This document shows, piece by piece, positions 1 through 64,000 of a DNA stretch of 64,000 nucleotides; positions within the stretch are counted from its first letter, which is position 1; each line of letters starts with the position of its first letter. Source of the stretch: Treponema bryantii (GTDB lineage: Bacteria > Spirochaetota > Spirochaetia > Treponematales > Treponemataceae); contig NZ_FOFU01000001.1 of assembly GCF_900111035.1 (NCBI RefSeq), positions 256,558 through 320,557 on the forward strand. The letters run 5' to 3'. The notes below the pieces were generated by a model. That model had not been told where the DNA came from. It did no database searches and saw nothing but the letters and a program-made list of their open reading frames with translations. The position numbers and the translations under genes are program-made.

Positions 1-692
1 CTATGGGAAAAAGTCTTATTGAAGTTGCCGTAGTTTCAAATCTAAACTCTAAGATTTCCTATAGACTTCAGTTTTCATCGCTTCCTATGGGAAAAAATCT
101 CATTGAAGTTGCCGCAATTTCAATTCTAAACGCCGAGATTTCCCATAGACTTAAGTTCTCAGAGCCTCCTATGGGAAAACATCTCATTGAACTTGCCGCA
201 GGTTCAAATCTAAACTCCGGATTTTCCCATAGACCTCAGTTCTCAGAGCCTCCTATGGGAAGACATCTCATTGAAGTTGCCGCAGGTTCAAATCTAAACT
301 CTGGATTTTCCCATAGACTTCAGTTCTCAGAGCCTCCTATGGGAAAACATCTCATTGAACTTGCCGCAGGTTCAAATCTAAACTCCGGATTTTCCCATAG
401 ACCTCAGTTCTCAGAGCCTCCTATGGGAAGACATCTCATTGAAGTTGCCGCAGGTTCAAATCTAAACTCTGGATTTTCCCATAGACTTCAGTTCTCAGAG
501 CCTCCTATGGGAAAACATCTCATTGAAGTTGCCGCTATTTCAATTCTAAACACTGAGATTTCCCATAGACTTCAGTTCTCAGAACCTCCTATGGGAAAAC
601 ATCCCATTGAACTTGCCCCATGTTCAAATCTAAACTCTAAGATTTCCCATCGACTTCAATTCAAGGAGTTTTCTATGTGAAAACTACCCATT
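1..692. repeat. Tandem array of 84-bp units with nested inverted repeats
   Basis: Eight full units start at 1, 85, 169, 253, 337, 421, 505 and 589, and a ninth degenerate unit starts at 673 and fades after about 20 bp. The array probably continues left of the window. Each unit opens with CTATGGGAAAA and carries its reverse complement TTTTCCCATAG at unit positions 54-64, an 11-bp outer stem in the best units. Between these arms lies a second inverted repeat, TTGAACT and GGTTCAA around TGCCGCA. Units at 169 and 337 are identical, and so are units at 253 and 421, so 169-336 and 337-504 form a perfect 168-bp duplication. There are no unique spacers, so it is not CRISPR. The function is unknown. 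Confidence 0.95.
3..680 (+). CDS. Doubtful ORF across the 84-bp array
   Basis: An open frame of 225 codons runs through the whole array because the period (84) is a multiple of three, so one open unit makes all units open. It would encode a 28-residue repeat beginning MGKHLIE and ending FSEPP. Most differences between units change the amino acid (K/R, L/V, P/L) rather than being silent, there is no signal peptide or known domain, and the ribosome binding site would lie outside the window. I regard it as a probable by-product of the repeat and list it only because automatic annotation is likely to call it. Confidence 0.15.
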   Translation: MGKSLIEVAVVSNLNSKISYRLQFSSLPMGKNLIEVAAISILNAEISHRLKFSEPPMGKHLIELAAGSNLNSGFSHRPQFSEPPMGRHLIEVAAGSNLNSGFSHRLQFSEPPMGKHLIELAAGSNLNSGFSHRPQFSEPPMGRHLIEVAAGSNLNSGFSHRLQFSEPPMGKHLIEVAAISILNTEISHRLQFSEPPMGKHPIELAPCSNLNSKISHRLQFKEFSM

Positions 693-772
693 GCAGTCTC
701 TGCTCCGGCCCTCAAGCTTTTCAATTTATTCATAAAAACTTCTATATATAATATTGCCCACTTAGGTGTTTT

Positions 773-801
773 TTGACACTTTTATTTAAAAAATCTTAAA
801 T
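773..801 (+). promoter_or_regulatory. Possible promoter for pnp
   Basis: A consensus -35 box TTGACA (773-778) is followed after 17 bp by TTAAAT (796-801), a weak -10. The surrounding stretch 690-940 is very AT-rich and holds no gene, and the only other feature I see in it is the leader hairpin just before pnp. The predicted leader would be about 170 nt long. Confidence 0.35.
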
Positions 802-939
802 TTAAAAATTTTTTACTGGCTGGTATATGTAGTGGATTATTATATTCGCCTTGAATTCTTCCATTGATTATTCTTCGGTTATGGTCTAAAATTAGATATT
901 ACACTTTTGTATATTAGTTTTACTAATAAATAGATAAAA

Positions 940-966
940 ACACGCGTCGGATGTAGTGACGTGTGT
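940..966 (+). promoter_or_regulatory. Leader hairpin abutting the pnp ribosome binding site
   Basis: ACACGCGTC (940-948) pairs with GACGTGTGT (958-966) through nine base pairs, one of them G-U, around a 9-nt loop. The next base starts the Shine-Dalgarno AGGAG (967-971) of pnp. In Escherichia coli, PNPase controls its own mRNA through a leader stem processed by RNase III. A similar role here is inference from position only. Confidence 0.5.
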
Positions 967-979
967 AGGAGAAAATTTT

Positions 980-3079
980 ATGTCAGTAGAAAGAGTAACT
1001 TACCGACTTGGAGATGCCGATCTCATCCTCGAAACAGGAAAAATCGGTAAGCAGGCTAATGGTTGTGTTTACGCTCAGTGGGGCGGAGCAGCTATTATTG
1101 CAACAATTTGTGCTTCATCTTCTGTTACAGAAGGTCAGGATTTCGTTCCTGTTACTGTTGAGTACAATGAAAAATTCTATGCTGCCGGAAAAATTCCTGG
1201 CGGTTTTGTAAAACGCGAAGGTCGTCCAAAGGACAAAGAGATTCTGGTATCTCGTCTTATCGACCGCCCAATGCGTCCACTTTTTGAGCCATCATTCGGT
1301 CACGAACTTCAGATTGTTCCAACTTGTGTTTCTTGCGATGGCGTTCACACTCAGGATATTCTTGCCGTAATCGCAGCTTCTGCTGCAACTTGTATTTCTG
1401 ATATTCCATTCCACGGTCCGGTTGCTGCCTGCCGCGTTGGATATTTGAACGGTGAATACATTATCAACCCTACATTCGAACAGATTGAAAAGGGTGAACT
1501 TGAAATCGTTGTTGCCGGAACTAAAGACGGCTTTACAATGGTAGAAGGTGGTGCTAACGAAGTTTCTGAAGAGCTTATGCTTGGTGCTTTGGAACGCGCT
1601 CAGAAGTTCATTACTGATATGTGTCTCCTTCAGGAAGAACTCGTTAAGAAGGCTGGAAAGGAAAAGCTTCCTTTGAACCCTCTCGACGTAACTTTGGACA
1701 ATGCAGAAGCTATTGAAGCTGAAGCAACTCCACTTCTTAAAGAAGCTTGCTTCAAAGACAGCAAGATCAGCCGCGGTAAGGCTATTTCTCAGGTTCAGAG
1801 AGACCTGGCTGCTAAATATGCTGAACAGCTTTCTGACCCAATCCAGGCAAAGCTTTTCTGTGCTTTGATGGACGACATTCAGTACAAGCTTCTCCGTAAG
1901 TCAATTCTTGATGAAGGTGTTCGTGTTGACGGACGTAAGGTTGACGAAATCCGCCCAATCACTTGTGAAGTAAATGTTTTGCCAACTCCACACGGATCGG
2001 CACTTTTCACTCGTGGTGAGACTCAGTCTCTCGCTGTATGTACTCTTGGTACTGCAATGGACGAACAGTCTTATGATGATATCGATGGAGACAGAAGTGA
2101 GCACTTCATCCTCCACTATAACTTCCCACCATACTCAGTTGGTGAAACTGGTAAGCTTACAACAGGCCGCCGCGAAATTGGTCACGGAAACCTTGCTCGC
2201 CGCTCACTCGCTGCAATGGTTCCAAGCCGCGAAGAGTTCCCATACACAATCCGCGTAGTATCTGAAATCATGGAATCTAACGGTTCTTCATCTCAGGCTT
2301 CTACTTGTGGTGGTACACTCTGTATGCTTGCTGCCGGTGTTCCAATGAAGAAGATGGTTGCAGGTATTGCTATGGGTCTTATCACAGAACCAGAGGGAGA
2401 CAATCCTTATGGCCGCTATAAGATTTTGAGCGATATCCTTGGTGAAGAAGACCACCTTGGTGATATGGACTTTAAGGTAGCCGGAACAAAAGACGGTATT
2501 ACTGGTTTCCAGATGGATATTAAGATTGCCGGTGTAACAACTGAAATCATGAAGAAGGCTATGGAACAGGCTCGTCAGGGTCGTCTCCACATCCTCTCAA
2601 TCATGGAGAAGTGCATCGACAAGCCGGCTCCACTTGCTAAGAACGCTCCACAGATTCTCACAATGAAGATTCCTGTAGACAAGATTGGCGCCCTCATTGG
2701 ACCTGGCGGAAAGAATGTTAAGGCTCTCTGCGCTCAGTATGATGTAACAATCAATACTGATGATGACGGAACTGTAACAATCTACTCTAAGAACGGCTTG
2801 AATGCTGAGGCTGCTAAGAAGGCTGTTAAGGGCATTACAGAAGATCCAGAGGTTGGAACAATCTATCAGGGAACTGTAAAGCGCATTATGGATTTTGGTG
2901 CTTTCGTAGAAATCCTTCCAGGAAAAGAGGGACTCTGTCATATTTCAAAGCTTTCAAAGCAGCGCGTAAACAAGGTAACTGACGTTCTTACAGAAGGTCA
3001 GGTAATCCCAGTTAAGCTGCTCGAAGTAGACAAGCAGGGAAGATTGAACCTTAGTTACATTGATGCTCTGGATGCCTAG
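980..3079 (+). CDS. pnp: Polyribonucleotide nucleotidyltransferase (PNPase)
   Basis: Phosphorolytic 3'-to-5' exoribonuclease of RNA turnover, normally a cytoplasmic trimer. At 699 residues it is close to the usual 700-710. The order is RNase PH domain 1, an all-helical linker, RNase PH domain 2, a KH domain with the GxxG loop (IGPGGKN) and a C-terminal S1 domain (GTVKRIMDFGAFVEILPG). The ATG at 980 is preferred over an in-frame GTG at 956 because AGGAG (967-971) lies 8 nt upstream of it. rpsO, the frequent upstream partner, is not in the 290 bp before it. The stop codon TAG lies inside a dispersed repeat element. Confidence 0.97.
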   Translation: MSVERVTYRLGDADLILETGKIGKQANGCVYAQWGGAAIIATICASSSVTEGQDFVPVTVEYNEKFYAAGKIPGGFVKREGRPKDKEILVSRLIDRPMRPLFEPSFGHELQIVPTCVSCDGVHTQDILAVIAASAATCISDIPFHGPVAACRVGYLNGEYIINPTFEQIEKGELEIVVAGTKDGFTMVEGGANEVSEELMLGALERAQKFITDMCLLQEELVKKAGKEKLPLNPLDVTLDNAEAIEAEATPLLKEACFKDSKISRGKAISQVQRDLAAKYAEQLSDPIQAKLFCALMDDIQYKLLRKSILDEGVRVDGRKVDEIRPITCEVNVLPTPHGSALFTRGETQSLAVCTLGTAMDEQSYDDIDGDRSEHFILHYNFPPYSVGETGKLTTGRREIGHGNLARRSLAAMVPSREEFPYTIRVVSEIMESNGSSSQASTCGGTLCMLAAGVPMKKMVAGIAMGLITEPEGDNPYGRYKILSDILGEEDHLGDMDFKVAGTKDGITGFQMDIKIAGVTTEIMKKAMEQARQGRLHILSIMEKCIDKPAPLAKNAPQILTMKIPVDKIGALIGPGGKNVKALCAQYDVTINTDDDGTVTIYSKNGLNAEAAKKAVKGITEDPEVGTIYQGTVKRIMDFGAFVEILPGKEGLCHISKLSKQRVNKVTDVLTEGQVIPVKLLEVDKQGRLNLSYIDALDA

Positions 3080-3140
3080 AATCGAAAATCCGTTAAAAAA
3101 AAGTTGTACGACAGTGCAGCTTTTTAGGATTATCGAAAAA
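3074..3140 (+). repeat. Dispersed stop-codon-linked element, copy 1
   Basis: The left block GCCTAGAATCGAAAATCCG overlaps the pnp stop (TAG at 3077-3079), where the other copies read CCTAAAATCG. The hairpin AAAAAGTTGTAC (3098-3109), loop GACA, GTGCAGCTTTTT (3114-3125) has 12 pairs including two G-U. The right block TTTAGGATTATCGAAAAA follows. Copies with the same layout lie at 16253-16407, 25748-25842 and 53131-53205. Confidence 0.85.
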
Positions 3141-3174
3141 GGGGAGAAATAAATAAGAATTTCTAACAGAGTTA

Positions 3175-3237
3175 AGAGGACACGGAGGGTAAAATTATAA
3201 AATTGCTCTTTGTGTCCTTTGTGCTCTCTGAGAGAAA
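3175..3237. repeat. Inverted GGACAC-type repeat
   Basis: The arm AGAGGACAC (3175-3183) faces GTGTCCTTT (3212-3220) about 28 bp away, followed by a small palindrome CTCTCTGAGAG. The purine-rich motif resembles short intergenic repeats met in many genomes, which is a recollection I did not check. It sits between repeat copy 1 and the next gene. Confidence 0.5.
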
Positions 3238-3276
3238 TATTTTTTTTATATTTTATATAATTTTATGGAGTTACTA

Positions 3277-4185
3277 ATGAAAAAGAAATTGATTAGTTTG
3301 ATTATGGTTGCAGCTTTAATTTTACCTATGTTCGCTGCAACTGCTGTATTTCAAAGAAAACGTCCTGCAAAATTAGATTTAACTTTTGCAAATTCTATTG
3401 CCTTTTATCCAGTTATTACTTATGCACCAAAGAAAGGTGAAACATTTGATAAAGAGCAGAACGATTTAGGAAAAAAGTTTATTTCTGCTTTGTCAGATTA
3501 TGGAACAAAAGATGGAAAATTTGTAATTCTTAACGGAAAGTCTGATATTGCAATTCAGGTTTCTTTCAAGAGTTTTGATGTAAAAGATTCTGGTGTTACA
3601 ATTGAATCTAAAGATAGTGCAGGAAATACTGTTACTGTTAAAGATGAATGGACTCGTCAGATTTCAGCTTTAATGGAAGTAATGGTTTTAAAGACAGAAG
3701 ATAATTCTGTTCTTGCAACAGAAGAATATAAGTTTTTCGGTGTAAATTCAAATCCTACTCCAAAAGCAATGCTTATGTCTCCTGAAAAGATTGTTGAGGA
3801 TCAGATTTCAAGTTTTGCATATCAGATATCAGAAATCATTTTTGATACACCATATAATCAGGCTGTAACAATTCTTGATACAAAATCAAAAGATAAGGCT
3901 ATCAAAGAAAAAATGAAGTCTGCAAAGAAAATGCTTAGTGGAAAAAATCTTGATTATGCTGCTGCAGAAGAAATCTATAAAGAGATTTATGAATCTACAG
4001 ATGATATTGCTGCCGGTTATAATTATGCTATTATGCTTCAGGTTAGAAAGGATTTTGATAATGCAGAAGCTCTTATAAAGAAGTTTGCTGAGCAGGATCC
4101 AAAAAATAAGGCTTTCAAAAGAGCTCTTGAAGATATTGAAAAGGACAGAGCTGAAACAGAAATCTTTAAGTCAAGAAATCAATAA
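3277..4185 (+). CDS. Exported protein of unknown function with TPR-like C-terminus
   Basis: 302 residues. I do not recognise the family. The N-terminus is a clear Sec signal (MKKKLISL, then a hydrophobic stretch ending near ATA), so the product is probably periplasmic. The middle, about residues 30-190, looks like a mixed alpha/beta domain with alternating hydrophobic strands. The end, about 210-295, has helix pairs of the TPR kind (AAEEIYKEIYE, FDNAEALIKKFAEQDP). The ATG at 3277 is chosen over 3265 because GGAG (3267-3270) is placed correctly for it. It stands 25 nt before the next gene and may be co-transcribed. Confidence 0.8.
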   Translation: MKKKLISLIMVAALILPMFAATAVFQRKRPAKLDLTFANSIAFYPVITYAPKKGETFDKEQNDLGKKFISALSDYGTKDGKFVILNGKSDIAIQVSFKSFDVKDSGVTIESKDSAGNTVTVKDEWTRQISALMEVMVLKTEDNSVLATEEYKFFGVNSNPTPKAMLMSPEKIVEDQISSFAYQISEIIFDTPYNQAVTILDTKSKDKAIKEKMKSAKKMLSGKNLDYAAAEEIYKEIYESTDDIAAGYNYAIMLQVRKDFDNAEALIKKFAEQDPKNKAFKRALEDIEKDRAETEIFKSRNQ

Positions 4186-4210
4186 TTTTTCTAAATTATA
4201 GGAGGGCCAA

Positions 4211-4630
4211 ATGGCAAAAACAAGTAACAGAGGGCTCGGTGCACTTTTCATCAGAATTGCACTGGCTTGTTATTTCATCATCACAGGGCTTTGTATGCTC
4301 GGTGTTGGCGGATCGGTTAAAGCAAGCGAAGCTGGAGCTGCAATTTATGAGATTTTCAGCGGTGATCTTGCAAAGATTCTTGTAATTGTAGTAGCAATTC
4401 TTCTGCTTATTGGTGGAGTTTGTATTGCAATCACAATTTTCAGGGATCTTGGAAACTGGGACAATACAGTAATGCTTATTCTTACTGTACTTTGGATTGT
4501 TATCGCAGTTGTTGCTGATGTTTTCAGCCGTTCATTTGGCGTAAACAAACTTGACGGAAATGCAATGTTCTGGATTCTGAATGTTGCAAAAGATCTTCTG
4601 ATTATTGGTGGTCTTCTTTCTATCAGATAA
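4211..4630 (+). CDS. Small four-helix membrane protein, unknown
   Basis: 139 residues with about four hydrophobic segments (near 10-32, 53-75, 84-105 and 118-137), so it is an inner-membrane protein. Short polar loops carry no catalytic motif that I can see. A strong ribosome binding site (AGGAGG, 4200-4205) precedes the ATG. It follows the exported 3277 gene by 25 nt and is closed by a strong terminator, so the two are probably one unit. I cannot assign a function. Confidence 0.8.
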   Translation: MAKTSNRGLGALFIRIALACYFIITGLCMLGVGGSVKASEAGAAIYEIFSGDLAKILVIVVAILLLIGGVCIAITIFRDLGNWDNTVMLILTVLWIVIAVVADVFSRSFGVNKLDGNAMFWILNVAKDLLIIGGLLSIR

Positions 4631-4650
4631 GAAAACTGACCAAATACATT

Positions 4651-4685
4651 AAGGCTGCTGGGGGATTCCGGCAGCCTTATTTTTT
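4651..4685 (+). terminator. Rho-independent terminator
   Basis: AAGGCTGC (4651-4658) pairs with GCAGCCTT (4671-4678), and a T-run at 4680-4685 follows. It ends the 3277-4630 unit. Confidence 0.9.
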
Positions 4686-4709
4686 ATAGAATGTTTTGAT
4701 TTTTTACAG

Positions 4710-4715
4710 TATAAT
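4710..4715 (+). promoter_or_regulatory. -10 box TATAAT just before the start of the 4724 gene
   Basis: A perfect TATAAT ends 8 nt before the ATG at 4724. There is no ribosome binding site in the gap and no good -35. If this box is used, the transcript would begin at or next to the start codon and be leaderless. Confidence 0.45.
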
Positions 4716-4723
4716 TATATCTC

Positions 4724-5614
4724 ATGAGAAAAATTTTATTATTCGTTTTATTTTCTGTAATTTTTGTTTCATGCTCAAAATCATCTAAAAAATTTGAGTC
4801 TGCTCTTTTTGCAGATATGGAAGAAGCCTCTTTTCAGGCAAACGATAACTATGTTCAAACTTCAGCTCGTGCAAAAAGGGTAAATGCTGATGCTGGGAAT
4901 TACGAGAATTCAGAAATAAATGATGAACCTGTAATTGAACGTAAGCTTATAAAAACCGGAAACATTGAACTAAATGTAAATTCACTTGAAGAATCAGATA
5001 AAAATATTGAAGCCTGGACAAAACGTTTCGGCGGATATATTTCAAGTTCAAATATGTATGAAAGTGGTGGAAGATATACTGTAAAAATTCCACAGGAAAA
5101 TTTTGATGAGGCAATGAATTCAGTTGCCGGGTTTGGAAAGGTTAGAAATCGTTCTGTTAAAGTAAAAGATGTTACAGAGCAGTTTTATGATTTACAGGGA
5201 CGTCTTGAAACAAAGAAAATCCTTCAGGAAAAGTATAATCAGTATCTGAAAAAAGCAGATAATATGAAGGATTTGCTTGAAGTTGAAAGAGAACTTAATA
5301 ATGTAATTTCTGAAATTGAATCTATGGAAGGGCAGATGAAACGCCTTTCACATGAAATATCATATTCAACAATTGAGATTTATCTTACTGCGATTTCTAC
5401 AGAACGCGGAATTGATTACTATATTGAAACTATTAAATGGAAAGAAATCTTTTCAAATATTATAAACTTCTTTATTAAGTTATTTGTAATTATTATTTAT
5501 GTAATAGTATTCGGTATTCCTTTAGTCGCAATTGCTGCGGTTTTGTACTGGCTGCTCTTTGGAAAAATCGGATTCTTGAAAAAACTGTTTGCACGTTTAA
5601 GAGGAAAAAAATAA
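4724..5614 (+). CDS. DUF4349-family lipoprotein
   Basis: 296 residues. The N-terminus ends in a lipobox (FVSC, Cys17), so the protein is predicted to be a lipoprotein. About residues 70-225 fit the DUF4349 pattern: a conserved strand region ([17 protein letters not shown]), a [16 protein letters not shown] segment and a coiled coil, then a C-terminal membrane helix near 245-280 and a basic tail. The molecular role of the family is not established. The last base overlaps the dut start (TAATG), so dut and the following lptF are probably in the same operon. Confidence 0.85.
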
Positions 5615-6060
5615 TGGAAACTATCAATATAAAATGTGTGGCATCTAAGGGTGCTGTAATTCCTGAATATAAAACTGCGGGTGCGGCAGGTGCAGACCTC
5701 TGTGCCCTGCTTAATGAATCTCTCATAATTCCAGCCGGCAAGTTCGCAATGGTGCCGACAGGACTTTTCTTTGAGATTCCCGAAGGATATGAGGTTCAGG
5801 TACGACCTCGTTCAGGACTTGCGGCAAAGAACGGTGTAACAGTTCTCAATACACCCGGCACAATAGACAGTGACTACCGTGGCGAAATCAAAGTAATCCT
5901 CATAAATCTTGGTGAGTCAGATTTTACAATCAATTCAGGTGACCGCATTGCACAGATGATAGTAGCTCCTGTAACTCAGGCAACCTTTTCTATTACAGAC
6001 AGCTTAAGTGAAACTGAACGTGGGGCCGGTGGCTTCGGTTCAACAGGTATTTCAAAGTAA
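5614..6060 (+). CDS. dut: Deoxyuridine 5'-triphosphate nucleotidohydrolase
   Basis: Hydrolyses dUTP to dUMP and pyrophosphate, keeping uracil out of DNA and feeding thymidylate synthesis. All five motifs of the trimeric dUTPase family are seen: [32 protein letters not shown] and the C-terminal [10 protein letters not shown]. 148 residues is the usual length. It starts inside the stop of the DUF4349 gene and ends one base before the lptF start I prefer. Confidence 0.97.
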
Positions 6061-6061
6061 T

Positions 6062-7282
6062 ATGACAACCAGAGATTTGATTCAGAAAATAAAGAGAAAT
6101 CACACTCTCAGACTTATTCATATGTATTATGATAAGTTTCAGGTTCGTGTACTTAAGCGCGGAACCCTTAAAAATCATATTCTCATAAAATATCTTTTTA
6201 AGGATCTCTTCCTTTATTTTCTTGTTTCATTCTTTTTCTTCTTTATGGTTTTCTTTGTAAATCAGATTCTTCTTGTTGTAGAGGAACTGCTTGCTAAATC
6301 TGCACCTATTGCAGATGTAATGCGAATTATGGTTTACAGTCTTCCATTTATTATTGCTCAGTCGGCACCGTTTGCAACGCTCGTAGGTTTTCTTATGAGT
6401 CTTGGCGGTATGATGACCAGTAATGAAATTTTAATTTTCCGTGCTGCTGGTTTTTCATTTTTCAGAATCTTTGTGCCTGTAGCTTTGCTGGGTATTTGTA
6501 TTTCTATCGGTTCTTTCTTTGTGAACGACTATCTGCTTCCTCTCGGCCAGATAAAATACAATCAGCTTATGCGAAAGATAGTAAATTCTACTCCTTCTAT
6601 TGAGCTTGAATCAAACAGTGTAAAGCATCTTGATACGGCAAATATTGTAATTGGAAATGTAGATGGAAATAAGGTTTCTGATGTAGTTATCATTGATTCA
6701 AAAAATGATGAAGACCGTCTGATTGTAGCAGGTGAATCAGTTCTTGTTGGTGCAAAAGAAGAAGGTGTTTTGATGCAGTTTGATATGAATGATTCAACTA
6801 TCCTGACTCTTAAGGCTGATAATAAAAAGAATTATGATATTCTTCATTCAAAGCGAACTGTTATGAATGTTTTTGATTCAACCTTCCTTGGAACCTGGGC
6901 TCAGTCTCCACGCGAGATGACAACCTATGATCTTACAAAACGGCTTAATCAGATGAAATCTCAGGCTTCTCAGGATGAATCTCTGATTCGTAAAATAAAT
7001 CTGTGGGGAATGGAATGGCATAAGAAATTTGCAATTCCATTCGGTTCCATCTTCTTTGCTTTGCTGGCTTTTTCAATGGCTTTCCTTTTTGGAAAAAATA
7101 ATGGCCAGATGATAGGACTTTTTCTCGGAATTGTAATCTGCGTGTTATACTGGGCCGTTCAGATTGTCGGACAGCTGCTTGTAACTAAAGTAGGGCTGAA
7201 TGCGTTCTGGTGTATATGGACTCCAAATATTCTTATCGGATTATTCGGATTGATTTTCCTGACTCGTCTGATTAAGAAATAA
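6062..7282 (+). CDS. lptF: LptF/LptG-family permease (first copy)
   Basis: Inner-membrane subunit of the YjgP/YjgQ family that, in Gram-negative bacteria, pairs with LptG and the ATPase LptB to extract lipopolysaccharide and drive it to the outer membrane. Three N-terminal helices follow a cytoplasmic stretch, then a periplasmic beta-jellyroll region (about 190-300), then three C-terminal helices. The ATG at 6062 lies directly after the dut stop. An upstream ATG at 6008 would overlap dut by 53 bp and adds nothing recognisable. The N-terminal extension before the first helix (about 40 residues) is longer than usual and the start is uncertain. F versus G is assigned by position only. Confidence 0.85.
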   Translation: MTTRDLIQKIKRNHTLRLIHMYYDKFQVRVLKRGTLKNHILIKYLFKDLFLYFLVSFFFFFMVFFVNQILLVVEELLAKSAPIADVMRIMVYSLPFIIAQSAPFATLVGFLMSLGGMMTSNEILIFRAAGFSFFRIFVPVALLGICISIGSFFVNDYLLPLGQIKYNQLMRKIVNSTPSIELESNSVKHLDTANIVIGNVDGNKVSDVVIIDSKNDEDRLIVAGESVLVGAKEEGVLMQFDMNDSTILTLKADNKKNYDILHSKRTVMNVFDSTFLGTWAQSPREMTTYDLTKRLNQMKSQASQDESLIRKINLWGMEWHKKFAIPFGSIFFALLAFSMAFLFGKNNGQMIGLFLGIVICVLYWAVQIVGQLLVTKVGLNAFWCIWTPNILIGLFGLIFLTRLIKK

Positions 7283-7298
7283 GGTTTATAAGGATTAT

Positions 7299-8375
7299 AT
7301 GAAGCTTATAATTTATCTTTTGAAAAAGGTTCTTCCTCTTTTTTTTGGTGCTATGTTTTTCTTTGCGCTGGTACTGAATCTGGTTGATCTTTTTATGAAT
7401 ATTGCAACTTATCTTCAAAATAACTGTTCTGCAAAAGATATCGGGCTGGTTATGGCTTATTATGTTCCTAAAACTATATGGTATGCAGTTCCAGTTGCCA
7501 TTCTGTTTTCAACTTCTTATGCGCTGAGTGAAATGTATGCATCTAATGAGATTCAGGCTCTTCTTGCATCTGGAGTTTCTCTTTTCCGTTTTACACTTCC
7601 GCTTTTGATTATAAGTCTGCTTATGGCTTATGGTCTTTTTGTTTTTGAAAACAAATTTGTTGTACAGACTTATGAAAAGAAAACAACATTGCAGGCCACT
7701 CTGCTGCAGAAAACTAAAAATGAAAATAACAGCAATGTAATTGTTCTTTCTGATAATGGAAAAATAATTTATTCTGCTGCGCGCTATACAGAAAAAGCAA
7801 AAAGGCTTCGTAACTGTTATTTCATTTTCAGAGGCGATAATAAGGAACTTCTTGCAATTATCAGCAGTAAACAGGCATTCTGGAATTCTGAGCATAACCG
7901 CTGGGATCTCGAAGAGCCTGAACAATATGAGATGGTTGATGATACTTTGAAAATGACTAAGGTGAAATCTGAATATACAGACCAGCTTACAGAATCATAC
8001 GAAATCTTCCGTAAAACAAATGTGGATGTTCAGTCTGTATCTGCTTCTGATGCTAAGATTTATATTGAACATTTGAAAAAGGCTGGACTTCCGTATAATG
8101 AAGAACTTTCAGAATACTACAAAAAATATGCTTTTCCTTTTATTGTGTTTATTGTAGTGTTTCTTTCAATCGGACTTACTGGTAAAACCCGTAAAAATGT
8201 TCTTCTTATAAGTCTTGCTTCTTGTATTGGTGCATCTGTACTTTTTTATGTTACAATGATGGTAACAATGGTTCTTGCCAAACATGGTTATATTTCGGCT
8301 TTTTCTGGAGCCTGGTCTCCAGTTATTTTCTTTACTATAATAAGTGTGGTGCTTTTAAGATACGCCCGAACATAA
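7299..8375 (+). CDS. lptG: LptF/LptG-family permease (second copy)
   Basis: 358 residues, the normal length for the family, with the same plan as its upstream partner: N-terminal helices (LLKKVLPLFFGAMFFFALVL), a periplasmic beta-rich domain (about 135-245) and C-terminal helices. Two different members side by side fit the LptF-LptG heterodimer. No lptB ATPase gene lies in this window. AAGGA precedes the start, and the gap to tgt is only 9 nt. Confidence 0.88.
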   Translation: MKLIIYLLKKVLPLFFGAMFFFALVLNLVDLFMNIATYLQNNCSAKDIGLVMAYYVPKTIWYAVPVAILFSTSYALSEMYASNEIQALLASGVSLFRFTLPLLIISLLMAYGLFVFENKFVVQTYEKKTTLQATLLQKTKNENNSNVIVLSDNGKIIYSAARYTEKAKRLRNCYFIFRGDNKELLAIISSKQAFWNSEHNRWDLEEPEQYEMVDDTLKMTKVKSEYTDQLTESYEIFRKTNVDVQSVSASDAKIYIEHLKKAGLPYNEELSEYYKKYAFPFIVFIVVFLSIGLTGKTRKNVLLISLASCIGASVLFYVTMMVTMVLAKHGYISAFSGAWSPVIFFTIISVVLLRYART

Positions 8376-8384
8376 GGAATTGAT

Positions 8385-9524
8385 ATGAGTGAAGTTTTAA
8401 AGATTTTTGATATAAAGCATAAGGCTAGTGGAAGCCGTGCAAGAACAGGAACAATTCATCTTCCACATGGAGATGTAAGAACTCCAGTTTTTATGCCGGT
8501 TGGAACTAACGCAACTGTAAAGGCAATGCCAAAAGATTTTCTTGAAGAAATTGATTTTGATATTATCCTTGCAAATACCTATCATCTTTTTTTGCGTCCA
8601 GGACCGGATTTAATTAAAGAGGCCGGTGGTCTTCACGGATTTTCTCAGTGGAAAAAAAACTTCCTTACAGATTCCGGCGGCTTTCAGGTTTTCTCTTTAA
8701 GCAAACTTCGAAAAATTACAGATGAAGGTGTACGCTTTCAGAGTCATATTGACGGCAGTTACCACATGTTCACCCCGGAAAATGTAGTTCAGACTCAGAC
8801 AAAGTTTAATTCTGATATTCAGATGCAGTTAGATGTTTGTTCCGGCTGGGGTGTTGAACGCAAGGAAGCAGAAAAAGCACTTCGTATTACAAGTGACTGG
8901 CTGCTTCGTGCAAAAGGTGAGTGGGAAAAACAGCGTGAAGCCGGTTACGAAGGAATTCTTTTTCCTATTGTACAGGGAAACTTTTTCGAAGACCTTCGTC
9001 AGAAGAGTGCGGAATTCGTAAGCTCACTTGATATGCCGGGAATTGCCATTGGCGGTTTGAGTGTAGGTGAGCCTCCTGCAGAGTTTACTAAATACTTGAA
9101 TTATACAGTACAGTATCTTCCGGAAGATAAGCCAAAGTATGTAATGGGTATTGGTACTCCGGAATATATTCTTGATGCGGTTCAGGCTGGAATTGATATG
9201 TTTGACTGTGTCCTTCCAACCCGAAATGCCAGAAACGGTTCATATTTTACCCGTCGTGGAATGCTCAGTATAAAACAGGAAAGATGGATTCATGATTTTG
9301 GTCCGGTAGATCCTGAATGTAACTGTAAAGTTTGCCGCACTTATTCCCGAAGTTATTTAAGACACCTTTTTAAGGAACAGGAAATACTCAGCAGTATACT
9401 TGCGTCTTATCATAATCTGTATTTCTTAAATAACATGCTTAAAGAAATTCGTGTAGCAATAGATGAAGACCGCTTTGAGCAGTATAGGACAGACTTTCTT
9501 GAGAAATTTCATCAGGGGGTATAA
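8385..9524 (+). CDS. tgt: Queuine tRNA-ribosyltransferase
   Basis: Exchanges guanine at the wobble position of GUN-anticodon tRNAs for the queuosine precursor. 379 residues is typical. Visible motifs are DSGGFQVFSLS (substrate pocket), GGLSVGEP, the region around FDCVLPTRNARNG with the nucleophilic Asp, and the zinc site CxCxxC (CNCKVC) with a downstream His in SYHNLYF. It lies in the dut-lptF-lptG run, 9 nt after lptG and 3 nt before the HEAT-repeat gene. Confidence 0.97.
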   Translation: MSEVLKIFDIKHKASGSRARTGTIHLPHGDVRTPVFMPVGTNATVKAMPKDFLEEIDFDIILANTYHLFLRPGPDLIKEAGGLHGFSQWKKNFLTDSGGFQVFSLSKLRKITDEGVRFQSHIDGSYHMFTPENVVQTQTKFNSDIQMQLDVCSGWGVERKEAEKALRITSDWLLRAKGEWEKQREAGYEGILFPIVQGNFFEDLRQKSAEFVSSLDMPGIAIGGLSVGEPPAEFTKYLNYTVQYLPEDKPKYVMGIGTPEYILDAVQAGIDMFDCVLPTRNARNGSYFTRRGMLSIKQERWIHDFGPVDPECNCKVCRTYSRSYLRHLFKEQEILSSILASYHNLYFLNNMLKEIRVAIDEDRFEQYRTDFLEKFHQGV

Positions 9525-9527
9525 TAA

Positions 9528-11015
9528 ATGAAAAAGCTCTCTATAATGGCATTCTTTTTGATGACATTCTTGTGTACACCTTTTATTGCAGCTGAAGATT
9601 CTGATTTTAAGGCTTCAAAAGGTGGTATTTCAGAAATTCCGGCGTCAAAACGCCCTAAGCCAATCGATAAAGAAAAGGCACAGAATGCAGCCGAAAAAGA
9701 TGAAACCGATAAAGATTATGAGAATAAGTCAAATACAATAAAATATGGAGTTCCTTCGGAAATCTCTGCCTTAATAGACGAGCTTATTAAAAATGATGAT
9801 CCTCGTTTTACAGAGGAAATCTATGACGTTTTTCAGGTAACAAAAAATACTTCTATTAAACAGAAGGTTCTTAATTATTTTAAGCAGCAGGAAGATCCAT
9901 GTCTTGAAGACTACGCTGTCGAAGTTCTTAATGATCCTTATGATGAGAAAAGTGATCTTGTAAAAGCCTGTTTCCAGTATATTGCTGCAGTAAAAACTAA
10001 AGAAGCAATTCCTGCAGTTCTCTCGCTCATTGAAAGTGAAAATGATTCGTACTTCAATGATGCAATTGCCGCAATCGGTGAAATCGGTGGTCCGGAAGAA
10101 GCAATGTTCCTCGTTGAATATCTGGAGCGTGAAGACCTCAGTGATGCTCAGCGTCAGACTCTTATGCGTACCTGTGGAAAAATGCATGCAGTACAGACCT
10201 GGAATAAGGTAGTAGAAGTTGCTGAAGATGAGGATGAAAATCTTTATGTTCGAATGTATGCAGCAGAATCTCTCGGTCTTATGGAAAAAAAAGAATCAAT
10301 TCCTGTTCTGGTGCAGTTATTTTCGGAGAACGATCCTAATCTCCGTCAGTATGTAATAAAGGGGCTTTCTCATTTTCCTGATGTAGTTGAAGCTCAGGAA
10401 ACGATTCTTCAGGGAATCAGAGATGAGCACTGGCGTGTAAGACAGGAAGCAATCAAAACTGTTAAAGAAAATAATATGACTGATGCTGTTCCATATCTGA
10501 TTTACAGGGCAAAGAATGACAGCGAGAAAATCATTAAGGATGAATCTTATTCCAGCCTTGCAGCAGTGAATACAAAAGAGGCAAATGAATTTCTTGTTTC
10601 TCAGCTTGTAGAAAAAAAAGTTGGTGATGGAACAAAAAAGAAGATTGTTGAAGTTCTGTTAAAAGAAGGTCACACCGGGGAAAAAGAAATTCTTGCACTT
10701 GCTGAAGAATGTCTCAATGATGATAGACGCAAGGATTTACGATATGCCATTGGAAAAGAACTTGCTAAATATGAAAACTCGGCTTATGATGAGATATGTT
10801 TGAAATATCTCGGTTCTAAGGATTCAACAACCCAGAGCCTTGGCCTTGATATGTATAAAACAAATAAATTTTCATCTGCAGTTCCTGTGATGAGAAATAT
10901 CTATGCAGATAAGAAAGCAAATTCCGGAGTAAAAAACCGTATTAAGAAAATGCTTTCGATTGAGGATGAAGAGTTAAAAAATGAAAAATCTGCTGAAGCA
11001 GCTGATGCCAAGTAA
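9528..11015 (+). CDS. Exported HEAT-repeat protein
   Basis: 495 residues with a signal peptide (MKKLSIMAFFLMTFLCTPF, cleavage near IAA), then a charged, disordered stretch to about residue 70. From about 80 to 480 follow repeated pairs of short helices of the HEAT/PBS-lyase kind, with patterns such as AAIGEIGGPEEAMFLVEYL and AAESLGLMEKKESIPVLVQLF. Such folds are binding scaffolds with no enzymatic motif. It is predicted to be periplasmic. Its 3' end overlaps the next gene by 35 bp, so the two are probably co-translated. Confidence 0.85.
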   Translation: MKKLSIMAFFLMTFLCTPFIAAEDSDFKASKGGISEIPASKRPKPIDKEKAQNAAEKDETDKDYENKSNTIKYGVPSEISALIDELIKNDDPRFTEEIYDVFQVTKNTSIKQKVLNYFKQQEDPCLEDYAVEVLNDPYDEKSDLVKACFQYIAAVKTKEAIPAVLSLIESENDSYFNDAIAAIGEIGGPEEAMFLVEYLEREDLSDAQRQTLMRTCGKMHAVQTWNKVVEVAEDEDENLYVRMYAAESLGLMEKKESIPVLVQLFSENDPNLRQYVIKGLSHFPDVVEAQETILQGIRDEHWRVRQEAIKTVKENNMTDAVPYLIYRAKNDSEKIIKDESYSSLAAVNTKEANEFLVSQLVEKKVGDGTKKKIVEVLLKEGHTGEKEILALAEECLNDDRRKDLRYAIGKELAKYENSAYDEICLKYLGSKDSTTQSLGLDMYKTNKFSSAVPVMRNIYADKKANSGVKNRIKKMLSIEDEELKNEKSAEAADAK

Positions 11016-12381
11016 CCGTCAGCATTCTGAATATAATGCACAAAAGAATTATCACATGGCCAGTTTAATTTCTCTGGCAATTGCAATTGAAGGATTTATT
11101 TTATCAATCGTTTCTTTAATTGATTCAAATTTTGTAATAGTTCTTACTACACTTGCTTATGCTCTTTTAATGCTTGCAACATTTATTTATACGAAGCTTA
11201 CTAAAAAGCTTACCTTTTTTTATATTTCTGCTTCGATTATGGTAATCTGTCTTACTGTCTGGTTTTTATACTCGGGCGGAACAGAAGGTTTTGGAATTAT
11301 CTGGATTGCAGTTATTCCTCTATTTACACTTTATTTAATTCCATATAAGTGCTTTTTGTGCATAAACTTTGTAGTACTTGTTTTACTGATGGCAGGACTC
11401 TGGTCTCCGCTTGGTGATACAGAATTAGTTTATGCTTTTAACAATGCATTCAAAACAAGATTTCCTCTGCTTTATCTTTTTGAGTTTATATTTTCTATCT
11501 TCCTTAAGCATAGAATATTTATGACTGAAAATGAGTTGCTTGAACAAAAAGATATTCTTGCCTCTGAGAATAAAATGGCAGCTTTAATTCAAAAGTCTTT
11601 TTTTCAGCAGGAAATGAGTTCTTTCAAAGGCTGGGATATTGCCTGTTCATTGATTCCACTGGCAGGTATTTCAGGTGATTTATATGATTTGTATCCGAAG
11701 CATGTTTCTTTAGAAAAGACTGATAAAAAGAAAACAACTAAAAAGAAATCTGAATCTAATGAAAAAGAAGAAATAAAAGGACTTGGTATTTTTGATTCTT
11801 CTGGACATGGAATTACAACCGGAATCATCACAATGCTTGCAAAAAATATTTTCAAGCAGGAATTTTATGAGAGTGAAAATAAAAGTATTGTAGACCTGGT
11901 TGAAAATATCAATGTTCGTTTTAATGTTGAAAAGGGCGAAGTTGATACATATATGACCGGTATTCTTTTAAGAATGAAAGAAGTAGATTCAAAGGGTAAT
12001 GGTCATATTGAATTTGTAAATGCAGGACATCAGTCTCCGATAATTTATAGAAAGCAAAATGAATCTTTTGAACTGATCAATAATTCTACGCTCTCTGTAG
12101 GAGCAATCGGTTTAAGTTCCATAGAGCCTTATTATGATTCAATTGAACTTACAATGTCTAAAGGTGATGAGCTGATTCTTTATACTGATGGTGTAATTAA
12201 CTGCTGCGCACCAGGCGGAAGAAGACTTGGTCAGCAGGGCTTTATAAATATTCTTGCTGCGAATATCAATAAGCCGGCAGATGAACAGTTGAATGATGTA
12301 ATTTCTGGAATTGCATCCTTTAAAGGTATGGAGCCTTCAAAGGATGATATGACAATCATGGTTCTCCGCTATCAGGGTTAG
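10981..12381 (+). CDS. Membrane-anchored SpoIIE/PP2C-type phosphatase
   Basis: 466 residues. Residues about 25-190 form five to six membrane helices and the rest is a cytoplasmic SpoIIE-like PPM phosphatase. The metal-binding motifs are present: GDLYDL, FDSSGHG, the EFVNAGH segment, LYTDGV and a terminal DDMTIMV. A Lys/Glu-rich loop (about 245-262) interrupts the domain. Such proteins usually dephosphorylate anti-anti-sigma or other signalling proteins. The partner here is not visible. The start at 10981 lies inside the HEAT gene, and an alternative ATG is at 11005. The stop overlaps that of the convergent helicase gene. Confidence 0.85.
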   Translation: MKNLLKQLMPSNRQHSEYNAQKNYHMASLISLAIAIEGFILSIVSLIDSNFVIVLTTLAYALLMLATFIYTKLTKKLTFFYISASIMVICLTVWFLYSGGTEGFGIIWIAVIPLFTLYLIPYKCFLCINFVVLVLLMAGLWSPLGDTELVYAFNNAFKTRFPLLYLFEFIFSIFLKHRIFMTENELLEQKDILASENKMAALIQKSFFQQEMSSFKGWDIACSLIPLAGISGDLYDLYPKHVSLEKTDKKKTTKKKSESNEKEEIKGLGIFDSSGHGITTGIITMLAKNIFKQEFYESENKSIVDLVENINVRFNVEKGEVDTYMTGILLRMKEVDSKGNGHIEFVNAGHQSPIIYRKQNESFELINNSTLSVGAIGLSSIEPYYDSIELTMSKGDELILYTDGVINCCAPGGRRLGQQGFINILAANINKPADEQLNDVISGIASFKGMEPSKDDMTIMVLRYQG

Positions 12382-14990
12382 TCGAAGTTATTTACAAGAG
12401 CTAGAGCCTTATTTATTGCGGCTGTTTCCTCTTTACTGAATTCAACATTCTCTTCAATCAAAGTTTCCAGGCTGGAATGAGTTTCTATAAGCGCAGTTGA
12501 GAATCCTCTTGATACCTTAAACCAGTAGCTGCCGTTTCCGTTGTTGTAAAGTGTGATGAAACCATATTCACGGCCTTTCTGCTTTGCAATAGCGGTACGA
12601 AGAATGAAACTCAGTGAATCTATGAGCTGTTCCTTTTGAATAGGATCATTGATGTTTACATTCATATGGCGGTTCCATTTTTTTTCTGCAACCGGACGAA
12701 GATCAAGATTATTTGCAAGTTCAAATATCAATGAAAGTTTTTCTCCGCTTAAGAGACTGCCGTTGTCGCTTGTGATAACAGACGCTCTCATCTGTCCGGC
12801 ATTATTAAGCTTGTTTTTATTCTTTTCAATTTTAATTGCTTCAAGCAGTTGTTCCAGTGGAAGCAGGGCAGTTTTCTTTCCTTTGATTTTTTTTGTAGGG
12901 AAAAGGAAGCCGCCAAGGGAAAGTGAATCCTCTGGAACAGGAGTTTCTTCGCTGTCGCCGGATTTTCCTTTTTTGCCTTTCTTTCTCTGCTGTTCTGCTT
13001 CCTGACGGCGCAGTGCTTTTGCGTTACGGTTTCTTTCCTGCTCAAGCATGCGGGCTTCACGGGAGCTGTCGCGTTCTTTTTTACAGGCCATAAGCCGTTC
13101 AAATAAATCTGGATTGATTGTATCGAGCATAGGGCGGGTAAGCGGTGAAACGCTTGATGCAAAAATACGGCTTGTTCGTATGATTTCTCCGGCAACGATA
13201 AATACCGGATCCTTTTTAAACATTACGCTGCCAGGGTGAATTGAAATATGATCTGCTGTAAGTGAGCGGTAACTTTCACGGCCGGTACGAATACAGACAA
13301 ACTGCATCATACCTGCAGCAACACAGCAAAGATAATCCTGCATATTGCCTTTACCTTCTACAACAGGAATACCCATTTTTTCACTTACAATTTCTATAAG
13401 CTGTTCGTTGATATTTTCGATTTCGGCCATTACGCGTTCATCAAGATAATTCTTCTTGCAGAACTTCTCACGGTTATCTGTGTCTTTAAAGGCTTTGAGA
13501 ATATTAAGGTAAGTACAGAAATCGCCCTGAATATCCTGAAAACGGTGATGTGCCTTGCGTGCTTCCATCTCTTCATTTGGCGGAAGAACAAAAGGTGAGT
13601 TTGCACTAAGGAACGAAGCTGCAATAAGTGCCTTATCAAGTACGTCCGGAAATCGCATAATTGCTTCGACAATAATACGGCTGATGCGCGGCTCCAGCGG
13701 GAACTTAACCATCATCTGACCGATACTTGAAAGTGTGTTGTCATCTTCAAGAGCGCCGAGGATGTGCAGTGTATCAACTGCACCGATAATTCCTTCGCGT
13801 CCCGGGTTTGCAATAAAATCAAAGTCGTAGAAATCTGTAATACCAAGCTCACTCATGCGGAGAACAACTTCACTGAGGTCTGTACGATAGATTTCTTCTG
13901 TTGTATATTCCGGACGGGTATCGAAATCTTTGCGTGAGTAAAGTCGATAGCAGGTACCCGGCTGAGTACGTCCTGCACGGCCTTTTCTCTGATTGCATGA
14001 AGCACGAGAAACTGTAGATTCAATAAGACTTGAAGTAAAGTTTTTAGGATTGTAAAAATTCAGTTTGCAAAGACCAGAGTCTATTACAGTTGTAACGTCG
14101 CTGATGGTAACCGAGGTTTCAGCAATATTCGTAGAAATTACAACTTTGCGTTTTCCTTCAGGTGCTTTTTCAAAAACGCGTTCCTGTTCTTCTTTTGGAA
14201 GGCGGCCGTAAAGCGGAAGAATATGAAGCTTTCGGCCAATAGGAGAGTAGTAGAGTTTATCCATACAATCCTTGATGATTTTTTCACCAGGAAGGAAGAT
14301 GAGGATTGCTCCATCTTCATCGTTGTCGAGAACGCGGTCTACAGTATTGTAAATCTTATTGAGAATCTGGTCGCAGCCAGAGTCTGTGGTTGTAGTTGAA
14401 CCGCCTGGAATTGGATCGTAAACTAATGCAACCGGGTAGGTTACTGTATCAATTGAAACGATAGGTGCGTTATCAAAATACTCGCTGAAAACCTGAGTGT
14501 TCATTGTTGCAGAACTTACGATTACGCGGAAGTCGCTGCGCTCTCGAAGTACACGTTTTACAAGACCAAGAACAAAGTCAATGTTCAGACTTCGCTCGTG
14601 AGCCTCGTCAATCATAAGTACGCTGTACTTAGAAAGCCACGGATCAAGTTTCATTTCCTGCAGTAAAATACCGTCTGTCATGATTTTGATACGTGTGTCT
14701 GAGTTTGTGTAATCTTCAAAACGCATCTTATAGCCGACAAGTCCAGGATAGGTTGTGCCGAGCTGCTTTGAAATAAATTCACTTACACTGAGGGCTGCAA
14801 TACGGCGTGGCTGAGTAACACCAATCATTCCGTTGGTTGCATAACCTGCTTCATACAAAATTACTGGAATTTGAGTTGTCTTTCCTGAGCCAGTAGGGCT
14901 TTCTACAATTACTACCTGATTGTTTTCGAGGCAGTCTAAAATTTTCTGTTTCTGTTCGTAAACTGGAAGAGACTTATAATCTATTGCCAT
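12378..14990 (-). CDS. hrpA: DEAH-box RNA helicase, HrpA type
   Basis: 870 residues. Motif I (ESPTGSGKTTQIP), motif II (DEAH), motif III (SATMN) and the arginine-finger region (QRKGRAGRTQPG) are all clear. After the helicase core come the winged-helix/ratchet helicase-associated domains (about 370-620), then a basic, low-complexity stretch and a C-terminal domain. It is shorter than E. coli HrpA (about 1300) and nearer to the short spirochaetal form. In Borrelia HrpA is a broad post-transcriptional regulator (from general knowledge). The start overlaps the upstream CapA-like gene by 10 bp. Confidence 0.9.
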   Translation of the reverse strand: MAIDYKSLPVYEQKQKILDCLENNQVVIVESPTGSGKTTQIPVILYEAGYATNGMIGVTQPRRIAALSVSEFISKQLGTTYPGLVGYKMRFEDYTNSDTRIKIMTDGILLQEMKLDPWLSKYSVLMIDEAHERSLNIDFVLGLVKRVLRERSDFRVIVSSATMNTQVFSEYFDNAPIVSIDTVTYPVALVYDPIPGGSTTTTDSGCDQILNKIYNTVDRVLDNDEDGAILIFLPGEKIIKDCMDKLYYSPIGRKLHILPLYGRLPKEEQERVFEKAPEGKRKVVISTNIAETSVTISDVTTVIDSGLCKLNFYNPKNFTSSLIESTVSRASCNQRKGRAGRTQPGTCYRLYSRKDFDTRPEYTTEEIYRTDLSEVVLRMSELGITDFYDFDFIANPGREGIIGAVDTLHILGALEDDNTLSSIGQMMVKFPLEPRISRIIVEAIMRFPDVLDKALIAASFLSANSPFVLPPNEEMEARKAHHRFQDIQGDFCTYLNILKAFKDTDNREKFCKKNYLDERVMAEIENINEQLIEIVSEKMGIPVVEGKGNMQDYLCCVAAGMMQFVCIRTGRESYRSLTADHISIHPGSVMFKKDPVFIVAGEIIRTSRIFASSVSPLTRPMLDTINPDLFERLMACKKERDSSREARMLEQERNRNAKALRRQEAEQQRKKGKKGKSGDSEETPVPEDSLSLGGFLFPTKKIKGKKTALLPLEQLLEAIKIEKNKNKLNNAGQMRASVITSDNGSLLSGEKLSLIFELANNLDLRPVAEKKWNRHMNVNINDPIQKEQLIDSLSFILRTAIAKQKGREYGFITLYNNGNGSYWFKVSRGFSTALIETHSSLETLIEENVEFSKEETAAINKALALVNNFD

Positions 14991-16210
14991 TCTATTAAAT
15001 CCTTTGTTGCTTCCTTATTGATTTTGATGCGGCGTTCAATATATTTTGCCCAGTTTGTGCGTGGAACGTCGTAAAGATAATCTACAAAATCCTGATTGAG
15101 TGGTTTTATTACATACTCGTTTGCAGTGTTTATGTAGGTTGTTATAAATTGAGGTTCGCATTTTTTGATTTTGATTGAACCGTCTTTTTCTTTAGTGAAA
15201 GTTACTTTGTAAAAAAGTCCGTCTCCGGTGTTTTCGCGTTCACCAGTTGGATTTTTTGATGTAAGTTCTGGTTTTGTTCGCTGGCCGCTTATTGTGTTTC
15301 CGTTGGCATACATAATAAGTTTATCGCGGCCTGTCTTTGTGTTAACTACGATTTTTCTGTCTTTAATGATGTGTGCATGATTTGCCCATACAACATCAGC
15401 TCCTGAATCCAGCAGATTCATGTAGAATTCATTCTGTCTGTCTGTGATAACGCGGGTGTATTCAGGCTCGCTTGTGTGGACTGAAATTATAAAAAGATCG
15501 CAGGGGTGTTCTGCACGCAGGTCAGTAACAAGTTTCTGAAAGTTTTTGCGTGAGTCGTCATCTGGTTTTATAAAGTTTATGTATTCAGATGCATCTGGTC
15601 TGTTCAGAAGTTCAGTAATTGGCAGGAAAAGAATTTTCCAGGAATTTGCTTCAAAATAATTGTAGGTAAGGGCAGCGTCGGGTGAAGCTTTAAGACCGGA
15701 AAAATAAACCTGATGTCCGGTCTGTTCAAGAGTTTCCTGTGTAATTGCCTGAGTTGTTTTTATAGTTTCAAGAATGCCGCTTTTATACTGGTCATTCGAG
15801 TGATTATTGCAGAGTGAAAAAACATCAAAGCCTGCATCTACTGCAGCCTGAACAAATTTTTGTGTCATGTTGAAGTTCGGGTAAGAAGAGGCTTCACGGG
15901 TTGTGTCTATCGGTGCTTCGATATTTGCAAAGGCAAGATCTGGTTCTTCAATCAGATATTTAACATCGCGCCAGATTTTTGAGTAGGTTGTGATATAGTA
16001 ATTTACCGAATGCGCCATAATGTCGCCGGCGAAAAGGAGATTGATTGTATTTTTATCGTGATTCTTTTTAGAAGCGGCTTCCTGTGGTAATTCTTCAAGA
16101 GGTGTGTTTTCCGCTGTTTTATTTTTGATTTGTGATGTAGTGCCACAGGCAGTAAGGAGCACTGTGAAAAGAATGATGAAGAAAACTGTGATGTATTTAT
16201 ATAGTTTCAC
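14981..16210 (-). CDS. CapA-like (PGA_cap) lipoprotein
   Basis: 409 residues. A signal peptide ends in a lipobox (LTAC, Cys22). The rest matches the PGA_cap/CapA metallophosphatase-like fold: LLFAGDIMAHS, AFANIEAPID, FSLCNNHSND, a VHTSEPEY segment and ADVVWANHAHI. The family acts in poly-gamma-glutamate capsule handling in some bacteria, but no other capsule genes are nearby, so the role is open. The start is a GTG at 16210 with AGGAG five bases upstream. A nearby ATG in another frame meets a stop after five codons. The purA terminator ends only 17 bp upstream. Confidence 0.85.
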   Translation of the reverse strand: MKLYKYITVFFIILFTVLLTACGTTSQIKNKTAENTPLEELPQEAASKKNHDKNTINLLFAGDIMAHSVNYYITTYSKIWRDVKYLIEEPDLAFANIEAPIDTTREASSYPNFNMTQKFVQAAVDAGFDVFSLCNNHSNDQYKSGILETIKTTQAITQETLEQTGHQVYFSGLKASPDAALTYNYFEANSWKILFLPITELLNRPDASEYINFIKPDDDSRKNFQKLVTDLRAEHPCDLFIISVHTSEPEYTRVITDRQNEFYMNLLDSGADVVWANHAHIIKDRKIVVNTKTGRDKLIMYANGNTISGQRTKPELTSKNPTGERENTGDGLFYKVTFTKEKDGSIKIKKCEPQFITTYINTANEYVIKPLNQDFVDYLYDVPRTNWAKYIERRIKINKEATKDLIEWQ

Positions 16211-16227
16211 TCATGCTCCTGAAATAT

Positions 16228-16254
16228 AAAAAAAGTCGGCAAGCACAGCTTGCC
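16228..16254 (-). terminator. Terminator downstream of purA
   Basis: On the minus strand GGCAAGC-TGT-GCTTGCC (16254-16238) is followed by GAC and a run of seven T (16234-16228). It directly follows repeat copy 3. Confidence 0.88.
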
Positions 16255-16407
16255 TCTGAGCCGTTCTTTCGATAATCCTAAATGTGTAAGCTCGCTGGCG
16301 AGCGGTGTTCTATAGCAGAGCGTTAAGAAAATTGCGAAAGCAATTTTTAGCTCTACTACATCCCCCGCTGTCGCAGTCCAGTTTTTAACGGATTTTCGAT
16401 TTTAGGC
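16253..16407 (-). repeat. Dispersed stop-codon-linked element, copy 3 (long form)
   Basis: Read on the minus strand it begins GCCTAAAATCGAAAATCCG, whose TAA is the purA stop codon, and ends TTTAGGATTATCGAAAGAACG and GGCTCAGAGG. The conserved C(GACA)G hairpin cap is present (ACTGCGACAGCGG), but about 80 bp follow that the short copies lack. The extra part has its own hairpins: AAAATTGC-TTTC-GCAATTTT-like near 16327-16347 and GCTCGC-CA-GCGAGC near 16290-16303. Confidence 0.85.
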
Positions 16408-17628
16408 TTTCCAGATCTTCTCACGAACAAATGTCTGGTTGCGGTCTGCACCTACAGAAACGATACCAACTTTTGTACCTGTGAAGTCTTCGATAAACTC
16501 AACGTATTCGCGGGCAGCTTTTGGAAGCTTCTTGTAAGAAGTACACTTTGTGATGTCTGCCTTCCAGCCTGCAAACTTCTGAAGAACAGGTTTTGCGCGG
16601 TTGAGTTCTGGAATTGAAGCAGGGAAGTCTGTTACGATTTTTCCATCGATGTTGTAAGCAACACAAGCTTCAATTTCATTCATATCATCATAAATATCGA
16701 GGTGAGTAAGAACGAGGTTGTCAATTGAGTTTACGTGACATGCATAGCGGAGTGCTACGAGGTCGAGGTAACCACAGCGGCGTGGACGTCCTGTTGTTAC
16801 ACCGAATTCGTTACCTGTGTTACGAACGTAATCACAGAGTTCGCCTTCTGTATCAGCATCGAACTCAGATGGCATAGGACCGTTTCCTACACGAGTTTCA
16901 TAAGCCTTGAATACACCATAAATCTTGTCGAGAGCCTTAGGACCAATTCCAGAACCTGTTGCAGCACCAGCTGAACAAGAAGCTCCAGAAGATACATAAG
17001 GATATGTACCTGAATCGAGGTCGAGCATAGCACCCTGAGCACCTTCGAAAAGAATGTTGTCATTGCGGAACTCATACATCTTTGCAGCAATATTTACGCG
17101 CATAGAGAGGAGCTTGTCTTTGAACTGTTCAAGGAATTTCTTGTCTTCATCGTCGAGGTCATTCCACTTTTCATCCCAGTCAAGGTCTGCAAGGCGGATA
17201 CCGTCGCGTTCTGATTTCATAGAATAAGTAGTTCCGATTCCGCGGCCTGTTGTACCGATTGGGCGCTTGCGAGCTGCGTCGCGAGCCTTATCCATTTCGC
17301 GGTATCCTGGAAGAGTAAGGTGTGCGCGGTCAGAAATGAATACGCGTCCTTCCCAGTTAATTCCATTGTCCTTGAGCATCTGAAGTTCTTTGAAAAGAGC
17401 TTCAGGGTCAATTACCATTCCGCTACCAAGGAAAACTGATTTCTCTGGGTAGAGGATTCCAGACGGAACCTGATGGAGAGCATACTTCTTTCCATCTACT
17501 ACAATTGTGTGACCTGCATTAGCGCCGCCCGCAAAACGAACAACGTATTTTGCATCCTGTGCAAGGTAGTCTACGATTTTTCCCTTGCCTTCATCGCCCC
17601 ACTGGGCACCCATAACAACAACGTTCAT
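16402..17628 (-). CDS. purA: Adenylosuccinate synthetase
   Basis: Joins IMP and aspartate using GTP, the first step from IMP to AMP. 408 residues, slightly short of the usual 430. The GTP-binding loop QWGDEGKGKIVD and the GGANAGHTIVV region are at the start. Later come KRPIGTTGRGIG, the FEGAQGAMLDLD motif and TTGRPRRCGYLDL. A good ribosome binding site (AAGGAAGG) precedes the ATG. It is divergent from guaB across 281 bp, so the two enzymes that draw on IMP share a control region. Its stop codon lies in repeat copy 3. Confidence 0.97.
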   Translation of the reverse strand: MNVVVMGAQWGDEGKGKIVDYLAQDAKYVVRFAGGANAGHTIVVDGKKYALHQVPSGILYPEKSVFLGSGMVIDPEALFKELQMLKDNGINWEGRVFISDRAHLTLPGYREMDKARDAARKRPIGTTGRGIGTTYSMKSERDGIRLADLDWDEKWNDLDDEDKKFLEQFKDKLLSMRVNIAAKMYEFRNDNILFEGAQGAMLDLDSGTYPYVSSGASCSAGAATGSGIGPKALDKIYGVFKAYETRVGNGPMPSEFDADTEGELCDYVRNTGNEFGVTTGRPRRCGYLDLVALRYACHVNSIDNLVLTHLDIYDDMNEIEACVAYNIDGKIVTDFPASIPELNRAKPVLQKFAGWKADITKCTSYKKLPKAAREYVEFIEDFTGTKVGIVSVGADRNQTFVREKIWKA

Positions 17629-17909
17629 GGTTTCCTTCCTTCCGCAGAATCATCGCGGATTAAAGAGATTTTTTTGAACATAAAAATTGCCGACGAATCA
17701 TCTCAGCAGTTTTTACTATAATAATATATCACAAAACCAATTTTGTGTGTAGCGGTGGTTTTGGTTTTCAAAACCCCGATAATTTGATTTTTTGAGTAAT
17801 AAATCTGTCTGTACTTCCAATTTTTTTGATTCTATAGTATAATTCCCGATTAATATTTTTATAAAAAATCCGCATGGCGGTTTATATATCATAATTTTAG
17901 GAGAACCAA
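17629..17909. promoter_or_regulatory. Divergent purA-guaB control region
   Basis: No ORF of interest. On the plus strand TATAAT (17838-17843) with a weak TTCCAA (17815-17820) 17 bp upstream can serve guaB, whose Shine-Dalgarno AGGAG lies at about 17899. On the minus strand the TATTAT-rich stretch near 17715-17730 could serve purA. Between them GGTTTTCAAAACC is a short palindrome (about 17762-17774), flanked by AAAACCA and TGGTTTT, a possible operator. I recognise no riboswitch. Confidence 0.45.
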
Positions 17910-19415
17910 ATGGCTTACATTTTTGAAGAACCATCACACACTTTTGATGAGTACCTTTTAGTTCCGGGCTACACCGGTCCTGACTGCATTCCTGCTAATG
18001 TTACTTTGCAGACACCTGTTGTCCGCTATAACAAGAAGGCTGGCGAAAAGTGTCCGCTTACGATGAATATTCCGATGACTTCGGCTGTTATGCAGGCAGT
18101 TTCTGATGATAAGCTTGCTGTTGCTCTTGCTAAGGAAGGCGGCATTTCTTTTATTTTTGGTTCTCAGACTATAGAAAATCAGGCAGCTATGGTTGCCCGT
18201 GTTAAAGCTTACAAGGCTGGATTTGTTTCTTCTGATACAAATATCCGCCCTGAGCAGACTTTAGGTGAACTGGTTGAAGCAATTGAAAAGACTGGTCACT
18301 CAACTGTTGCAGTAACAGAAGATGGTACTGCAAACGGTAAACTTGTTGGTATTATCACAGAGCGTGACTTCCGCATTGGTCACTGTGAAATGAGTGAAAA
18401 GGTAAGTGCTTACATGACTCCACTTTCTTCTCTTGTAATGGGAAAAGAAGGAATCACTCTTGATGAAGCAAATGATTTGATATGGGAAAAGAAGGTTAAT
18501 CAGCTTCCTGTTGTAGATAAAGACGGAAAGCTTTTGTACCTCGTATTCCGTAAGGATGCTGCAAGTCACGAAGAGCATCCTCTTGAGCTCCTCGACAGCC
18601 AGAAACGCTATATCGTAGGTGCAGGAATTAACACACGTGATTATATGGACCGCGTTCCAGCATTGCTTGAAGCTGGTGTTGATGTAATGACTCTTGACTC
18701 GTCTGAAGGTTTTACAGAATGGCAGCGCCGTGCTTTGCAGGATATCCACTCAAAGTGGCCTAATGCAAAGATCGGTGCAGGTAACGTAGTTGATGCTGAT
18801 GGTTTCAACTTCCTTGCTGAAGCTGGTGCAGATTTCGTAAAAATTGGTATTGGCGGTGGTTCTATCTGTATTACACGTGAGCAGAAAGGTATTGGCCGTG
18901 GTCAGGCTACTGCTACTATTGAAGTTGCTAAAGCTCGTGACGCTTACTACGAAAAAACTGGTATTTATATTCCTATCTGTTCTGATGGTGGTATTGTTTA
19001 CGACCATCACGTTACTCTTGCTCTTGCAATGGGAGCAGACTTTGTAATGCTTGGTCGTTACTTTGCTCGTTTTGATGAGTCTCCTACAAACAAGCTCATC
19101 GTAAACGGCAACTACGTAAAGGAATACTGGGGTGAAGGTTCAAACCGTGCCCGCAACTGGCAGCGTTATGACCTCGGTGGAAAGAAGGGTATGGCATTCG
19201 AAGAGGGTGTAGACTCTTACGTTCCATACGCTGGTTCACTCCACGACAACGTAACTCTTACAACAAGCAAGATAATCCACGCTATGTGTAACTGTGGTGT
19301 TACAAACATCCCTGATTTGCAGAAGAACGCAAAGATTACACTTGTAAGTGCAGCTTCTCTCCGCGAGGGCGGCGCACATGATGTTATTGTAAAAAACACA
19401 GTAAAAGCTAATTAA
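17910..19415 (+). CDS. guaB: Inosine-5'-monophosphate dehydrogenase
   Basis: Oxidises IMP to XMP, the committed step to GMP. 501 residues. The catalytic domain is split by a CBS pair (about residues 95-220). The catalytic loop [17 protein letters not shown] contains the active-site Cys, and the phosphate-binding segment [11 protein letters not shown] follows. The mobile-flap region with [19 protein letters not shown] is present. It reads divergently from purA and is followed by a very strong hairpin terminator. Confidence 0.96.
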
Positions 19416-19444
19416 ATTAAAATAATTTAGACGTCAACGATTTT

Positions 19445-19491
19445 CAAAACGAAACAGAAATTGTGGGACCCGCAATTTCTGTTTCGTTTTG
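19445..19491. terminator. Perfect 19-bp hairpin after guaB
   Basis: CAAAACGAAACAGAAATTG (19445-19463) is the exact reverse complement of 19473-19491, around TGGGACCCG. The 3' arm is T-rich and is followed by ATTT. It is a likely terminator for guaB, although the long perfect stem is unusual. Confidence 0.75.
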
Positions 19492-19528
19492 ATTTAACGT
19501 TTATCTTTCAATAATAACTGTATTTTGA

Positions 19529-19534
19529 TATAAT
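19529..19534 (+). promoter_or_regulatory. -10 box TATAAT just before uvrA
   Basis: TATAAT ends 9 nt before the ATG at 19544. A weak TTTCAA lies 17 bp upstream (19506-19511). No ribosome binding site exists in the gap, so a leaderless transcript is possible. I see no LexA-type box. Confidence 0.45.
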
Positions 19535-19543
19535 TTGCTTTAT

Positions 19544-22378
19544 ATGAGTGAAAATATGATTACCATCCGCGGGGCGAGGGAGCATAATCTTAAAAATATA
19601 AATGTTACTATGCCGAGAGATAAACTGGTTGTAATTTCCGGTTTGTCGGGTTCGGGAAAGTCTTCGCTGGCTTTTGATACACTTTTTGCTGAAGGTCAGC
19701 GCCGTTATATGGAAAGCCTTTCAAGTTATGCACGTCAGTTCCTTGGACGAATGGACAAGCCTGATGTTGATATAATAGAAGGACTTTCGCCTGCTATTTC
19801 TATTGAACAGAAATCTACAAATAAGAATCCTCGCTCAACTGTTGGTACAATCACAGAAATATATGACTTTTATCGTCTTCTTTATGCTCGCTGCGGACAT
19901 GCACATTGTCCTGAATGTGGACGCGAAATCCGGGAACAGTCTGTTGATCAGATTATTGATACTGTTATGGGCTGGGAAGACGGCACAAAGATGCAGATTC
20001 TTGCCCCTGTTATTCGTGGTAAAAAGGGTGAACATCAGAAGATTTTAGATGATGCTAAGGCTTCAGGCTTTGTTCGCGCTCGAATTGATGGCGTTATGGC
20101 AGAGCTTGATGATGCAATCAAACTGGATAAACAGAAAAAACATACAATTGAAATTGTTGTAGACCGAATTATAAAAGGCGATGATGTACGTAGCCGACTT
20201 GCAGATTCTATTGAAATTGCATTGAAAAACGCAAACGGAATTGTAATTGTTACCCGTCGTGTCGGCGACAAGGACGAAGAGGTTTTCTTCAGCCAGAAGA
20301 ATGCCTGCCCGGACTGTGGAATTTCTATTCCAGATCTGCAGCCTCGTCTTTTCTCTTTTAATAACCCGTTTGGTGCCTGCCCGGAATGTACTGGTCTTGG
20401 CGAAAAAATGGAATGGGATTTCAATAAGATCCTTCCGGACCGCTCTTTGTCTTTCAACGAGCGCGCTTTCCCATTCTTTAATCCTGACAGTGAATGGAAC
20501 CACACTATGTTCCAGGCTGTTGCTGAAGCAGAAGGCTTTACATTGGACACACCAATCAGCCGTCTGACTGCCGAGCAGTTTGATTACTTATGGAACGGAG
20601 ATCCTGAGCGCAAAATCCACTGGGTATATAAAAAGCAGAGCGGAGAAGGCTACAGCGAATATAACCGTCCGTGGCCTGGAGTATTAAACGAAATGAAGCG
20701 CCGTCATGCAGAAGCCTGGGGCGATTCAATGCGTGCTAATATAGAAGAAAAGTTTATGAAGGTTGGACACTGTTCCTGCTGTAACGGACAGCGCCTTCGT
20801 AAAGAAGCCCTTGGTGTTACTGTGGGCGGTAAAAATATATGGGAACTCTGCTGTCTTTCTGTTGCAGATTCTATCACCTTCTTTGATGAACTGGAACTTA
20901 CAGAAACCGAACAGACAATTGCAACTCAGATTCTCAAAGAGATTCGTGCCCGTTTGCGCTTCCTCCGCGATGTTGGTCTTGATTATCTTACAATGGAGCG
21001 CGCTGCCGAAACCCTCAGTGGTGGTGAAGCTCAGCGTATCCGTCTTGCAACTCAGATTGGTTCAGCCCTCTGTGGTGTTATGTATATCCTTGATGAGCCT
21101 TCAATTGGTCTCCATCAGCGTGACAATCAGCGTCTTATTGATACACTGCTCAGCCTTCGTGATAACGGCAACACCGTAATCGTCGTAGAACACGATGAAC
21201 AGACCTTGCGTACTGCAGATTATCTTATAGATATCGGTCCGGGCGCGGGCGTTAATGGCGGGCAGGTTGTAGCGGCCGGAACTCCTGATGAAGTAGCAAA
21301 GGTAAAGGAAAGTCTTACAGGACAGTATCTTGCCGGAACCCTTAAAATGGATGTTCCAACCGAACGTCGCCCTGATAACGGAAACTTCATCAAAGTAAAC
21401 GGCGTTACAGAACATAATCTCAAAAATGTAAGTATTCAGATTCCTCTTGGAACCTTTACCTGTATAACAGGAGTAAGCGGCAGTGGTAAATCTACCCTTA
21501 TGAGTGATGTACTTTATCCGGCACTCAGCAACCGTATTATGCGTACAAATTATGATGTTGGTGAATGCGAAAGTATTGAAGGTGAAAAGTTTATCGATAA
21601 GGTAATCAATATTGATCAGAGCCCGATTGGTCGTTCTCCACGCAGTAACCCTGCAACTTATATTGGTGTTTTTGATTCTATAAGAGACCTTTTTGCAAGC
21701 CTTCCGGAAAGTAAGGCCCGCGGTTATCTTAAGGGTCGTTTCAGCTTTAACGTAAAAGGCGGCCGTTGTGAAGCGTGTCAGGGCGCGGGTGAAAATGTAA
21801 TCGAAATGAACTTCCTGCCGGACGTATATGTTCAGTGTGAAGTCTGCGGCGGAAAGCGCTTTAATAAAGAGACTCTTGAGGTTACCTACAAGGGTAAGTC
21901 TATAAACGATGTTCTCAATATGAGTATTGATGAAGCCTGCGATTTCTTTGCAAGTATTCCTCATATTGCCCGTAAGCTTGAAACCATGAAGTCTGTAGGA
22001 CTCGGTTATATTCAGCTTGGACAGAATGCGCTTACCCTCAGTGGTGGTGAAGCTCAGCGCGTTAAGCTTGCAAACGAGCTTGCCCGTGTTTCTACAGGAA
22101 AAACTCTCTATATAATGGATGAGCCTACAACAGGACTTCACTTTGCAGACGTTAAACAGCTGATGACTGTAATTCAGCGCCTTGTAGATCAGGGTAATAC
22201 AGTTGTTATGATAGAACATAACCTTGATGTAATCTGCCAGGCAGATTATCTGATAGACCTTGGTCCTGAAGGTGGTTTCCGTGGCGGTAATATAATTGCA
22301 ACTGGAACTCCGGAGCAGGTTGCTCAGGTGCCGGAAAGCTATACCGGCCAGTTTATTAAAAAGCAGCTGGGGCTTTAG
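19544..22378 (+). CDS. uvrA: Excinuclease ABC subunit A
   Basis: Damage-recognition ATPase of nucleotide excision repair. 944 residues, normal for the family. Two ABC ATPase halves each have a Walker A ([15 protein letters not shown] and [15 protein letters not shown]) and a signature LSGGEAQR. Zinc sites are seen as CPECGRE, CPDC...CPEC and CEAC...CEVC. A TTG at 19535 is in frame, but ATG 19544 ([10 protein letters not shown]) is the natural start. ATG 19556 is also possible. No ribosome binding site precedes it. Confidence 0.97.
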
Positions 22379-22393
22379 AGGCAGCAGATTCAG

Positions 22394-25300
22394 ATGTTTA
22401 AGCGTTTCTTTTTTGCAGCAGTTATTTTTTGTTTCTCAGTTTTTTCAGTTTTCGCACAGGAGAAAAGTGACTCTGCATCAAAAGCACCTGAAGTTACAGT
22501 AATTACAATCAATAATGCAAGACAGTCTTCTTACAAGAAAGATGAAGATACCGGAAATGATTGTATAGTTCTCGAAGGTTCAGTGTCTCTTACTGTTCAA
22601 AAAGGAAATACTACAAACGAAATTAAAGCAGATAAGATTGTATATGACCGAAGTACAGAAATGCTTTATGCCGACGGTAATGTTGAAATCATAATGAAAA
22701 GCGGTTCTGGAAACGATACTGCTACAGCAACTTCGCTTATTTTGAATACATCAACCCTTGAAGGTGTTTTTGATGACGGCCGAATTGTACAAAAACAGTC
22801 GGATGCCCTGAATCTTCCTTCTGGTTCAACTCTTATAGTTTTTTCTGATATTTTTGGAAAGGGTAATGAAACTGTCATAACCTTTAAAAACTCAAGTCTT
22901 ACATTTTGTGATGAAGATCCTCCGCACTGGCATATTGATGCAACACGAACCTGGCTGTTACCTGGCGGTGAATTTGCGTTTTTTAATGCCCTGCTGTATG
23001 TAGGTGTTGTGCCGGTACTTTATTTCCCGGCCTTTTATTATCCAAAAGATGAGTTGATTTTTAATCCCGTGTTTAATTATACAAAACGCGGCGGTTATTC
23101 AGTTCAGACTACAACTTATTTATGGGGAAGAAAGCCTCTGGATAAGAACTCATCAAGTTCTTCGAGTTCCTCAAGTTCAGATTCATCAAAAGACAGTACA
23201 TCAGCTGAATCATTAAGGGCTGTTTATAATTTTGTAAGACCAAATACCTTGAAGGAACAGGTTAGGGAAGGCTTGATTCTTCATAACCTCGATGAAGATT
23301 TTAAAGGAGATTCATCTCATTATGTAAAACTTCTGGCAGACTGGTATTCAAATCTGGGATATATGGTTGGTGTAGATTCAGTTTTGAATCCTCTGCCAAA
23401 ATATATTTCAAAACTCAATGTAAATACTTATTTAGGCTTTAGTAATACGGTATTTAGGGGAACAGGTTCAAGCCTTACGTATTATCCGTATTCTTCAACT
23501 GGTGTAAAATATAAAGATGAATCAAACTTCTTAGGTCTTAAGATGCCTTTCCGATATGCCGGAGATATTGAATTCCAGCTTTCAAAGCCGTTTTCATTTT
23601 CTCTGTCTCTTCCTGTTTATTCAGACCCGTTCTTTTCTAATGATTTCCTGAAAGATCGTCAGGAAACTATGGACTGGATTTCTTATCTTCTGGATTCTGC
23701 AAATGAAGACTCTTCATCTGATACTTCTACAACAATCAGTGAGGTTTCGTCTTTTCAGTGGAAAACTCAGGCATCCTATTCGCCGACACTTCCTTCATTT
23801 ATGAAGCCTTATGTATCTTCTTTGTCTTTTTCTATGAATAACTCTGTAAATATTTCGGCAAAGAGTACAGTTTTTTCTTATGCATCTAACTCAGAAGAGG
23901 TTTCTTCAGAATGGACAAATAATACTCCTTTAAGACGCTTTTATTATCCTTCTCTGGTAACACCTGTTTCTATGAGTATTTCTGCCAGCGGAACTATTTT
24001 TTCATGGCCAATTAAAAAAGACAGTACAGCAAAAACACCTTCTTATGTAATTACTCTTAATAAGCCGGATGAATTGAAAACAGAAAAGCAGCTCGAAGAA
24101 GAACGTAAAAAGGCAGAAGAGGAAGCAAGAAAATCAGCTGGAGAAGAAACTTCTAAAACAACTGAAGAAAAAACACCAGACAATAGTGAGACGGATAAGG
24201 AGAATAAGGTTTTTGATTATTACCTTCCGGATCTTGATTATACAACCACAAAAGAAACTGTTAATGATGGAATAACCTATAAACTTTCTTACAGCGCAGC
24301 TTTGAATCTTACAAATCAGATTGCTTATTCAGATAAAAACTTAAAGACAGCCGATGATTTTGACTGGAGCAATATCAGATCTACAATGTATAACATTAAG
24401 GTTCCGCTTTCGCTTACAAGCCTTTTGAATTACGGCGGAAACTTCTTTTCTGTAGAGAATAAATTTTCTTATTCACCGGTTTTCCAGAAACATCCGTACC
24501 TTTCAGACGATTCAGAATACGGCTATACAGAAGATGAAATCAAAAAGCTTAAATATTCAGATATGAAATCTGAAACTCGTGATATTGTAAATACAAACTC
24601 AGTAACGCTTAAACCGTTTATTTATTATCCGATATTCAGTGATACAAGTTTTGCCTGGAATTCTTCTATAAAATTATTCAGAAGAACATATACAGGAGAT
24701 GCTGATAATCCGGATTGGGAAGATCATTTCGCAGACTGGTCTGATGAAGACAGTGTAACGGCAAACTCACTTTCCGCAGATATCAAGGCAAAGGAACTGA
24801 ATAATAAGTTTACTCAGTCACTTCGTTTTGATGTGATTATGCCGCCGCTGAGAAAAAAGTATACAACAACTTTAACCCTTGGCGTTCCTTATGCAAGTGC
24901 TTCAATTAGTACAGGTTTTATAGAAGTTAGAGATGATGATACTAAAACTGCAGGTGAAGAAGACAAGAAATGGAAAAAATCACCGCTGACACAAAACTTT
25001 TCTCTTACTCTGTTTAATTCAAAACTGAAATTGTCAGAAACCTTCACATATAATCTGGAAGATGATAATCCGGACAGTTTAAAACTTTCGGCTTCTATAT
25101 TTGGAGTTCAGTTATCTTATATTCAGTCGTACGTTCAGGGATATGATTTTGATTCTTCTACAGGCTGGACTATCCGGCCAGATAAAGAATTTCTTCCATA
25201 TTCTTTCTCTCTATCGTATTCTCTGCCTGCAAAGACTTATTACAGATGGTTTAACCGGGTTTCTTTTGCATTGGGGCTGAATACAAGTATAGTTGCAGAT

Positions 25301-25747
25301 TTACTGCGTCCTACAAACAGTTATTTCCTGTTTTCTCCTTCCGTAAAGTTTAAGATTTTTGAGTTTCTGGATATTACTTTTTCTGCAACTTCACGAAACT
25401 CTGTACTTTACTGGTATTTCCATAATAATGAGGGAGACTTGTACAGCGAGTGGGGCGGCTTCCCGGGAAATATTTTTAAGGATTTGTTTGATTCCTTCAG
25501 ATTTGATAATGAGGATTTACGAAAGAACTCGGGATTTAAGCTGAAATCTCTGAATATGACAATTTCTCATGACCTTCATGACTGGAAGGCCAATATGACA
25601 ATGAAGATTGAACCGCGAATTATTTCTGAAAACGGTAAAAAGACTTATGACTTTAAACCATATATAACAATTGGTGTTGTATGGAATCCAATGGAGAGTA
25701 TGAAAACTACTATTATTGATGAATATGGGGAATGGAAACTGGAATAA
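22394..25747 (+). CDS. lptD: LptD-like outer-membrane assembly protein
   Basis: 1117 residues with a signal peptide (ends near VFAQE). Residues about 45-170 match the OstA/LptA beta-jellyroll domain (LEGSVSLTVQ, ADKIVYDRSTEMLYADGNVEI). The remainder is a long beta-strand region with alternating aromatic residues, expected to form the LptD barrel that inserts glycolipid in the outer membrane. It carries a serine run near residues 253-270 and a charged KEA-rich loop near 563-600, which make it longer than E. coli LptD (784). It starts 15 bp after uvrA. The stop is followed directly by repeat copy 2. Confidence 0.85.
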   Translation: MFKRFFFAAVIFCFSVFSVFAQEKSDSASKAPEVTVITINNARQSSYKKDEDTGNDCIVLEGSVSLTVQKGNTTNEIKADKIVYDRSTEMLYADGNVEIIMKSGSGNDTATATSLILNTSTLEGVFDDGRIVQKQSDALNLPSGSTLIVFSDIFGKGNETVITFKNSSLTFCDEDPPHWHIDATRTWLLPGGEFAFFNALLYVGVVPVLYFPAFYYPKDELIFNPVFNYTKRGGYSVQTTTYLWGRKPLDKNSSSSSSSSSSDSSKDSTSAESLRAVYNFVRPNTLKEQVREGLILHNLDEDFKGDSSHYVKLLADWYSNLGYMVGVDSVLNPLPKYISKLNVNTYLGFSNTVFRGTGSSLTYYPYSSTGVKYKDESNFLGLKMPFRYAGDIEFQLSKPFSFSLSLPVYSDPFFSNDFLKDRQETMDWISYLLDSANEDSSSDTSTTISEVSSFQWKTQASYSPTLPSFMKPYVSSLSFSMNNSVNISAKSTVFSYASNSEEVSSEWTNNTPLRRFYYPSLVTPVSMSISASGTIFSWPIKKDSTAKTPSYVITLNKPDELKTEKQLEEERKKAEEEARKSAGEETSKTTEEKTPDNSETDKENKVFDYYLPDLDYTTTKETVNDGITYKLSYSAALNLTNQIAYSDKNLKTADDFDWSNIRSTMYNIKVPLSLTSLLNYGGNFFSVENKFSYSPVFQKHPYLSDDSEYGYTEDEIKKLKYSDMKSETRDIVNTNSVTLKPFIYYPIFSDTSFAWNSSIKLFRRTYTGDADNPDWEDHFADWSDEDSVTANSLSADIKAKELNNKFTQSLRFDVIMPPLRKKYTTTLTLGVPYASASISTGFIEVRDDDTKTAGEEDKKWKKSPLTQNFSLTLFNSKLKLSETFTYNLEDDNPDSLKLSASIFGVQLSYIQSYVQGYDFDSSTGWTIRPDKEFLPYSFSLSYSLPAKTYYRWFNRVSFALGLNTSIVADLLRPTNSYFLFSPSVKFKIFEFLDITFSATSRNSVLYWYFHNNEGDLYSEWGGFPGNIFKDLFDSFRFDNEDLRKNSGFKLKSLNMTISHDLHDWKANMTMKIEPRIISENGKKTYDFKPYITIGVVWNPMESMKTTIIDEYGEWKLE

Positions 25748-25842
25748 GCCTAAAATCGAAAATCCGTTAAAAACTGGGCTGCGACAGCGGGCCAGTTTAG
25801 GATTATCGAAAAAACGGCTCAGAGGCGAGACTATGCGAGCCG
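25748..25842 (+). repeat. Dispersed stop-codon-linked element, copy 2
   Basis: GCCTAAAATCGAAAATCCG starts the base after the lptD stop (25745-25747). The hairpin AAACTGG (25771-25777) pairs with CCAGTTT (25792-25798), and inside it CTGC-GACA-GCGG continues after one G-G mismatch. The right block TTTAGGATTATCGAAAAAACG then leads into CGGCTC (25815-25820), which can pair with GAGCCG (25837-25842). No clear T-run follows, so it is not an obvious terminator. Confidence 0.85.
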
Positions 25843-25899
25843 ATTTAATTAAGATTGACAATAATTATATGATAATCAATAATATATACAGAGGTTTTT

Positions 25900-26841
25900 T
25901 TGAACGAATATACTATTGTAGTTCCAGACAATGATGTACTTTCCTGTGTTTGTGGAACTAATGATAAAAATTTACAGCTCATAGAAGAACATCTGGGAGT
26001 TCCTGTTTTTTCAAAAGGAAACGAGCTCTCTGTGGAAAATGCCGCTCCTGAAATCTGCCAGAAATTCCAGTTTATAGTGGACCGTATCGTAGACGAGGTA
26101 CAGTCTGGAGGTAAAAACAGTGATGATATAATACTTTCCGTTCTTAATACAAAGCGGAAGGTAGACGCTGATGAAATGGTGATTATGGTTCCTGGCGCGG
26201 TTCGCAGGGTTTATCCAAGAACTCAGGGACAGGCAGAATATGTTGATTTACTTCAGAATCGTGATATGGTGTTCTGTACAGGTTCTGCAGGAAGTGGAAA
26301 AACATATCTTGCAGTGGCAGAAGCATTACGTTTAATTCTTACTCATAAAAAAACAAAGCTTATAATTACACGACCTGTTGTAGAAGCAGGTGAAAGTCTT
26401 GGCTTTTTACCAGGTGATCTGGAAGATAAAATTGACCCGTATCTTCGTCCTCTTCGTGATGCAATGGAAACAATTCTTCCTCCAGAATCTGTAAAACGGC
26501 TTTTTGAAGCTGGAATTGTAGAGGTTGCGCCGCTTGCCTATATGCGCGGACGAACCTTAAATAATGCAGTTGTAATTCTTGATGAAGCTCAGAATACAAC
26601 CTGTGCACAGATGAAAATGTTCCTTACCCGAATGGGCGAGAATACAAAGGTCTTTGTAACCGGAGATCCGTCTCAAATTGACCTTCCTAAAAAAGTAACA
26701 TCCGGGCTGATGCATTCAATCAGCATATTAAATAAAATAGAAGATATTGGATTTATGGAACTGACTGCAGATGATGTAGTTAGAAATCCATTAGTAAAAA
26801 AAATAGTAAAGGCGTATGAAAATGAAAAAGAACAATTCTGA
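25900..26841 (+). CDS. phoH: PhoH-like ATPase
   Basis: 313 residues. An N-terminal KH-like part precedes the PhoH domain, which has a Walker A (TGSAGSGKTYLA), a GESLGFLPGDLEDKIDPYLRP signature and a Walker B (VVILDEAQN). The cellular role of the family, linked to RNA handling, is poorly defined. The start is TTG at 25900, supported by AGAGG (25890-25894) five bases upstream. It begins the cluster phoH-pgpH-ybeY-corC, an order also known from Firmicutes. Confidence 0.93.
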   Translation: MNEYTIVVPDNDVLSCVCGTNDKNLQLIEEHLGVPVFSKGNELSVENAAPEICQKFQFIVDRIVDEVQSGGKNSDDIILSVLNTKRKVDADEMVIMVPGAVRRVYPRTQGQAEYVDLLQNRDMVFCTGSAGSGKTYLAVAEALRLILTHKKTKLIITRPVVEAGESLGFLPGDLEDKIDPYLRPLRDAMETILPPESVKRLFEAGIVEVAPLAYMRGRTLNNAVVILDEAQNTTCAQMKMFLTRMGENTKVFVTGDPSQIDLPKKVTSGLMHSISILNKIEDIGFMELTADDVVRNPLVKKIVKAYENEKEQF

Positions 26842-28612
26842 AAAAGACAATAACAGGCCTGTTTCAGCAAACTATATTGTACAGGGAATAGGAAACTATA
26901 TGAGGAAAAATTATCCGTTCCTCATCATGTTTTTTGCGGGACTTCTGGCTGTTTCTGCTTTAAATTTCCTGAAAATCAGTACAGCAGAAACAATTGCCAA
27001 TTTTTCAATTGGAGATTTTGAAATAGGTCAGATTGCAGACCGCACAATTATTGCAGACCGAAGTCTTCCACCAGATAATATTGATCCGATTACCGTTACA
27101 AAAGGTGAAAAAATTATAAAGAAAGGTTTCCCCATTACAGAAGAAGGCTTTTCTAAACTCAAAAAAATGTCTGCTTCTCCTTTGTATATAGATTACAGGG
27201 CTTTTGCAAACAGCGAGCTTTATCTGCTTCTGTTGTCTATAATGTGGTATCTTTTATTCACATTTATTTCCGTAAACCGAAGGCTTTTATTTAAGGAACC
27301 GCTTCTGCAGGTAATTTTCTTCCTGGCTGTTTTTGCGGTTACAGCCTTCTGTGGAAAACTTTCTATTTTCTCAAGTCCCTATAGCATTTGTATAGCAATT
27401 CCATCTGCTTTATTCATTATGATTGTAACAATTCTTTACGGCAATCTTTCTGCTCTTCTGCTTTCAATTGTAATGTCTATGGGTGTTTTATGTGCTACTA
27501 ACTGGCAGGTATCAACCTTCCTTATGACACTGGCATCTTCACTTACAGCAGCTGCAATCGTACGAAAAATTGAACGCCGTCTCGACCTTGTATTTGCAGG
27601 TCTTATGATTGCGGCTTTTAATATTGTGTATGTAGTTTTATTCTCTGTAGTATTTAATGAAACTTTTGAAGAATTACCAAAGCTTATAATTGGACTTGCA
27701 ATTAACGGTTTCCTTTCCGGTATTCTTACTTTAGGTTTCCTTACTCCGCTTGAAATCATGCTTAATACAGCATCTGTTTTCCGTCTTATGGATTTGAGTG
27801 ATACAAATACTCCGATTTTTAAGCAGATGCAGATTCAGACAAACGGTACCTACAATCACTCAATGATGGTTGCACAACTGGCTGAAGCTGGCTGTCGTGA
27901 AATCGGAGCAAATGCATTGCTTGCAAGAGTTGGTGCTTACTATCACGATATTGGAAAGATGGATCAGAGTGAATATTTTGTTGAAAATCAGGTAAACGGA
28001 ATGGAAAATAAACATAACGACCTGAATCCAAATCTTTCTGCTTCTGTTATAAAAAGCCATGTTCGTAAGGGTGTTGAAAAAGCCCGCCAGCTTCATCTTC
28101 CTCAGGCAGTAATTGATATTATTGCAGAACATCATGGAAACAGCATAATTACATATTTCTATAATATGGCAAAGGAAAAAGATCCTTCACTTGATGAAGA
28201 TGATTTCCGTTACCCTGGTAATCCTCCTTTTACAAAGGAATCTGCTGTAGTAATGCTTGCAGATACAGTCGAGGCTGCCTGCCATACTCTTGAAAATCCA
28301 ACATCTCCTCGTCTTGATAAGTTCATTACAATTCTTATCAATCAGAAGGTAGATTCTAAACAGCTGGATAATTGTGAATTGACTTTCCGCGATATTTCGA
28401 GAATTAAGGCTGCTTTTGTAAATCTGCTTACAGGATATTACCACAACAGAATTAAATATCAGAATCAGCAGGATCCTGATGAAGTTCCTGCAAAAAAAGA
28501 AGAAATTGCAGCAGAAGCTCAAAAAGAAGCTGAAAAGCCAGAGAAAACAGAAAAAGCACCTGTAAAAACTGCTTCAAGAACAGCAGCAAAAACAGTTAAG
28601 GAAAAGAAATGA
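26822..28612 (+). CDS. pgpH: 7TMR-HD family phosphodiesterase, PgpH-like
   Basis: 596 residues. A membrane helix near 25-45 is followed by a short extracytoplasmic region, then six to seven helices (about 125-330) and a cytoplasmic HD domain with GTYNHSMMV, the YYHDIGK metal motif and AEHHGNS. Characterised relatives hydrolyse cyclic di-AMP. The extracytoplasmic part is shorter than in the Firmicute proteins. The tail (about 555-596) is Lys/Ala/Glu-rich and probably disordered. ATG 26822 is preferred over 26816 because AAAGG is better spaced. It overlaps phoH by 20 bp. Confidence 0.88.
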   Translation: MKKNNSEKDNNRPVSANYIVQGIGNYMRKNYPFLIMFFAGLLAVSALNFLKISTAETIANFSIGDFEIGQIADRTIIADRSLPPDNIDPITVTKGEKIIKKGFPITEEGFSKLKKMSASPLYIDYRAFANSELYLLLLSIMWYLLFTFISVNRRLLFKEPLLQVIFFLAVFAVTAFCGKLSIFSSPYSICIAIPSALFIMIVTILYGNLSALLLSIVMSMGVLCATNWQVSTFLMTLASSLTAAAIVRKIERRLDLVFAGLMIAAFNIVYVVLFSVVFNETFEELPKLIIGLAINGFLSGILTLGFLTPLEIMLNTASVFRLMDLSDTNTPIFKQMQIQTNGTYNHSMMVAQLAEAGCREIGANALLARVGAYYHDIGKMDQSEYFVENQVNGMENKHNDLNPNLSASVIKSHVRKGVEKARQLHLPQAVIDIIAEHHGNSIITYFYNMAKEKDPSLDEDDFRYPGNPPFTKESAVVMLADTVEAACHTLENPTSPRLDKFITILINQKVDSKQLDNCELTFRDISRIKAAFVNLLTGYYHNRIKYQNQQDPDEVPAKKEEIAAEAQKEAEKPEKTEKAPVKTASRTAAKTVKEKK

Positions 28613-29085
28613 ATCGCGTATATGTAGCTATGCAGGACGGTGTAGACGAGCCGGACTGGTTTAATAATGTAGAGCCGTTTGTTCAGAAAGTTCTGGGCGA
28701 GCTTAAGTTTGATGGTGAAGAAATCTCCATGCTTATGTGCGACGACACTTATATGCAGGAGCTAAATAAAACCTACCGTAACATTGACAGTACTACAGAT
28801 GTTCTTTCTTTTGAGAACGATGAAGAATACGAGGATGAAGAGGGCAAATGGAAATGCGTTGGCGATATAGTAATCAGCCTTGATACTTTGCCTGTAAATG
28901 CCGATTATTTTGAAGAGAGCAGAAATGACGAGCTCAAACGTCTTATAGTACATGGACTTTTGCATCTGAATGGTATGGACCATGGCGAGGAGCATATTGA
29001 AAAGGGCGTTGCTCCACAGTGCGAAATGCTTGTACTTCAGGAAAAAGTTTTAGAACAATTAAAGGATGAAAAAATAATAAAATGA
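28609..29085 (+). CDS. ybeY: Endoribonuclease YbeY
   Basis: 158 residues. The metal-binding motif HGLLHLNGMDH (H-x3-H-x5-H) is intact, and the upstream TDVLSF segment is characteristic. YbeY is needed for 16S rRNA 3'-end maturation and ribosome quality control. Four-base overlaps (ATGA) link it to pgpH before and corC after, so the cluster is probably translationally coupled. Confidence 0.95.
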   Translation: MNRVYVAMQDGVDEPDWFNNVEPFVQKVLGELKFDGEEISMLMCDDTYMQELNKTYRNIDSTTDVLSFENDEEYEDEEGKWKCVGDIVISLDTLPVNADYFEESRNDELKRLIVHGLLHLNGMDHGEEHIEKGVAPQCEMLVLQEKVLEQLKDEKIIK

Positions 29086-29870
29086 GTTTTTTTAAGAAGA
29101 AGAAAAAGAATACTGCTGCCGAAGAGGCGGAACAGATACAGCAGGAAATCTTAAACGAAGAAAAAAAAGACATGATTCAGGGTGTTGAGGATCTGTCTAA
29201 GACATCTGTAAAAGAAGTTATGATTCCCCGAATCGATGTTGATTTTATTTCCAGCGATACACCTCAGGAAGAACTTTTTACAAAGATAGTTACCAGCGGG
29301 CATTCACGCTTTCCTCTTTATACAGATTCAATTGATAATGTAATCGGTGTACTTTATGTAAAGGACATCATTAAATGTCTTGCCGAAAAAAAAGAAATCA
29401 ATCTTACAAATATGGCACGTAAAGCTTACTTTGTGCCGGAAAGCAAACGCATTGACTCGCTTCTTCGTGAGTTCCGCCGTCATCATCTTCATATTGCAAT
29501 TGCTATTGATGAGTACGGTGGAGTTTCCGGTATCGTAACAATGGAAGATATTATCGAGGAAATTGTTGGCGATATTCAGGATGAATTTGACAAGGAACAG
29601 GAAGATATCTTAAAGGTTAGCGATAATGTATGGCTTTGTGATGCCCGCGTAAATCTTGATGATTTGAATGAAACTCTGGAATCAGAATTCCCTAATGAAG
29701 ATTTTGATTCTCTTGGTGGATTTGTATTTGATTTATTCGGTAAAGTTCCTGTAAAATATGAAAAGGTGAGCTGGAACGAGTATGATTTTATCGTTCAGGA
29801 TATGGAAGGCCACCGAATCAATATGGTAAAAATTATTAAAAATATAGATGACGGAAAGGATGATGAGTAA
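29082..29870 (+). CDS. CorC/HlyC-type CBS-domain protein
   Basis: 262 residues. After a basic N-terminus, two CBS domains (about 45-175) begin at KEVMIPRIDVDFIS and include AIDEYGGVSGIVTMEDIIEEIVGDIQDE, split by convention into the family signature. A C-terminal CorC_HlyC domain (about 185-255) ends in HRINMVKI. The membrane DUF21 half seen in larger relatives is missing, so it is the soluble CorC form, linked to magnesium or cobalt efflux in enterobacteria. Confidence 0.88.
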   Translation: MSFFKKKKKNTAAEEAEQIQQEILNEEKKDMIQGVEDLSKTSVKEVMIPRIDVDFISSDTPQEELFTKIVTSGHSRFPLYTDSIDNVIGVLYVKDIIKCLAEKKEINLTNMARKAYFVPESKRIDSLLREFRRHHLHIAIAIDEYGGVSGIVTMEDIIEEIVGDIQDEFDKEQEDILKVSDNVWLCDARVNLDDLNETLESEFPNEDFDSLGGFVFDLFGKVPVKYEKVSWNEYDFIVQDMEGHRINMVKIIKNIDDGKDDE

Positions 29871-31947
29871 AAAATTAGCAGGGGTTGTATTATCGTTGAT
29901 TTTGGTTTCTGCTGCAGGAACGGCTTCGCTTTTTGCTGCAGAATCAAAAAATATCCTCAAGCTGTATAACGAAGCTGTTGAACTTCAAAACGAAGAAAAC
30001 TGGTATACCGCTTCGCAGTATTATATTGAGGTAGTTAATTCAAATCCTGCTTTTAGTGAAGCCTGGTTCCGTCTGGCAGACTGTTCTTATCATCTTGGTG
30101 AATTTGACCTTGCGTTCCAGTATCTTGAGAGCGCAGAAAAATACGAAAAAAACAGAAGTGAAATAAAGAACCTTAAGGGAATGATTTTACTGGCGCTTGG
30201 CCGTACAGATGAAGCACGCCAGATTTTTAATGAGGTTCTAAAAAAATATCCTAATGACATAGATGCTCATTTTGGTCTTGCTGAAATTGAGCTTTATGAC
30301 GGAAAATTTTCCGGCGCTGAAAATCAGTATGCAGAAGCGCTTAAACGTCAGAATACAAACAGAAAGGCTCTGCTTTCTCTGGCACTTGTCTGCGCAGAAA
30401 CAAAACGCTATTCACAGTCTGAAAAATATCTGAAGCAGGCAATGCAGTATTATTCTGGTGAACCTGAAGTTCATTATCTTGCCGCAATTATTTATACAAT
30501 GAAGGGAGATTATAAGTCTGCTGAAAAACATGCCCGAATTGCAGTTGAAATCCGCGGCGGTTATGAACAGGCTTACGAGCTCCTCGCACAGATAGTTTAC
30601 CTTCAGCATCGATATACAGAAGTAATAAATCTCTGCGATTTTATTATAGGTCGAAACCGAAATGCTTCTTCTGCCTGGTATTTAAAAGGTACTGCACAGG
30701 CAAAACTTGGAAATACAGATGAAGCAATTGCAACCTGGGATACAGGTCTTTCTGTAAGTCCTCAGGATGAGCTTATGCGTATGATGCTTGAGCTTACTGC
30801 AAAAAATGAACTTGATTTTGATGATGCACGCAGAAAACAGTGGGCATCTTATCATCTGAATAATGCAAGACAGTATGACAGCCGCTATGATAAGGCTGGA
30901 AGTACTTATGAATATCAAAGAGCACTGATGCTTGATCCTTCAAATGCTGTGGCTCGTCTTGCTTATGCTGATATTCTTGAACTTAATGGACTGCACGAGC
31001 TTTATTTGAGTCAGTTGAAGTTTGTAAAGGAAAATTCAGATACAGGACTTTCCAGAAATCTTAATGACACAATTGAAGCCTATGATTCTCTATTAAATAA
31101 TACACTCGCAAAAAGATGGAAGGTCGATGCATTCTATCTCGATAAAATCAGATGGAATATTGCAGTTTTCTATACAGAAAATACCTCTACTTTTAATCAT
31201 GCAGATTCAGACAGACTTACAGCACTTGCCTGTGGAGATGTATTCAGTGGCGTTGCAATAACTTCTGTAAAAACTCAGGTAACACCGGTTTCTGGTTATG
31301 GTGAAGCATTTAAAAATGCCCGCGCGAATAATTTTGATTATTTTGTAATGGTTTCTTTGAGTGAAGGTGAGGATGATGTAAGCCTTAGCGCTACAATGTA
31401 CTCGGGAAGAACTGGAACAGAAACCTTTAATGAAAAATATTACGCTACAGGAAACAATCGTTTTTCTACAGTTTTAAGACGCTTTAGAAATTCTGTTCTG
31501 GAAAAACTTACAGTTCGCGGAAAGATTCTTCAGAGAAACGGAAAAACAGTTCTGATAGATTTAGGTCGTTCAGAAAACATTGTGAAGGATGCTGAATTTA
31601 AGATTGTTCGTAAAGGAGCTGTAAAAACAGCAGATGCTGGAAGCGGACTTTTCTTCCGTGATGAAGATGTAGTTGGAATGCTCGTAGTTACTGAAGCAGG
31701 AGAAGAAGTCTCTGAAGCTTTAATTACGAGTCACGGATTTTATGACAGAATCAATGAAGGGGATGAACTTGTTCTTGTAAGTATGCCTGCCCAGAATTCT
31801 GAAGCCGGAATGGATACAGTTCCTAATGCAGATGAAGAAGGAAAGCCTGTCGTAAATAACAGCGTAAAGGGCGACGAACTTGTTGCTGAAATTAAAAAGG
31901 CCGTAGAAAGACCTGCAATTATAGATTTACTGAGAAAAATCCGCTAG
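29863..31947 (+). CDS. Exported TPR-repeat protein
   Basis: 694 residues. A signal peptide (MSKKLAGVVLSLILVSAAG, ending near LFAAE) precedes about eight to ten TPR-like units (about 30-380) such as AWFRLADCSYHLGEFDLAF. The C-terminal part (about 400-640) has a beta-rich domain with an LIDLG turn that I do not recognise. ATG 29863 is used because it begins the signal peptide and overlaps the corC stop. Its stop shares the palindrome CTAG (31944-31947) with the stop of the convergent gene. Confidence 0.83.
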   Translation: MSKKLAGVVLSLILVSAAGTASLFAAESKNILKLYNEAVELQNEENWYTASQYYIEVVNSNPAFSEAWFRLADCSYHLGEFDLAFQYLESAEKYEKNRSEIKNLKGMILLALGRTDEARQIFNEVLKKYPNDIDAHFGLAEIELYDGKFSGAENQYAEALKRQNTNRKALLSLALVCAETKRYSQSEKYLKQAMQYYSGEPEVHYLAAIIYTMKGDYKSAEKHARIAVEIRGGYEQAYELLAQIVYLQHRYTEVINLCDFIIGRNRNASSAWYLKGTAQAKLGNTDEAIATWDTGLSVSPQDELMRMMLELTAKNELDFDDARRKQWASYHLNNARQYDSRYDKAGSTYEYQRALMLDPSNAVARLAYADILELNGLHELYLSQLKFVKENSDTGLSRNLNDTIEAYDSLLNNTLAKRWKVDAFYLDKIRWNIAVFYTENTSTFNHADSDRLTALACGDVFSGVAITSVKTQVTPVSGYGEAFKNARANNFDYFVMVSLSEGEDDVSLSATMYSGRTGTETFNEKYYATGNNRFSTVLRRFRNSVLEKLTVRGKILQRNGKTVLIDLGRSENIVKDAEFKIVRKGAVKTADAGSGLFFRDEDVVGMLVVTEAGEEVSEALITSHGFYDRINEGDELVLVSMPAQNSEAGMDTVPNADEEGKPVVNNSVKGDELVAEIKKAVERPAIIDLLRKIR

Positions 31948-32819
31948 ATTCTGTCTAAAGCTGCTTCAAGCCATTTCTGAGAAAGGTTAGGGAACGCAGA
32001 CTGAACTTTTACGAAACTTTTTACAGAATCTTCATAATTATGATTAAAATACTGAGCCTCTCCAAGATAAAAGCAGGCTCGGTTTCTTGTCTCAATACTT
32101 ATATTTGTTCCAATTAAGTGATTCAACTTATCAATTGTTTCTTTATATTTCTTAGTAACAAAAGAAGTCTTTAAGATTTCAAAAAGCAGATAAGCATCTC
32201 CGCCATCTGGAGAAACAAGATCTTCTTCAAAAATATATGGTGTAAGAATTGTTGCCGGGGTAGCTTTTGAGTTTCCACCGGTAAGACTTGTAACTTTAGA
32301 GGCTGTTTTGTCAGAAATCAAAGGTTCTGAACCAACTCCTTCAATGATATCCAGATAAGGAAGCGGTGTTTTTCTCAAAGTTCCGTCTGGATACATCGTC
32401 TCATATTCAGCTTTTTCTTCCGGCTGTTCAACAACCTTTTTTGTAATCAAATGTACACTGGTAATTGTAGAGTTAAAGGATAAAAGCACGAGGTCGTATG
32501 GGCCTGCTGAAGTCTCCGAAATCACCGTGTAATAATAATCCCTGAGATCCTCCAATTGGTCCGTGTATCCGGCCCGGTCCGGTGTAAGAGTAGCAACCGG
32601 TTCAAGCCCTCTCAACTGGCCGTAAGAAGAAATCTGCTCTGTAGTTCTATATAACAAAAGGTTGTATAAAGCCGGTTCCGGATTCTCAGGAAGCTGCCAG
32701 GTAATACGAACCTTCTTTCCATTTCCAGCCCGGGCCTGTATGTCGCGGACAAGGGGGCGGTCAGCAAATAAATGAGCAGCACAGAGTATCAAAATTAACG
32801 GGCAAATCAGTTTCTTCAT
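31944..32819 (-). CDS. Exported protein with fibronectin III-like and TPR-like parts
   Basis: 291 residues from the ATG at 32819, which begins a classical signal peptide (MKKLICPLILILCAAHLFA). An upstream in-frame ATG at 32855 only adds an unlikely leader. Residues about 25-125 have the strand pattern of a fibronectin type III domain (VRITWQLPENPE). The end has a helix pair with ACFYLGEAQYFNHNYEDSV, TPR-like. The function is unknown. It has no ribosome binding site, and a promoter-like pair ends 7 nt before the ATG. Confidence 0.78.
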   Translation of the reverse strand: MKKLICPLILILCAAHLFADRPLVRDIQARAGNGKKVRITWQLPENPEPALYNLLLYRTTEQISSYGQLRGLEPVATLTPDRAGYTDQLEDLRDYYYTVISETSAGPYDLVLLSFNSTITSVHLITKKVVEQPEEKAEYETMYPDGTLRKTPLPYLDIIEGVGSEPLISDKTASKVTSLTGGNSKATPATILTPYIFEEDLVSPDGGDAYLLFEILKTSFVTKKYKETIDKLNHLIGTNISIETRNRACFYLGEAQYFNHNYEDSVKSFVKVQSAFPNLSQKWLEAALDRI

Positions 32820-32826
32820 ATATATT

Positions 32827-32870
32827 ATAATATAGTTAGAATTGCAGAAAATCAAGTTTACTGATATTCT
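32827..32870. promoter_or_regulatory. Interlocked divergent promoters for 32819 gene and prfB
   Basis: Minus strand: TTGATT (32855-32850), 17 bp, TATTAT (32832-32827), 7 nt to the ATG at 32819. Plus strand: TTGCAG (32842-32847), 17 bp, TATTCT (32865-32870), 6 nt to the ATG at 32877. The whole divergent region is 57 bp. Both predicted transcripts would start at or near the start codon. Confidence 0.5.
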
Positions 32871-32876
32871 AAGCGT

Positions 32877-34014
32877 ATGTTAGAAGAAATAAAATTACCT
32901 GTTGAACAGTTGAGAGAAGAAATTATGAACGTCTGGGGGCGTCTTTGACTCTGCTGCAATTGAAAAAGCAATAGCAGATAAAGAAAAGCTTACAGAAGCA
33001 GACGGTTTTTGGGATGATCATGAAGCGGCAGAAAAAGTAATGAGCCAGATTCGAAAACTCAAAAGCCGCATAGAACCGTGGAAAAAAATCATAGCAGATA
33101 TGGATGACCTTGAGGCCATGTACGAGCTTGCCGCAGAATCAGGCGAGCAGAGCGATGAAGATGAAGTTCGCTCAATGTATGAGGCTGCAAAGGCACAGTT
33201 TGATAAATTAAATATTCTGAACCTTCTTTCTGGAGAAGTAGACCAGAACGATGCCTTCCTTACAGTACACGCAGGAGCCGGTGGAACTGAAGCCTGTGAC
33301 TGGGCCTTTATGCTCAGCCGTATGTATTTAAGATGGGCAGAACGTCACGGTTATAAAACAGAAGTTGTAGATGAACTTGAAGCAGAAGGTGGAATTAAAT
33401 CTATTACAATTCAGATTTCCGGCGACTTTGTTTACGGTTACCTTAAGGGTGAAGGTGGTATTCACCGCCTGGTACGTATTTCTCCGTTTGATGCAAATGC
33501 ACGCCGTCACACAAGTTTTGCTTCGGTTTACGTTTATCCTGTTCTGGATGATACAATTGAAGTTGACATCAAACCTGAAGATCTCCGCGTAGATACTTAC
33601 CGTGCAGGTGGAAAGGGTGGACAGCACGTAAACAAAACAGACTCTGCCGTTCGCTTTACTCATATTCCGACTGGAATTGTTGTTGCCTGCCAGACAGAGC
33701 GCAGTCAGCTTATGAACCGCCAGACCTGTATGAACATGCTTAAGGCACGGCTTTACGAATACTACCGCGAGCAGAAAGAAAAAGAGAACTCAAAGTTCAT
33801 GGCAGAAAAAAAGGATATTTCTTTTGGAAGCCAGATCCGCTCTTATGTATTCTGTCCATATACAATGGTAAAAGACCATCGTACCCGTTTCTCTGTAGGA
33901 AACATTCAGGCTGTAATGGACGGTGACCTCGACGATTTTATGAACGCATACCTTGTTGCAAAATGGAAGGGACTTCCAATGGATGGCTCTGGGGATGATG
34001 ACGAAGAGGTTTAG
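32877..34014 (+). CDS. prfB: Peptide chain release factor 2 (programmed +1 frameshift)
   Basis: Releases peptides at UGA and UAA. Translation from ATG 32877 reads 23 codons to CTT and then an in-frame TGA (32946-32948). A +1 shift at CTT-T continues with GAC (32947) in the frame that stops at 34014, giving 378 residues. The G-rich stretch TGGGGG just upstream fits the internal Shine-Dalgarno stimulator. The RF2 anticodon motif SPF (ISPFDANARRH) and the peptidyl-release motif GGQ (GGKGGQHVNKT) are intact. An ATG at 33040 in the second frame is internal, not the start. Low RF2 favours the shift, giving autoregulation. Confidence 0.96.
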
Positions 34015-35704
34015 TGCATTATTTCTGATAATTATTCTCAACGGGGTTAGCCTTTGCCTGCCGCTCTTCTGTGAGAGCGGTAAGTGGACTATTGCCGCTC
34101 AGAAATTTACTGCTGATAATGTGTCTAACGAAGATAATGTAAATTCAAAAACTGCAGAAATGCTTCCTTCAGATATTCTGGAAAAAATTGGAACTGCTGT
34201 TACCAGAAATGTAATGCCGGAAGAACAGTTTGAACGTACAAAATACAAACTCCGAACTGAACGGCAGTCACTGTTTTTACAGCTTTCTGCAGAATATAAA
34301 AAAAGAGATTCACTCGTTCTTGCAAATTATTCTGATTATAAATTGAAGACGGCCCTTAAGGAGTCACAGAAAAAAATTACAAGCTTACAGGAAAAAATAA
34401 CTGCTAATCTGGACGAATTAAAAAAAGCAACCGAAGAAAATGAAAGAAAAATGGCTGCCGTTGCAAACGGTGATGCTGAACTTCAAACTCAGGAATCTGA
34501 GTTAAATAAATTCAAAAACTTATTTAAGAAGATTTTTGAAAAGGATGAAAGTCTGATTCAGCAGGAACAGATCAGTTTTTATGGAAATGATGTTTCAAAA
34601 CTTTATACACCGTCAAATGAGTTAAAGGAGCTGGCTGTAACAGATTCCCTTTATGAAAAGGCTGTAGTAAATGCGGGAATCAACACTCTGCTTACAGGGC
34701 ATTATTCAAAGTACGGAGATTATATTTCTGTATATGTTGATATGTATATATATCCTGGAGTAAGAAAGATTGGTTCGGTAGCAGAAGTAGGTTCTGTAAA
34801 AGAACTGGAACTTATAACTACAAGTATTGCAATGCAGCTTGTTCCGGTAATTTCAAATTCTCTTCCTGTTGAACTTGTTGTTGCTGTTTCCCCTCAGGAA
34901 GCTGCTCCAAAAACAGTTGTTTATATTGATGACGTGCTTCAGAAAATCGAAAGCGGAAAGCTAATTGTGGATTCTGGTATTCATACAATTCAGTTTATTT
35001 CTGAAGGATATAAGGCAGCCGGAACAACATACGCATTTGAAGGAAATAAAAAATATTTTATCGATATAAATTTTGAAAAGCCAAAATCGGGATTTATTCA
35101 GGTTGAATTAAAAAAGCCTCTGAACGGAAGTCTTTTGATGAATGGCGAACGTGCGATTGAAGTTGAACCGCAAAAATCACAAATCGCAATAAATGGAAAA
35201 GAAATCTTAGGTGAGTTTGTAGCAGAAAATGGAGAAACGGCTTTTTTCTATATTCCGCATAAGCTTACTTTTGACAGCAGTAATGTCATAATCAATCCAA
35301 AGCCTATGGACAGAATGGCTTATATAGATAAACGCCGCAAAATTATGTACACTTCGTACAGTATTTTTATCATATCTCTGATTCCAACTTTTTATACACT
35401 TGCGAATTTTAAGAATAATGCAAATCTGTATGCAAATAATCAGATTGATTATGAAACGGCAAAGAACTGGCAGACAGCATCTAATGTCTCCAAAGCAATT
35501 TCTTTAGGCTGCGGATTATTCTGGGGCTATGAACTTGTCAGATATCTGATGGCTGCAAACTCTGTTTTGCCTCAAAAAGCAAAAGCATCAAAGAATTCAG
35601 AGTTTATTTATTATACTCCTGAAGAACTGGAAGAAATTAAAAAACGAAATAATACTGTTGAAACAGAAGAAATATCAAATCAAAAAGATGGAGAAACAGA
35701 ATGA
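33995..35704 (+). CDS. Exported coiled-coil protein with PEGA-like region and C-terminal helix
   Basis: About 569 residues. A signal sequence (MTKRFSALFLIIILNGVSL) begins at either ATG 33995 or 33998, inside the end of prfB. The exact start is uncertain. Residues about 80-190 are a charged coiled coil. Residues about 305-430 hold repeated strand segments reminiscent of PEGA domains (VVYIDDVLQKIESGKLIVDS, GSLLMNGERAIEV). A hydrophobic segment near 465-490 may anchor the C-terminus. I cannot name a function. It overlaps ftsY by 4 bp. Confidence 0.75.
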   Translation: MMTKRFSALFLIIILNGVSLCLPLFCESGKWTIAAQKFTADNVSNEDNVNSKTAEMLPSDILEKIGTAVTRNVMPEEQFERTKYKLRTERQSLFLQLSAEYKKRDSLVLANYSDYKLKTALKESQKKITSLQEKITANLDELKKATEENERKMAAVANGDAELQTQESELNKFKNLFKKIFEKDESLIQQEQISFYGNDVSKLYTPSNELKELAVTDSLYEKAVVNAGINTLLTGHYSKYGDYISVYVDMYIYPGVRKIGSVAEVGSVKELELITTSIAMQLVPVISNSLPVELVVAVSPQEAAPKTVVYIDDVLQKIESGKLIVDSGIHTIQFISEGYKAAGTTYAFEGNKKYFIDINFEKPKSGFIQVELKKPLNGSLLMNGERAIEVEPQKSQIAINGKEILGEFVAENGETAFFYIPHKLTFDSSNVIINPKPMDRMAYIDKRRKIMYTSYSIFIISLIPTFYTLANFKNNANLYANNQIDYETAKNWQTASNVSKAISLGCGLFWGYELVRYLMAANSVLPQKAKASKNSEFIYYTPEELEEIKKRNNTVETEEISNQKDGETE

Positions 35705-36579
35705 AACAATCCTTTGGCGAAAAACTGAAATCGCTTTTTTCAAAGAGCAGTACAATAAACGAAGATTTTTTTGAAGAACTTACTGATATGCTGGTAGAAG
35801 GTGATATCGGTGCAAAAACTGCTTTTGAAGTAGTTGATGAACTTGAGTCAATTTGTGATAAAGAAAAAATCCGTGAGCATGATGCCATTCTTGCAAAACT
35901 TAAAGAGCTTCTGCTTAAGGATGTACGTTCAGTTTATCTTATACCTGAAGCAGGCAAACAGAATGTATGGATGATGCTTGGTGTAAATGGTGTTGGTAAA
36001 ACAACAACTGCAGCTAAGCTTGCAAAATATTTTAAAAACAACGGCGTAGAAAATATTGTAATGGCAAGTGCAGATACATTCCGTGCTGCCGCTATTGAGC
36101 AGCTTGCTCTTCATGGAGAACGGCTTGGAGTTCGTGTCGTAAGTCATCAGCATGGTTCTGATCCATCTGCAGTTGTTTATGATGCAGCAGATGCACTTCG
36201 CGCAGCTGGTCCTGGTCTTGTTATTGCAGATACTGCAGGACGTCTTCATAATAAAGAAAATCTTGTCCGAGAACTTCAGAAGATTGACCGTACCTGCGGT
36301 TTAAAAGCTGACGAAGGCTGCTATAAAAAAATTCTAGTAATTGATTCAACTACTGGTCAAAATGCTTTGAGACAGGCTGAAGTTTTTAATGAGGCTGTAA
36401 AAATCGATGCAATCATCATGACAAAATATGATTCAACAGCAAAGGGCGGAGTGGCAGTTTCTATTGGCCGTGAGCTTGGACTTCCTGTTGCTTATATCTG
36501 TACTGGTGAAGGTTATGATAATATTGCTCCATTTAATGCAGAAGCTTATATAAATGAATTTCTTTCTATGCAGGGCTAA
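35701..36579 (+). CDS. ftsY: Signal recognition particle receptor FtsY
   Basis: GTPase that docks SRP-ribosome complexes at the inner membrane. 292 residues with the N domain (1-85) and G domain: GVNGVGKTTTAAKL (G1), ADTFRAAAIEQL, DTAGRLHNKENL (G3), TKYDSTAKGG (G4). The long acidic A domain of E. coli FtsY is absent, as in many bacteria. It begins in the stop of the previous gene. Confidence 0.96.
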   Translation: MKQSFGEKLKSLFSKSSTINEDFFEELTDMLVEGDIGAKTAFEVVDELESICDKEKIREHDAILAKLKELLLKDVRSVYLIPEAGKQNVWMMLGVNGVGKTTTAAKLAKYFKNNGVENIVMASADTFRAAAIEQLALHGERLGVRVVSHQHGSDPSAVVYDAADALRAAGPGLVIADTAGRLHNKENLVRELQKIDRTCGLKADEGCYKKILVIDSTTGQNALRQAEVFNEAVKIDAIIMTKYDSTAKGGVAVSIGRELGLPVAYICTGEGYDNIAPFNAEAYINEFLSMQG

Positions 36580-36588
36580 TACCAGTCA

Positions 36589-37704
36589 ATGAACGCACGT
36601 TTTATTCTGAGACAAAGTTTTTTATTTTCTCTGATTTTTCTGCTGCTGGCGACTTTGTTTGTTTCCTGTAAAAAACGCGGACAACAGACTGATGTAGAAA
36701 ACTCTGCCGAAGAAAAATCAGATGAGGAATTGTATTCTTTTTACAGTCCTGCAGAAGATGACGCTTCCTGGGTAGAAGAGCTTTTGCTGCATATTGAAGA
36801 AGAGAGAATTGCAGAAGAACTTTCTAAGATGGAAGACTCTCTGACAGAATATCAGATTGACGAAATACCGCCTGAAGTTTCAGAGACAGAAGAGACTGCT
36901 GAATCAGAAGAAACTCAAGCCGAAGAAAAAGTTTTCATTGGAAAAAACAATGAAATGAGATTCTTTGAATACAATAATGAAATTCTCATGCCGCAATATA
37001 CAGAGGACGGGCTTATTATAATTCATTCTGCAGACGGAAATGTTGTCAGAAATTTTTACAATAATGATTATCAGCTTGTAAAAAAAGAAGAGTGGAAAAT
37101 TGCTTCTGCGTCAGATGCAAAGAAACTTCGTAGCGAGATATTTGTTTATTCAGAAGAGACAGGAAAAGTTATTAAGAAGGATATTCTTACAGATACTGAT
37201 GTTGAAACTGTAAATTATAATTCAGATTCATCACCTGTTGCTTCTGTGAAGTATATTTTGAAGGATGAAAAAAGATATCTGGTTATGGAAAGAAACTGGT
37301 TTTATGATGAACAGAATCGTATTCTAAAAGACGAACAGAAGGAATACTCTTATAAGGATTCTGTTTATGATAATAAGCCTGTCCTTTTTTCAAAAAGATA
37401 TGAATATAATTATACAAATACAGATGAACTGAATAACGAAAAAGATGCTGAAGATACAACTGAAAACACTACAGATAATACAGCTCCAATTCCACCAGAT
37501 TCAAAATATTTTGAAAATGATGTGTTAAAAATGCAGAATCAATATACAAAGAAAAAAGGAACTTATTTAACCAGAATATATTTTGATTCCGTTTTTTCTG
37601 TCATAACTTATTATGAAGATGACTTCCGCCTTCGTGATGAATATTATAATAACGGTCGCTTATTCAGAACAAAGGTTTACGAAAGAGTTGGAGAAGGAAA
37701 TTGA
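36589..37704 (+). CDS. Acidic lipoprotein of unknown function
   Basis: 371 residues. A signal peptide ends in the lipobox LFVSC (Cys27). The next 90 residues are very acidic and probably unstructured. The rest has repeated strand-turn units of the kind YNNDYQLVKKEEW and FYDEQNRILKDEQ, as in MORN or YD-type repeat proteins. It sits immediately before, and overlaps by 4 bp, the Lol-type transporter genes that would sort lipoproteins. That link is only contextual. Confidence 0.78.
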   Translation: MNARFILRQSFLFSLIFLLLATLFVSCKKRGQQTDVENSAEEKSDEELYSFYSPAEDDASWVEELLLHIEEERIAEELSKMEDSLTEYQIDEIPPEVSETEETAESEETQAEEKVFIGKNNEMRFFEYNNEILMPQYTEDGLIIIHSADGNVVRNFYNNDYQLVKKEEWKIASASDAKKLRSEIFVYSEETGKVIKKDILTDTDVETVNYNSDSSPVASVKYILKDEKRYLVMERNWFYDEQNRILKDEQKEYSYKDSVYDNKPVLFSKRYEYNYTNTDELNNEKDAEDTTENTTDNTAPIPPDSKYFENDVLKMQNQYTKKKGTYLTRIYFDSVFSVITYYEDDFRLRDEYYNNGRLFRTKVYERVGEGN

Positions 37705-39002
37705 AAAAGAACTTAATTACACAAATCAGATGGATTTCCGCAGTTTCCAGACGCTTTGCCCGTGTAGACAGAAAGGGACGTTCTGCAGTTACTTCAAGAC
37801 TTGCGACTCTTGGTATCTGCTTTGGTGTTATGACACTTACTGTTGTAATGAGCATTATGAATGGTTTTCAGATGAGCTTTATAGATGCAATTCTGGAGGT
37901 TTCGTCATATCATCTACGTGCAGTTGATGTGCCAGAGCATTTAGAAAAGAATCTGATTTCTGTTTGTGCTGAAGATAAGCATGTTGCAGCCTGTGTTCCT
38001 TTTTATGAGTCTCAGGTTTTAATGACTGGCGAAAAAGGTGGAGCAGTTGCCGTTAATGTTCGTGCTGCTGATGAAGCAATTTACTACGAAGATGAAGGCT
38101 TTAGAAAGCAGCTTAAAATGCTTTCCGGAGCTTTTGATTTTTCTGATTCTGATTCAATAATATTAGGAAGTTCTCTGGCACGGAATCTAGGTGTTCGTGT
38201 TGGAAGCAATGTTAACCTGCTCGTAATGAGTGGTGGAAGTGATGTAGAACTTTTTTCTTCCGATAGAATTTTTACAGTTCGCGGCATTTTTACTACCGGC
38301 TATGCAGAAATAAATAACTCCTATGCTTTTGTCGGTACAGAAGCTGCTAAGAAATATTTCGGAAGTTCTGCTAAAAAAATCTGGGGAATTAAGCTTCATA
38401 AATACGATGGAGATTTACGAGCGATTTCTTCTCTTAAAAAAGAACTTCCTCAAATCAATTTTCTTTCATGGAGAAACTTTAACCGGACTTTCTTTGGTGC
38501 ATTGCGAATTGAAAAAAATATGCTGCTGCTTTTAGTAGCACTTATTTTTGTTGTCGTTGCAATAAATATTTATAACGGTATGCGCCGTCTTGTTTTTGAG
38601 CGCCGAACAGAAATTGCAGTATTGTCTGCCTTGGGAGCACGTAAATCTGGAATAAAGGCAATTTTTATAATGCGTGGATTTATTATGGGAACTCTCGGTG
38701 CTCTTGTTGGAGTTTTACTAGGTCTGCTTATCAGTTTGAATACAGATGTTGTATTTACTGCTGCTGCAAAATTGATGTATGCAATTCAATATTTGGTCAC
38801 TGCAATTACAGACAGACAGAATCTTCAGTATGTACAGGTTAATTCTTCTTATAATCTTTATGCAACAATACCAGCACGTGTTTTCCCTGGAGAAGTTACA
38901 GCAATAGCACTTTTTGGAATTCTTTCACCGCTTATTGCTTCACTTGCTGCAAGTAAAAATGTTTTGAAAATGACAGTTTCGGAGGTACTTCATAATGAGT
39001 AA
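37701..39002 (+). CDS. LolC/LolE-type ABC permease (first)
   Basis: 433 residues. One N-terminal membrane helix (about 30-55), a large extracytoplasmic domain (about 60-265) and three C-terminal helices give the MacB/LolC-E topology. The FtsX-type segment ERRTEIAVLSALGARKSGI is clear. With the ATPase and second permease downstream it forms a LolCDE-like complex that releases lipoproteins from the inner membrane. It overlaps the ATPase gene by 8 bp. Confidence 0.88.
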   Translation: MKKNLITQIRWISAVSRRFARVDRKGRSAVTSRLATLGICFGVMTLTVVMSIMNGFQMSFIDAILEVSSYHLRAVDVPEHLEKNLISVCAEDKHVAACVPFYESQVLMTGEKGGAVAVNVRAADEAIYYEDEGFRKQLKMLSGAFDFSDSDSIILGSSLARNLGVRVGSNVNLLVMSGGSDVELFSSDRIFTVRGIFTTGYAEINNSYAFVGTEAAKKYFGSSAKKIWGIKLHKYDGDLRAISSLKKELPQINFLSWRNFNRTFFGALRIEKNMLLLLVALIFVVVAINIYNGMRRLVFERRTEIAVLSALGARKSGIKAIFIMRGFIMGTLGALVGVLLGLLISLNTDVVFTAAAKLMYAIQYLVTAITDRQNLQYVQVNSSYNLYATIPARVFPGEVTAIALFGILSPLIASLAASKNVLKMTVSEVLHNE

Positions 39003-39666
39003 TATCCTTACAATAAAAAATCTTGAAAAGGTTTATGTAACAGACAGTGAACGTCTCACAGTTCTTAAGGGCCTGAATCTTAATGTTGAGGAAGGTTCTA
39101 AAATTGCTGTAGTAGGTGAGAGCGGTAGTGGAAAAAGTACCCTGCTGAATATTATCGGTGGAATTGATAATGCCACAAGCGGAACTGTAACAGCCGGTGA
39201 ATGGGAAGTAACTTCTCTGACTGAAGCAAAAATGTCTGAATACCGTTCTAATTTTCTTGGTCTGATTTTTCAGTTTCATTACCTTCTCAAAGATTTTACA
39301 GCACTTGAAAATGTTTACATGCCGGCATTGATTGCAGGCTTACCAAAAAAGGATGCAATTGAACGTGCAACTCAGCTTTTGAATGATGTTGGAGTTGCAG
39401 AAAGAAAGGATCACCTTCCATCTCAGCTTTCTGGTGGTGAGCGTCAGAGAGTTGCTGTAGCACGTGCCCTTATAAATGATCCTAGCCTGATTCTTGCTGA
39501 TGAACCTACAGGAAATCTGGACCCTGCAAATGCAGAAAAAATCGGCAGTCTTCTTTTCTCAATGGCAGATAAATATAAAAAGACTTTAATCCTTGTAACT
39601 CATGATATGAAGCTTGCTGCAAATGCAGATTATCAGTTCAGTATTGTAGAGGGAAGACTTAAATGA
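38995..39666 (+). CDS. lolD: LolD-type ABC transporter ATPase
   Basis: 223 residues. Walker [14 protein letters not shown]-loop FQFHYLLKDFTA, signature LSGGERQRVAVARAL, Walker B LILADEPTGNLDP and switch His in VTHD are all present. The sequence is of the MacB/LolD/FtsE class. It is flanked by two FtsX-type permeases with overlaps of 8 and 4 bp, which supports one complex. Confidence 0.95.
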   Translation: MSNILTIKNLEKVYVTDSERLTVLKGLNLNVEEGSKIAVVGESGSGKSTLLNIIGGIDNATSGTVTAGEWEVTSLTEAKMSEYRSNFLGLIFQFHYLLKDFTALENVYMPALIAGLPKKDAIERATQLLNDVGVAERKDHLPSQLSGGERQRVAVARALINDPSLILADEPTGNLDPANAEKIGSLLFSMADKYKKTLILVTHDMKLAANADYQFSIVEGRLK

Positions 39667-40979
39667 TTTTTTCATATTCCTTGAAATTTGCAAAAAGCCT
39701 GATTTTCCCTAAATCTGAAAAGAAGTCTGTTGCACGAAGAAGTCTTTTTGGAGCAGTGCTGTGTATTGGTTTAAGTATTGTTCCTCTTGTTGTAGTAACT
39801 TCAATTACTAACGGCATGATAGACGGAATGACGCAGCGAATTATAGGACTGTCTTCATCTCACATCCAGGCTTATGTTGCATTGGGTATCAGTAAGGTTC
39901 AGATTGCAGAAGATTTTATAGAATATGCTGATGAGGCAGGTGAAGTACGGGGAGTAACCGGTGTATATCCGGAAGTAGAGATTTCTGCAATTGCAGCCGG
40001 TAAAAATGGCCGAAGTGGTATAGAACTCCGTGCCATAGAGAAAGACATCTTTAAGAGAAATAAATCTTTTAATTCATTGTTTGAAGTTTGTGAAGGTGAA
40101 CTTAATGCTTTTATATCTCCGGATGAAAGTGCAAAAAGATCCCCCGCTGTAATAGGAAAAAAACTTGCCGAGGAACTTGAACTTCATGCAGGTGATGCTT
40201 TCCGTGTTATAACTACAAGAACTGCCGGTGATAAAATTGTTCCAAAGCTTACGTCCTTTACTGTTGCGGCAGTAGTTTCTTCTGGATATCAGGAACTGGA
40301 TCAGTTCTGGGTGTTTATTCCAATTGAAGCTGCTTATAACTCACTTTCAATGGAAAGTGCCTCTTATAATGTAATGTTCGAAACAGAAGATGCCTTTTCT
40401 CCAAATCTTGTTTCCATTCAAAAAAAACTTGCCGGAAACTTCGGACGTTATGCAAATGTTTACCGCTGGGACCAGATTCATACAGCTGAGTTTGAAAACT
40501 TTTCATCAACAAAAGTAATGCTTGTATTTGTTATGATGCTCATTGTTCTGGTGGCAACTATAAATATTTCTTCTGCTATTGTAATGCTTGTTATGGAACG
40601 CCAGAAAGAAATTGCAATATTGAAAAGTATTGGTGCAAAGCCTCGGGGCATTACTCTGGCATTTTTGACTGCAGCTCTTGCCTGTGGTGCCGGGGGGCTT
40701 GTAATTGGGCTTCCAATCGGTATAATTCTTACAGTTTTTTCAAATCAGATTGTTCATGGGCTTGAAAGTCTTGTGAATTTGATTTCTGCTATGGGTGGGG
40801 GCGGAGAAATCCATCTTATGGATCCTGCCTATTATTTATCTGAAATTCCAGTTGAAATTCCTGGAATTCAGATTATCCTTATATCCGTATCAGTTTTGAT
40901 TCTTTCAGTGCTGGTTTCTTATATTCCTGCACGAAAAGCTGGTCGTGAAAAACCGCTCGATATATTGAGAAAGAATTAA
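39663..40979 (+). CDS. LolC/LolE-type ABC permease (second)
   Basis: 438 residues, paralogous to the permease at 37701. An N-terminal helix (about 28-55), an extracytoplasmic domain (about 60-285) and three C-terminal helices are seen, with the motif ERQKEIAILKSIGAKPRGI. It is the second half of the presumed LolCDE-like transporter. The end PLDILRKN is typical of the family. mcsA follows 21 bp later. Confidence 0.88.
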   Translation: MIFSYSLKFAKSLIFPKSEKKSVARRSLFGAVLCIGLSIVPLVVVTSITNGMIDGMTQRIIGLSSSHIQAYVALGISKVQIAEDFIEYADEAGEVRGVTGVYPEVEISAIAAGKNGRSGIELRAIEKDIFKRNKSFNSLFEVCEGELNAFISPDESAKRSPAVIGKKLAEELELHAGDAFRVITTRTAGDKIVPKLTSFTVAAVVSSGYQELDQFWVFIPIEAAYNSLSMESASYNVMFETEDAFSPNLVSIQKKLAGNFGRYANVYRWDQIHTAEFENFSSTKVMLVFVMMLIVLVATINISSAIVMLVMERQKEIAILKSIGAKPRGITLAFLTAALACGAGGLVIGLPIGIILTVFSNQIVHGLESLVNLISAMGGGGEIHLMDPAYYLSEIPVEIPGIQIILISVSVLILSVLVSYIPARKAGREKPLDILRKN

Positions 40980-41000
40980 TCGAACGGGAGGGTGGGCGTT

Positions 41001-41315
41001 ATGAAGTGTTGTTCGGTGTGCGGATGCACCTTTGATCAGATCGTAAAGTCTCAAAGAATTGGCTGTGCAGAGTGTTATTACACCTTTGCAGAGGAATTCC
41101 GTGCGACTCTTGAAACTTACGGAATTTCAGGAGAGTATAAGGGCTCTCTGCCAAAACGCCTGAAGGGCTACCGTTCTACACTAGTTGACCGCATGACAAT
41201 GCAGATTAAGCTTGAAGAAGCTGTAGCAGCAGAAGATTACGAAAAGGCTGCTTTATATCGCGATTATCTAAAGGTTTTGAATCATGGCACGGAAATCAAA
41301 GACGGACAACAGTAA
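41001..41315 (+). CDS. mcsA: McsA-like zinc/UVR-motif protein, short
   Basis: 104 residues. Cysteine pairs CCSVCGC and CAEC suggest one zinc site. The end holds a UVR motif (KLEEAVAAEDYEKAALYRD). Bacillus McsA (about 185 residues) has two zinc clusters and activates the arginine kinase McsB, so this is a reduced form. ATG 41001 is preferred over GTG 40992 because GGGAGG (40986-40991) is placed correctly. It is followed by mcsB with a 32-bp overlap. Confidence 0.85.
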   Translation: MKCCSVCGCTFDQIVKSQRIGCAECYYTFAEEFRATLETYGISGEYKGSLPKRLKGYRSTLVDRMTMQIKLEEAVAAEDYEKAALYRDYLKVLNHGTEIKDGQQ

Positions 41316-42414
41316 TTCAGAGAAAAAAACGGGCAGTGCAGCTGGTACTGCCGGTGAAAATGTCTGGTTTTCAATGCCTGGAAAATATGATGATGTAGTT
41401 ATTTCTACAAGGGCTCGAATTTCCAGAAATCTTGCAGATTTTCCTTTCCCTTCAAAAATGAGCGCAGATGATAAAGCACGTGTTCAATCTTTAGTTTATG
41501 ATGCCTTTTCTGGTGCTGAAAACTGGCGTTTTATTGATATGTCTCAGATTTCGGAGCCCGGAAAACAGATTTTACAGGATAAAAATATTCTTGATGAAGA
41601 ATGCGGAGCTGCGGTAATCAATTATGGTGATGAAAGTTCCAGTTGTCTTGTAAATGGTATAGATCATATAAAAGTATCATCGTTTGTTTCAGGACTGGAC
41701 TGTGAAAAAGCAATGGAAAAGGTCTATAAAACAGACGAATTTCTTCAGGAAAAGCTCCAGTTTGCAGCAAGTATTGATTTTGGATACCTTACAAGTCAGA
41801 TTAAGGACTGTGGAACCGGCTTAAAGTTCAGTGTACGGGTTTTTCTGCCGTCTATAGTGCTTTCCGGTCAGTTTGAATCTATTGTGAGCCTTGTACATTC
41901 AAAAAAAATGTCTATAAAGCCAGTTTTTAAGAGTGAACAGCTGGCTGATTTTTCAAACTGCCTTTTTGATATTACAACTACCAGCTGCGCAGAAGGAACT
42001 GAACTCGACCAGATGGCCGGAATTCACTCGATTGCAAGCGTTATTTTAAAAAAGGAACGCAAGATTCGGTCAAATTTTGCCGATAATAATCCTACAGTAG
42101 TCTTGAATTTTTTTAAGCAAAGCTATGCCCGTGCAATGTATTCACTGCTGCTTTCGTATGAAGAAGCAGTAAGTATTATATCTGCCGTTAAATGGGGGCT
42201 TCAGCTCAAGCTTGTAAAGGGAATTACGGAGACCGAACTGAACGGACTTTATTACCGTGTTAAGGATGGTCATCTCAAATACCTTTGCGACAATTTTGCC
42301 TTTACCTTTGAAGAGGATATTAAGGCCAGCAGTGCTTTGCAGATAAAAAGACTCAGGACAATTGTAATTCAGCAGGCCTTTGAGGGAATCGTTAATGAAA
42401 AACCTGTCTCCTAG
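41284..42414 (+). CDS. mcsB: McsB-like guanido kinase homologue, probably catalytically degenerate
   Basis: 376 residues. The fold of the ATP:guanido phosphotransferase family is recognisable from ISTRARISRNLADFPFP, DHIKVSSF and GTGLKFSVRVFLPS. In active McsB the catalytic Glu pair is in NEEDH. Here the stretch is NGIDH (residues 124-128). The loop Cys of LTSCPTN is Gln (LTSQIKD, residues 169-175), and the C-terminal RDxxRA phospho-arginine pocket motif is not found. Position between mcsA and clpC fits a role in ClpC targeting, perhaps as an adaptor rather than a kinase (inference). Confidence 0.85.
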   Translation: MARKSKTDNSNSEKKTGSAAGTAGENVWFSMPGKYDDVVISTRARISRNLADFPFPSKMSADDKARVQSLVYDAFSGAENWRFIDMSQISEPGKQILQDKNILDEECGAAVINYGDESSSCLVNGIDHIKVSSFVSGLDCEKAMEKVYKTDEFLQEKLQFAASIDFGYLTSQIKDCGTGLKFSVRVFLPSIVLSGQFESIVSLVHSKKMSIKPVFKSEQLADFSNCLFDITTTSCAEGTELDQMAGIHSIASVILKKERKIRSNFADNNPTVVLNFFKQSYARAMYSLLLSYEEAVSIISAVKWGLQLKLVKGITETELNGLYYRVKDGHLKYLCDNFAFTFEEDIKASSALQIKRLRTIVIQQAFEGIVNEKPVS

Positions 42415-44977
42415 AGCAAAAAAAATCTTGATGGTACTGGCACAGGATGAAGCCAGAAAAATCGGAAGCACACAACTTTTACCAGAGCATGTTGTTCTCG
42501 CAATTTTGAAATCAAAGGAAGGTCTTGGATATTCTGCAATTTCAGAGCTGGGCCTTGATTCATCTAAGCTCGAAACTGCAATTGAAACTTTTTTCCGTGA
42601 TGATATCCGGAATCCAACTCTCGACTCAATTCCAAAGAGTCGTCGTTATCAGTTTTTGATTGATATAGCAGATATTGAATCTTCTGCTTTACATAATAAT
42701 TATATTGGTACTGAACATCTTCTGCTTGCAGCTATTCGTGATGAAGGTAGTGTTACTGCAAAGTTCTTTGCAGATGAAGGCTACACAATTATGGATGCCC
42801 GATTTACTATGATGGAACTTCAGGCAGATGTCGGTTCTTCAATCCGACAGAAGGATGCAGAGAGTCTTGTTGATTCTGTTTTCAGAAGTCTCTTAAATGA
42901 CGATGCCGGTGGCGGGCTTTTTGGTGTTTTTGATGAAAAAAAATCAGAAAGAAAGCAGCCAATTGATAAATCTAATGCCGGACAGAAGCAGTCATTCCTT
43001 GCAGAATACAGCCGCGACCTTACTAAACTTGCACGCGAAAATAAAGATGATCCTGTTGTTGGACGCGATAAGGAAATCCATCGCGTAATTCAGATTCTTT
43101 CTCGCCGAACTAAAAATAATCCTGTTCTTACTGGAGAACCAGGCGTTGGAAAAACTGCAATTGTAGAAGGACTCGCTCAGCACATTGCCGCAGGAAAAGT
43201 TCCGGAAGGCCTTTTGAATAAACGTATTTTATCGCTTGATCTTGCTGCAATTGTTGCAGGTACTAAGTACCGCGGTGAGTTTGAAGAGCGCATGAAAAAG
43301 ATGATGAAGGAGCTTCAGGATAATAAGGACATCATCCTCTTTATCGATGAACTTCACACAATTATTGGAGCTGGTGGTCCGGAAGGAACAATGGATGCTT
43401 CAAACATCATGAAACCGGCTCTTTCACGCGGTGAGATTCAGATTATTGGTGCAACTACAACAAAAGAATATACCCGTCATATTGAAAAGGATCTTGCACT
43501 TGAACGCCGTTTCCAGGTTGTTAAGGTTGAAGAACCGGGAGATCAGGAAACAGAAGAGATTCTTAATGGCATTAAAACAAAATATGAAAACTACCATAGG
43601 GTAGTTTATGATGATGCTGTTGTTCCTGCAATTGTAAAGCTTAGCCGCCGCTATATTCCTGAGAAGGTTTTGCCAGATAAGGCTATTGATATTCTTGATG
43701 AAGCTGGAGCTGCTAAAAAAATTCAGGAAGAAGCACGTCCAGCTGAACTTGCTGAACTTGAACAGAATATCAGTCAATTGATAGAAGAAAAGACTTCACT
43801 TGTAAAAAATCAGGATTATGAAAGTGCTGCTCTTGTACGAGATAAAGTTATTGATCTCAAACGTCGTCTGAATGTATATACAGATCTCTGGAAGAAAAAC
43901 GGAAGCACTGGTACAAAGCGTGTTACAGTTTCTGATGTAGAACATATTATCAGTGAGATGACAGGTGTTCCTGTCGAGCGTCTTTCTTCATCAGAAGCTG
44001 AGCGTATCGTTCACATGGAAGATGAACTTCACAATACTGTAATTGGACAGAACAGTGCCGTAAGTGTAATCAGCGGTGCAATCCGTCGCGCACGTGCCGG
44101 TATATCTTCTCCAAAACATCCGGTCGGTAGTTTTATTTTCCTTGGACCTACAGGTGTCGGTAAAACTCAGCTTGCTAAGGCTCTTGCTAAATATCTTTTT
44201 GGAAGCGAAGATTCGTTAATCAGAATTGATATGTCTGACTATATGGAAAAGCATACTGCGAGCCGCCTTGTTGGAGCACCTCCTGGATACGTTGGTTACG
44301 AAGAGGGTGGTGTGCTTACAGAAAAAGTTCGCCGTCATCCATATTCAGTTGTATTGCTCGATGAAATCGAAAAAGCACATCCAGATATCTTCAATCTGCT
44401 TTTGCAGCTTCTTGAAGAAGGTGAGCTTTCGGATAATCTCGGCCACACTGTAAACTTCCGCAATACTGTAATCATTATGACAAGTAATGCTGGTGCCCGT
44501 CAGATTACAAATGAAGGTCGTGTTGGCTTTGGAACTCTGGACGGAGTTATGCCGTACGAAGAAATCAAAGCGGGTGCAATGAATGAGCTTAAAAAACTTT
44601 TAAGTCCTGAACTCATAAACCGTATTGATGACGTTATTGTATTTGATGCACTTTCAAAGAAAGAAGTTTCTAAGATTCTCGATATACAGCTTGCAGAACT
44701 TGGTGAACGCCTTGCAGAAAAAGGTCTTACAATCAGCCTTAAGCCAAAAGCTAAGGAATACCTTATTGAAAACGGCTATAATCCTGCAATGGGTGCTCGT
44801 CCAATGAAGAGACTCATCCGAAAGGAGATAGAAGATCCTCTTTCTATGGAACTTCTCTCTAATGCCGGAAAAGATTATAATACAGTAACAATAGAATGCA
44901 ATTCAGGAAAAATCAAAGTTCATCTGGAAAAAACAGAAGACAAAGTTCCTGTAGTTGCAGTGAAGGAGAGAATATGA
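42395..44977 (+). CDS. clpC: ATP-dependent Clp protease ATPase ClpC
   Basis: 860 residues. A double Clp N domain (1-150), first AAA+ domain (Walker A GEPGVGKTAIVEGLA), middle domain with a UVR motif (EKTSLVKNQDYESAALVRDK) and second AAA+ domain (GPTGVGKTQLAKALA) are seen. It unfolds substrates for ClpP. The UVR motif could contact McsA. ATG 42395 has GAGGG (42382-42386) eight bases upstream and overlaps mcsB by 20 bp. No ctsR or clpP is present here. Confidence 0.95.
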   Translation: MKNLSPRAKKILMVLAQDEARKIGSTQLLPEHVVLAILKSKEGLGYSAISELGLDSSKLETAIETFFRDDIRNPTLDSIPKSRRYQFLIDIADIESSALHNNYIGTEHLLLAAIRDEGSVTAKFFADEGYTIMDARFTMMELQADVGSSIRQKDAESLVDSVFRSLLNDDAGGGLFGVFDEKKSERKQPIDKSNAGQKQSFLAEYSRDLTKLARENKDDPVVGRDKEIHRVIQILSRRTKNNPVLTGEPGVGKTAIVEGLAQHIAAGKVPEGLLNKRILSLDLAAIVAGTKYRGEFEERMKKMMKELQDNKDIILFIDELHTIIGAGGPEGTMDASNIMKPALSRGEIQIIGATTTKEYTRHIEKDLALERRFQVVKVEEPGDQETEEILNGIKTKYENYHRVVYDDAVVPAIVKLSRRYIPEKVLPDKAIDILDEAGAAKKIQEEARPAELAELEQNISQLIEEKTSLVKNQDYESAALVRDKVIDLKRRLNVYTDLWKKNGSTGTKRVTVSDVEHIISEMTGVPVERLSSSEAERIVHMEDELHNTVIGQNSAVSVISGAIRRARAGISSPKHPVGSFIFLGPTGVGKTQLAKALAKYLFGSEDSLIRIDMSDYMEKHTASRLVGAPPGYVGYEEGGVLTEKVRRHPYSVVLLDEIEKAHPDIFNLLLQLLEEGELSDNLGHTVNFRNTVIIMTSNAGARQITNEGRVGFGTLDGVMPYEEIKAGAMNELKKLLSPELINRIDDVIVFDALSKKEVSKILDIQLAELGERLAEKGLTISLKPKAKEYLIENGYNPAMGARPMKRLIRKEIEDPLSMELLSNAGKDYNTVTIECNSGKIKVHLEKTEDKVPVVAVKERI

Positions 44978-45966
44978 AAAAAATCGGATTGTTGATTACT
45001 TCGGTAATCTTCAGTGCAATCAGCTTATTTGCTGATGAGTCAGTAATTCATGTAGGCGTCTTAAATGGACCAACCTGTATACCGGCCGCATACATGATTG
45101 AAAACAATAAGACTGTAACTGCCGGCGAAAAATCAGCTGACCTTAGTTTTGAAAAGTTTGCCGACCCACAGGCTTTACTTCCAAAGTTAATTAAAAAAGA
45201 AGTAGATATCGGTTTTATGCCTGTGAATGTTGCAGCTAAAGTTTATAATTCTGGAAACAAAGCTTTGCTTTTGTGTGCAGTTACAGGTAAAGGAAATCTG
45301 AGCCTTATAACTACAAACACAGAGATTAAGCGTTTTACAGATTTAAAGAAAAAAACTGTTTATGTAGCAGGTCAGGGAGCAACTCCTGAATATATGTTCC
45401 GTTACATTCTGGATGAAAACAAACTCTCTTATTCAAGTGATGGAAAAACTGCAGACGTAAAGCTGGATTTTTCTATTCCGACAGCACAGATTGCAGCTCA
45501 GATGATTTCTGGAAAAATTGAATATGCTGTAGTTCCAGAGCCATTTGCTACAATCGCACAGATAAAATCCGACAGTGTAAAAGCAGCTTTAGATCTTCAA
45601 AAAGAATATCTTGAGTTAAGCGGTTCAAAAGAAATTTATCCGCTTTCTGTAATGGTAGTCCGGGCAGATTTTGCAAAAGAGAATAAAGAACTTTTTGAAG
45701 CCTTCCTTTATGAATATGAAAAATCTGTTTCCTGGACAATTGCAAATCCTGCTGAAGCTGGTAAACTTACTGAAAAAGCAGAACTTGGACTTGCGGCAGG
45801 TATAGTAACAAAAGCAATTCCTGTTTCAAATTATGTTTACATTCCTGCTGATAAAGCAAAGAAACAGATTGAAGAAATGCTTTCAATTTTCCTGAAGTGT
45901 GATAAGACATCTATTGGTGGAAAGCTTCCGGATAAAAACTTTTACTATGGACAAAAAACAAAATAA
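44974..45966 (+). CDS. ABC transporter substrate-binding protein, NMT1/THI5-like
   Basis: 330 residues with a signal peptide (MKKIGLLITSVIFSAISLF). The body resembles periplasmic binding proteins of the nitrate/sulfonate/thiamine-precursor group (VGVLNGPTCIPAAYMIE, KKTVYVAGQGATPEYMFR). The substrate cannot be told. The ATG overlaps the clpC stop (ATGA) and AAGGAGAG precedes it, so it is co-transcribed with clpC. The permease follows with an overlap, but no ATPase. Confidence 0.88.
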   Translation: MKKIGLLITSVIFSAISLFADESVIHVGVLNGPTCIPAAYMIENNKTVTAGEKSADLSFEKFADPQALLPKLIKKEVDIGFMPVNVAAKVYNSGNKALLLCAVTGKGNLSLITTNTEIKRFTDLKKKTVYVAGQGATPEYMFRYILDENKLSYSSDGKTADVKLDFSIPTAQIAAQMISGKIEYAVVPEPFATIAQIKSDSVKAALDLQKEYLELSGSKEIYPLSVMVVRADFAKENKELFEAFLYEYEKSVSWTIANPAEAGKLTEKAELGLAAGIVTKAIPVSNYVYIPADKAKKQIEEMLSIFLKCDKTSIGGKLPDKNFYYGQKTK

Positions 45967-46705
45967 AATCCTTAGTCAAATCTTATCTCCAATTATACTT
46001 CTAATTCTATGGTATGCGGTCGCCTTTTTTATGAAGGCTCCGCTTATTCTTCCATATCCGCATACAGTTCTGCTAAGACTTTTTGAGCTTACCGGAACTG
46101 TTGTTTTTTGGAAAAGTTTTTTATTTACTTTTCTGCGTGTTTTATATGCCTTCATTATTTCTTTAGTAATAGGATTTTTTGCCGGGCTTTTAGCAGCAGA
46201 TTTTCCAGCCTTTAAATCTTTTCTGAAGTTTCCACTTGCAGTTATTCGTATAACTCCAGTTGTTACCTTTATCTTAATCACATTATTCTGGTTTAAATCT
46301 GGAATGGTTCCTGTTGTTGCTGGAGTCTTAATGTCACTTCCTGTAATGATAACTGCCTGCGAAAAAGGTTTTGAAAAAAATCCTGAAAATATGGAAAAAC
46401 TTTTTAAGGCCGGTTGTTATGGTTTTACCGGCTTTAAGGCATTCAGATATATCAGATTACCTTCGGCAAGTCCTTCAATTATTGCAGGAGCAGAATCTGT
46501 ATTCGGCTTATGCTGGAAGGTCGTTGCTGCCGGTGAAGTTTTAAGTGTACCTCGCTATGCAACAGGAACTCTTATGCAAAAAGCTCAGGTACATCTGGAA
46601 ACAGCCGATGTCCTTGCAATAACCTGTGCATTGATTATTTTCAGTTCTTTATGCCAGTGGGGCATTAAAAAAATCAGTAGTAAAAAACTCCAAAAAGCAT
46701 TATAA
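45947..46705 (+). CDS. ABC transporter permease, SsuC/TauC type
   Basis: 252 residues with about six membrane helices. The EAA-like loop (KAGCYGFTGFKAFRYIRLPSA, about residues 160-180) marks the BPD_transp_1 family. It pairs with the binding protein before it, whose gene it overlaps by 20 bp. The ATG at 45947 is chosen because an upstream start would add only a polar overlap. No ATP-binding gene follows within 17 kb. Confidence 0.87.
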   Translation: MDKKQNKILSQILSPIILLILWYAVAFFMKAPLILPYPHTVLLRLFELTGTVVFWKSFLFTFLRVLYAFIISLVIGFFAGLLAADFPAFKSFLKFPLAVIRITPVVTFILITLFWFKSGMVPVVAGVLMSLPVMITACEKGFEKNPENMEKLFKAGCYGFTGFKAFRYIRLPSASPSIIAGAESVFGLCWKVVAAGEVLSVPRYATGTLMQKAQVHLETADVLAITCALIIFSSLCQWGIKKISSKKLQKAL

Positions 46706-46706
46706 T
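46701..46706 (+). promoter_or_regulatory. -10 box TATAAT upstream of the phosphoribosyltransferase
   Basis: TATAAT lies 37 nt before the ATG at 46744. GAGG (46733-46736) is a usable ribosome binding site. No convincing -35 is visible. Confidence 0.35.
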
Positions 46707-46743
46707 TTAATGATATACAAGGTGTTATTTTTGAGGTTTTAGA

Positions 46744-47361
46744 ATGATTAAAGAATTTTTACCGTATGACGTTGTCAGAAACGATGCGCTTAAACTGGCT
46801 CATAAAATCTATAAAGATGGTTTTATTCCAGATGTAATTTACTGTTCACTTCGTGGCGGCGCTTACATGGCAAACGTTATCAGTGAGTATTTTAAAATTA
46901 TCAGTAAGAGAGAGAAATTTCATCCTGTTTTGTACGCAGGAGTAGTAGCACGTTCATATTCAGATGTTGCTCAGCACACAAAAGTTTTTATTGATGGCTG
47001 GACTTATCCTCCAGAGAATCTCCGTCCGGGAGATAAGATTCTTTTAGTTGATGATATTTTTGATTCTGGACGTACAATCAATTCACTGGTTGAGACTCTT
47101 ATCAACAGTCGCGGTATGCCACGTGAAGATATCAAAGTTGTTGTTCATGATTATAAGTATTTTACTTATCAGAAAGAACAGCTTCCAATTCAGCCGGATT
47201 ATTTCTGCCGTAAGTTTGTAATCAATACACCAGATGAAAACCGCTGGATTCATTATATGAGCCACGAGCTTGTTGGACTTTCAAAAGAAGAACTTGAGAA
47301 GAATTATTATTCTCAGGATCCTGAGCTTCGCGATATTCTTGGACCTTTCCTTGAATCTTAG
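46744..47361 (+). CDS. Phosphoribosyltransferase, purine type
   Basis: 205 residues. The PRPP-binding motif LLVDDIFDSGRTI is intact, and CSLRGGAYMA is the loop-I region. The length and layout fit hypoxanthine or xanthine phosphoribosyltransferases of purine salvage, but the base specificity cannot be read from the sequence. A promoter-like box upstream suggests a separate transcript from the ABC transporter genes. Confidence 0.85.
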   Translation: MIKEFLPYDVVRNDALKLAHKIYKDGFIPDVIYCSLRGGAYMANVISEYFKIISKREKFHPVLYAGVVARSYSDVAQHTKVFIDGWTYPPENLRPGDKILLVDDIFDSGRTINSLVETLINSRGMPREDIKVVVHDYKYFTYQKEQLPIQPDYFCRKFVINTPDENRWIHYMSHELVGLSKEELEKNYYSQDPELRDILGPFLES

Positions 47362-47376
47362 CTTTTGGAGTTAGCT

Positions 47377-49500
47377 TTGAATAAAATGAAAAAGTTTTTG
47401 CAGTTTTGCTTTATCAGTTTTGTTGCTTCTTTTGGTTTGCCACTTTGGGCTGAAATTAAGCTTTTGTCTCCTGTTGAAGGAACATGGGCAAACAGGCAGA
47501 TGCTTGTAATTGATAATTCAGATGGCGGAGACTTTTTTTATTCAGTAGACGGTGCAGATCCAGAAACATTCGGTTTTGCTTATGATGGACCGGTGCTTCT
47601 GGATGTTGACGGTGATATTCAGGTAAATGTTACAAGAATTACACCGGAAGGTAAAAAAGAAAAATATTCTGTTTCTTATAAAGTAAAGTCTGACAATGGT
47701 TCAGGTACTTCCTATAAAGATTTTGTTCAGACTTTCTTTGATGGAGGAATTTTAAATTACAGTTCTGGAAGTGAACTTGAAATTCCTTCTGATTTTATGT
47801 TTTATCTGGGACTTTCTTCAGATACAAATCTTCCTGAAAATTTCATGGCTGCGCGTACTCTGCGTCTTTCTCCAAGTTGCGTACTATCCCGTTATATTCC
47901 TTGTACAATTCTGGATAAAGAACGAGATGTAAAATACAGATTTATTATTAAAACTTTCCCGCAATCTGCTGGTGTATACAGTCGCCGTGATGTGCCTTTT
48001 GAGATTTCTGACTGGGATACAATTACTTTTACAGATATTGATCAGATTTATAAAATTGATTCAGAATACTGGGGACTTCCAACAGAACCTGTAAAACTGG
48101 ATCGTTCTGTCAGTCATATGATCTCATGGCAGCCGCTTGAATACGATGCAGGAAATCCTATTGAGTTCTTTGTACTTCCTCCTAAGCCGGAAATTATAAG
48201 GAACGAAGCTGATGATGGAACGATTGTATATTCATTGCGCGGAGATGATTCTTATGCATTAAGCATAATGAATTCGGACGGAACTTATTCTGAACTTTTT
48301 CAGAATGTTGGTATTGATGCTTTTTACGGTGATGCAGTTTCTGGAAATCTGATTCTTGGAGTTTTTGCAAATTCTGTTTATCAGGGGAAGATTTCTGTTT
48401 CATACAATATCAACCGCAGAGCTCCGCAAATTCCAGTTATTAAAACTAATGCAGAGGGCTTTGTTTCCCGCGGAGTTGTAGATATCAAAATTAGTGGTGC
48501 TAAAGGTTCTGATTTATATATTGCATTGAGCGAACCTCTGAACTTAGAGGAAACTGAAATTTCCTATACTCCAGATGATCCTATATTTAAGACCGTTACA
48601 CTTGGTGCTTATAAAAAAGTTAAGGGTGATAGTTTCAGTTTAAGATGGGCACAAAATGGATTGAATCCTGTTTATTATAAAGTTGCAGCTTATTCAAAAA
48701 TTGATGATAATGCCAGCAGCCCGATTGAGTTTGCTGTTGTTATTGATCAGTCAAATTATTATTTTGATGCATCGGGAATCCCTGAAGGTGCAGATGGTAC
48801 CTACAAGCATCCTTTTACAGATTTTAAGCAATTAGCAGAACCGTTGTTAAAGCAGCGCGTTGTTAAGCTTAATGTAAAAGGTGAAATGAGAATTAACGAA
48901 GCATACAATGTATCTGCAAATTTTGAAATTATAAATGGCGGCGATGCAAGACTTAAATTTGGTCCTGATGGTTCTCTTGTTGTAAAAGCATCTACCTTAG
49001 AACTTTCTGATTGTAGAATTACAAATGTTGCTGAACTCACTAAGAAATCAATTGTTCCACTAATTAAACTGGAAAATTCTGTACTTACTATGAAGGACTG
49101 CATCATAGGAACTGAATTTGCAAGAAACGGAACTGTAATTGATGCAAGCAATTCAATTATAAACATTTCTGATACAATTGCTGCTGCAAATGCAGTATCT
49201 TATGCTTCATTTATTTCTGCAGTTAAATCACGTATTTCAATAAAGAAATCGTCTATCAATACTAATGCTGATACCAGTGTTGTTATTTCTGCTAATGGTG
49301 GAAATATAGCTGCTCAGAATAATGAGTTTATGGTAACTGGTGGTAATGGACGTATTGCAGAATTGTTTGGAGTTACTGCAAGTTTTAAGGAAAATAAGTT
49401 CAAGGCAAATCTTGTAAATACTACCAGCAAGACTGTTCCTCTTTATGTAAACAAAGCTACTAAACTTACGGAAGAAAAGAATTCCGTACAGGGATTTTAG
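47377..49500 (+). CDS. Exported protein with chitobiase-like and beta-helix-like regions
   Basis: About 707 residues. A signal sequence (MKKFLQFCFISFVASFGLP, cleavage near LWA) precedes a domain like the chitobiase/beta-hexosaminidase C-terminal fold (about 30-105, FFYSVDGADPETFGFAYDGP). Residues about 465-690 show repeated short strands with Asn and Ile ladders, as in right-handed beta-helix surface proteins. TTG 47377 is spaced 6 nt from GGAG. ATG 47386 would be 15 nt away. The role is unknown, perhaps cell-surface carbohydrate contact (inference). Confidence 0.75.
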   Translation: MNKMKKFLQFCFISFVASFGLPLWAEIKLLSPVEGTWANRQMLVIDNSDGGDFFYSVDGADPETFGFAYDGPVLLDVDGDIQVNVTRITPEGKKEKYSVSYKVKSDNGSGTSYKDFVQTFFDGGILNYSSGSELEIPSDFMFYLGLSSDTNLPENFMAARTLRLSPSCVLSRYIPCTILDKERDVKYRFIIKTFPQSAGVYSRRDVPFEISDWDTITFTDIDQIYKIDSEYWGLPTEPVKLDRSVSHMISWQPLEYDAGNPIEFFVLPPKPEIIRNEADDGTIVYSLRGDDSYALSIMNSDGTYSELFQNVGIDAFYGDAVSGNLILGVFANSVYQGKISVSYNINRRAPQIPVIKTNAEGFVSRGVVDIKISGAKGSDLYIALSEPLNLEETEISYTPDDPIFKTVTLGAYKKVKGDSFSLRWAQNGLNPVYYKVAAYSKIDDNASSPIEFAVVIDQSNYYFDASGIPEGADGTYKHPFTDFKQLAEPLLKQRVVKLNVKGEMRINEAYNVSANFEIINGGDARLKFGPDGSLVVKASTLELSDCRITNVAELTKKSIVPLIKLENSVLTMKDCIIGTEFARNGTVIDASNSIINISDTIAAANAVSYASFISAVKSRISIKKSSINTNADTSVVISANGGNIAAQNNEFMVTGGNGRIAELFGVTASFKENKFKANLVNTTSKTVPLYVNKATKLTEEKNSVQGF

Positions 49501-49503
49501 TCT

Positions 49504-50064
49504 GTGTTATATGTAGGTTTTGATGAGGCGGGCAGAGGTCCTTTAGCAGGACCCGTGTGCGCCGCCGCTGTGATTCTCCCGGATGACTTTCCAGTTGAAA
49601 TCTTAAACGACTCTAAAAAACTTTCAGAAAAAAAACGTGCGGCGGCTGAATCTGTAATCAAAGAAAAAGCCTTCTGGGGAATTGCCCTGGTTGATCATAA
49701 AAAAATTGACGAAATAAATATTCTTGAAGCAAGTATGTTCGCAATGAAACTTGCGTTTGAAGATATGCTGAAGAAATCGCCGGAGTTGAAGCTGGAAGAA
49801 ATTTCCGGAATCACCGATGGCACCCGCTGCCCGGATGTGCCGATTGAATGCTGCTGCGAGCCTAAGGCCGACGGAAAATATCCCTGCGTAATGGCGGCAA
49901 GTATTCTTGCTAAAACCTGCCGTGACCGCTTAATGCTTGAAATGGACAAAATATATCCCGAGTACGGTTATGCAAAACACAAAGGGTATCCTACAAAAGC
50001 GCATCGGGAAATCTGTCATAAGATTGGACCATCACCGATCCAGAGACTTACATTTAAGTATTGA
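49504..50064 (+). CDS. rnhB: Ribonuclease HII
   Basis: Cleaves RNA in RNA-DNA hybrids and at misincorporated ribonucleotides. 186 residues starting at a GTG. The family signature GFDEAGRGPLAGPVCAA with the catalytic Asp-Glu pair, NDSKKLSEKKR, ASILAKTCRDRLM and KHKGYPTKAHRE are all present. Its end overlaps the convergent MATE gene by 11 bp. Confidence 0.95.
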   Translation: MLYVGFDEAGRGPLAGPVCAAAVILPDDFPVEILNDSKKLSEKKRAAAESVIKEKAFWGIALVDHKKIDEINILEASMFAMKLAFEDMLKKSPELKLEEISGITDGTRCPDVPIECCCEPKADGKYPCVMAASILAKTCRDRLMLEMDKIYPEYGYAKHKGYPTKAHREICHKIGPSPIQRLTFKY

Positions 50065-51409
50065 GGTCGCGCGTAATATTACGTAACCAGCCTTTCTTAA
50101 AGTAATGTCTGATTACAAAAGGCATCTTTTCAAACTCATCAAGATACAAAACAAAGTACACCCAGAGCGGTGGAAGTTTAAGAACAAAGGCTGCAATCAA
50201 ACCAAGTGGAACCGAAACTGCCCACATGTTTATACTGTCTGCAACAAAGCCGAACTTTGAATCACCACCGGCACGGAAAATACCACAAATCAAAACCGTA
50301 TTGATTGAAGCACCGATTAAAGAAACTGCATTGATGAAAAGAAGAACGTTTCTGTAATGAGTGGCAGTTTCGTTAAGATCTGCAATAAACGGCAGAACAG
50401 GGTAGAGACAAAGCAGAAGTACAGCTCCAAGCACACCAGAAAGAATTGTTACTCTGGCAAGGCGGCTTGCGTTGCGTTCTGCTACATCCATATCGCCGGC
50501 ACCCATATATTTTCCAAGTACGATTGCTCCACCATAAGCCATACCAAAACAAAGGACAGAACCAAGCTGACGTACAGTGTTTACAACTGAGTTTGCTGCA
50601 ACAATATCTTCTCCAAGATGTCCCATAATCACAGAGTACATAGCAAATGCTGCACCCCATACAAGCTCGTTTCCTACAGCAGGCAATGAGTAACGGAAGA
50701 AATCTCTTGTGAGGACTGCATTTCTTCGGAATATACAGGTAATAGAAAATCGAACATCTTTCTGACGGCCTGCATAAATAAAGCAGATTACCATTTCGAT
50801 AAAGCGGGCAATAGAGGTCGCAATACCAACTCCTGTAATTCCCATTTTAGGAACTCCGAAAAGTCCAAAAATGAAAACTGCATTTAAGCCGATGTTCAAA
50901 AAGAGACTTGTTGTTGAAGTGATTGTTACGATTTTTACACGTTCAATACTTTTAAATCCTGCCTGGAACATCTGAGAAAAAGAAAGGCAGACATAAGAAA
51001 AACTTGCTGCCCTGAGATATTTACAGCCTTCAGTAATGAGTGTTTCATCCTGTGTAAATATCAGCATAAGGATACGAGGATAAAAGGCGGCAATAAGGGC
51101 AACTATGATTTCTACAGTACAGCAGATTCTAAGCCCAATTCCAAGAAGGGTTTTTATTGATTCGGTATCTTTCTTTCCCCAGTACTGTGCTCCAAGCATA
51201 ACAAGCCCTGATGAAAGTCCTGTGGAAATCATAAAAAGAATAAACGCAACGTTTCCGGCTAAGGAAGACGCTGCGATAGCCGTTTGTCCAATGTAACCAA
51301 GCATGATTACATCGGCAGAGTTTACGGCTGCGGAAATAAGATTCTGAATCGCCATTGGCTGGACGACGTTTCGTAAATCTTTATAAAATGCTTTTGCTTC
51401 GTTATTCAT
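50054..51409 (-). CDS. MATE-family efflux transporter
   Basis: 451 residues with about 12 membrane helices in two similar halves, typical of MATE cation-coupled exporters. The first half begins QPMAIQNLISAAVNSADVIMLG, quoted in part. The substrate is unknown. It is last in the reverse run, overlapping the PUR-domain gene upstream by 8 bp. Confidence 0.9.
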   Translation of the reverse strand: MNNEAKAFYKDLRNVVQPMAIQNLISAAVNSADVIMLGYIGQTAIAASSLAGNVAFILFMISTGLSSGLVMLGAQYWGKKDTESIKTLLGIGLRICCTVEIIVALIAAFYPRILMLIFTQDETLITEGCKYLRAASFSYVCLSFSQMFQAGFKSIERVKIVTITSTTSLFLNIGLNAVFIFGLFGVPKMGITGVGIATSIARFIEMVICFIYAGRQKDVRFSITCIFRRNAVLTRDFFRYSLPAVGNELVWGAAFAMYSVIMGHLGEDIVAANSVVNTVRQLGSVLCFGMAYGGAIVLGKYMGAGDMDVAERNASRLARVTILSGVLGAVLLLCLYPVLPFIADLNETATHYRNVLLFINAVSLIGASINTVLICGIFRAGGDSKFGFVADSINMWAVSVPLGLIAAFVLKLPPLWVYFVLYLDEFEKMPFVIRHYFKKGWLRNITRDLNT

Positions 51410-51815
51410 TATCAGTAGATTTTTTACTTACGATGTGAATTACTTTTCCTGTTCTTTTAATTCCATCGTCGGCACGCTTTTCAGCTTTTTCGCCTTTTTC
51501 TGATTTTACGCGGTAAACTTTTTTACCAGCACCATATTTAGCATCTTTTTCCGCTCTTTTTTCTTTAGCTGCCTTCTGACGCTGTTTTCTGTCTTTCTCA
51601 ACGTAATCAAGAGATTTTTCGAGGCCCTGAAGGAACTTCTGCATATCTTCTGCAAAAATTGCAATCTGATGACGATCTGCTTCAACTCCATCACGGTTCT
51701 TGCTTTCTACAATCTGCAGAAATACATCACCTGTACGGTTTTCTTTTACATTGAAAAAATATGAACGATTCTCGAGATAGATTTGTGTTGTGAAAAGTTC
51801 TCCACGTGCTCCCAT
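51402..51815 (-). CDS. PUR-domain nucleic-acid-binding protein (DUF3276, BpuR-like)
   Basis: 137 residues. The first 70 match the PUR repeat seen in Borrelia BpuR (GELFTTQIYLENRSYFFNV, FAEDMQKFLQGLEKSLDY), which binds DNA and RNA and affects gene expression (family knowledge). A highly basic tail of about 65 residues follows, rich in Lys and Arg, which could add non-specific nucleic-acid binding. AAGGAG precedes the ATG. It overlaps the MATE gene by 8 bp. Confidence 0.88.
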   Translation of the reverse strand: MGARGELFTTQIYLENRSYFFNVKENRTGDVFLQIVESKNRDGVEADRHQIAIFAEDMQKFLQGLEKSLDYVEKDRKQRQKAAKEKRAEKDAKYGAGKKVYRVKSEKGEKAEKRADDGIKRTGKVIHIVSKKSTDNE

Positions 51816-51833
51816 AATAAAACTCCTTAAAAT

Positions 51834-51860
51834 AAAAAAATCTAAAAGGGGAGAGCCCTT
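51834..51860 (-). terminator. Terminator-like hairpin before the PUR gene
   Basis: Minus strand: AAGGG-CTCTC-CCCTT (51860-51846) followed after TTAGA by seven T (51840-51834). The stem is short. It may end the cysteine desulfurase transcript or act in the leader of the PUR gene. A second small hairpin TCGCA-TTTAG-TGCGA lies at 51906-51920. Confidence 0.4.
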
Positions 51861-51963
51861 AAAAACAAACGTAAAGAACCTTCCCTTGTAATTTTATGAC
51901 ATGTGTCGCATTTAGTGCGATTTCTTGTAATTTACCACAAAGTTAAAGAAATTGCAAATAGAT

Positions 51964-53109
51964 CTAGCGGTTAAATTGTCCGTTAATTTCTGTAACTGCT
52001 GTTAGTAATTCTTCCACAGCCTTGTCTGTAGTATGAGGTCCAAAACTGAAACGGACTGCATTTTCACGGAGCTTAGCTTCTACGTGCATTGCTTCGAGGA
52101 CAGGACGCTTGTTTTTCTTTGCAGAGCAGGCACTTCCTGTGGAAATTGAAAAACCTTTTGAGTCCAGAGCTCTTAACATTACATTGCCGGGAATATTTTT
52201 GAAGGCTGCCTGTACAACATAAGGAGAGAACAACTCCTTCTTTTCTAAGCGGCTTGGAGGAACAACGGTACAACCGGGAAGAGCTGCAAGTTTTTCAACA
52301 AAAGAGTTTGTGCGATCTGCGTCAGAAGCTTTTGCCTTGTTGTAATATCGCTCAAGACATTTTGAAAAAGCTACTGCACCAAAAACATTTTCTGTTCCGC
52401 TTCGAATTCCTTTTTCCTGACCGCCGCCACGTAAGAACGGTTCACAGGCATCTTTCATGTAAAGAATACCAATTCCGCGTGGGCCGCAGATTTTATGTGA
52501 GCTCAGGGCTGCGCTGTCTATTCCCTTGTATGAAAGATTCAGATTGATTTTGCCTGCTGCCTGAACGCAGTCTACATGGAACTTTGGACGTCGTTTTCCT
52601 TCGCAAGCTTTTGTTATTGCATCTGCAATTTTGTAAATCGGCTGGATAACACCAGTTTCGTTGTTTACTGCCATAATACAGATAAGAACTGTATCGCTTG
52701 TGATAAGTCCTGCTACGGTTTCCGGCTGGATGATACCATCAGAATCAGCTGGAATCTGAATAACTTTCCAGCCGCAGTTTTTCAATGCTTCTGACTGTTC
52801 ACGGATTGCAGGATGTTCGATTGAACTTACAAGCACAGTTCCTTTCATTGGTTTTGTTAAAACTGAAAGAAGGGGAATCTGATCACTTTCTGTTCCGCCT
52901 GAAGTAAAATAAACGGTTTCTGGTTTTACTCCAAGAGCTGCTGCTGCACAGGTACGTGCAGCTTCAAAAACTTCGCGGGCTTTTTTTCCAACCTCGTGAG
53001 TACTGGAAGGGTTTCCCCAGAACTGTAAAGTTTCTTCAAGAGATTCTCTTAAAATATCTTCATCCGCAGGGCTTGTTGCAGCCCAGTCAAAATAATGTTC
53101 TTTGTCCAT
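51964..53109 (-). CDS. Cysteine desulfurase, NifS/IscS family
   Basis: 381 residues. A pyridoxal-phosphate enzyme that takes sulfur from cysteine for Fe-S clusters or tRNA thiolation. The PLP Lys is in SSHKICGPRG, with VNNETGVIQP and the cofactor-binding FHVDCVQAAGK nearby. The active-site Cys is in the loop STGSACSA. The loop form suggests the NifS/IscS class. No iscU partner is adjacent. Confidence 0.92.
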   Translation of the reverse strand: MDKEHYFDWAATSPADEDILRESLEETLQFWGNPSSTHEVGKKAREVFEAARTCAAAALGVKPETVYFTSGGTESDQIPLLSVLTKPMKGTVLVSSIEHPAIREQSEALKNCGWKVIQIPADSDGIIQPETVAGLITSDTVLICIMAVNNETGVIQPIYKIADAITKACEGKRRPKFHVDCVQAAGKINLNLSYKGIDSAALSSHKICGPRGIGILYMKDACEPFLRGGGQEKGIRSGTENVFGAVAFSKCLERYYNKAKASDADRTNSFVEKLAALPGCTVVPPSRLEKKELFSPYVVQAAFKNIPGNVMLRALDSKGFSISTGSACSAKKNKRPVLEAMHVEAKLRENAVRFSFGPHTTDKAVEELLTAVTEINGQFNR

Positions 53110-53130
53110 AATATCGCTCGATTAATCTCG

Positions 53131-53205
53131 CTCTGAGCCATTCTTTCGATGAACCTAAACAAACCGCTATCGCGCTTTGTTTTTAACGGTTCTTCGATTT
53201 TAGGC
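53131..53205 (-). repeat. Dispersed stop-codon-linked element, copy 4
   Basis: On the minus strand GCCTAAAATCGAAGAACCG starts the base after the aroB stop. The hairpin AAACAAA pairs with TTTGTTT (arms at 53176-53182 and 53057+100 to +106, i.e. 53157-53163 on the plus strand), with CGC-GATA-GCG inside one mismatch. The right block TTTAGGTTCATCGAAAGAA then GGCTCAGAG follows. Its stem bases differ from copies 1 and 2 but still pair. Confidence 0.85.
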
Positions 53206-54327
53206 TTATTTAAGTACTGAAGCTATAAGTTTTTCATCAACTTCTTCAATCTGAATTTCTGTAACTGCCTTGCAGATAATCAATCTGATTTTTTCTGAAA
53301 GGTTTTTCTTGTCTGTGCGCATAATTGTAATAAGTCGTTCACTAAAGCCACCACCTTTTACAAATGATGGTACGGACTCTGTGTACCATTTATACGCTTT
53401 GAGGATTCCAAAAACTTCATCACGGAATGCCTGCATGCAGTATTCTTTTTTGTAAGCAAGTTCAACAGCTCGGCCGATTCCCCAGGCAACAGCCGCTCCA
53501 TGAGTAATTGAGCCAAGCCCGGCAACAGTTTCCAGAGCGTGACCAAAAGTATGTCCAAGATTGAGATATGCACGAATTCCCTGTTCTGTAAAATCCTGTT
53601 CAACAATACTTCCTTTTGCCTTTACGCATTTATGAATGATTTTCTCAAGCGTTTTGCTGTCTCGTGAATTGATTTTATCAGCATCATTCTTAAACATATC
53701 ATAAAGTTCTTTGTCAAAAAGAAGAGCAGTTTTAAATGCTTCTGCAAGACCTGAGTTATACTGATTTTCTGGGAGATACTGAACAAACTCCGGGAAGTAG
53801 AAAAGTTTTGTCGCCGGGAAGAATGTTCCGATTATGTTTTTGTAATTTTCAAAATCACAGCCAGTCTTACCACCGATTGATGCATCTACCATAGCAAGAA
53901 GGGTAGTAGGAACAAACTGAACGGAAGTTCCGCGTTTGTAAATTGATGCAGCGAAAGCTGTTAAGTCACAGATTACACCGCCACCGATACCGATGAAAAT
54001 ATCTTTACGGGTAAAATTAGCATCAAAAGCTGCGCGTACAATATTCAATACGCTTTCAATAGTTTTATATGGTTCACCTGAGCCAAGAATTAAGAGACAG
54101 TCTTTGCCGCAAACGCCATCATCAAATTTTGAAATAAAAGACTGCATGCACTCAAGACTTGCAACTGTGGCATCAGTTACAAAAAAACGGCGGCGTGTTT
54201 CCTGTGCTTCTTCGCCTTCGAAAAAGAGTGCTGCTAAATCTGGAGTTCCAGAAATGAATTTGATAAGAGATTTGTTTGTACCTGCATGAAGGGCTGGATA
54301 AGAAATTTTAAAACTGTTTTGACTCAT
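53206..54327 (-). CDS. aroB: 3-dehydroquinate synthase
   Basis: 373 residues. Second step of the shikimate pathway, NAD- and metal-dependent. The NAD-binding glycine-rich segment FIGIGGGVICDLTAFAAS, the VPTTLLAMVDASIGGKTG motif and the metal His region NLGHTFGHALE are clear, with SGLAEAFKT in the middle. No other aro genes are nearby. It follows the exported 54340 gene by 12 bp on the same strand. The stop abuts repeat copy 4. Confidence 0.95.
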   Translation of the reverse strand: MSQNSFKISYPALHAGTNKSLIKFISGTPDLAALFFEGEEAQETRRRFFVTDATVASLECMQSFISKFDDGVCGKDCLLILGSGEPYKTIESVLNIVRAAFDANFTRKDIFIGIGGGVICDLTAFAASIYKRGTSVQFVPTTLLAMVDASIGGKTGCDFENYKNIIGTFFPATKLFYFPEFVQYLPENQYNSGLAEAFKTALLFDKELYDMFKNDADKINSRDSKTLEKIIHKCVKAKGSIVEQDFTEQGIRAYLNLGHTFGHALETVAGLGSITHGAAVAWGIGRAVELAYKKEYCMQAFRDEVFGILKAYKWYTESVPSFVKGGGFSERLITIMRTDKKNLSEKIRLIICKAVTEIQIEEVDEKLIASVLK

Positions 54328-54339
54328 AATGAGCCTATT

Positions 54340-54954
54340 CTAGTATTTTTTATCCATTTCGTTAAGTTCTTTTATGTTTTTTTCCAGACGATCTATTTCA
54401 CGATTGAGCATTTTTTCGTAATCAAGCTTGCCTTCTGCAATATGTTCGCGCTCATCTTCCCAGTTCTGTTTTGCTGTGATGAACATAAAATTGAAAGAGG
54501 CTGCATTAGCTTTTTCGCACCAGACCTTTGCTTCCTGCCAGTAATATAGTCCTGCCTTATAGCAGCTGAGCGCTTTTTCCATATTGCGAAGATATTCGTC
54601 TTTCCATGGTGCATCGTAGAAATAAATGCACTTTTTGTCGTATGTTCGTCCAAGTCGGAGGTGCTGTTCTATAAGCTTCAGATTGATATGCATCTGGAAA
54701 AGATATCTGTATTTTTCCCATTCTTTTTCAGTTGTGATTTTTGCGTCGGTAAACTGAGGATTACAGAAGTCTGCCTGAGCAGCCTTTTCCAGCCAGTAGA
54801 TATTTTCAATGCAGTCATCAGGATACTGCTGATAATGAACGTGATAAAGCTTATACCAGTCTTCCTTGAATTTTACCATGTAGGCAAAAGCAGGTGAGCA
54901 GTGAATGAAAATAATTGTGATAATCAGAATGATTGAAAATATACGCTTTTTCAC
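54340..54954 (-). CDS. Exported helical protein, unknown
   Basis: 204 residues. A signal peptide (MKKRIFSIILIITIIFIHC, cleavage near AFA) precedes a helix-rich region with many aromatic residues (YKLYHVHYQQYP, KALSCYKAGLYYWQEAKVW), TPR-like in places, and a charged coiled-coil end. I do not recognise it. It lies 12 bp upstream of aroB in the same direction and may share its transcript. Confidence 0.75.
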   Translation of the reverse strand: MKKRIFSIILIITIIFIHCSPAFAYMVKFKEDWYKLYHVHYQQYPDDCIENIYWLEKAAQADFCNPQFTDAKITTEKEWEKYRYLFQMHINLKLIEQHLRLGRTYDKKCIYFYDAPWKDEYLRNMEKALSCYKAGLYYWQEAKVWCEKANAASFNFMFITAKQNWEDEREHIAEGKLDYEKMLNREIDRLEKNIKELNEMDKKY

Positions 54955-55125
54955 GTTTTTATTATCGGAAGTATTGGGAAAATGTTTAATAATCAGAAAT
55001 ATACAGAAAAAAAACTAGCTCGCCGCAGCATGAGGGATTTTACCACGGGAGCCTGTTTTTTCTGTAAGATTTCAGCAATTAAGATGTTTTCCCACTCCGC
55101 CATTTTTCAGGAGCGGCTTCGTTAA
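54955..55125. other. Intergenic stretch after tmk
   Basis: No ORF. It contains two GC-rich clusters (near 55020-55055 and 55091-55120) in otherwise AT-rich DNA, and on the minus strand a run of eight T (55008-55015) after a GC-rich segment, which may serve as the tmk terminator. The stem is poor. A 13-bp match to the 84-bp array unit occurs at 55082-55094. Confidence 0.4.
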
Positions 55126-55746
55126 TTAATTATTAATTATTTTCCAAATTTCTTCAGATATATTTTCAATTGTATCTGCGGCGTTTATACGAACTATTTT
55201 TATTCCAGTTTCGCCGGCAGTTTTTTCATATTCAGAAATCACTTTTTCATACTGAGCTGCAATAGCTTTCTGTTTTTCTATAGTTTCGTAGATTTCTTTA
55301 CTTTCGCCACGTGCATTTACACGTCCCAGCGAGATTTCAGGATTTATTTCAAAGTAAAATAGGATTTCCGGTAATGGAAAAGTTGAATTCAAAAGTTTTG
55401 GTAACTCATCCCCACATGAAACCGACTGATATGCCATGCTTGAGAAAAAATATCTGTCGCTTACGACAATTTTGCCGCTGTCACAGAGTTCTTTTACGCC
55501 ATCTTTACCGAAAATATGTTCACAGCGGTCTGCGGCAAACAGGTAAGCGTTTGTTTTTTCATCAACACTGAACTCACCGCCAAGCATACGGCGTAAAAAA
55601 CGGCCGGTTTCGCCTGTAGTTGGTTCTGCTGTGGCAACAAAACGATCTTCACAACAACTATTTCCGCGTTCTACAAGCTTTTTTATCTGAGTCGAGGTGC
55701 CAGCCCCGTCAATTCCTTCAAAAACAATAAAATTCTTTAATATCAT
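55126..55746 (-). CDS. tmk: Thymidylate kinase with altered Walker A
   Basis: 206 residues. Phosphorylates dTMP to dTDP. FEGIDGAG starts the P-loop, but the next residue is Thr17 where the family has Lys (GAGTSTQ instead of GxGKSTQ). The DR(Y/H) motif is present (SDRYFFSSMAYQ), and the rest of the family layout is normal. ATG 55746 is preferred because it gives the family start MILKNF. ATG 55755 is three codons upstream. No ribosome binding site is seen, and TATAAT lies 7 nt before 55746. Confidence 0.9.
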   Translation of the reverse strand: MILKNFIVFEGIDGAGTSTQIKKLVERGNSCCEDRFVATAEPTTGETGRFLRRMLGGEFSVDEKTNAYLFAADRCEHIFGKDGVKELCDSGKIVVSDRYFFSSMAYQSVSCGDELPKLLNSTFPLPEILFYFEINPEISLGRVNARGESKEIYETIEKQKAIAAQYEKVISEYEKTAGETGIKIVRINAADTIENISEEIWKIINN

Positions 55747-55753
55747 AACTTTC

Positions 55754-55809
55754 ATTATAAAGGGTTGTTTGTTTTTATACTATATTATAATCAAAAATTC
55801 CGATATAAT
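55754..55809. promoter_or_regulatory. Divergent promoter region between tmk and tamB
   Basis: Minus strand TATAAT (55759-55754) stands 7 nt before the tmk ATG at 55746. Plus strand TATAAT boxes lie at 55786-55791 (TTGTTT 15 bp upstream) and 55804-55809 (12 nt before the tamB ATG). Neither gene has a clear ribosome binding site. Confidence 0.4.
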
Positions 55810-55821
55810 AGATAAGTTAAA

Positions 55822-58800
55822 ATGGGCTCATTGTATAAAAACGGCCGTGTCCGCAGTTACATTATGATTCTTCTCGTTCTTACAGCTCTGCTGATTTCTG
55901 CTCCAATCAAAAGGCTCATTACTAACGGCGTTAATGACAGAATTTACAGTTTTACAACAATGCTCCACGAGCAGACTGGACTTAGTATTTCTTATGAAAG
56001 GCTTTCTCCATCTCTTCTTTCAAATTTTTATATACATAATATCCGCGTATTTGATGATGACGGAGCTCAATTGCTTACAGTAAATAAAACCAGAGTCACT
56101 TATAGTCTTCTAAATATCTTCAAAAAGAATTTTCAGAAAGGTATTTCCAGTGTAGTAATTGACGGAATAAATCTTGATGTAGATGAACTTATAAAACTTA
56201 CTGAGCGCTTCAATAAAAAAGGTGGCACATCTCAGGGGCTTGCGGAAATCAAAAAAATAATTCCAGAAAACATAAAACTTAAAAACATAAATCTGGAATA
56301 TAATGATGAAAATGTCAGCACGCTTATAAATCTCAAAAATCTTGCTGTAAATAATTCTTTGCGAAAAAATACAATTGAAATTCAGTCTGAAGCTGTTTTG
56401 AATGCTTTTGTAACGGCAATAAACAGAAATATTTCAGGAAAAGTCTCAGTTTCAGGTTCAATTACAGATAATTTTGATGGATCTCAGGTAAATTTGAAGC
56501 TTCGGGATTTTACAGACGGGGATTTCCGCTTAAATAAACTGAATTTTCATGCTTCCTATACCGGTGGTACAATGGAAATGCATACAATTCAGGCAGTTAA
56601 TCCAATTTCTTTTGGTGCATTTTATGATACAAACACCGGTGATGTTAATGCACAGCTTCGTCTGGATAAACTTAAACCGCTTTCTCTGCTGACTATCAGT
56701 TCTAAACAGGTTGAATTAAAGAAATTCAGGGATTTTTCTCTGACTACTGATACTATCGTTAAATGTAATATAAATGACCATACCTTAAATTTTAATACGG
56801 ATACCTCAGCCTTTGTGCCTCCAGCCGTTTTTCCGGGTGGGGTAAATATTGCTTTTTCATTCTATGGCAATGAAAAGAAGGCAGAGCTTTCAAAGTTTTC
56901 AATGAATGGTGAGAACTGTACTGCCTCGGCCAAACTTTCAATGGTCTATGAAACAAAGCAGATTTCTGGTTCTATTGAATTACCGGAATATAAGCTGCCA
57001 AACGGAAACGTTATATCAACAGAAGTTTATTTTGATCCGCTTAAAAAAGGTTTTATGGCCTTTTCTCCACAGCTTTTTATAGGAAGCCGTTCATTAGCAG
57101 CACTTCAGTTTACAGTGCTTCCTCAATCAGATTCATATGATTTTACCTTTGAGGTTTCTGATTATTCGCATCTGGAAGAAATTGAACCTGGAAAACTTCG
57201 AGTTGATGGAAGTTATCTGAATGCTTCAAGTTATTTCCAGTCAAATATTACATTATCCAGCCTTTATCTGGATAGTATTGCCGCTCTTGCAGCTCAATTC
57301 CTGTCAGAGGAAAATGCAAAGACTGTAGAATCGATGCAGCCTAACCTTGAAACATATCTTCTGTCTGGAGATATGTATGCGTCTACAGATTTGAAAACCT
57401 TCTCATATAATATTCCGTATGTACTTCTTGCAAATGCAAAGTCTGATAACCAGGCGCTTATGTTTGCTATGAATGGAACTGATTCCAGCATCCAGTTAAA
57501 TCAGCTTTCCCTTATTATGGGTAAATATGCAATGGAAGCTTCTGCATCATTGGATAGCGCTCCGGATTCATCAGATAAGTTCTTTACGGCAGATTTTAAT
57601 ATAGATTCTATTCCATATCATTTTTCCGGTTCAATCATGCCGGAAGTTATAACTATAACCGGCGACTATGGAACAGAAATTCAGATGAAGTTCCGCGAAA
57701 AAAATGCTTTTGACGGAATCTTTTCTTTAAAAAGTCTTCCTGTAAAACTGTTTGATAAATCAATTATTTTTTCAACAGATTCAAGTTTCTCTTTTGATAA
57801 TGAAAACGGACCGTCGGTGCAGATTTCTCAGCTTGAACTTGAAATTGCAAGCGGAAATTTAAGTGTTAATCCAAAAGTCGTTCTTTCAGGAAATGTAACA
57901 AAATACGGTGCACGAATAGATACAATCGCTTATTCTGATTTCTATTCAGTTCTGGAAGGAACTGCAGATGCAATATTGAATATTAATGAAAATATTTTTG
58001 ATTCCGTTGGAATTGGAATAAATCTTCATAATCCTGTAACGGATGAAATGATTATTATGGATGGAAGTTTTTCTAATCCAGAACATCTTCCAATGTCAAA
58101 AGACACTCTGTTGAAATCTATTTATATGAATTTTCAGATTCAGCTTAAAAATTTAAGCCTTGGTCGTTATATTCAGCAGACAAACGATAATAATTTACTG
58201 ACTGGAATGCTGTTTACTTCTGGAACTATAGAACATCCTTATATCTCATTAAATGTTGATGCACTTTCTGTGCTTGTTGCTGCAGATTTACTTACTGGAA
58301 GCGGAAATATCGTTCTTGAAGACAGAGACCTTACAATTTCAGATTTGCATATTAATTATGATGGAATGGACTTCTCAAATATCCAGGCTACTGCTTCCCT
58401 TACAGATATGACTCTGGATGCAACTGGTGAGTTCTTCTATGATATGGTAGACAGAAATATGTATGCACCTCTGGTTTTAACGGCAGGAAATGCAATTGTC
58501 CCTGAAGGAAGTTTCTTACCGGATACACTTACAGTAACTTTATCTACTCCAAGTTTCGGTGGAACGTTTATTAAAAAGCCATTCCCGCTTTCTTTTTCAG
58601 TTCTTTATGCAAATGATGTTTTCTCTATATTTTCATCAGATAATTGTGGTCTTTATGGTACTTATACAAAAGATGGACTTCTTGAACTGAACCTTGATAA
58701 TAAAAACTTTATGTCTGCAAAGATGGATGGAATTGTAGATATGAAGGTCGCAAATCTTGAACTCTATGATGTTTATGTAAATCTTCCAAAAGCATTTTCT

Positions 58801-60174
58801 TATCTGAATATGGAAGATGTTTTGATTGCAGATAATGGAATTCTTACAGGAGATATTGTTGTAACAGGCACTCTTGATGATCCTGAATTAAACGGCTGGG
58901 CACACATTCAGGAACCTGTTGCAAAACTTCCGATGTTCTTTAAACAGAAGTTGAATGCTCCGGAAATCAGATTCAATATCATAAGTAATGAAATTCAGAT
59001 TCCTGATACAATTCTGACAATAAAAAATAACCAGAGATTACTAGCAGGTCTTACTATATACATGAATAAATGGGACTTAGACCATATGGAAGGAGAGCTT
59101 AATTCTTATAAGAATGATCTGCTTCCTTTAAATATGAAAACTGATGTATTTACTCTGATTGGAAATGTCACTTTGGACCTTGATTTGTATTTAGAAAATA
59201 ATGTAATGGAAGTTAATGGTGGTATTTCAGGAGAAAATGCAGAACTTATTCTTCCAATATTCAATCTTTCTGGTGGAGAAGTATCACCGGAAGAAATGCA
59301 GGTAATTACAAACCTGGATATTACACTTGGTACGCATGCTTCTGTTCGTCTGGATCCAATTATCAGATGTGTGTTTGTACCTAATACAACAATGAAGGTA
59401 ATTGTAAATCAGCCTGAGGATGTATATAGAATTGAAGGTGATCTTAAATTTAAATCAGGAGATCTTGCTTATCTGAATAGAAGCTTCTATATAAAGTCAG
59501 GTTCTATCAGGTTTGAAGATGAAGATATTGGAAATCCTACACTTACAGTTACTGCAGAAACCCGTGAAAAGGATGAAAAGGGGCAGACTGTTAGAATTGT
59601 AATGGACGTTGATAATCAGACTATACAGAATATGGAACCGCGTTTTACTTCAATTCCTGCTAAATCTGAAAATGAAATCCGAGCTCTTCTTGGACAGATT
59701 GCTCTTGCTGATTCAAATTCTGCAGGAGACTTCCTGTTTGCCGCTTCTGATTATGCATTACAGACTACTCTGGTACGTCAGGCAGAAAACAAGTTGCGGG
59801 ATTTGCTAAATTTTGATATATTCTCTTTACGAACAAATGTATTGCAGAATACTTATAACCTGAGTATTTCAAGAAATTCTTCGAAAGAAAATATTTCTAT
59901 TGGTAACTTTCTTGATAATACGACTGTTTATATAGGTAAATACCTCGGCAGTTCATTATATGTTGATGCCATGCTTCATCTTTCATTTGAAGACGGTAAT
60001 GTAAATGATATTAATGCTGCAGGTAAAATGCTGTTCCAGCCAGAGTTTGGTATGGAACTGGAGTCACCATTTGCAAATATACGTGTAAATATGTCTCCTG
60101 ATATTAATGCTTTATTAAAAAATCAATTTGTTCCTTCTGCATCAGTTACGCTGTCATGGAAATTTGCATATTGA
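55822..60174 (+). CDS. tamB: TamB-like translocation and assembly protein
   Basis: 1450 residues. One N-terminal membrane helix (about 13-32, IMILLVLTALLISAPI) anchors a long beta-rich body, expected to form an extended groove across the periplasm. The C-terminal 350 residues match the TamB/DUF490 domain (LKFKSGDLAYLNRSFYIKSG, ending in VTLSWKFAY). AsmA/TamB-type proteins are implicated in phospholipid transport and barrel assembly. Its neighbour bamA, 21 bp downstream, fits this. Confidence 0.9.
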   Translation: MGSLYKNGRVRSYIMILLVLTALLISAPIKRLITNGVNDRIYSFTTMLHEQTGLSISYERLSPSLLSNFYIHNIRVFDDDGAQLLTVNKTRVTYSLLNIFKKNFQKGISSVVIDGINLDVDELIKLTERFNKKGGTSQGLAEIKKIIPENIKLKNINLEYNDENVSTLINLKNLAVNNSLRKNTIEIQSEAVLNAFVTAINRNISGKVSVSGSITDNFDGSQVNLKLRDFTDGDFRLNKLNFHASYTGGTMEMHTIQAVNPISFGAFYDTNTGDVNAQLRLDKLKPLSLLTISSKQVELKKFRDFSLTTDTIVKCNINDHTLNFNTDTSAFVPPAVFPGGVNIAFSFYGNEKKAELSKFSMNGENCTASAKLSMVYETKQISGSIELPEYKLPNGNVISTEVYFDPLKKGFMAFSPQLFIGSRSLAALQFTVLPQSDSYDFTFEVSDYSHLEEIEPGKLRVDGSYLNASSYFQSNITLSSLYLDSIAALAAQFLSEENAKTVESMQPNLETYLLSGDMYASTDLKTFSYNIPYVLLANAKSDNQALMFAMNGTDSSIQLNQLSLIMGKYAMEASASLDSAPDSSDKFFTADFNIDSIPYHFSGSIMPEVITITGDYGTEIQMKFREKNAFDGIFSLKSLPVKLFDKSIIFSTDSSFSFDNENGPSVQISQLELEIASGNLSVNPKVVLSGNVTKYGARIDTIAYSDFYSVLEGTADAILNINENIFDSVGIGINLHNPVTDEMIIMDGSFSNPEHLPMSKDTLLKSIYMNFQIQLKNLSLGRYIQQTNDNNLLTGMLFTSGTIEHPYISLNVDALSVLVAADLLTGSGNIVLEDRDLTISDLHINYDGMDFSNIQATASLTDMTLDATGEFFYDMVDRNMYAPLVLTAGNAIVPEGSFLPDTLTVTLSTPSFGGTFIKKPFPLSFSVLYANDVFSIFSSDNCGLYGTYTKDGLLELNLDNKNFMSAKMDGIVDMKVANLELYDVYVNLPKAFSYLNMEDVLIADNGILTGDIVVTGTLDDPELNGWAHIQEPVAKLPMFFKQKLNAPEIRFNIISNEIQIPDTILTIKNNQRLLAGLTIYMNKWDLDHMEGELNSYKNDLLPLNMKTDVFTLIGNVTLDLDLYLENNVMEVNGGISGENAELILPIFNLSGGEVSPEEMQVITNLDITLGTHASVRLDPIIRCVFVPNTTMKVIVNQPEDVYRIEGDLKFKSGDLAYLNRSFYIKSGSIRFEDEDIGNPTLTVTAETREKDEKGQTVRIVMDVDNQTIQNMEPRFTSIPAKSENEIRALLGQIALADSNSAGDFLFAASDYALQTTLVRQAENKLRDLLNFDIFSLRTNVLQNTYNLSISRNSSKENISIGNFLDNTTVYIGKYLGSSLYVDAMLHLSFEDGNVNDINAAGKMLFQPEFGMELESPFANIRVNMSPDINALLKNQFVPSASVTLSWKFAY

Positions 60175-60195
60175 TGTGAGAAGTAGGAGTTTTTA

Positions 60196-62595
60196 ATGTA
60201 TCGAAAAGTTATAGCAATTCTTTTCTTATCTTTTGTTTCCTTGTTTGCACTTTCGGCACAGAGTGATGAATGGTTCTGGAATCAACCAATTTCAAAGATT
60301 GATTTTAATGGTCTGAAAAACGTAAAAAAATCAGATTTGAATGGTATTACAAGTTCATTTATAAATTCACCTTTTACAGATGAAACATATAATGAACTTC
60401 TTGATCGTTTATATAGTCTTGAATTCTTTGAAGATATAACTCCTTATGCAAAACATGCTTCAAATGACAGTTCAGATGTTCTTCTTGTTTTTGAAGTTGT
60501 AGAACGTCCTGTTATTAAATCCATCAATTTTGTTGGTAACCATAAAATTAGAAATGGTGAACTCCGCGAACAAATTAAAAATAAAACAAGCGATATTTTT
60601 ATTGAATCAAAAGTCCTTATAGATGAAAGAATTATCCGTAACTATTATCTTAAGAAGGGCTTTAATGCATCTTATGTTTCTCACAAAACTGAAAAAACTG
60701 AGGATGGAATTGTAGTTAGTTTTGAGATTTCTGAAGGAAGCAGTTCTGTAATTCGTGAAATTAAGTTTACTGGTAACTCAATTGCTTCAAGCCGTGCTCT
60801 TAAGAGAAAACTTGCTTTGAAGGAAGTTGGTCTTTTTAAGGACGGTGCATATCAGTCTTCAACACTTGAGCAGGATAAACAGACAATCATTAAATATTAT
60901 CAGGAACGTGGTTATGCTGATGCTAACATTCTTGATGTAAAAATTGATACAGCCTTCAATGAAGAAAAACAGAGAGATGAACTTACAATTCTGTTTATGA
61001 TCCAGGAAGGTGCTCAGTATACTTATGCAGGCCTTAGAATTTCTGGAAATGAAGTATTTACAGAAAAAGAACTTCTTAAGCAGAAAAAACTTAAGGAAGG
61101 CCAGATTTATAATGCAACAAAATTCCAGGAAGATGTTGCTGCTATTACAAATGTTTATCACGAAAACGGATATATGATGAATGAATTCTATCCGGTACCT
61201 GTAAAGGATTCTGATAGACATGAAATCTCTTACGATCTTACAATCAAAGAACATTCACGTAGCCATATAGAAAACATTATAATCAAAGGAAACAATAAAA
61301 CAAAAGAGTTCGTAATCAAACGTGAAATTCCAATTACAGCTGGTGATACATTCTCTAATGATAAAATCATTAATGGTTTAAGAAATCTGATGAACCTTCG
61401 TTACTTCTCGAACATTGTTCCTGAAGTTCAGCAGGGTACAGAAGGAAATCTTGTTGATTTGATTTTCTCTGTTGAAGAACAGTCAACCTCTTCTGTAAAT
61501 TTTGGTATTACTTTCTCAGGTGCAACAGAAGCGTCAGAATCTTTCCTTCCTATTTCATTATTTGCAAAGGTTGAAAATTCAAACCTTTTTGGTGAAGGTC
61601 GTACAGTTTCTGCTGGTACTACTCTTTCTCCTAATGAGCAGTCTATTGATCTTGCTTATTCACAGAACTGGATTGGAAAATATCCTATTGCATTTAATGC
61701 AGCTCTTTCTTTCAGTCATTCAAGACCCACAGGTCTCAAAAACTTCTGGACTCCTAATCTTCAGTTGATTCAGAATAACTATTATATGGATTATAATGAC
61801 TGGAGTATTACTTTGAGTTCTGGCCTTTCAAGAAGATGGACTCCAGATTATGCAATTTTGACTCTTGCTGGTGGTATTTCTTCATCTTTACAGAAAAATA
61901 TATTTGATGAATCAATCAATGTACCTGTTGAGGCTGCAATTTCTTCTTATGCAAACCGCTGGGGAATTTCAAACTCAATTTATGGAAGTTTCTCAGTTGA
62001 TAATCGTGACATAAACTATGATCCGTCAAAAGGCTGGTTTGCAAGTCAGCGCTTTACATGGCATGGACTTATTCCAGGCCTTGAAAAAGAATTCTACTTA
62101 AGATCTGATACAAAACTTGAAGGTTACTTTAAGCTGTTCGATATTCCTGTTACAGATAACTGGAACTTTAAGATGGTATTTGCAGCTTATACAGGCTTCT
62201 CTGCAATTATTCCTGTTGAAAATGGAATTAATACTAAAAATGCTATTTATGTTGATGGTCTTCTTAATGGTCGTGGCTGGAGTGATATATACAAAGAAGC
62301 TCGTGGTCTTGCAATGCTTTCAAACAGAGTTGAACTTCGTGTTCCTGTAGTTCCTGGAATTATTGGTGTAGACGGCTTCTGGGATGCAGCTGCTGTAAAA
62401 TCTAAGCTTTCTGATATGGGAAGTCTTGGTATTGAAGATTTCTACTTCAGTTACGGTCCTGGCATTCGAGTACTTATTCCACAGTTACCATTGCATCTTA
62501 TGTTTGCATGGAGATATAGAATTGAAGATGGAAAGCCAAAATTTGCTGATACTCCATTCAATTTTGTACTCTCATTTAATATTGTGAACTATTAA
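60196..62595 (+). CDS. bamA: Outer-membrane barrel assembly protein BamA
   Basis: 799 residues. After a signal peptide (ends near LSAQS) come five POTRA-like units (about 28-425), each with a strand-helix pattern such as IKSINFVGNHKIRNGELREQ, then a 16-strand barrel region (about 440-799) with the usual terminal aromatic motif (FNFVLSFNIVNY). It is the core of the Omp85 machine. AGGAG precedes the ATG. It lies in tamB-bamA-skp, a common order. Confidence 0.95.
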   Translation: MYRKVIAILFLSFVSLFALSAQSDEWFWNQPISKIDFNGLKNVKKSDLNGITSSFINSPFTDETYNELLDRLYSLEFFEDITPYAKHASNDSSDVLLVFEVVERPVIKSINFVGNHKIRNGELREQIKNKTSDIFIESKVLIDERIIRNYYLKKGFNASYVSHKTEKTEDGIVVSFEISEGSSSVIREIKFTGNSIASSRALKRKLALKEVGLFKDGAYQSSTLEQDKQTIIKYYQERGYADANILDVKIDTAFNEEKQRDELTILFMIQEGAQYTYAGLRISGNEVFTEKELLKQKKLKEGQIYNATKFQEDVAAITNVYHENGYMMNEFYPVPVKDSDRHEISYDLTIKEHSRSHIENIIIKGNNKTKEFVIKREIPITAGDTFSNDKIINGLRNLMNLRYFSNIVPEVQQGTEGNLVDLIFSVEEQSTSSVNFGITFSGATEASESFLPISLFAKVENSNLFGEGRTVSAGTTLSPNEQSIDLAYSQNWIGKYPIAFNAALSFSHSRPTGLKNFWTPNLQLIQNNYYMDYNDWSITLSSGLSRRWTPDYAILTLAGGISSSLQKNIFDESINVPVEAAISSYANRWGISNSIYGSFSVDNRDINYDPSKGWFASQRFTWHGLIPGLEKEFYLRSDTKLEGYFKLFDIPVTDNWNFKMVFAAYTGFSAIIPVENGINTKNAIYVDGLLNGRGWSDIYKEARGLAMLSNRVELRVPVVPGIIGVDGFWDAAAVKSKLSDMGSLGIEDFYFSYGPGIRVLIPQLPLHLMFAWRYRIEDGKPKFADTPFNFVLSFNIVNY

Positions 62596-62615
62596 TATTT
62601 GTTATAAAATAAAAT

Positions 62616-62640
62616 GGTGGTTGAGCCTATCGAAACCACC
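62616..62640. repeat. Short hairpin repeat GGTGGTT...AACCACC
   Basis: GGTGGTT (62616-62622) pairs with AACCACC (62634-62640) around GAGCCTATCGA. The motif resembles the GGTTGAGCC-TCGAAACC repeat met in many genomes (recollection, not checked). It lies between bamA and skp, upstream of the skp ribosome binding site. Confidence 0.6.
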
Positions 62641-62659
62641 GTTATTAAGGAACATTAAA

Positions 62660-63184
62660 ATGAAAAAACATCTGAAAATATTAATAACATTTTGTATTCT
62701 CACACTATTCAGCCTTCCTGCTTTTTCTCAGCAGATTACAAAATTTGGAGTTGTAGATACCGCAAAGGTTTATAATGCTTACTTCAGAAATTCCGCTCCA
62801 ATCAGAAACTATGAAAAAAAGAAGGCTGAATTTCAGGAAGAAATTAATAAGCAGGTTGAGCAGATTAAAAAGCTTCAGCAGAAAAAGCTTGATTATGAAA
62901 ATGCCGGCAATGATTCAATGGCTTTAAAAACAGAAGCTGAAATTACTAAGAAAACTGATTATCTCACAGAATATACAAACGCTAAAAACGTTGAGCTTGA
63001 GTCTATGCAGAAAACTCTTCAGAACTCTGATGAGTTTTATAAAAAATTATACAACACTCTCGCTAAAATAGCAGAGAGTGGAAGCTACAGTATGATTTTG
63101 AGTCTGCAGGAGTCTAATGCGATTCTGTGGTATTCTTCTTCAGTAGATATCACTAATCAGGTGATTCAAGAGCTGGGACTTTAG
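62660..63184 (+). CDS. Periplasmic chaperone Skp/OmpH family
   Basis: 174 residues. A signal peptide (MKKHLKILITFCILTLF, ends near AFSQQ) precedes the OmpH core: FGVVDTAKVYNAYF, a long charged coiled coil (about 55-130) and a C-terminal strand with ILWYSSSVDITNQVI. Skp holds unfolded barrel proteins for BamA, which is encoded just upstream. ATG 62660 has AAGGAA 8-10 nt upstream. An earlier start would run into the hairpin repeat. Confidence 0.92.
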   Translation: MKKHLKILITFCILTLFSLPAFSQQITKFGVVDTAKVYNAYFRNSAPIRNYEKKKAEFQEEINKQVEQIKKLQQKKLDYENAGNDSMALKTEAEITKKTDYLTEYTNAKNVELESMQKTLQNSDEFYKKLYNTLAKIAESGSYSMILSLQESNAILWYSSSVDITNQVIQELGL

Positions 63185-63208
63185 GATAAGGGCCAGGGCT
63201 GAAGGGAA

Positions 63209-64000
63209 ATGGCTGACGAAGAGAATCTCACCCCGATGATGATTCAGTATCGGGGAATAAAAGAAAAGTATAAAACCGAGGTAGTTTTTTTCCGCCTCGG
63301 TGATTTTTATGAAATGTTTAATGAGGATGCGGTAGAAGTATCGCGTCTTTTGAATTTAACACTTACACACAGGGCTAATCAGCCGATGTGTGGAATTCCA
63401 TATCACGCAGCAAAAATATATATTGCACGTCTCTTACGGCTCGGAAAGAAAATTGTAATTTGTGAGCAGGTTGGCGAAATTCCCAAGGGTGGAAAGGGAA
63501 TTGCAGAACGTAAGGTAGTAGAAATAATCACTCCGGGTACTGCTGTTGAAGCCGAATATCTGGATGGAAGTCGTGCAAACTATCTGGCAGCACTTTCAAT
63601 TACAAAAGGAAAAGCAGGTTTTGCCTTTATCGATGTAACTACTTCTTCATTCCGGGCAACTTCATGGCCAGCTTCAAAAATGGCTGAGTTCTTTGGAAAG
63701 GAACTGAATAGAGCTGCTCCACGCGAACTTTTACTTCCTGTCTCTCTAAAAAATAATGAAGTTGTAAAAAGTATTCTTGAAGGTTATGGAACAATTTCTG
63801 TTTCTTATTATCCTGACTGGGATTTTTCTGCAGATCTTTCTTTCAAAAAATTAACTGCACAATTTAAGACTGCAAATCTCAAAGCATTTGGACTTGAAGC
63901 AGATAGCCCTGAGGTTGTACCTGCAGGCTTCCTTTTAGACTATCTTGAAAAAACAACTAATACAACGCTTCCTCATGTAAGTTCAATACGCATTTACTGT
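63209..64000 (+). CDS. mutS: DNA mismatch repair protein MutS (5' part, cut by window end)
   Basis: 264 codons are visible and the frame stays open to the window end. The N-terminal mismatch-recognition domain has the FxE motif (GDFYEMF) and MCGIPYHA, followed by EQVGEIPKGGKGI and the connector domain (FAFIDVTTSSF). The ATPase part lies beyond the window. The ATG has GAAGGG upstream and lies 24 bp after the skp stop. Confidence 0.96.
   Translation, partial: MADEENLTPMMIQYRGIKEKYKTEVVFFRLGDFYEMFNEDAVEVSRLLNLTLTHRANQPMCGIPYHAAKIYIARLLRLGKKIVICEQVGEIPKGGKGIAERKVVEIITPGTAVEAEYLDGSRANYLAALSITKGKAGFAFIDVTTSSFRATSWPASKMAEFFGKELNRAAPRELLLPVSLKNNEVVKSILEGYGTISVSYYPDWDFSADLSFKKLTAQFKTANLKAFGLEADSPEVVPAGFLLDYLEKTTNTTLPHVSSIRIYC

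Follow-up and report, generated by a model that had tools for sequence, protein, structure and literature searches.

Genes at the locus

The window, a stretch of 64,000 nucleotides from Treponema bryantii, carries an mcsB homologue enclosed by mcsA and clpC (Table 1). The open reading frame call in the window gives the gene an ATG start at 41,284. The preliminary description had set the start at 41,650, at the beginning of the NGIDH motif, and covered only the last two thirds of mcsB. Its statement that the gene is kept intact between mcsA and clpC holds for the complete frame, which shares 32 nt with mcsA, its immediate upstream neighbour, and 20 nt with clpC, its immediate downstream neighbour. 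Three LolC/LolD/LolE-like transporter genes lead into mcsA-mcsB-clpC, their junctions being overlaps or a gap of 21 nt, an operon-like arrangement. A search of this genome found no further McsB homologue, which rules out an additional, active copy. In the scanned collection, the closest named organism is the rumen commensal Treponema bryantii, at 82-85% identity.

Table 1. Genes of the mcsA-mcsB-clpC region and diagnostic positions within mcsB (window coordinates; substituted residues in B. subtilis numbering).
Feature	Position	Strand	Description
LolC/LolD/LolE-like ABC transporter genes (n=3)	37701..40979	+	upstream, reading into mcsA
mcsA	41001..41315	+	104 aa; one zinc finger (CSVC...CAEC) and UVR motif; N-terminal finger absent
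mcsB homologue	41284..42414	+	376 aa; phosphotransferase and C-terminal dimerisation domains; catalytic residues lost
NGIDH for NEEDH (N124-G125-I126-D127-H128)	41653..41667	+	I126 at the position of catalytic Glu121
K130 for nucleotide-binding Arg125	41671..41673	+	alignment to Bacillus McsB
QFAASIDFGYLTS, residues 159-171	41758..41796	+	lines up with the McsA-docking loop; one of the best-conserved family stretches, beside the lost Cys
Q172 for catalytic Cys167	41797..41799	+	alignment to Bacillus McsB
K181 for Arg176	41824..41826	+	Lys in 92/106 of the family and in some active-looking McsBs
Lid-loop KPVFKS for RGxYGE	41917..41934	+	Arg207 to K212, Glu212 to S217
IKRLRT (I354-K355-R356-L357-R358-T359) for pArg-pocket RDxxRA	42343..42360	+	only R358 (= R341) kept
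clpC	42395..44977	+	860 aa; Clp_N repeats, Glu32/Glu106 equivalents kept, UVR/M-domain motif, VGF tripeptide (ClpP-loop type)

Loss of catalytic residues in McsB

Residues were assigned by alignment to McsB of B. subtilis and G. stearothermophilus, in B. subtilis numbering. Eight phosphagen-kinase active-site positions were compared (R29, R31, E121, R125, C167, R176, R207, and E212), which we take to be equivalent to R124, R126, E225, R229, C271, R280, R309, and E314 of Limulus arginine kinase. At these positions, the window McsB carries R, R, I, K, Q, K, K, and S, respectively. Glu225, Glu314, and Cys271 have been named as essential contacts in arginine kinase (PMC11075012). A pArg-binding pocket has been described in Bacillus McsB, defined by the motif RDxxRA and residues R337, D338, and R341 (PMC8370763). 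The alignment reproduces the substitutions listed in the preliminary description, namely NGIDH in place of NEEDH at residues 124-128, Gln172 in place of the loop Cys, and the missing RDxxRA motif near the C-terminus, where R341 alone is kept. The same description considered sequencing error unlikely, and an independent assembly of the species (L031/G146) indeed has identical motifs. Together with similar replacements in close relatives (Treponema bryantii), this second assembly rules out a sequencing or assembly artifact.

Not all of these changes carry equal weight. The replacements of Arg176, Arg207, and Glu212 are weakened as proof of a dead enzyme by several active-looking spirochaete McsBs that vary at the same places. 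For this reason, the pseudokinase argument rests on Glu121 and Cys167, the only diagnostic sites in the comparison across the phylum.

Fold, family membership, and selection

Homology to guanidino kinases is well marked, with a PF00217 match at E 2.9e-24 (86 bits against a cut-off of 22.4) and a match to a PDB McsB sequence at E 9e-33. An AlphaFold2 model built on an alignment of 71 relatives reached a mean pLDDT of 86.8 and a pTM of 0.85. Superposition of the model on G. stearothermophilus McsB (6fh3) spans both domains, with Z 38.6 and an rmsd of 2.5 for 332 residues; Z is 38.4 for the McsB structure 6tv6, and Foldseek also places the model with McsB. The predicted kinase domain fits 8WTC with an rmsd of 1.6. 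The model thus has the McsB architecture of a phosphotransferase and a dimerisation domain. Scores against the NCBIfam protein arginine kinase equivalogs fall well below their cut-offs (171 bits versus 385 for NF002194, and 163 versus 500 for NF053707). Among the hallmarks of McsB, the operon with mcsA and clpC is present, whereas catalytic Glu121, Cys167, and the complete R337-D338-R341 pocket are absent.

The gene is under purifying selection, with dN/dS far below neutrality. Values of about 0.10-0.16 were obtained against relatives of the T. bryantii group, although dS near or above 1 makes these ratios rough. Across the 71 McsB relatives, 21 alignment columns are invariant. The protein thus combines a selected kinase fold with catalytic residues lost across the lineage, as expected of a pseudokinase.

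Distribution of the active-site residues in spirochaetes

The comparison covered 228 McsBs drawn from spirochaete genomes or records, with some genomes represented in two collections. The class of the window contributed 170 sequences (members of its family, order, and class), and other classes of the phylum contributed 58. Glu121 and Cys167 are kept together in none of the 170, compared with 25 of the 58 outside the class, where the arginines accompany them. Cys167 without Glu121 was never seen among those 58. In Treponemataceae, a Cys occupies position 167 in two of 147 McsBs, both without the Glu, and Glu121 is still present in 11 of the 147 (genera g22, g24, g28, g34, and g37). The label of probable pseudokinase, proposed earlier for this one gene, is therefore strengthened at the level of residues, as the loss extends to the whole class (0/170).

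Site variability was ranked in 106 non-redundant Treponemataceae McsBs. Asn119 and His123 are invariant and Asp122 is retained in 102 sequences, while the intervening Glu121 position ranks at the 97th percentile of site variability and Cys167 at the 86th. Many different residues occupy the Glu121 site across the family, Ile126 being the one found in the window. The Arg194 position is not conserved either (85th percentile). Taken together, the four chemistry positions exceed random sets in variability (P = 0.004). Frozen Asn119, Asp122, and His123 beside variable 121 and 167 match the expectation if the fold, and not the chemistry, is selected. A full alignment had been proposed as a check for a catalytic Glu located elsewhere; in it, no substitute Glu or Cys is conserved across the family.

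The loss does not have a simple history. A single event at the base of the class is not established, since its members do not form a clean monophyletic group in the McsB tree. Fitch parsimony over the phylum requires approximately 10 changes for Cys167 and 14 for Glu121. Family f23, which lies outside the class of the window (L228, L229, L231, L273, and L274), likewise possesses McsBs without Glu121 and Cys167. Given this family, the catalytic decay of McsB may have happened more than once.

Gene association with mcsA and clpC

Gene organization around mcsB remains highly conserved. In Treponemataceae, mcsA adjoins mcsB in 148 of 149 loci and clpC lies 3' of mcsB in 137, some of the others being contig ends. 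Ten genomes without mcsB, including a 1.1-Mb T. pallidum-like one, yielded no McsA match (0/10, by a search that is less sensitive outside the genus), yet ClpC was detected in all ten, in G013 as a clpC fragment only. Since genomes lacking mcsB also lack an McsA match while retaining clpC, McsA and McsB seem to be gained or lost as a pair. In genomes that lost mcsAB, the last Lol-like gene (lolE) stands immediately 5' of clpC. Two of them, the Treponema genomes G081 and G034 (L204 and L206), are otherwise syntenic: lolE is followed by clpC and then by the transporter gene also found downstream elsewhere, and mcsAB is missing without a trace. As clpC stands alone in several lineages, McsAB must be dispensable there.

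McsA itself varies in its metal-binding motifs. The C-terminal zinc finger is kept in 146 of 148 loci, and most other Treponema McsAs contain four CxxC motifs. The T. bryantii clade has a single zinc finger, with the N-terminal CxxC pair missing in about 29 loci (including L001-L010 and L091-L107). In Staphylococcus aureus, the C-terminal finger docks on the McsB loop Y147-Y153, next to Cys157 (PMC12467219). The McsB segment aligned with this loop ranks with the best-conserved segments of the family, though the adjacent Cys is gone.

Other components of the phosphoarginine system

Searches for CtsR returned no match in the genome or in 30 relatives; the same search also missed the B. subtilis CtsR control. 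No YwlE-type arginine phosphatase, a type marked by Thr at the PX5 position of its P-loop, was found in the genome. A single low-molecular-weight protein tyrosine phosphatase scored above the cut-off, and its P-loop, CHGNICRS, has Ile in place of that Thr. The YwlE type is likewise absent from most of the active-looking spirochaete genomes that were searched, which carry the ArsC-type CTGNSCRS, G199 alone having CTGNTCRS, and the absence of YwlE was for this reason dropped as proof that the phosphoarginine system has been lost.

The N-terminal domain of ClpC proved similarly uninformative. Its Glu32 and Glu106 equivalents, in a numbering that we assume from the B. subtilis domain sequence, are both kept. 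They are also present in ClpC of genomes without McsAB, and we did not retain them as a marker of phosphoarginine reading. Recent work also assigns these sites another role, in which they help to stabilise ClpC in its resting state (PMC12583610).

Comparison with known systems

The treponeme McsB is a variant of a known family and not another kind of system. With the Bacillus and Geobacillus proteins (PDB 6TV6 and 6FH1-6FH3) it shares the two-domain fold, the mcsA-mcsB-clpC order, the NxxDH and GxG motifs, and the STRxR arginines. It differs from them in lacking Glu121, Cys167, and the RDxxRA pocket, in its changed Arg125, Arg207, and Glu212, in a non-conserved Arg194 position, and in scoring below the NCBIfam equivalog cut-offs. 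The McsB docking segment and the McsA C-terminal zinc finger are held in common with the McsA-McsB complexes of S. aureus (8GQD) and B. subtilis (8WTB/8WTC). In the S. aureus complex, however, the contact is reported to position the catalytic Cys (PMC12467219), which the treponeme protein lacks, and McsA of the T. bryantii clade is without its N-terminal finger.

Active-looking McsBs of other spirochaete classes (L083, L084, L086-L089, and others) offer a contrast. They occur in the same mcsA-mcsB-clpC operon, also with no detectable ctsR, but keep NEEDH or NDEDH together with LTxCP. Pseudokinases of the Hanks-type Ser/Thr fold, such as chlamydial Pkn5, similarly pair an intact kinase-like fold with lost catalytic residues (PMC5177608, PMC12599244). 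Their fold is nonetheless unrelated to that of McsB, a member of the phosphagen (guanidino) kinase family.

Proposed role and alternative explanations

That McsB has lost its catalytic residues, and is hence a probable pseudokinase, is well supported by the sequence comparison. The protein very probably has no significant arginine-kinase activity. Its arginine-kinase scaffold would be retained while the phosphotransfer chemistry has gone. Given this loss, action through ClpC is somewhat likelier than not. A ClpC adaptor or regulator role is plausible from the synteny, the joint loss with mcsA, and the conserved McsA-docking segment. We regard it as an inference and not a finding, because in B. 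subtilis the adaptor action of McsB on ClpCP is reported to need kinase activity (PMC5506225). The same study reports that ClpC binds and restrains McsB and that McsB takes CtsR off DNA when not acting as a kinase (PMC5506225), which indicates binding functions of the scaffold beyond catalysis.

The explanation that best accommodates the evidence, and that we favor by a narrow measure, is a McsB pseudokinase that, together with McsA, assists ClpC as an accessory factor without catalysis. McsA and McsB would form a persistent complex, encoded by genes that overlap with each other and with clpC, and could serve as an adaptor, an activity regulator, or a brake. McsB would hold clients, or the ClpC N-terminal domain, directly, with no phosphoarginine marks written. 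The Treponemataceae genera that keep Glu121, the lineages in which clpC stands alone, and the kinase dependence reported for the B. subtilis adaptor weigh against this reading. A broader version, in which McsA-McsB was converted throughout the class to a phosphorylation-independent ClpC adaptor that recognises clients or activates ClpC by binding alone, is conceivable but falls short of an even chance.

Among the alternatives, a nucleotide- or stress-sensing regulator survives best, although it seems unlikely. Here, the McsA zinc finger would be a redox sensor and McsB its partner, with a transcription factor or another protein as the target instead of ClpC. A precedent exists in the McsA/McsB redox switch of B. 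subtilis, in which oxidised McsA frees McsB and CtsR is removed independently of kinase activity (PMC5506225). The nearly constant pairing of a cysteine-rich McsA with McsB would suit such a sensor. On the other hand, the constant neighbour of the pair is clpC and not a regulator gene. The missing CtsR points in the same direction but is weak evidence, given the failed control.

A slow or altered kinase is improbable. This reading proposes a rearranged active site, for example with Cys176 or Glu218, or a target other than arginine. The basic nucleotide-site residues R43, R45, K130, and K181 are partly kept and form the remaining basic cluster of the site. Many McsBs of the T. bryantii clade have Cys176, four residues past Gln172 (IKDCGTG). 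Moreover, the catalytic Glu of arginine kinase may be accessory, according to a 2003 reference as cited in PMC11075012, and weak activity of McsB is possible on that account. Against this, Cys176 is not conserved in the family, where position 171 is C in 35, A in 25, and S in 25 of 106 sequences, and neither is Glu218, beside the Glu212 position. Variability at positions 121 and 167 is among the highest of all sites, and a re-formed site should give newly conserved cleft residues, none of which appeared at the positions checked.

Slow decay of a functionless vestige, held in place by operon structure and translational coupling to clpC, is also improbable: the repeated disappearance of mcsAB beside a retained clpC, an mcsB whose rate of evolution, measured on the closest species, is about 2.5-3 times that of clpC (dN/dS 0.10-0.13 versus ~0.04), and a broken frame in one relative would fit it, but the frames stay open and the 21 columns invariant in 71 sequences despite an old loss of catalysis, dN/dS lies far below 1, and mcsA and mcsB vanish jointly, as expected for a functional pair. 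The broken frame (L028:1453-2572, metagenome-assembled genome G028) is an McsB split into two overlapping pieces, either a pseudogene or an assembly error.

Implications

In the literature searched, which excluded most subscription journals and preprints, we found no description of a catalytically dead McsB or of a treponeme McsB. The kinase and adaptor roles of McsB in B. subtilis are hard to separate, as the adaptor activity is phosphorylation-dependent (PMC5506225). A natural lineage that keeps the McsB fold, McsA, and the clpC operon minus the catalytic residues offers a direct way to probe non-kinase McsB function. If true, a class-wide adaptor working by binding only would show that McsB adaptor function can exist without phosphoarginine. 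Annotations as protein-arginine kinase in Treponema and the rest of the class are probably wrong on activity, which bears on phosphoproteomics and on proposals to target McsB.

Further observations

In a distant relative, G054, a single reading frame of 751 codons runs without a break through mcsA and mcsB (L076:565-2817, + strand). This frame is a possible natural McsA-McsB fusion.
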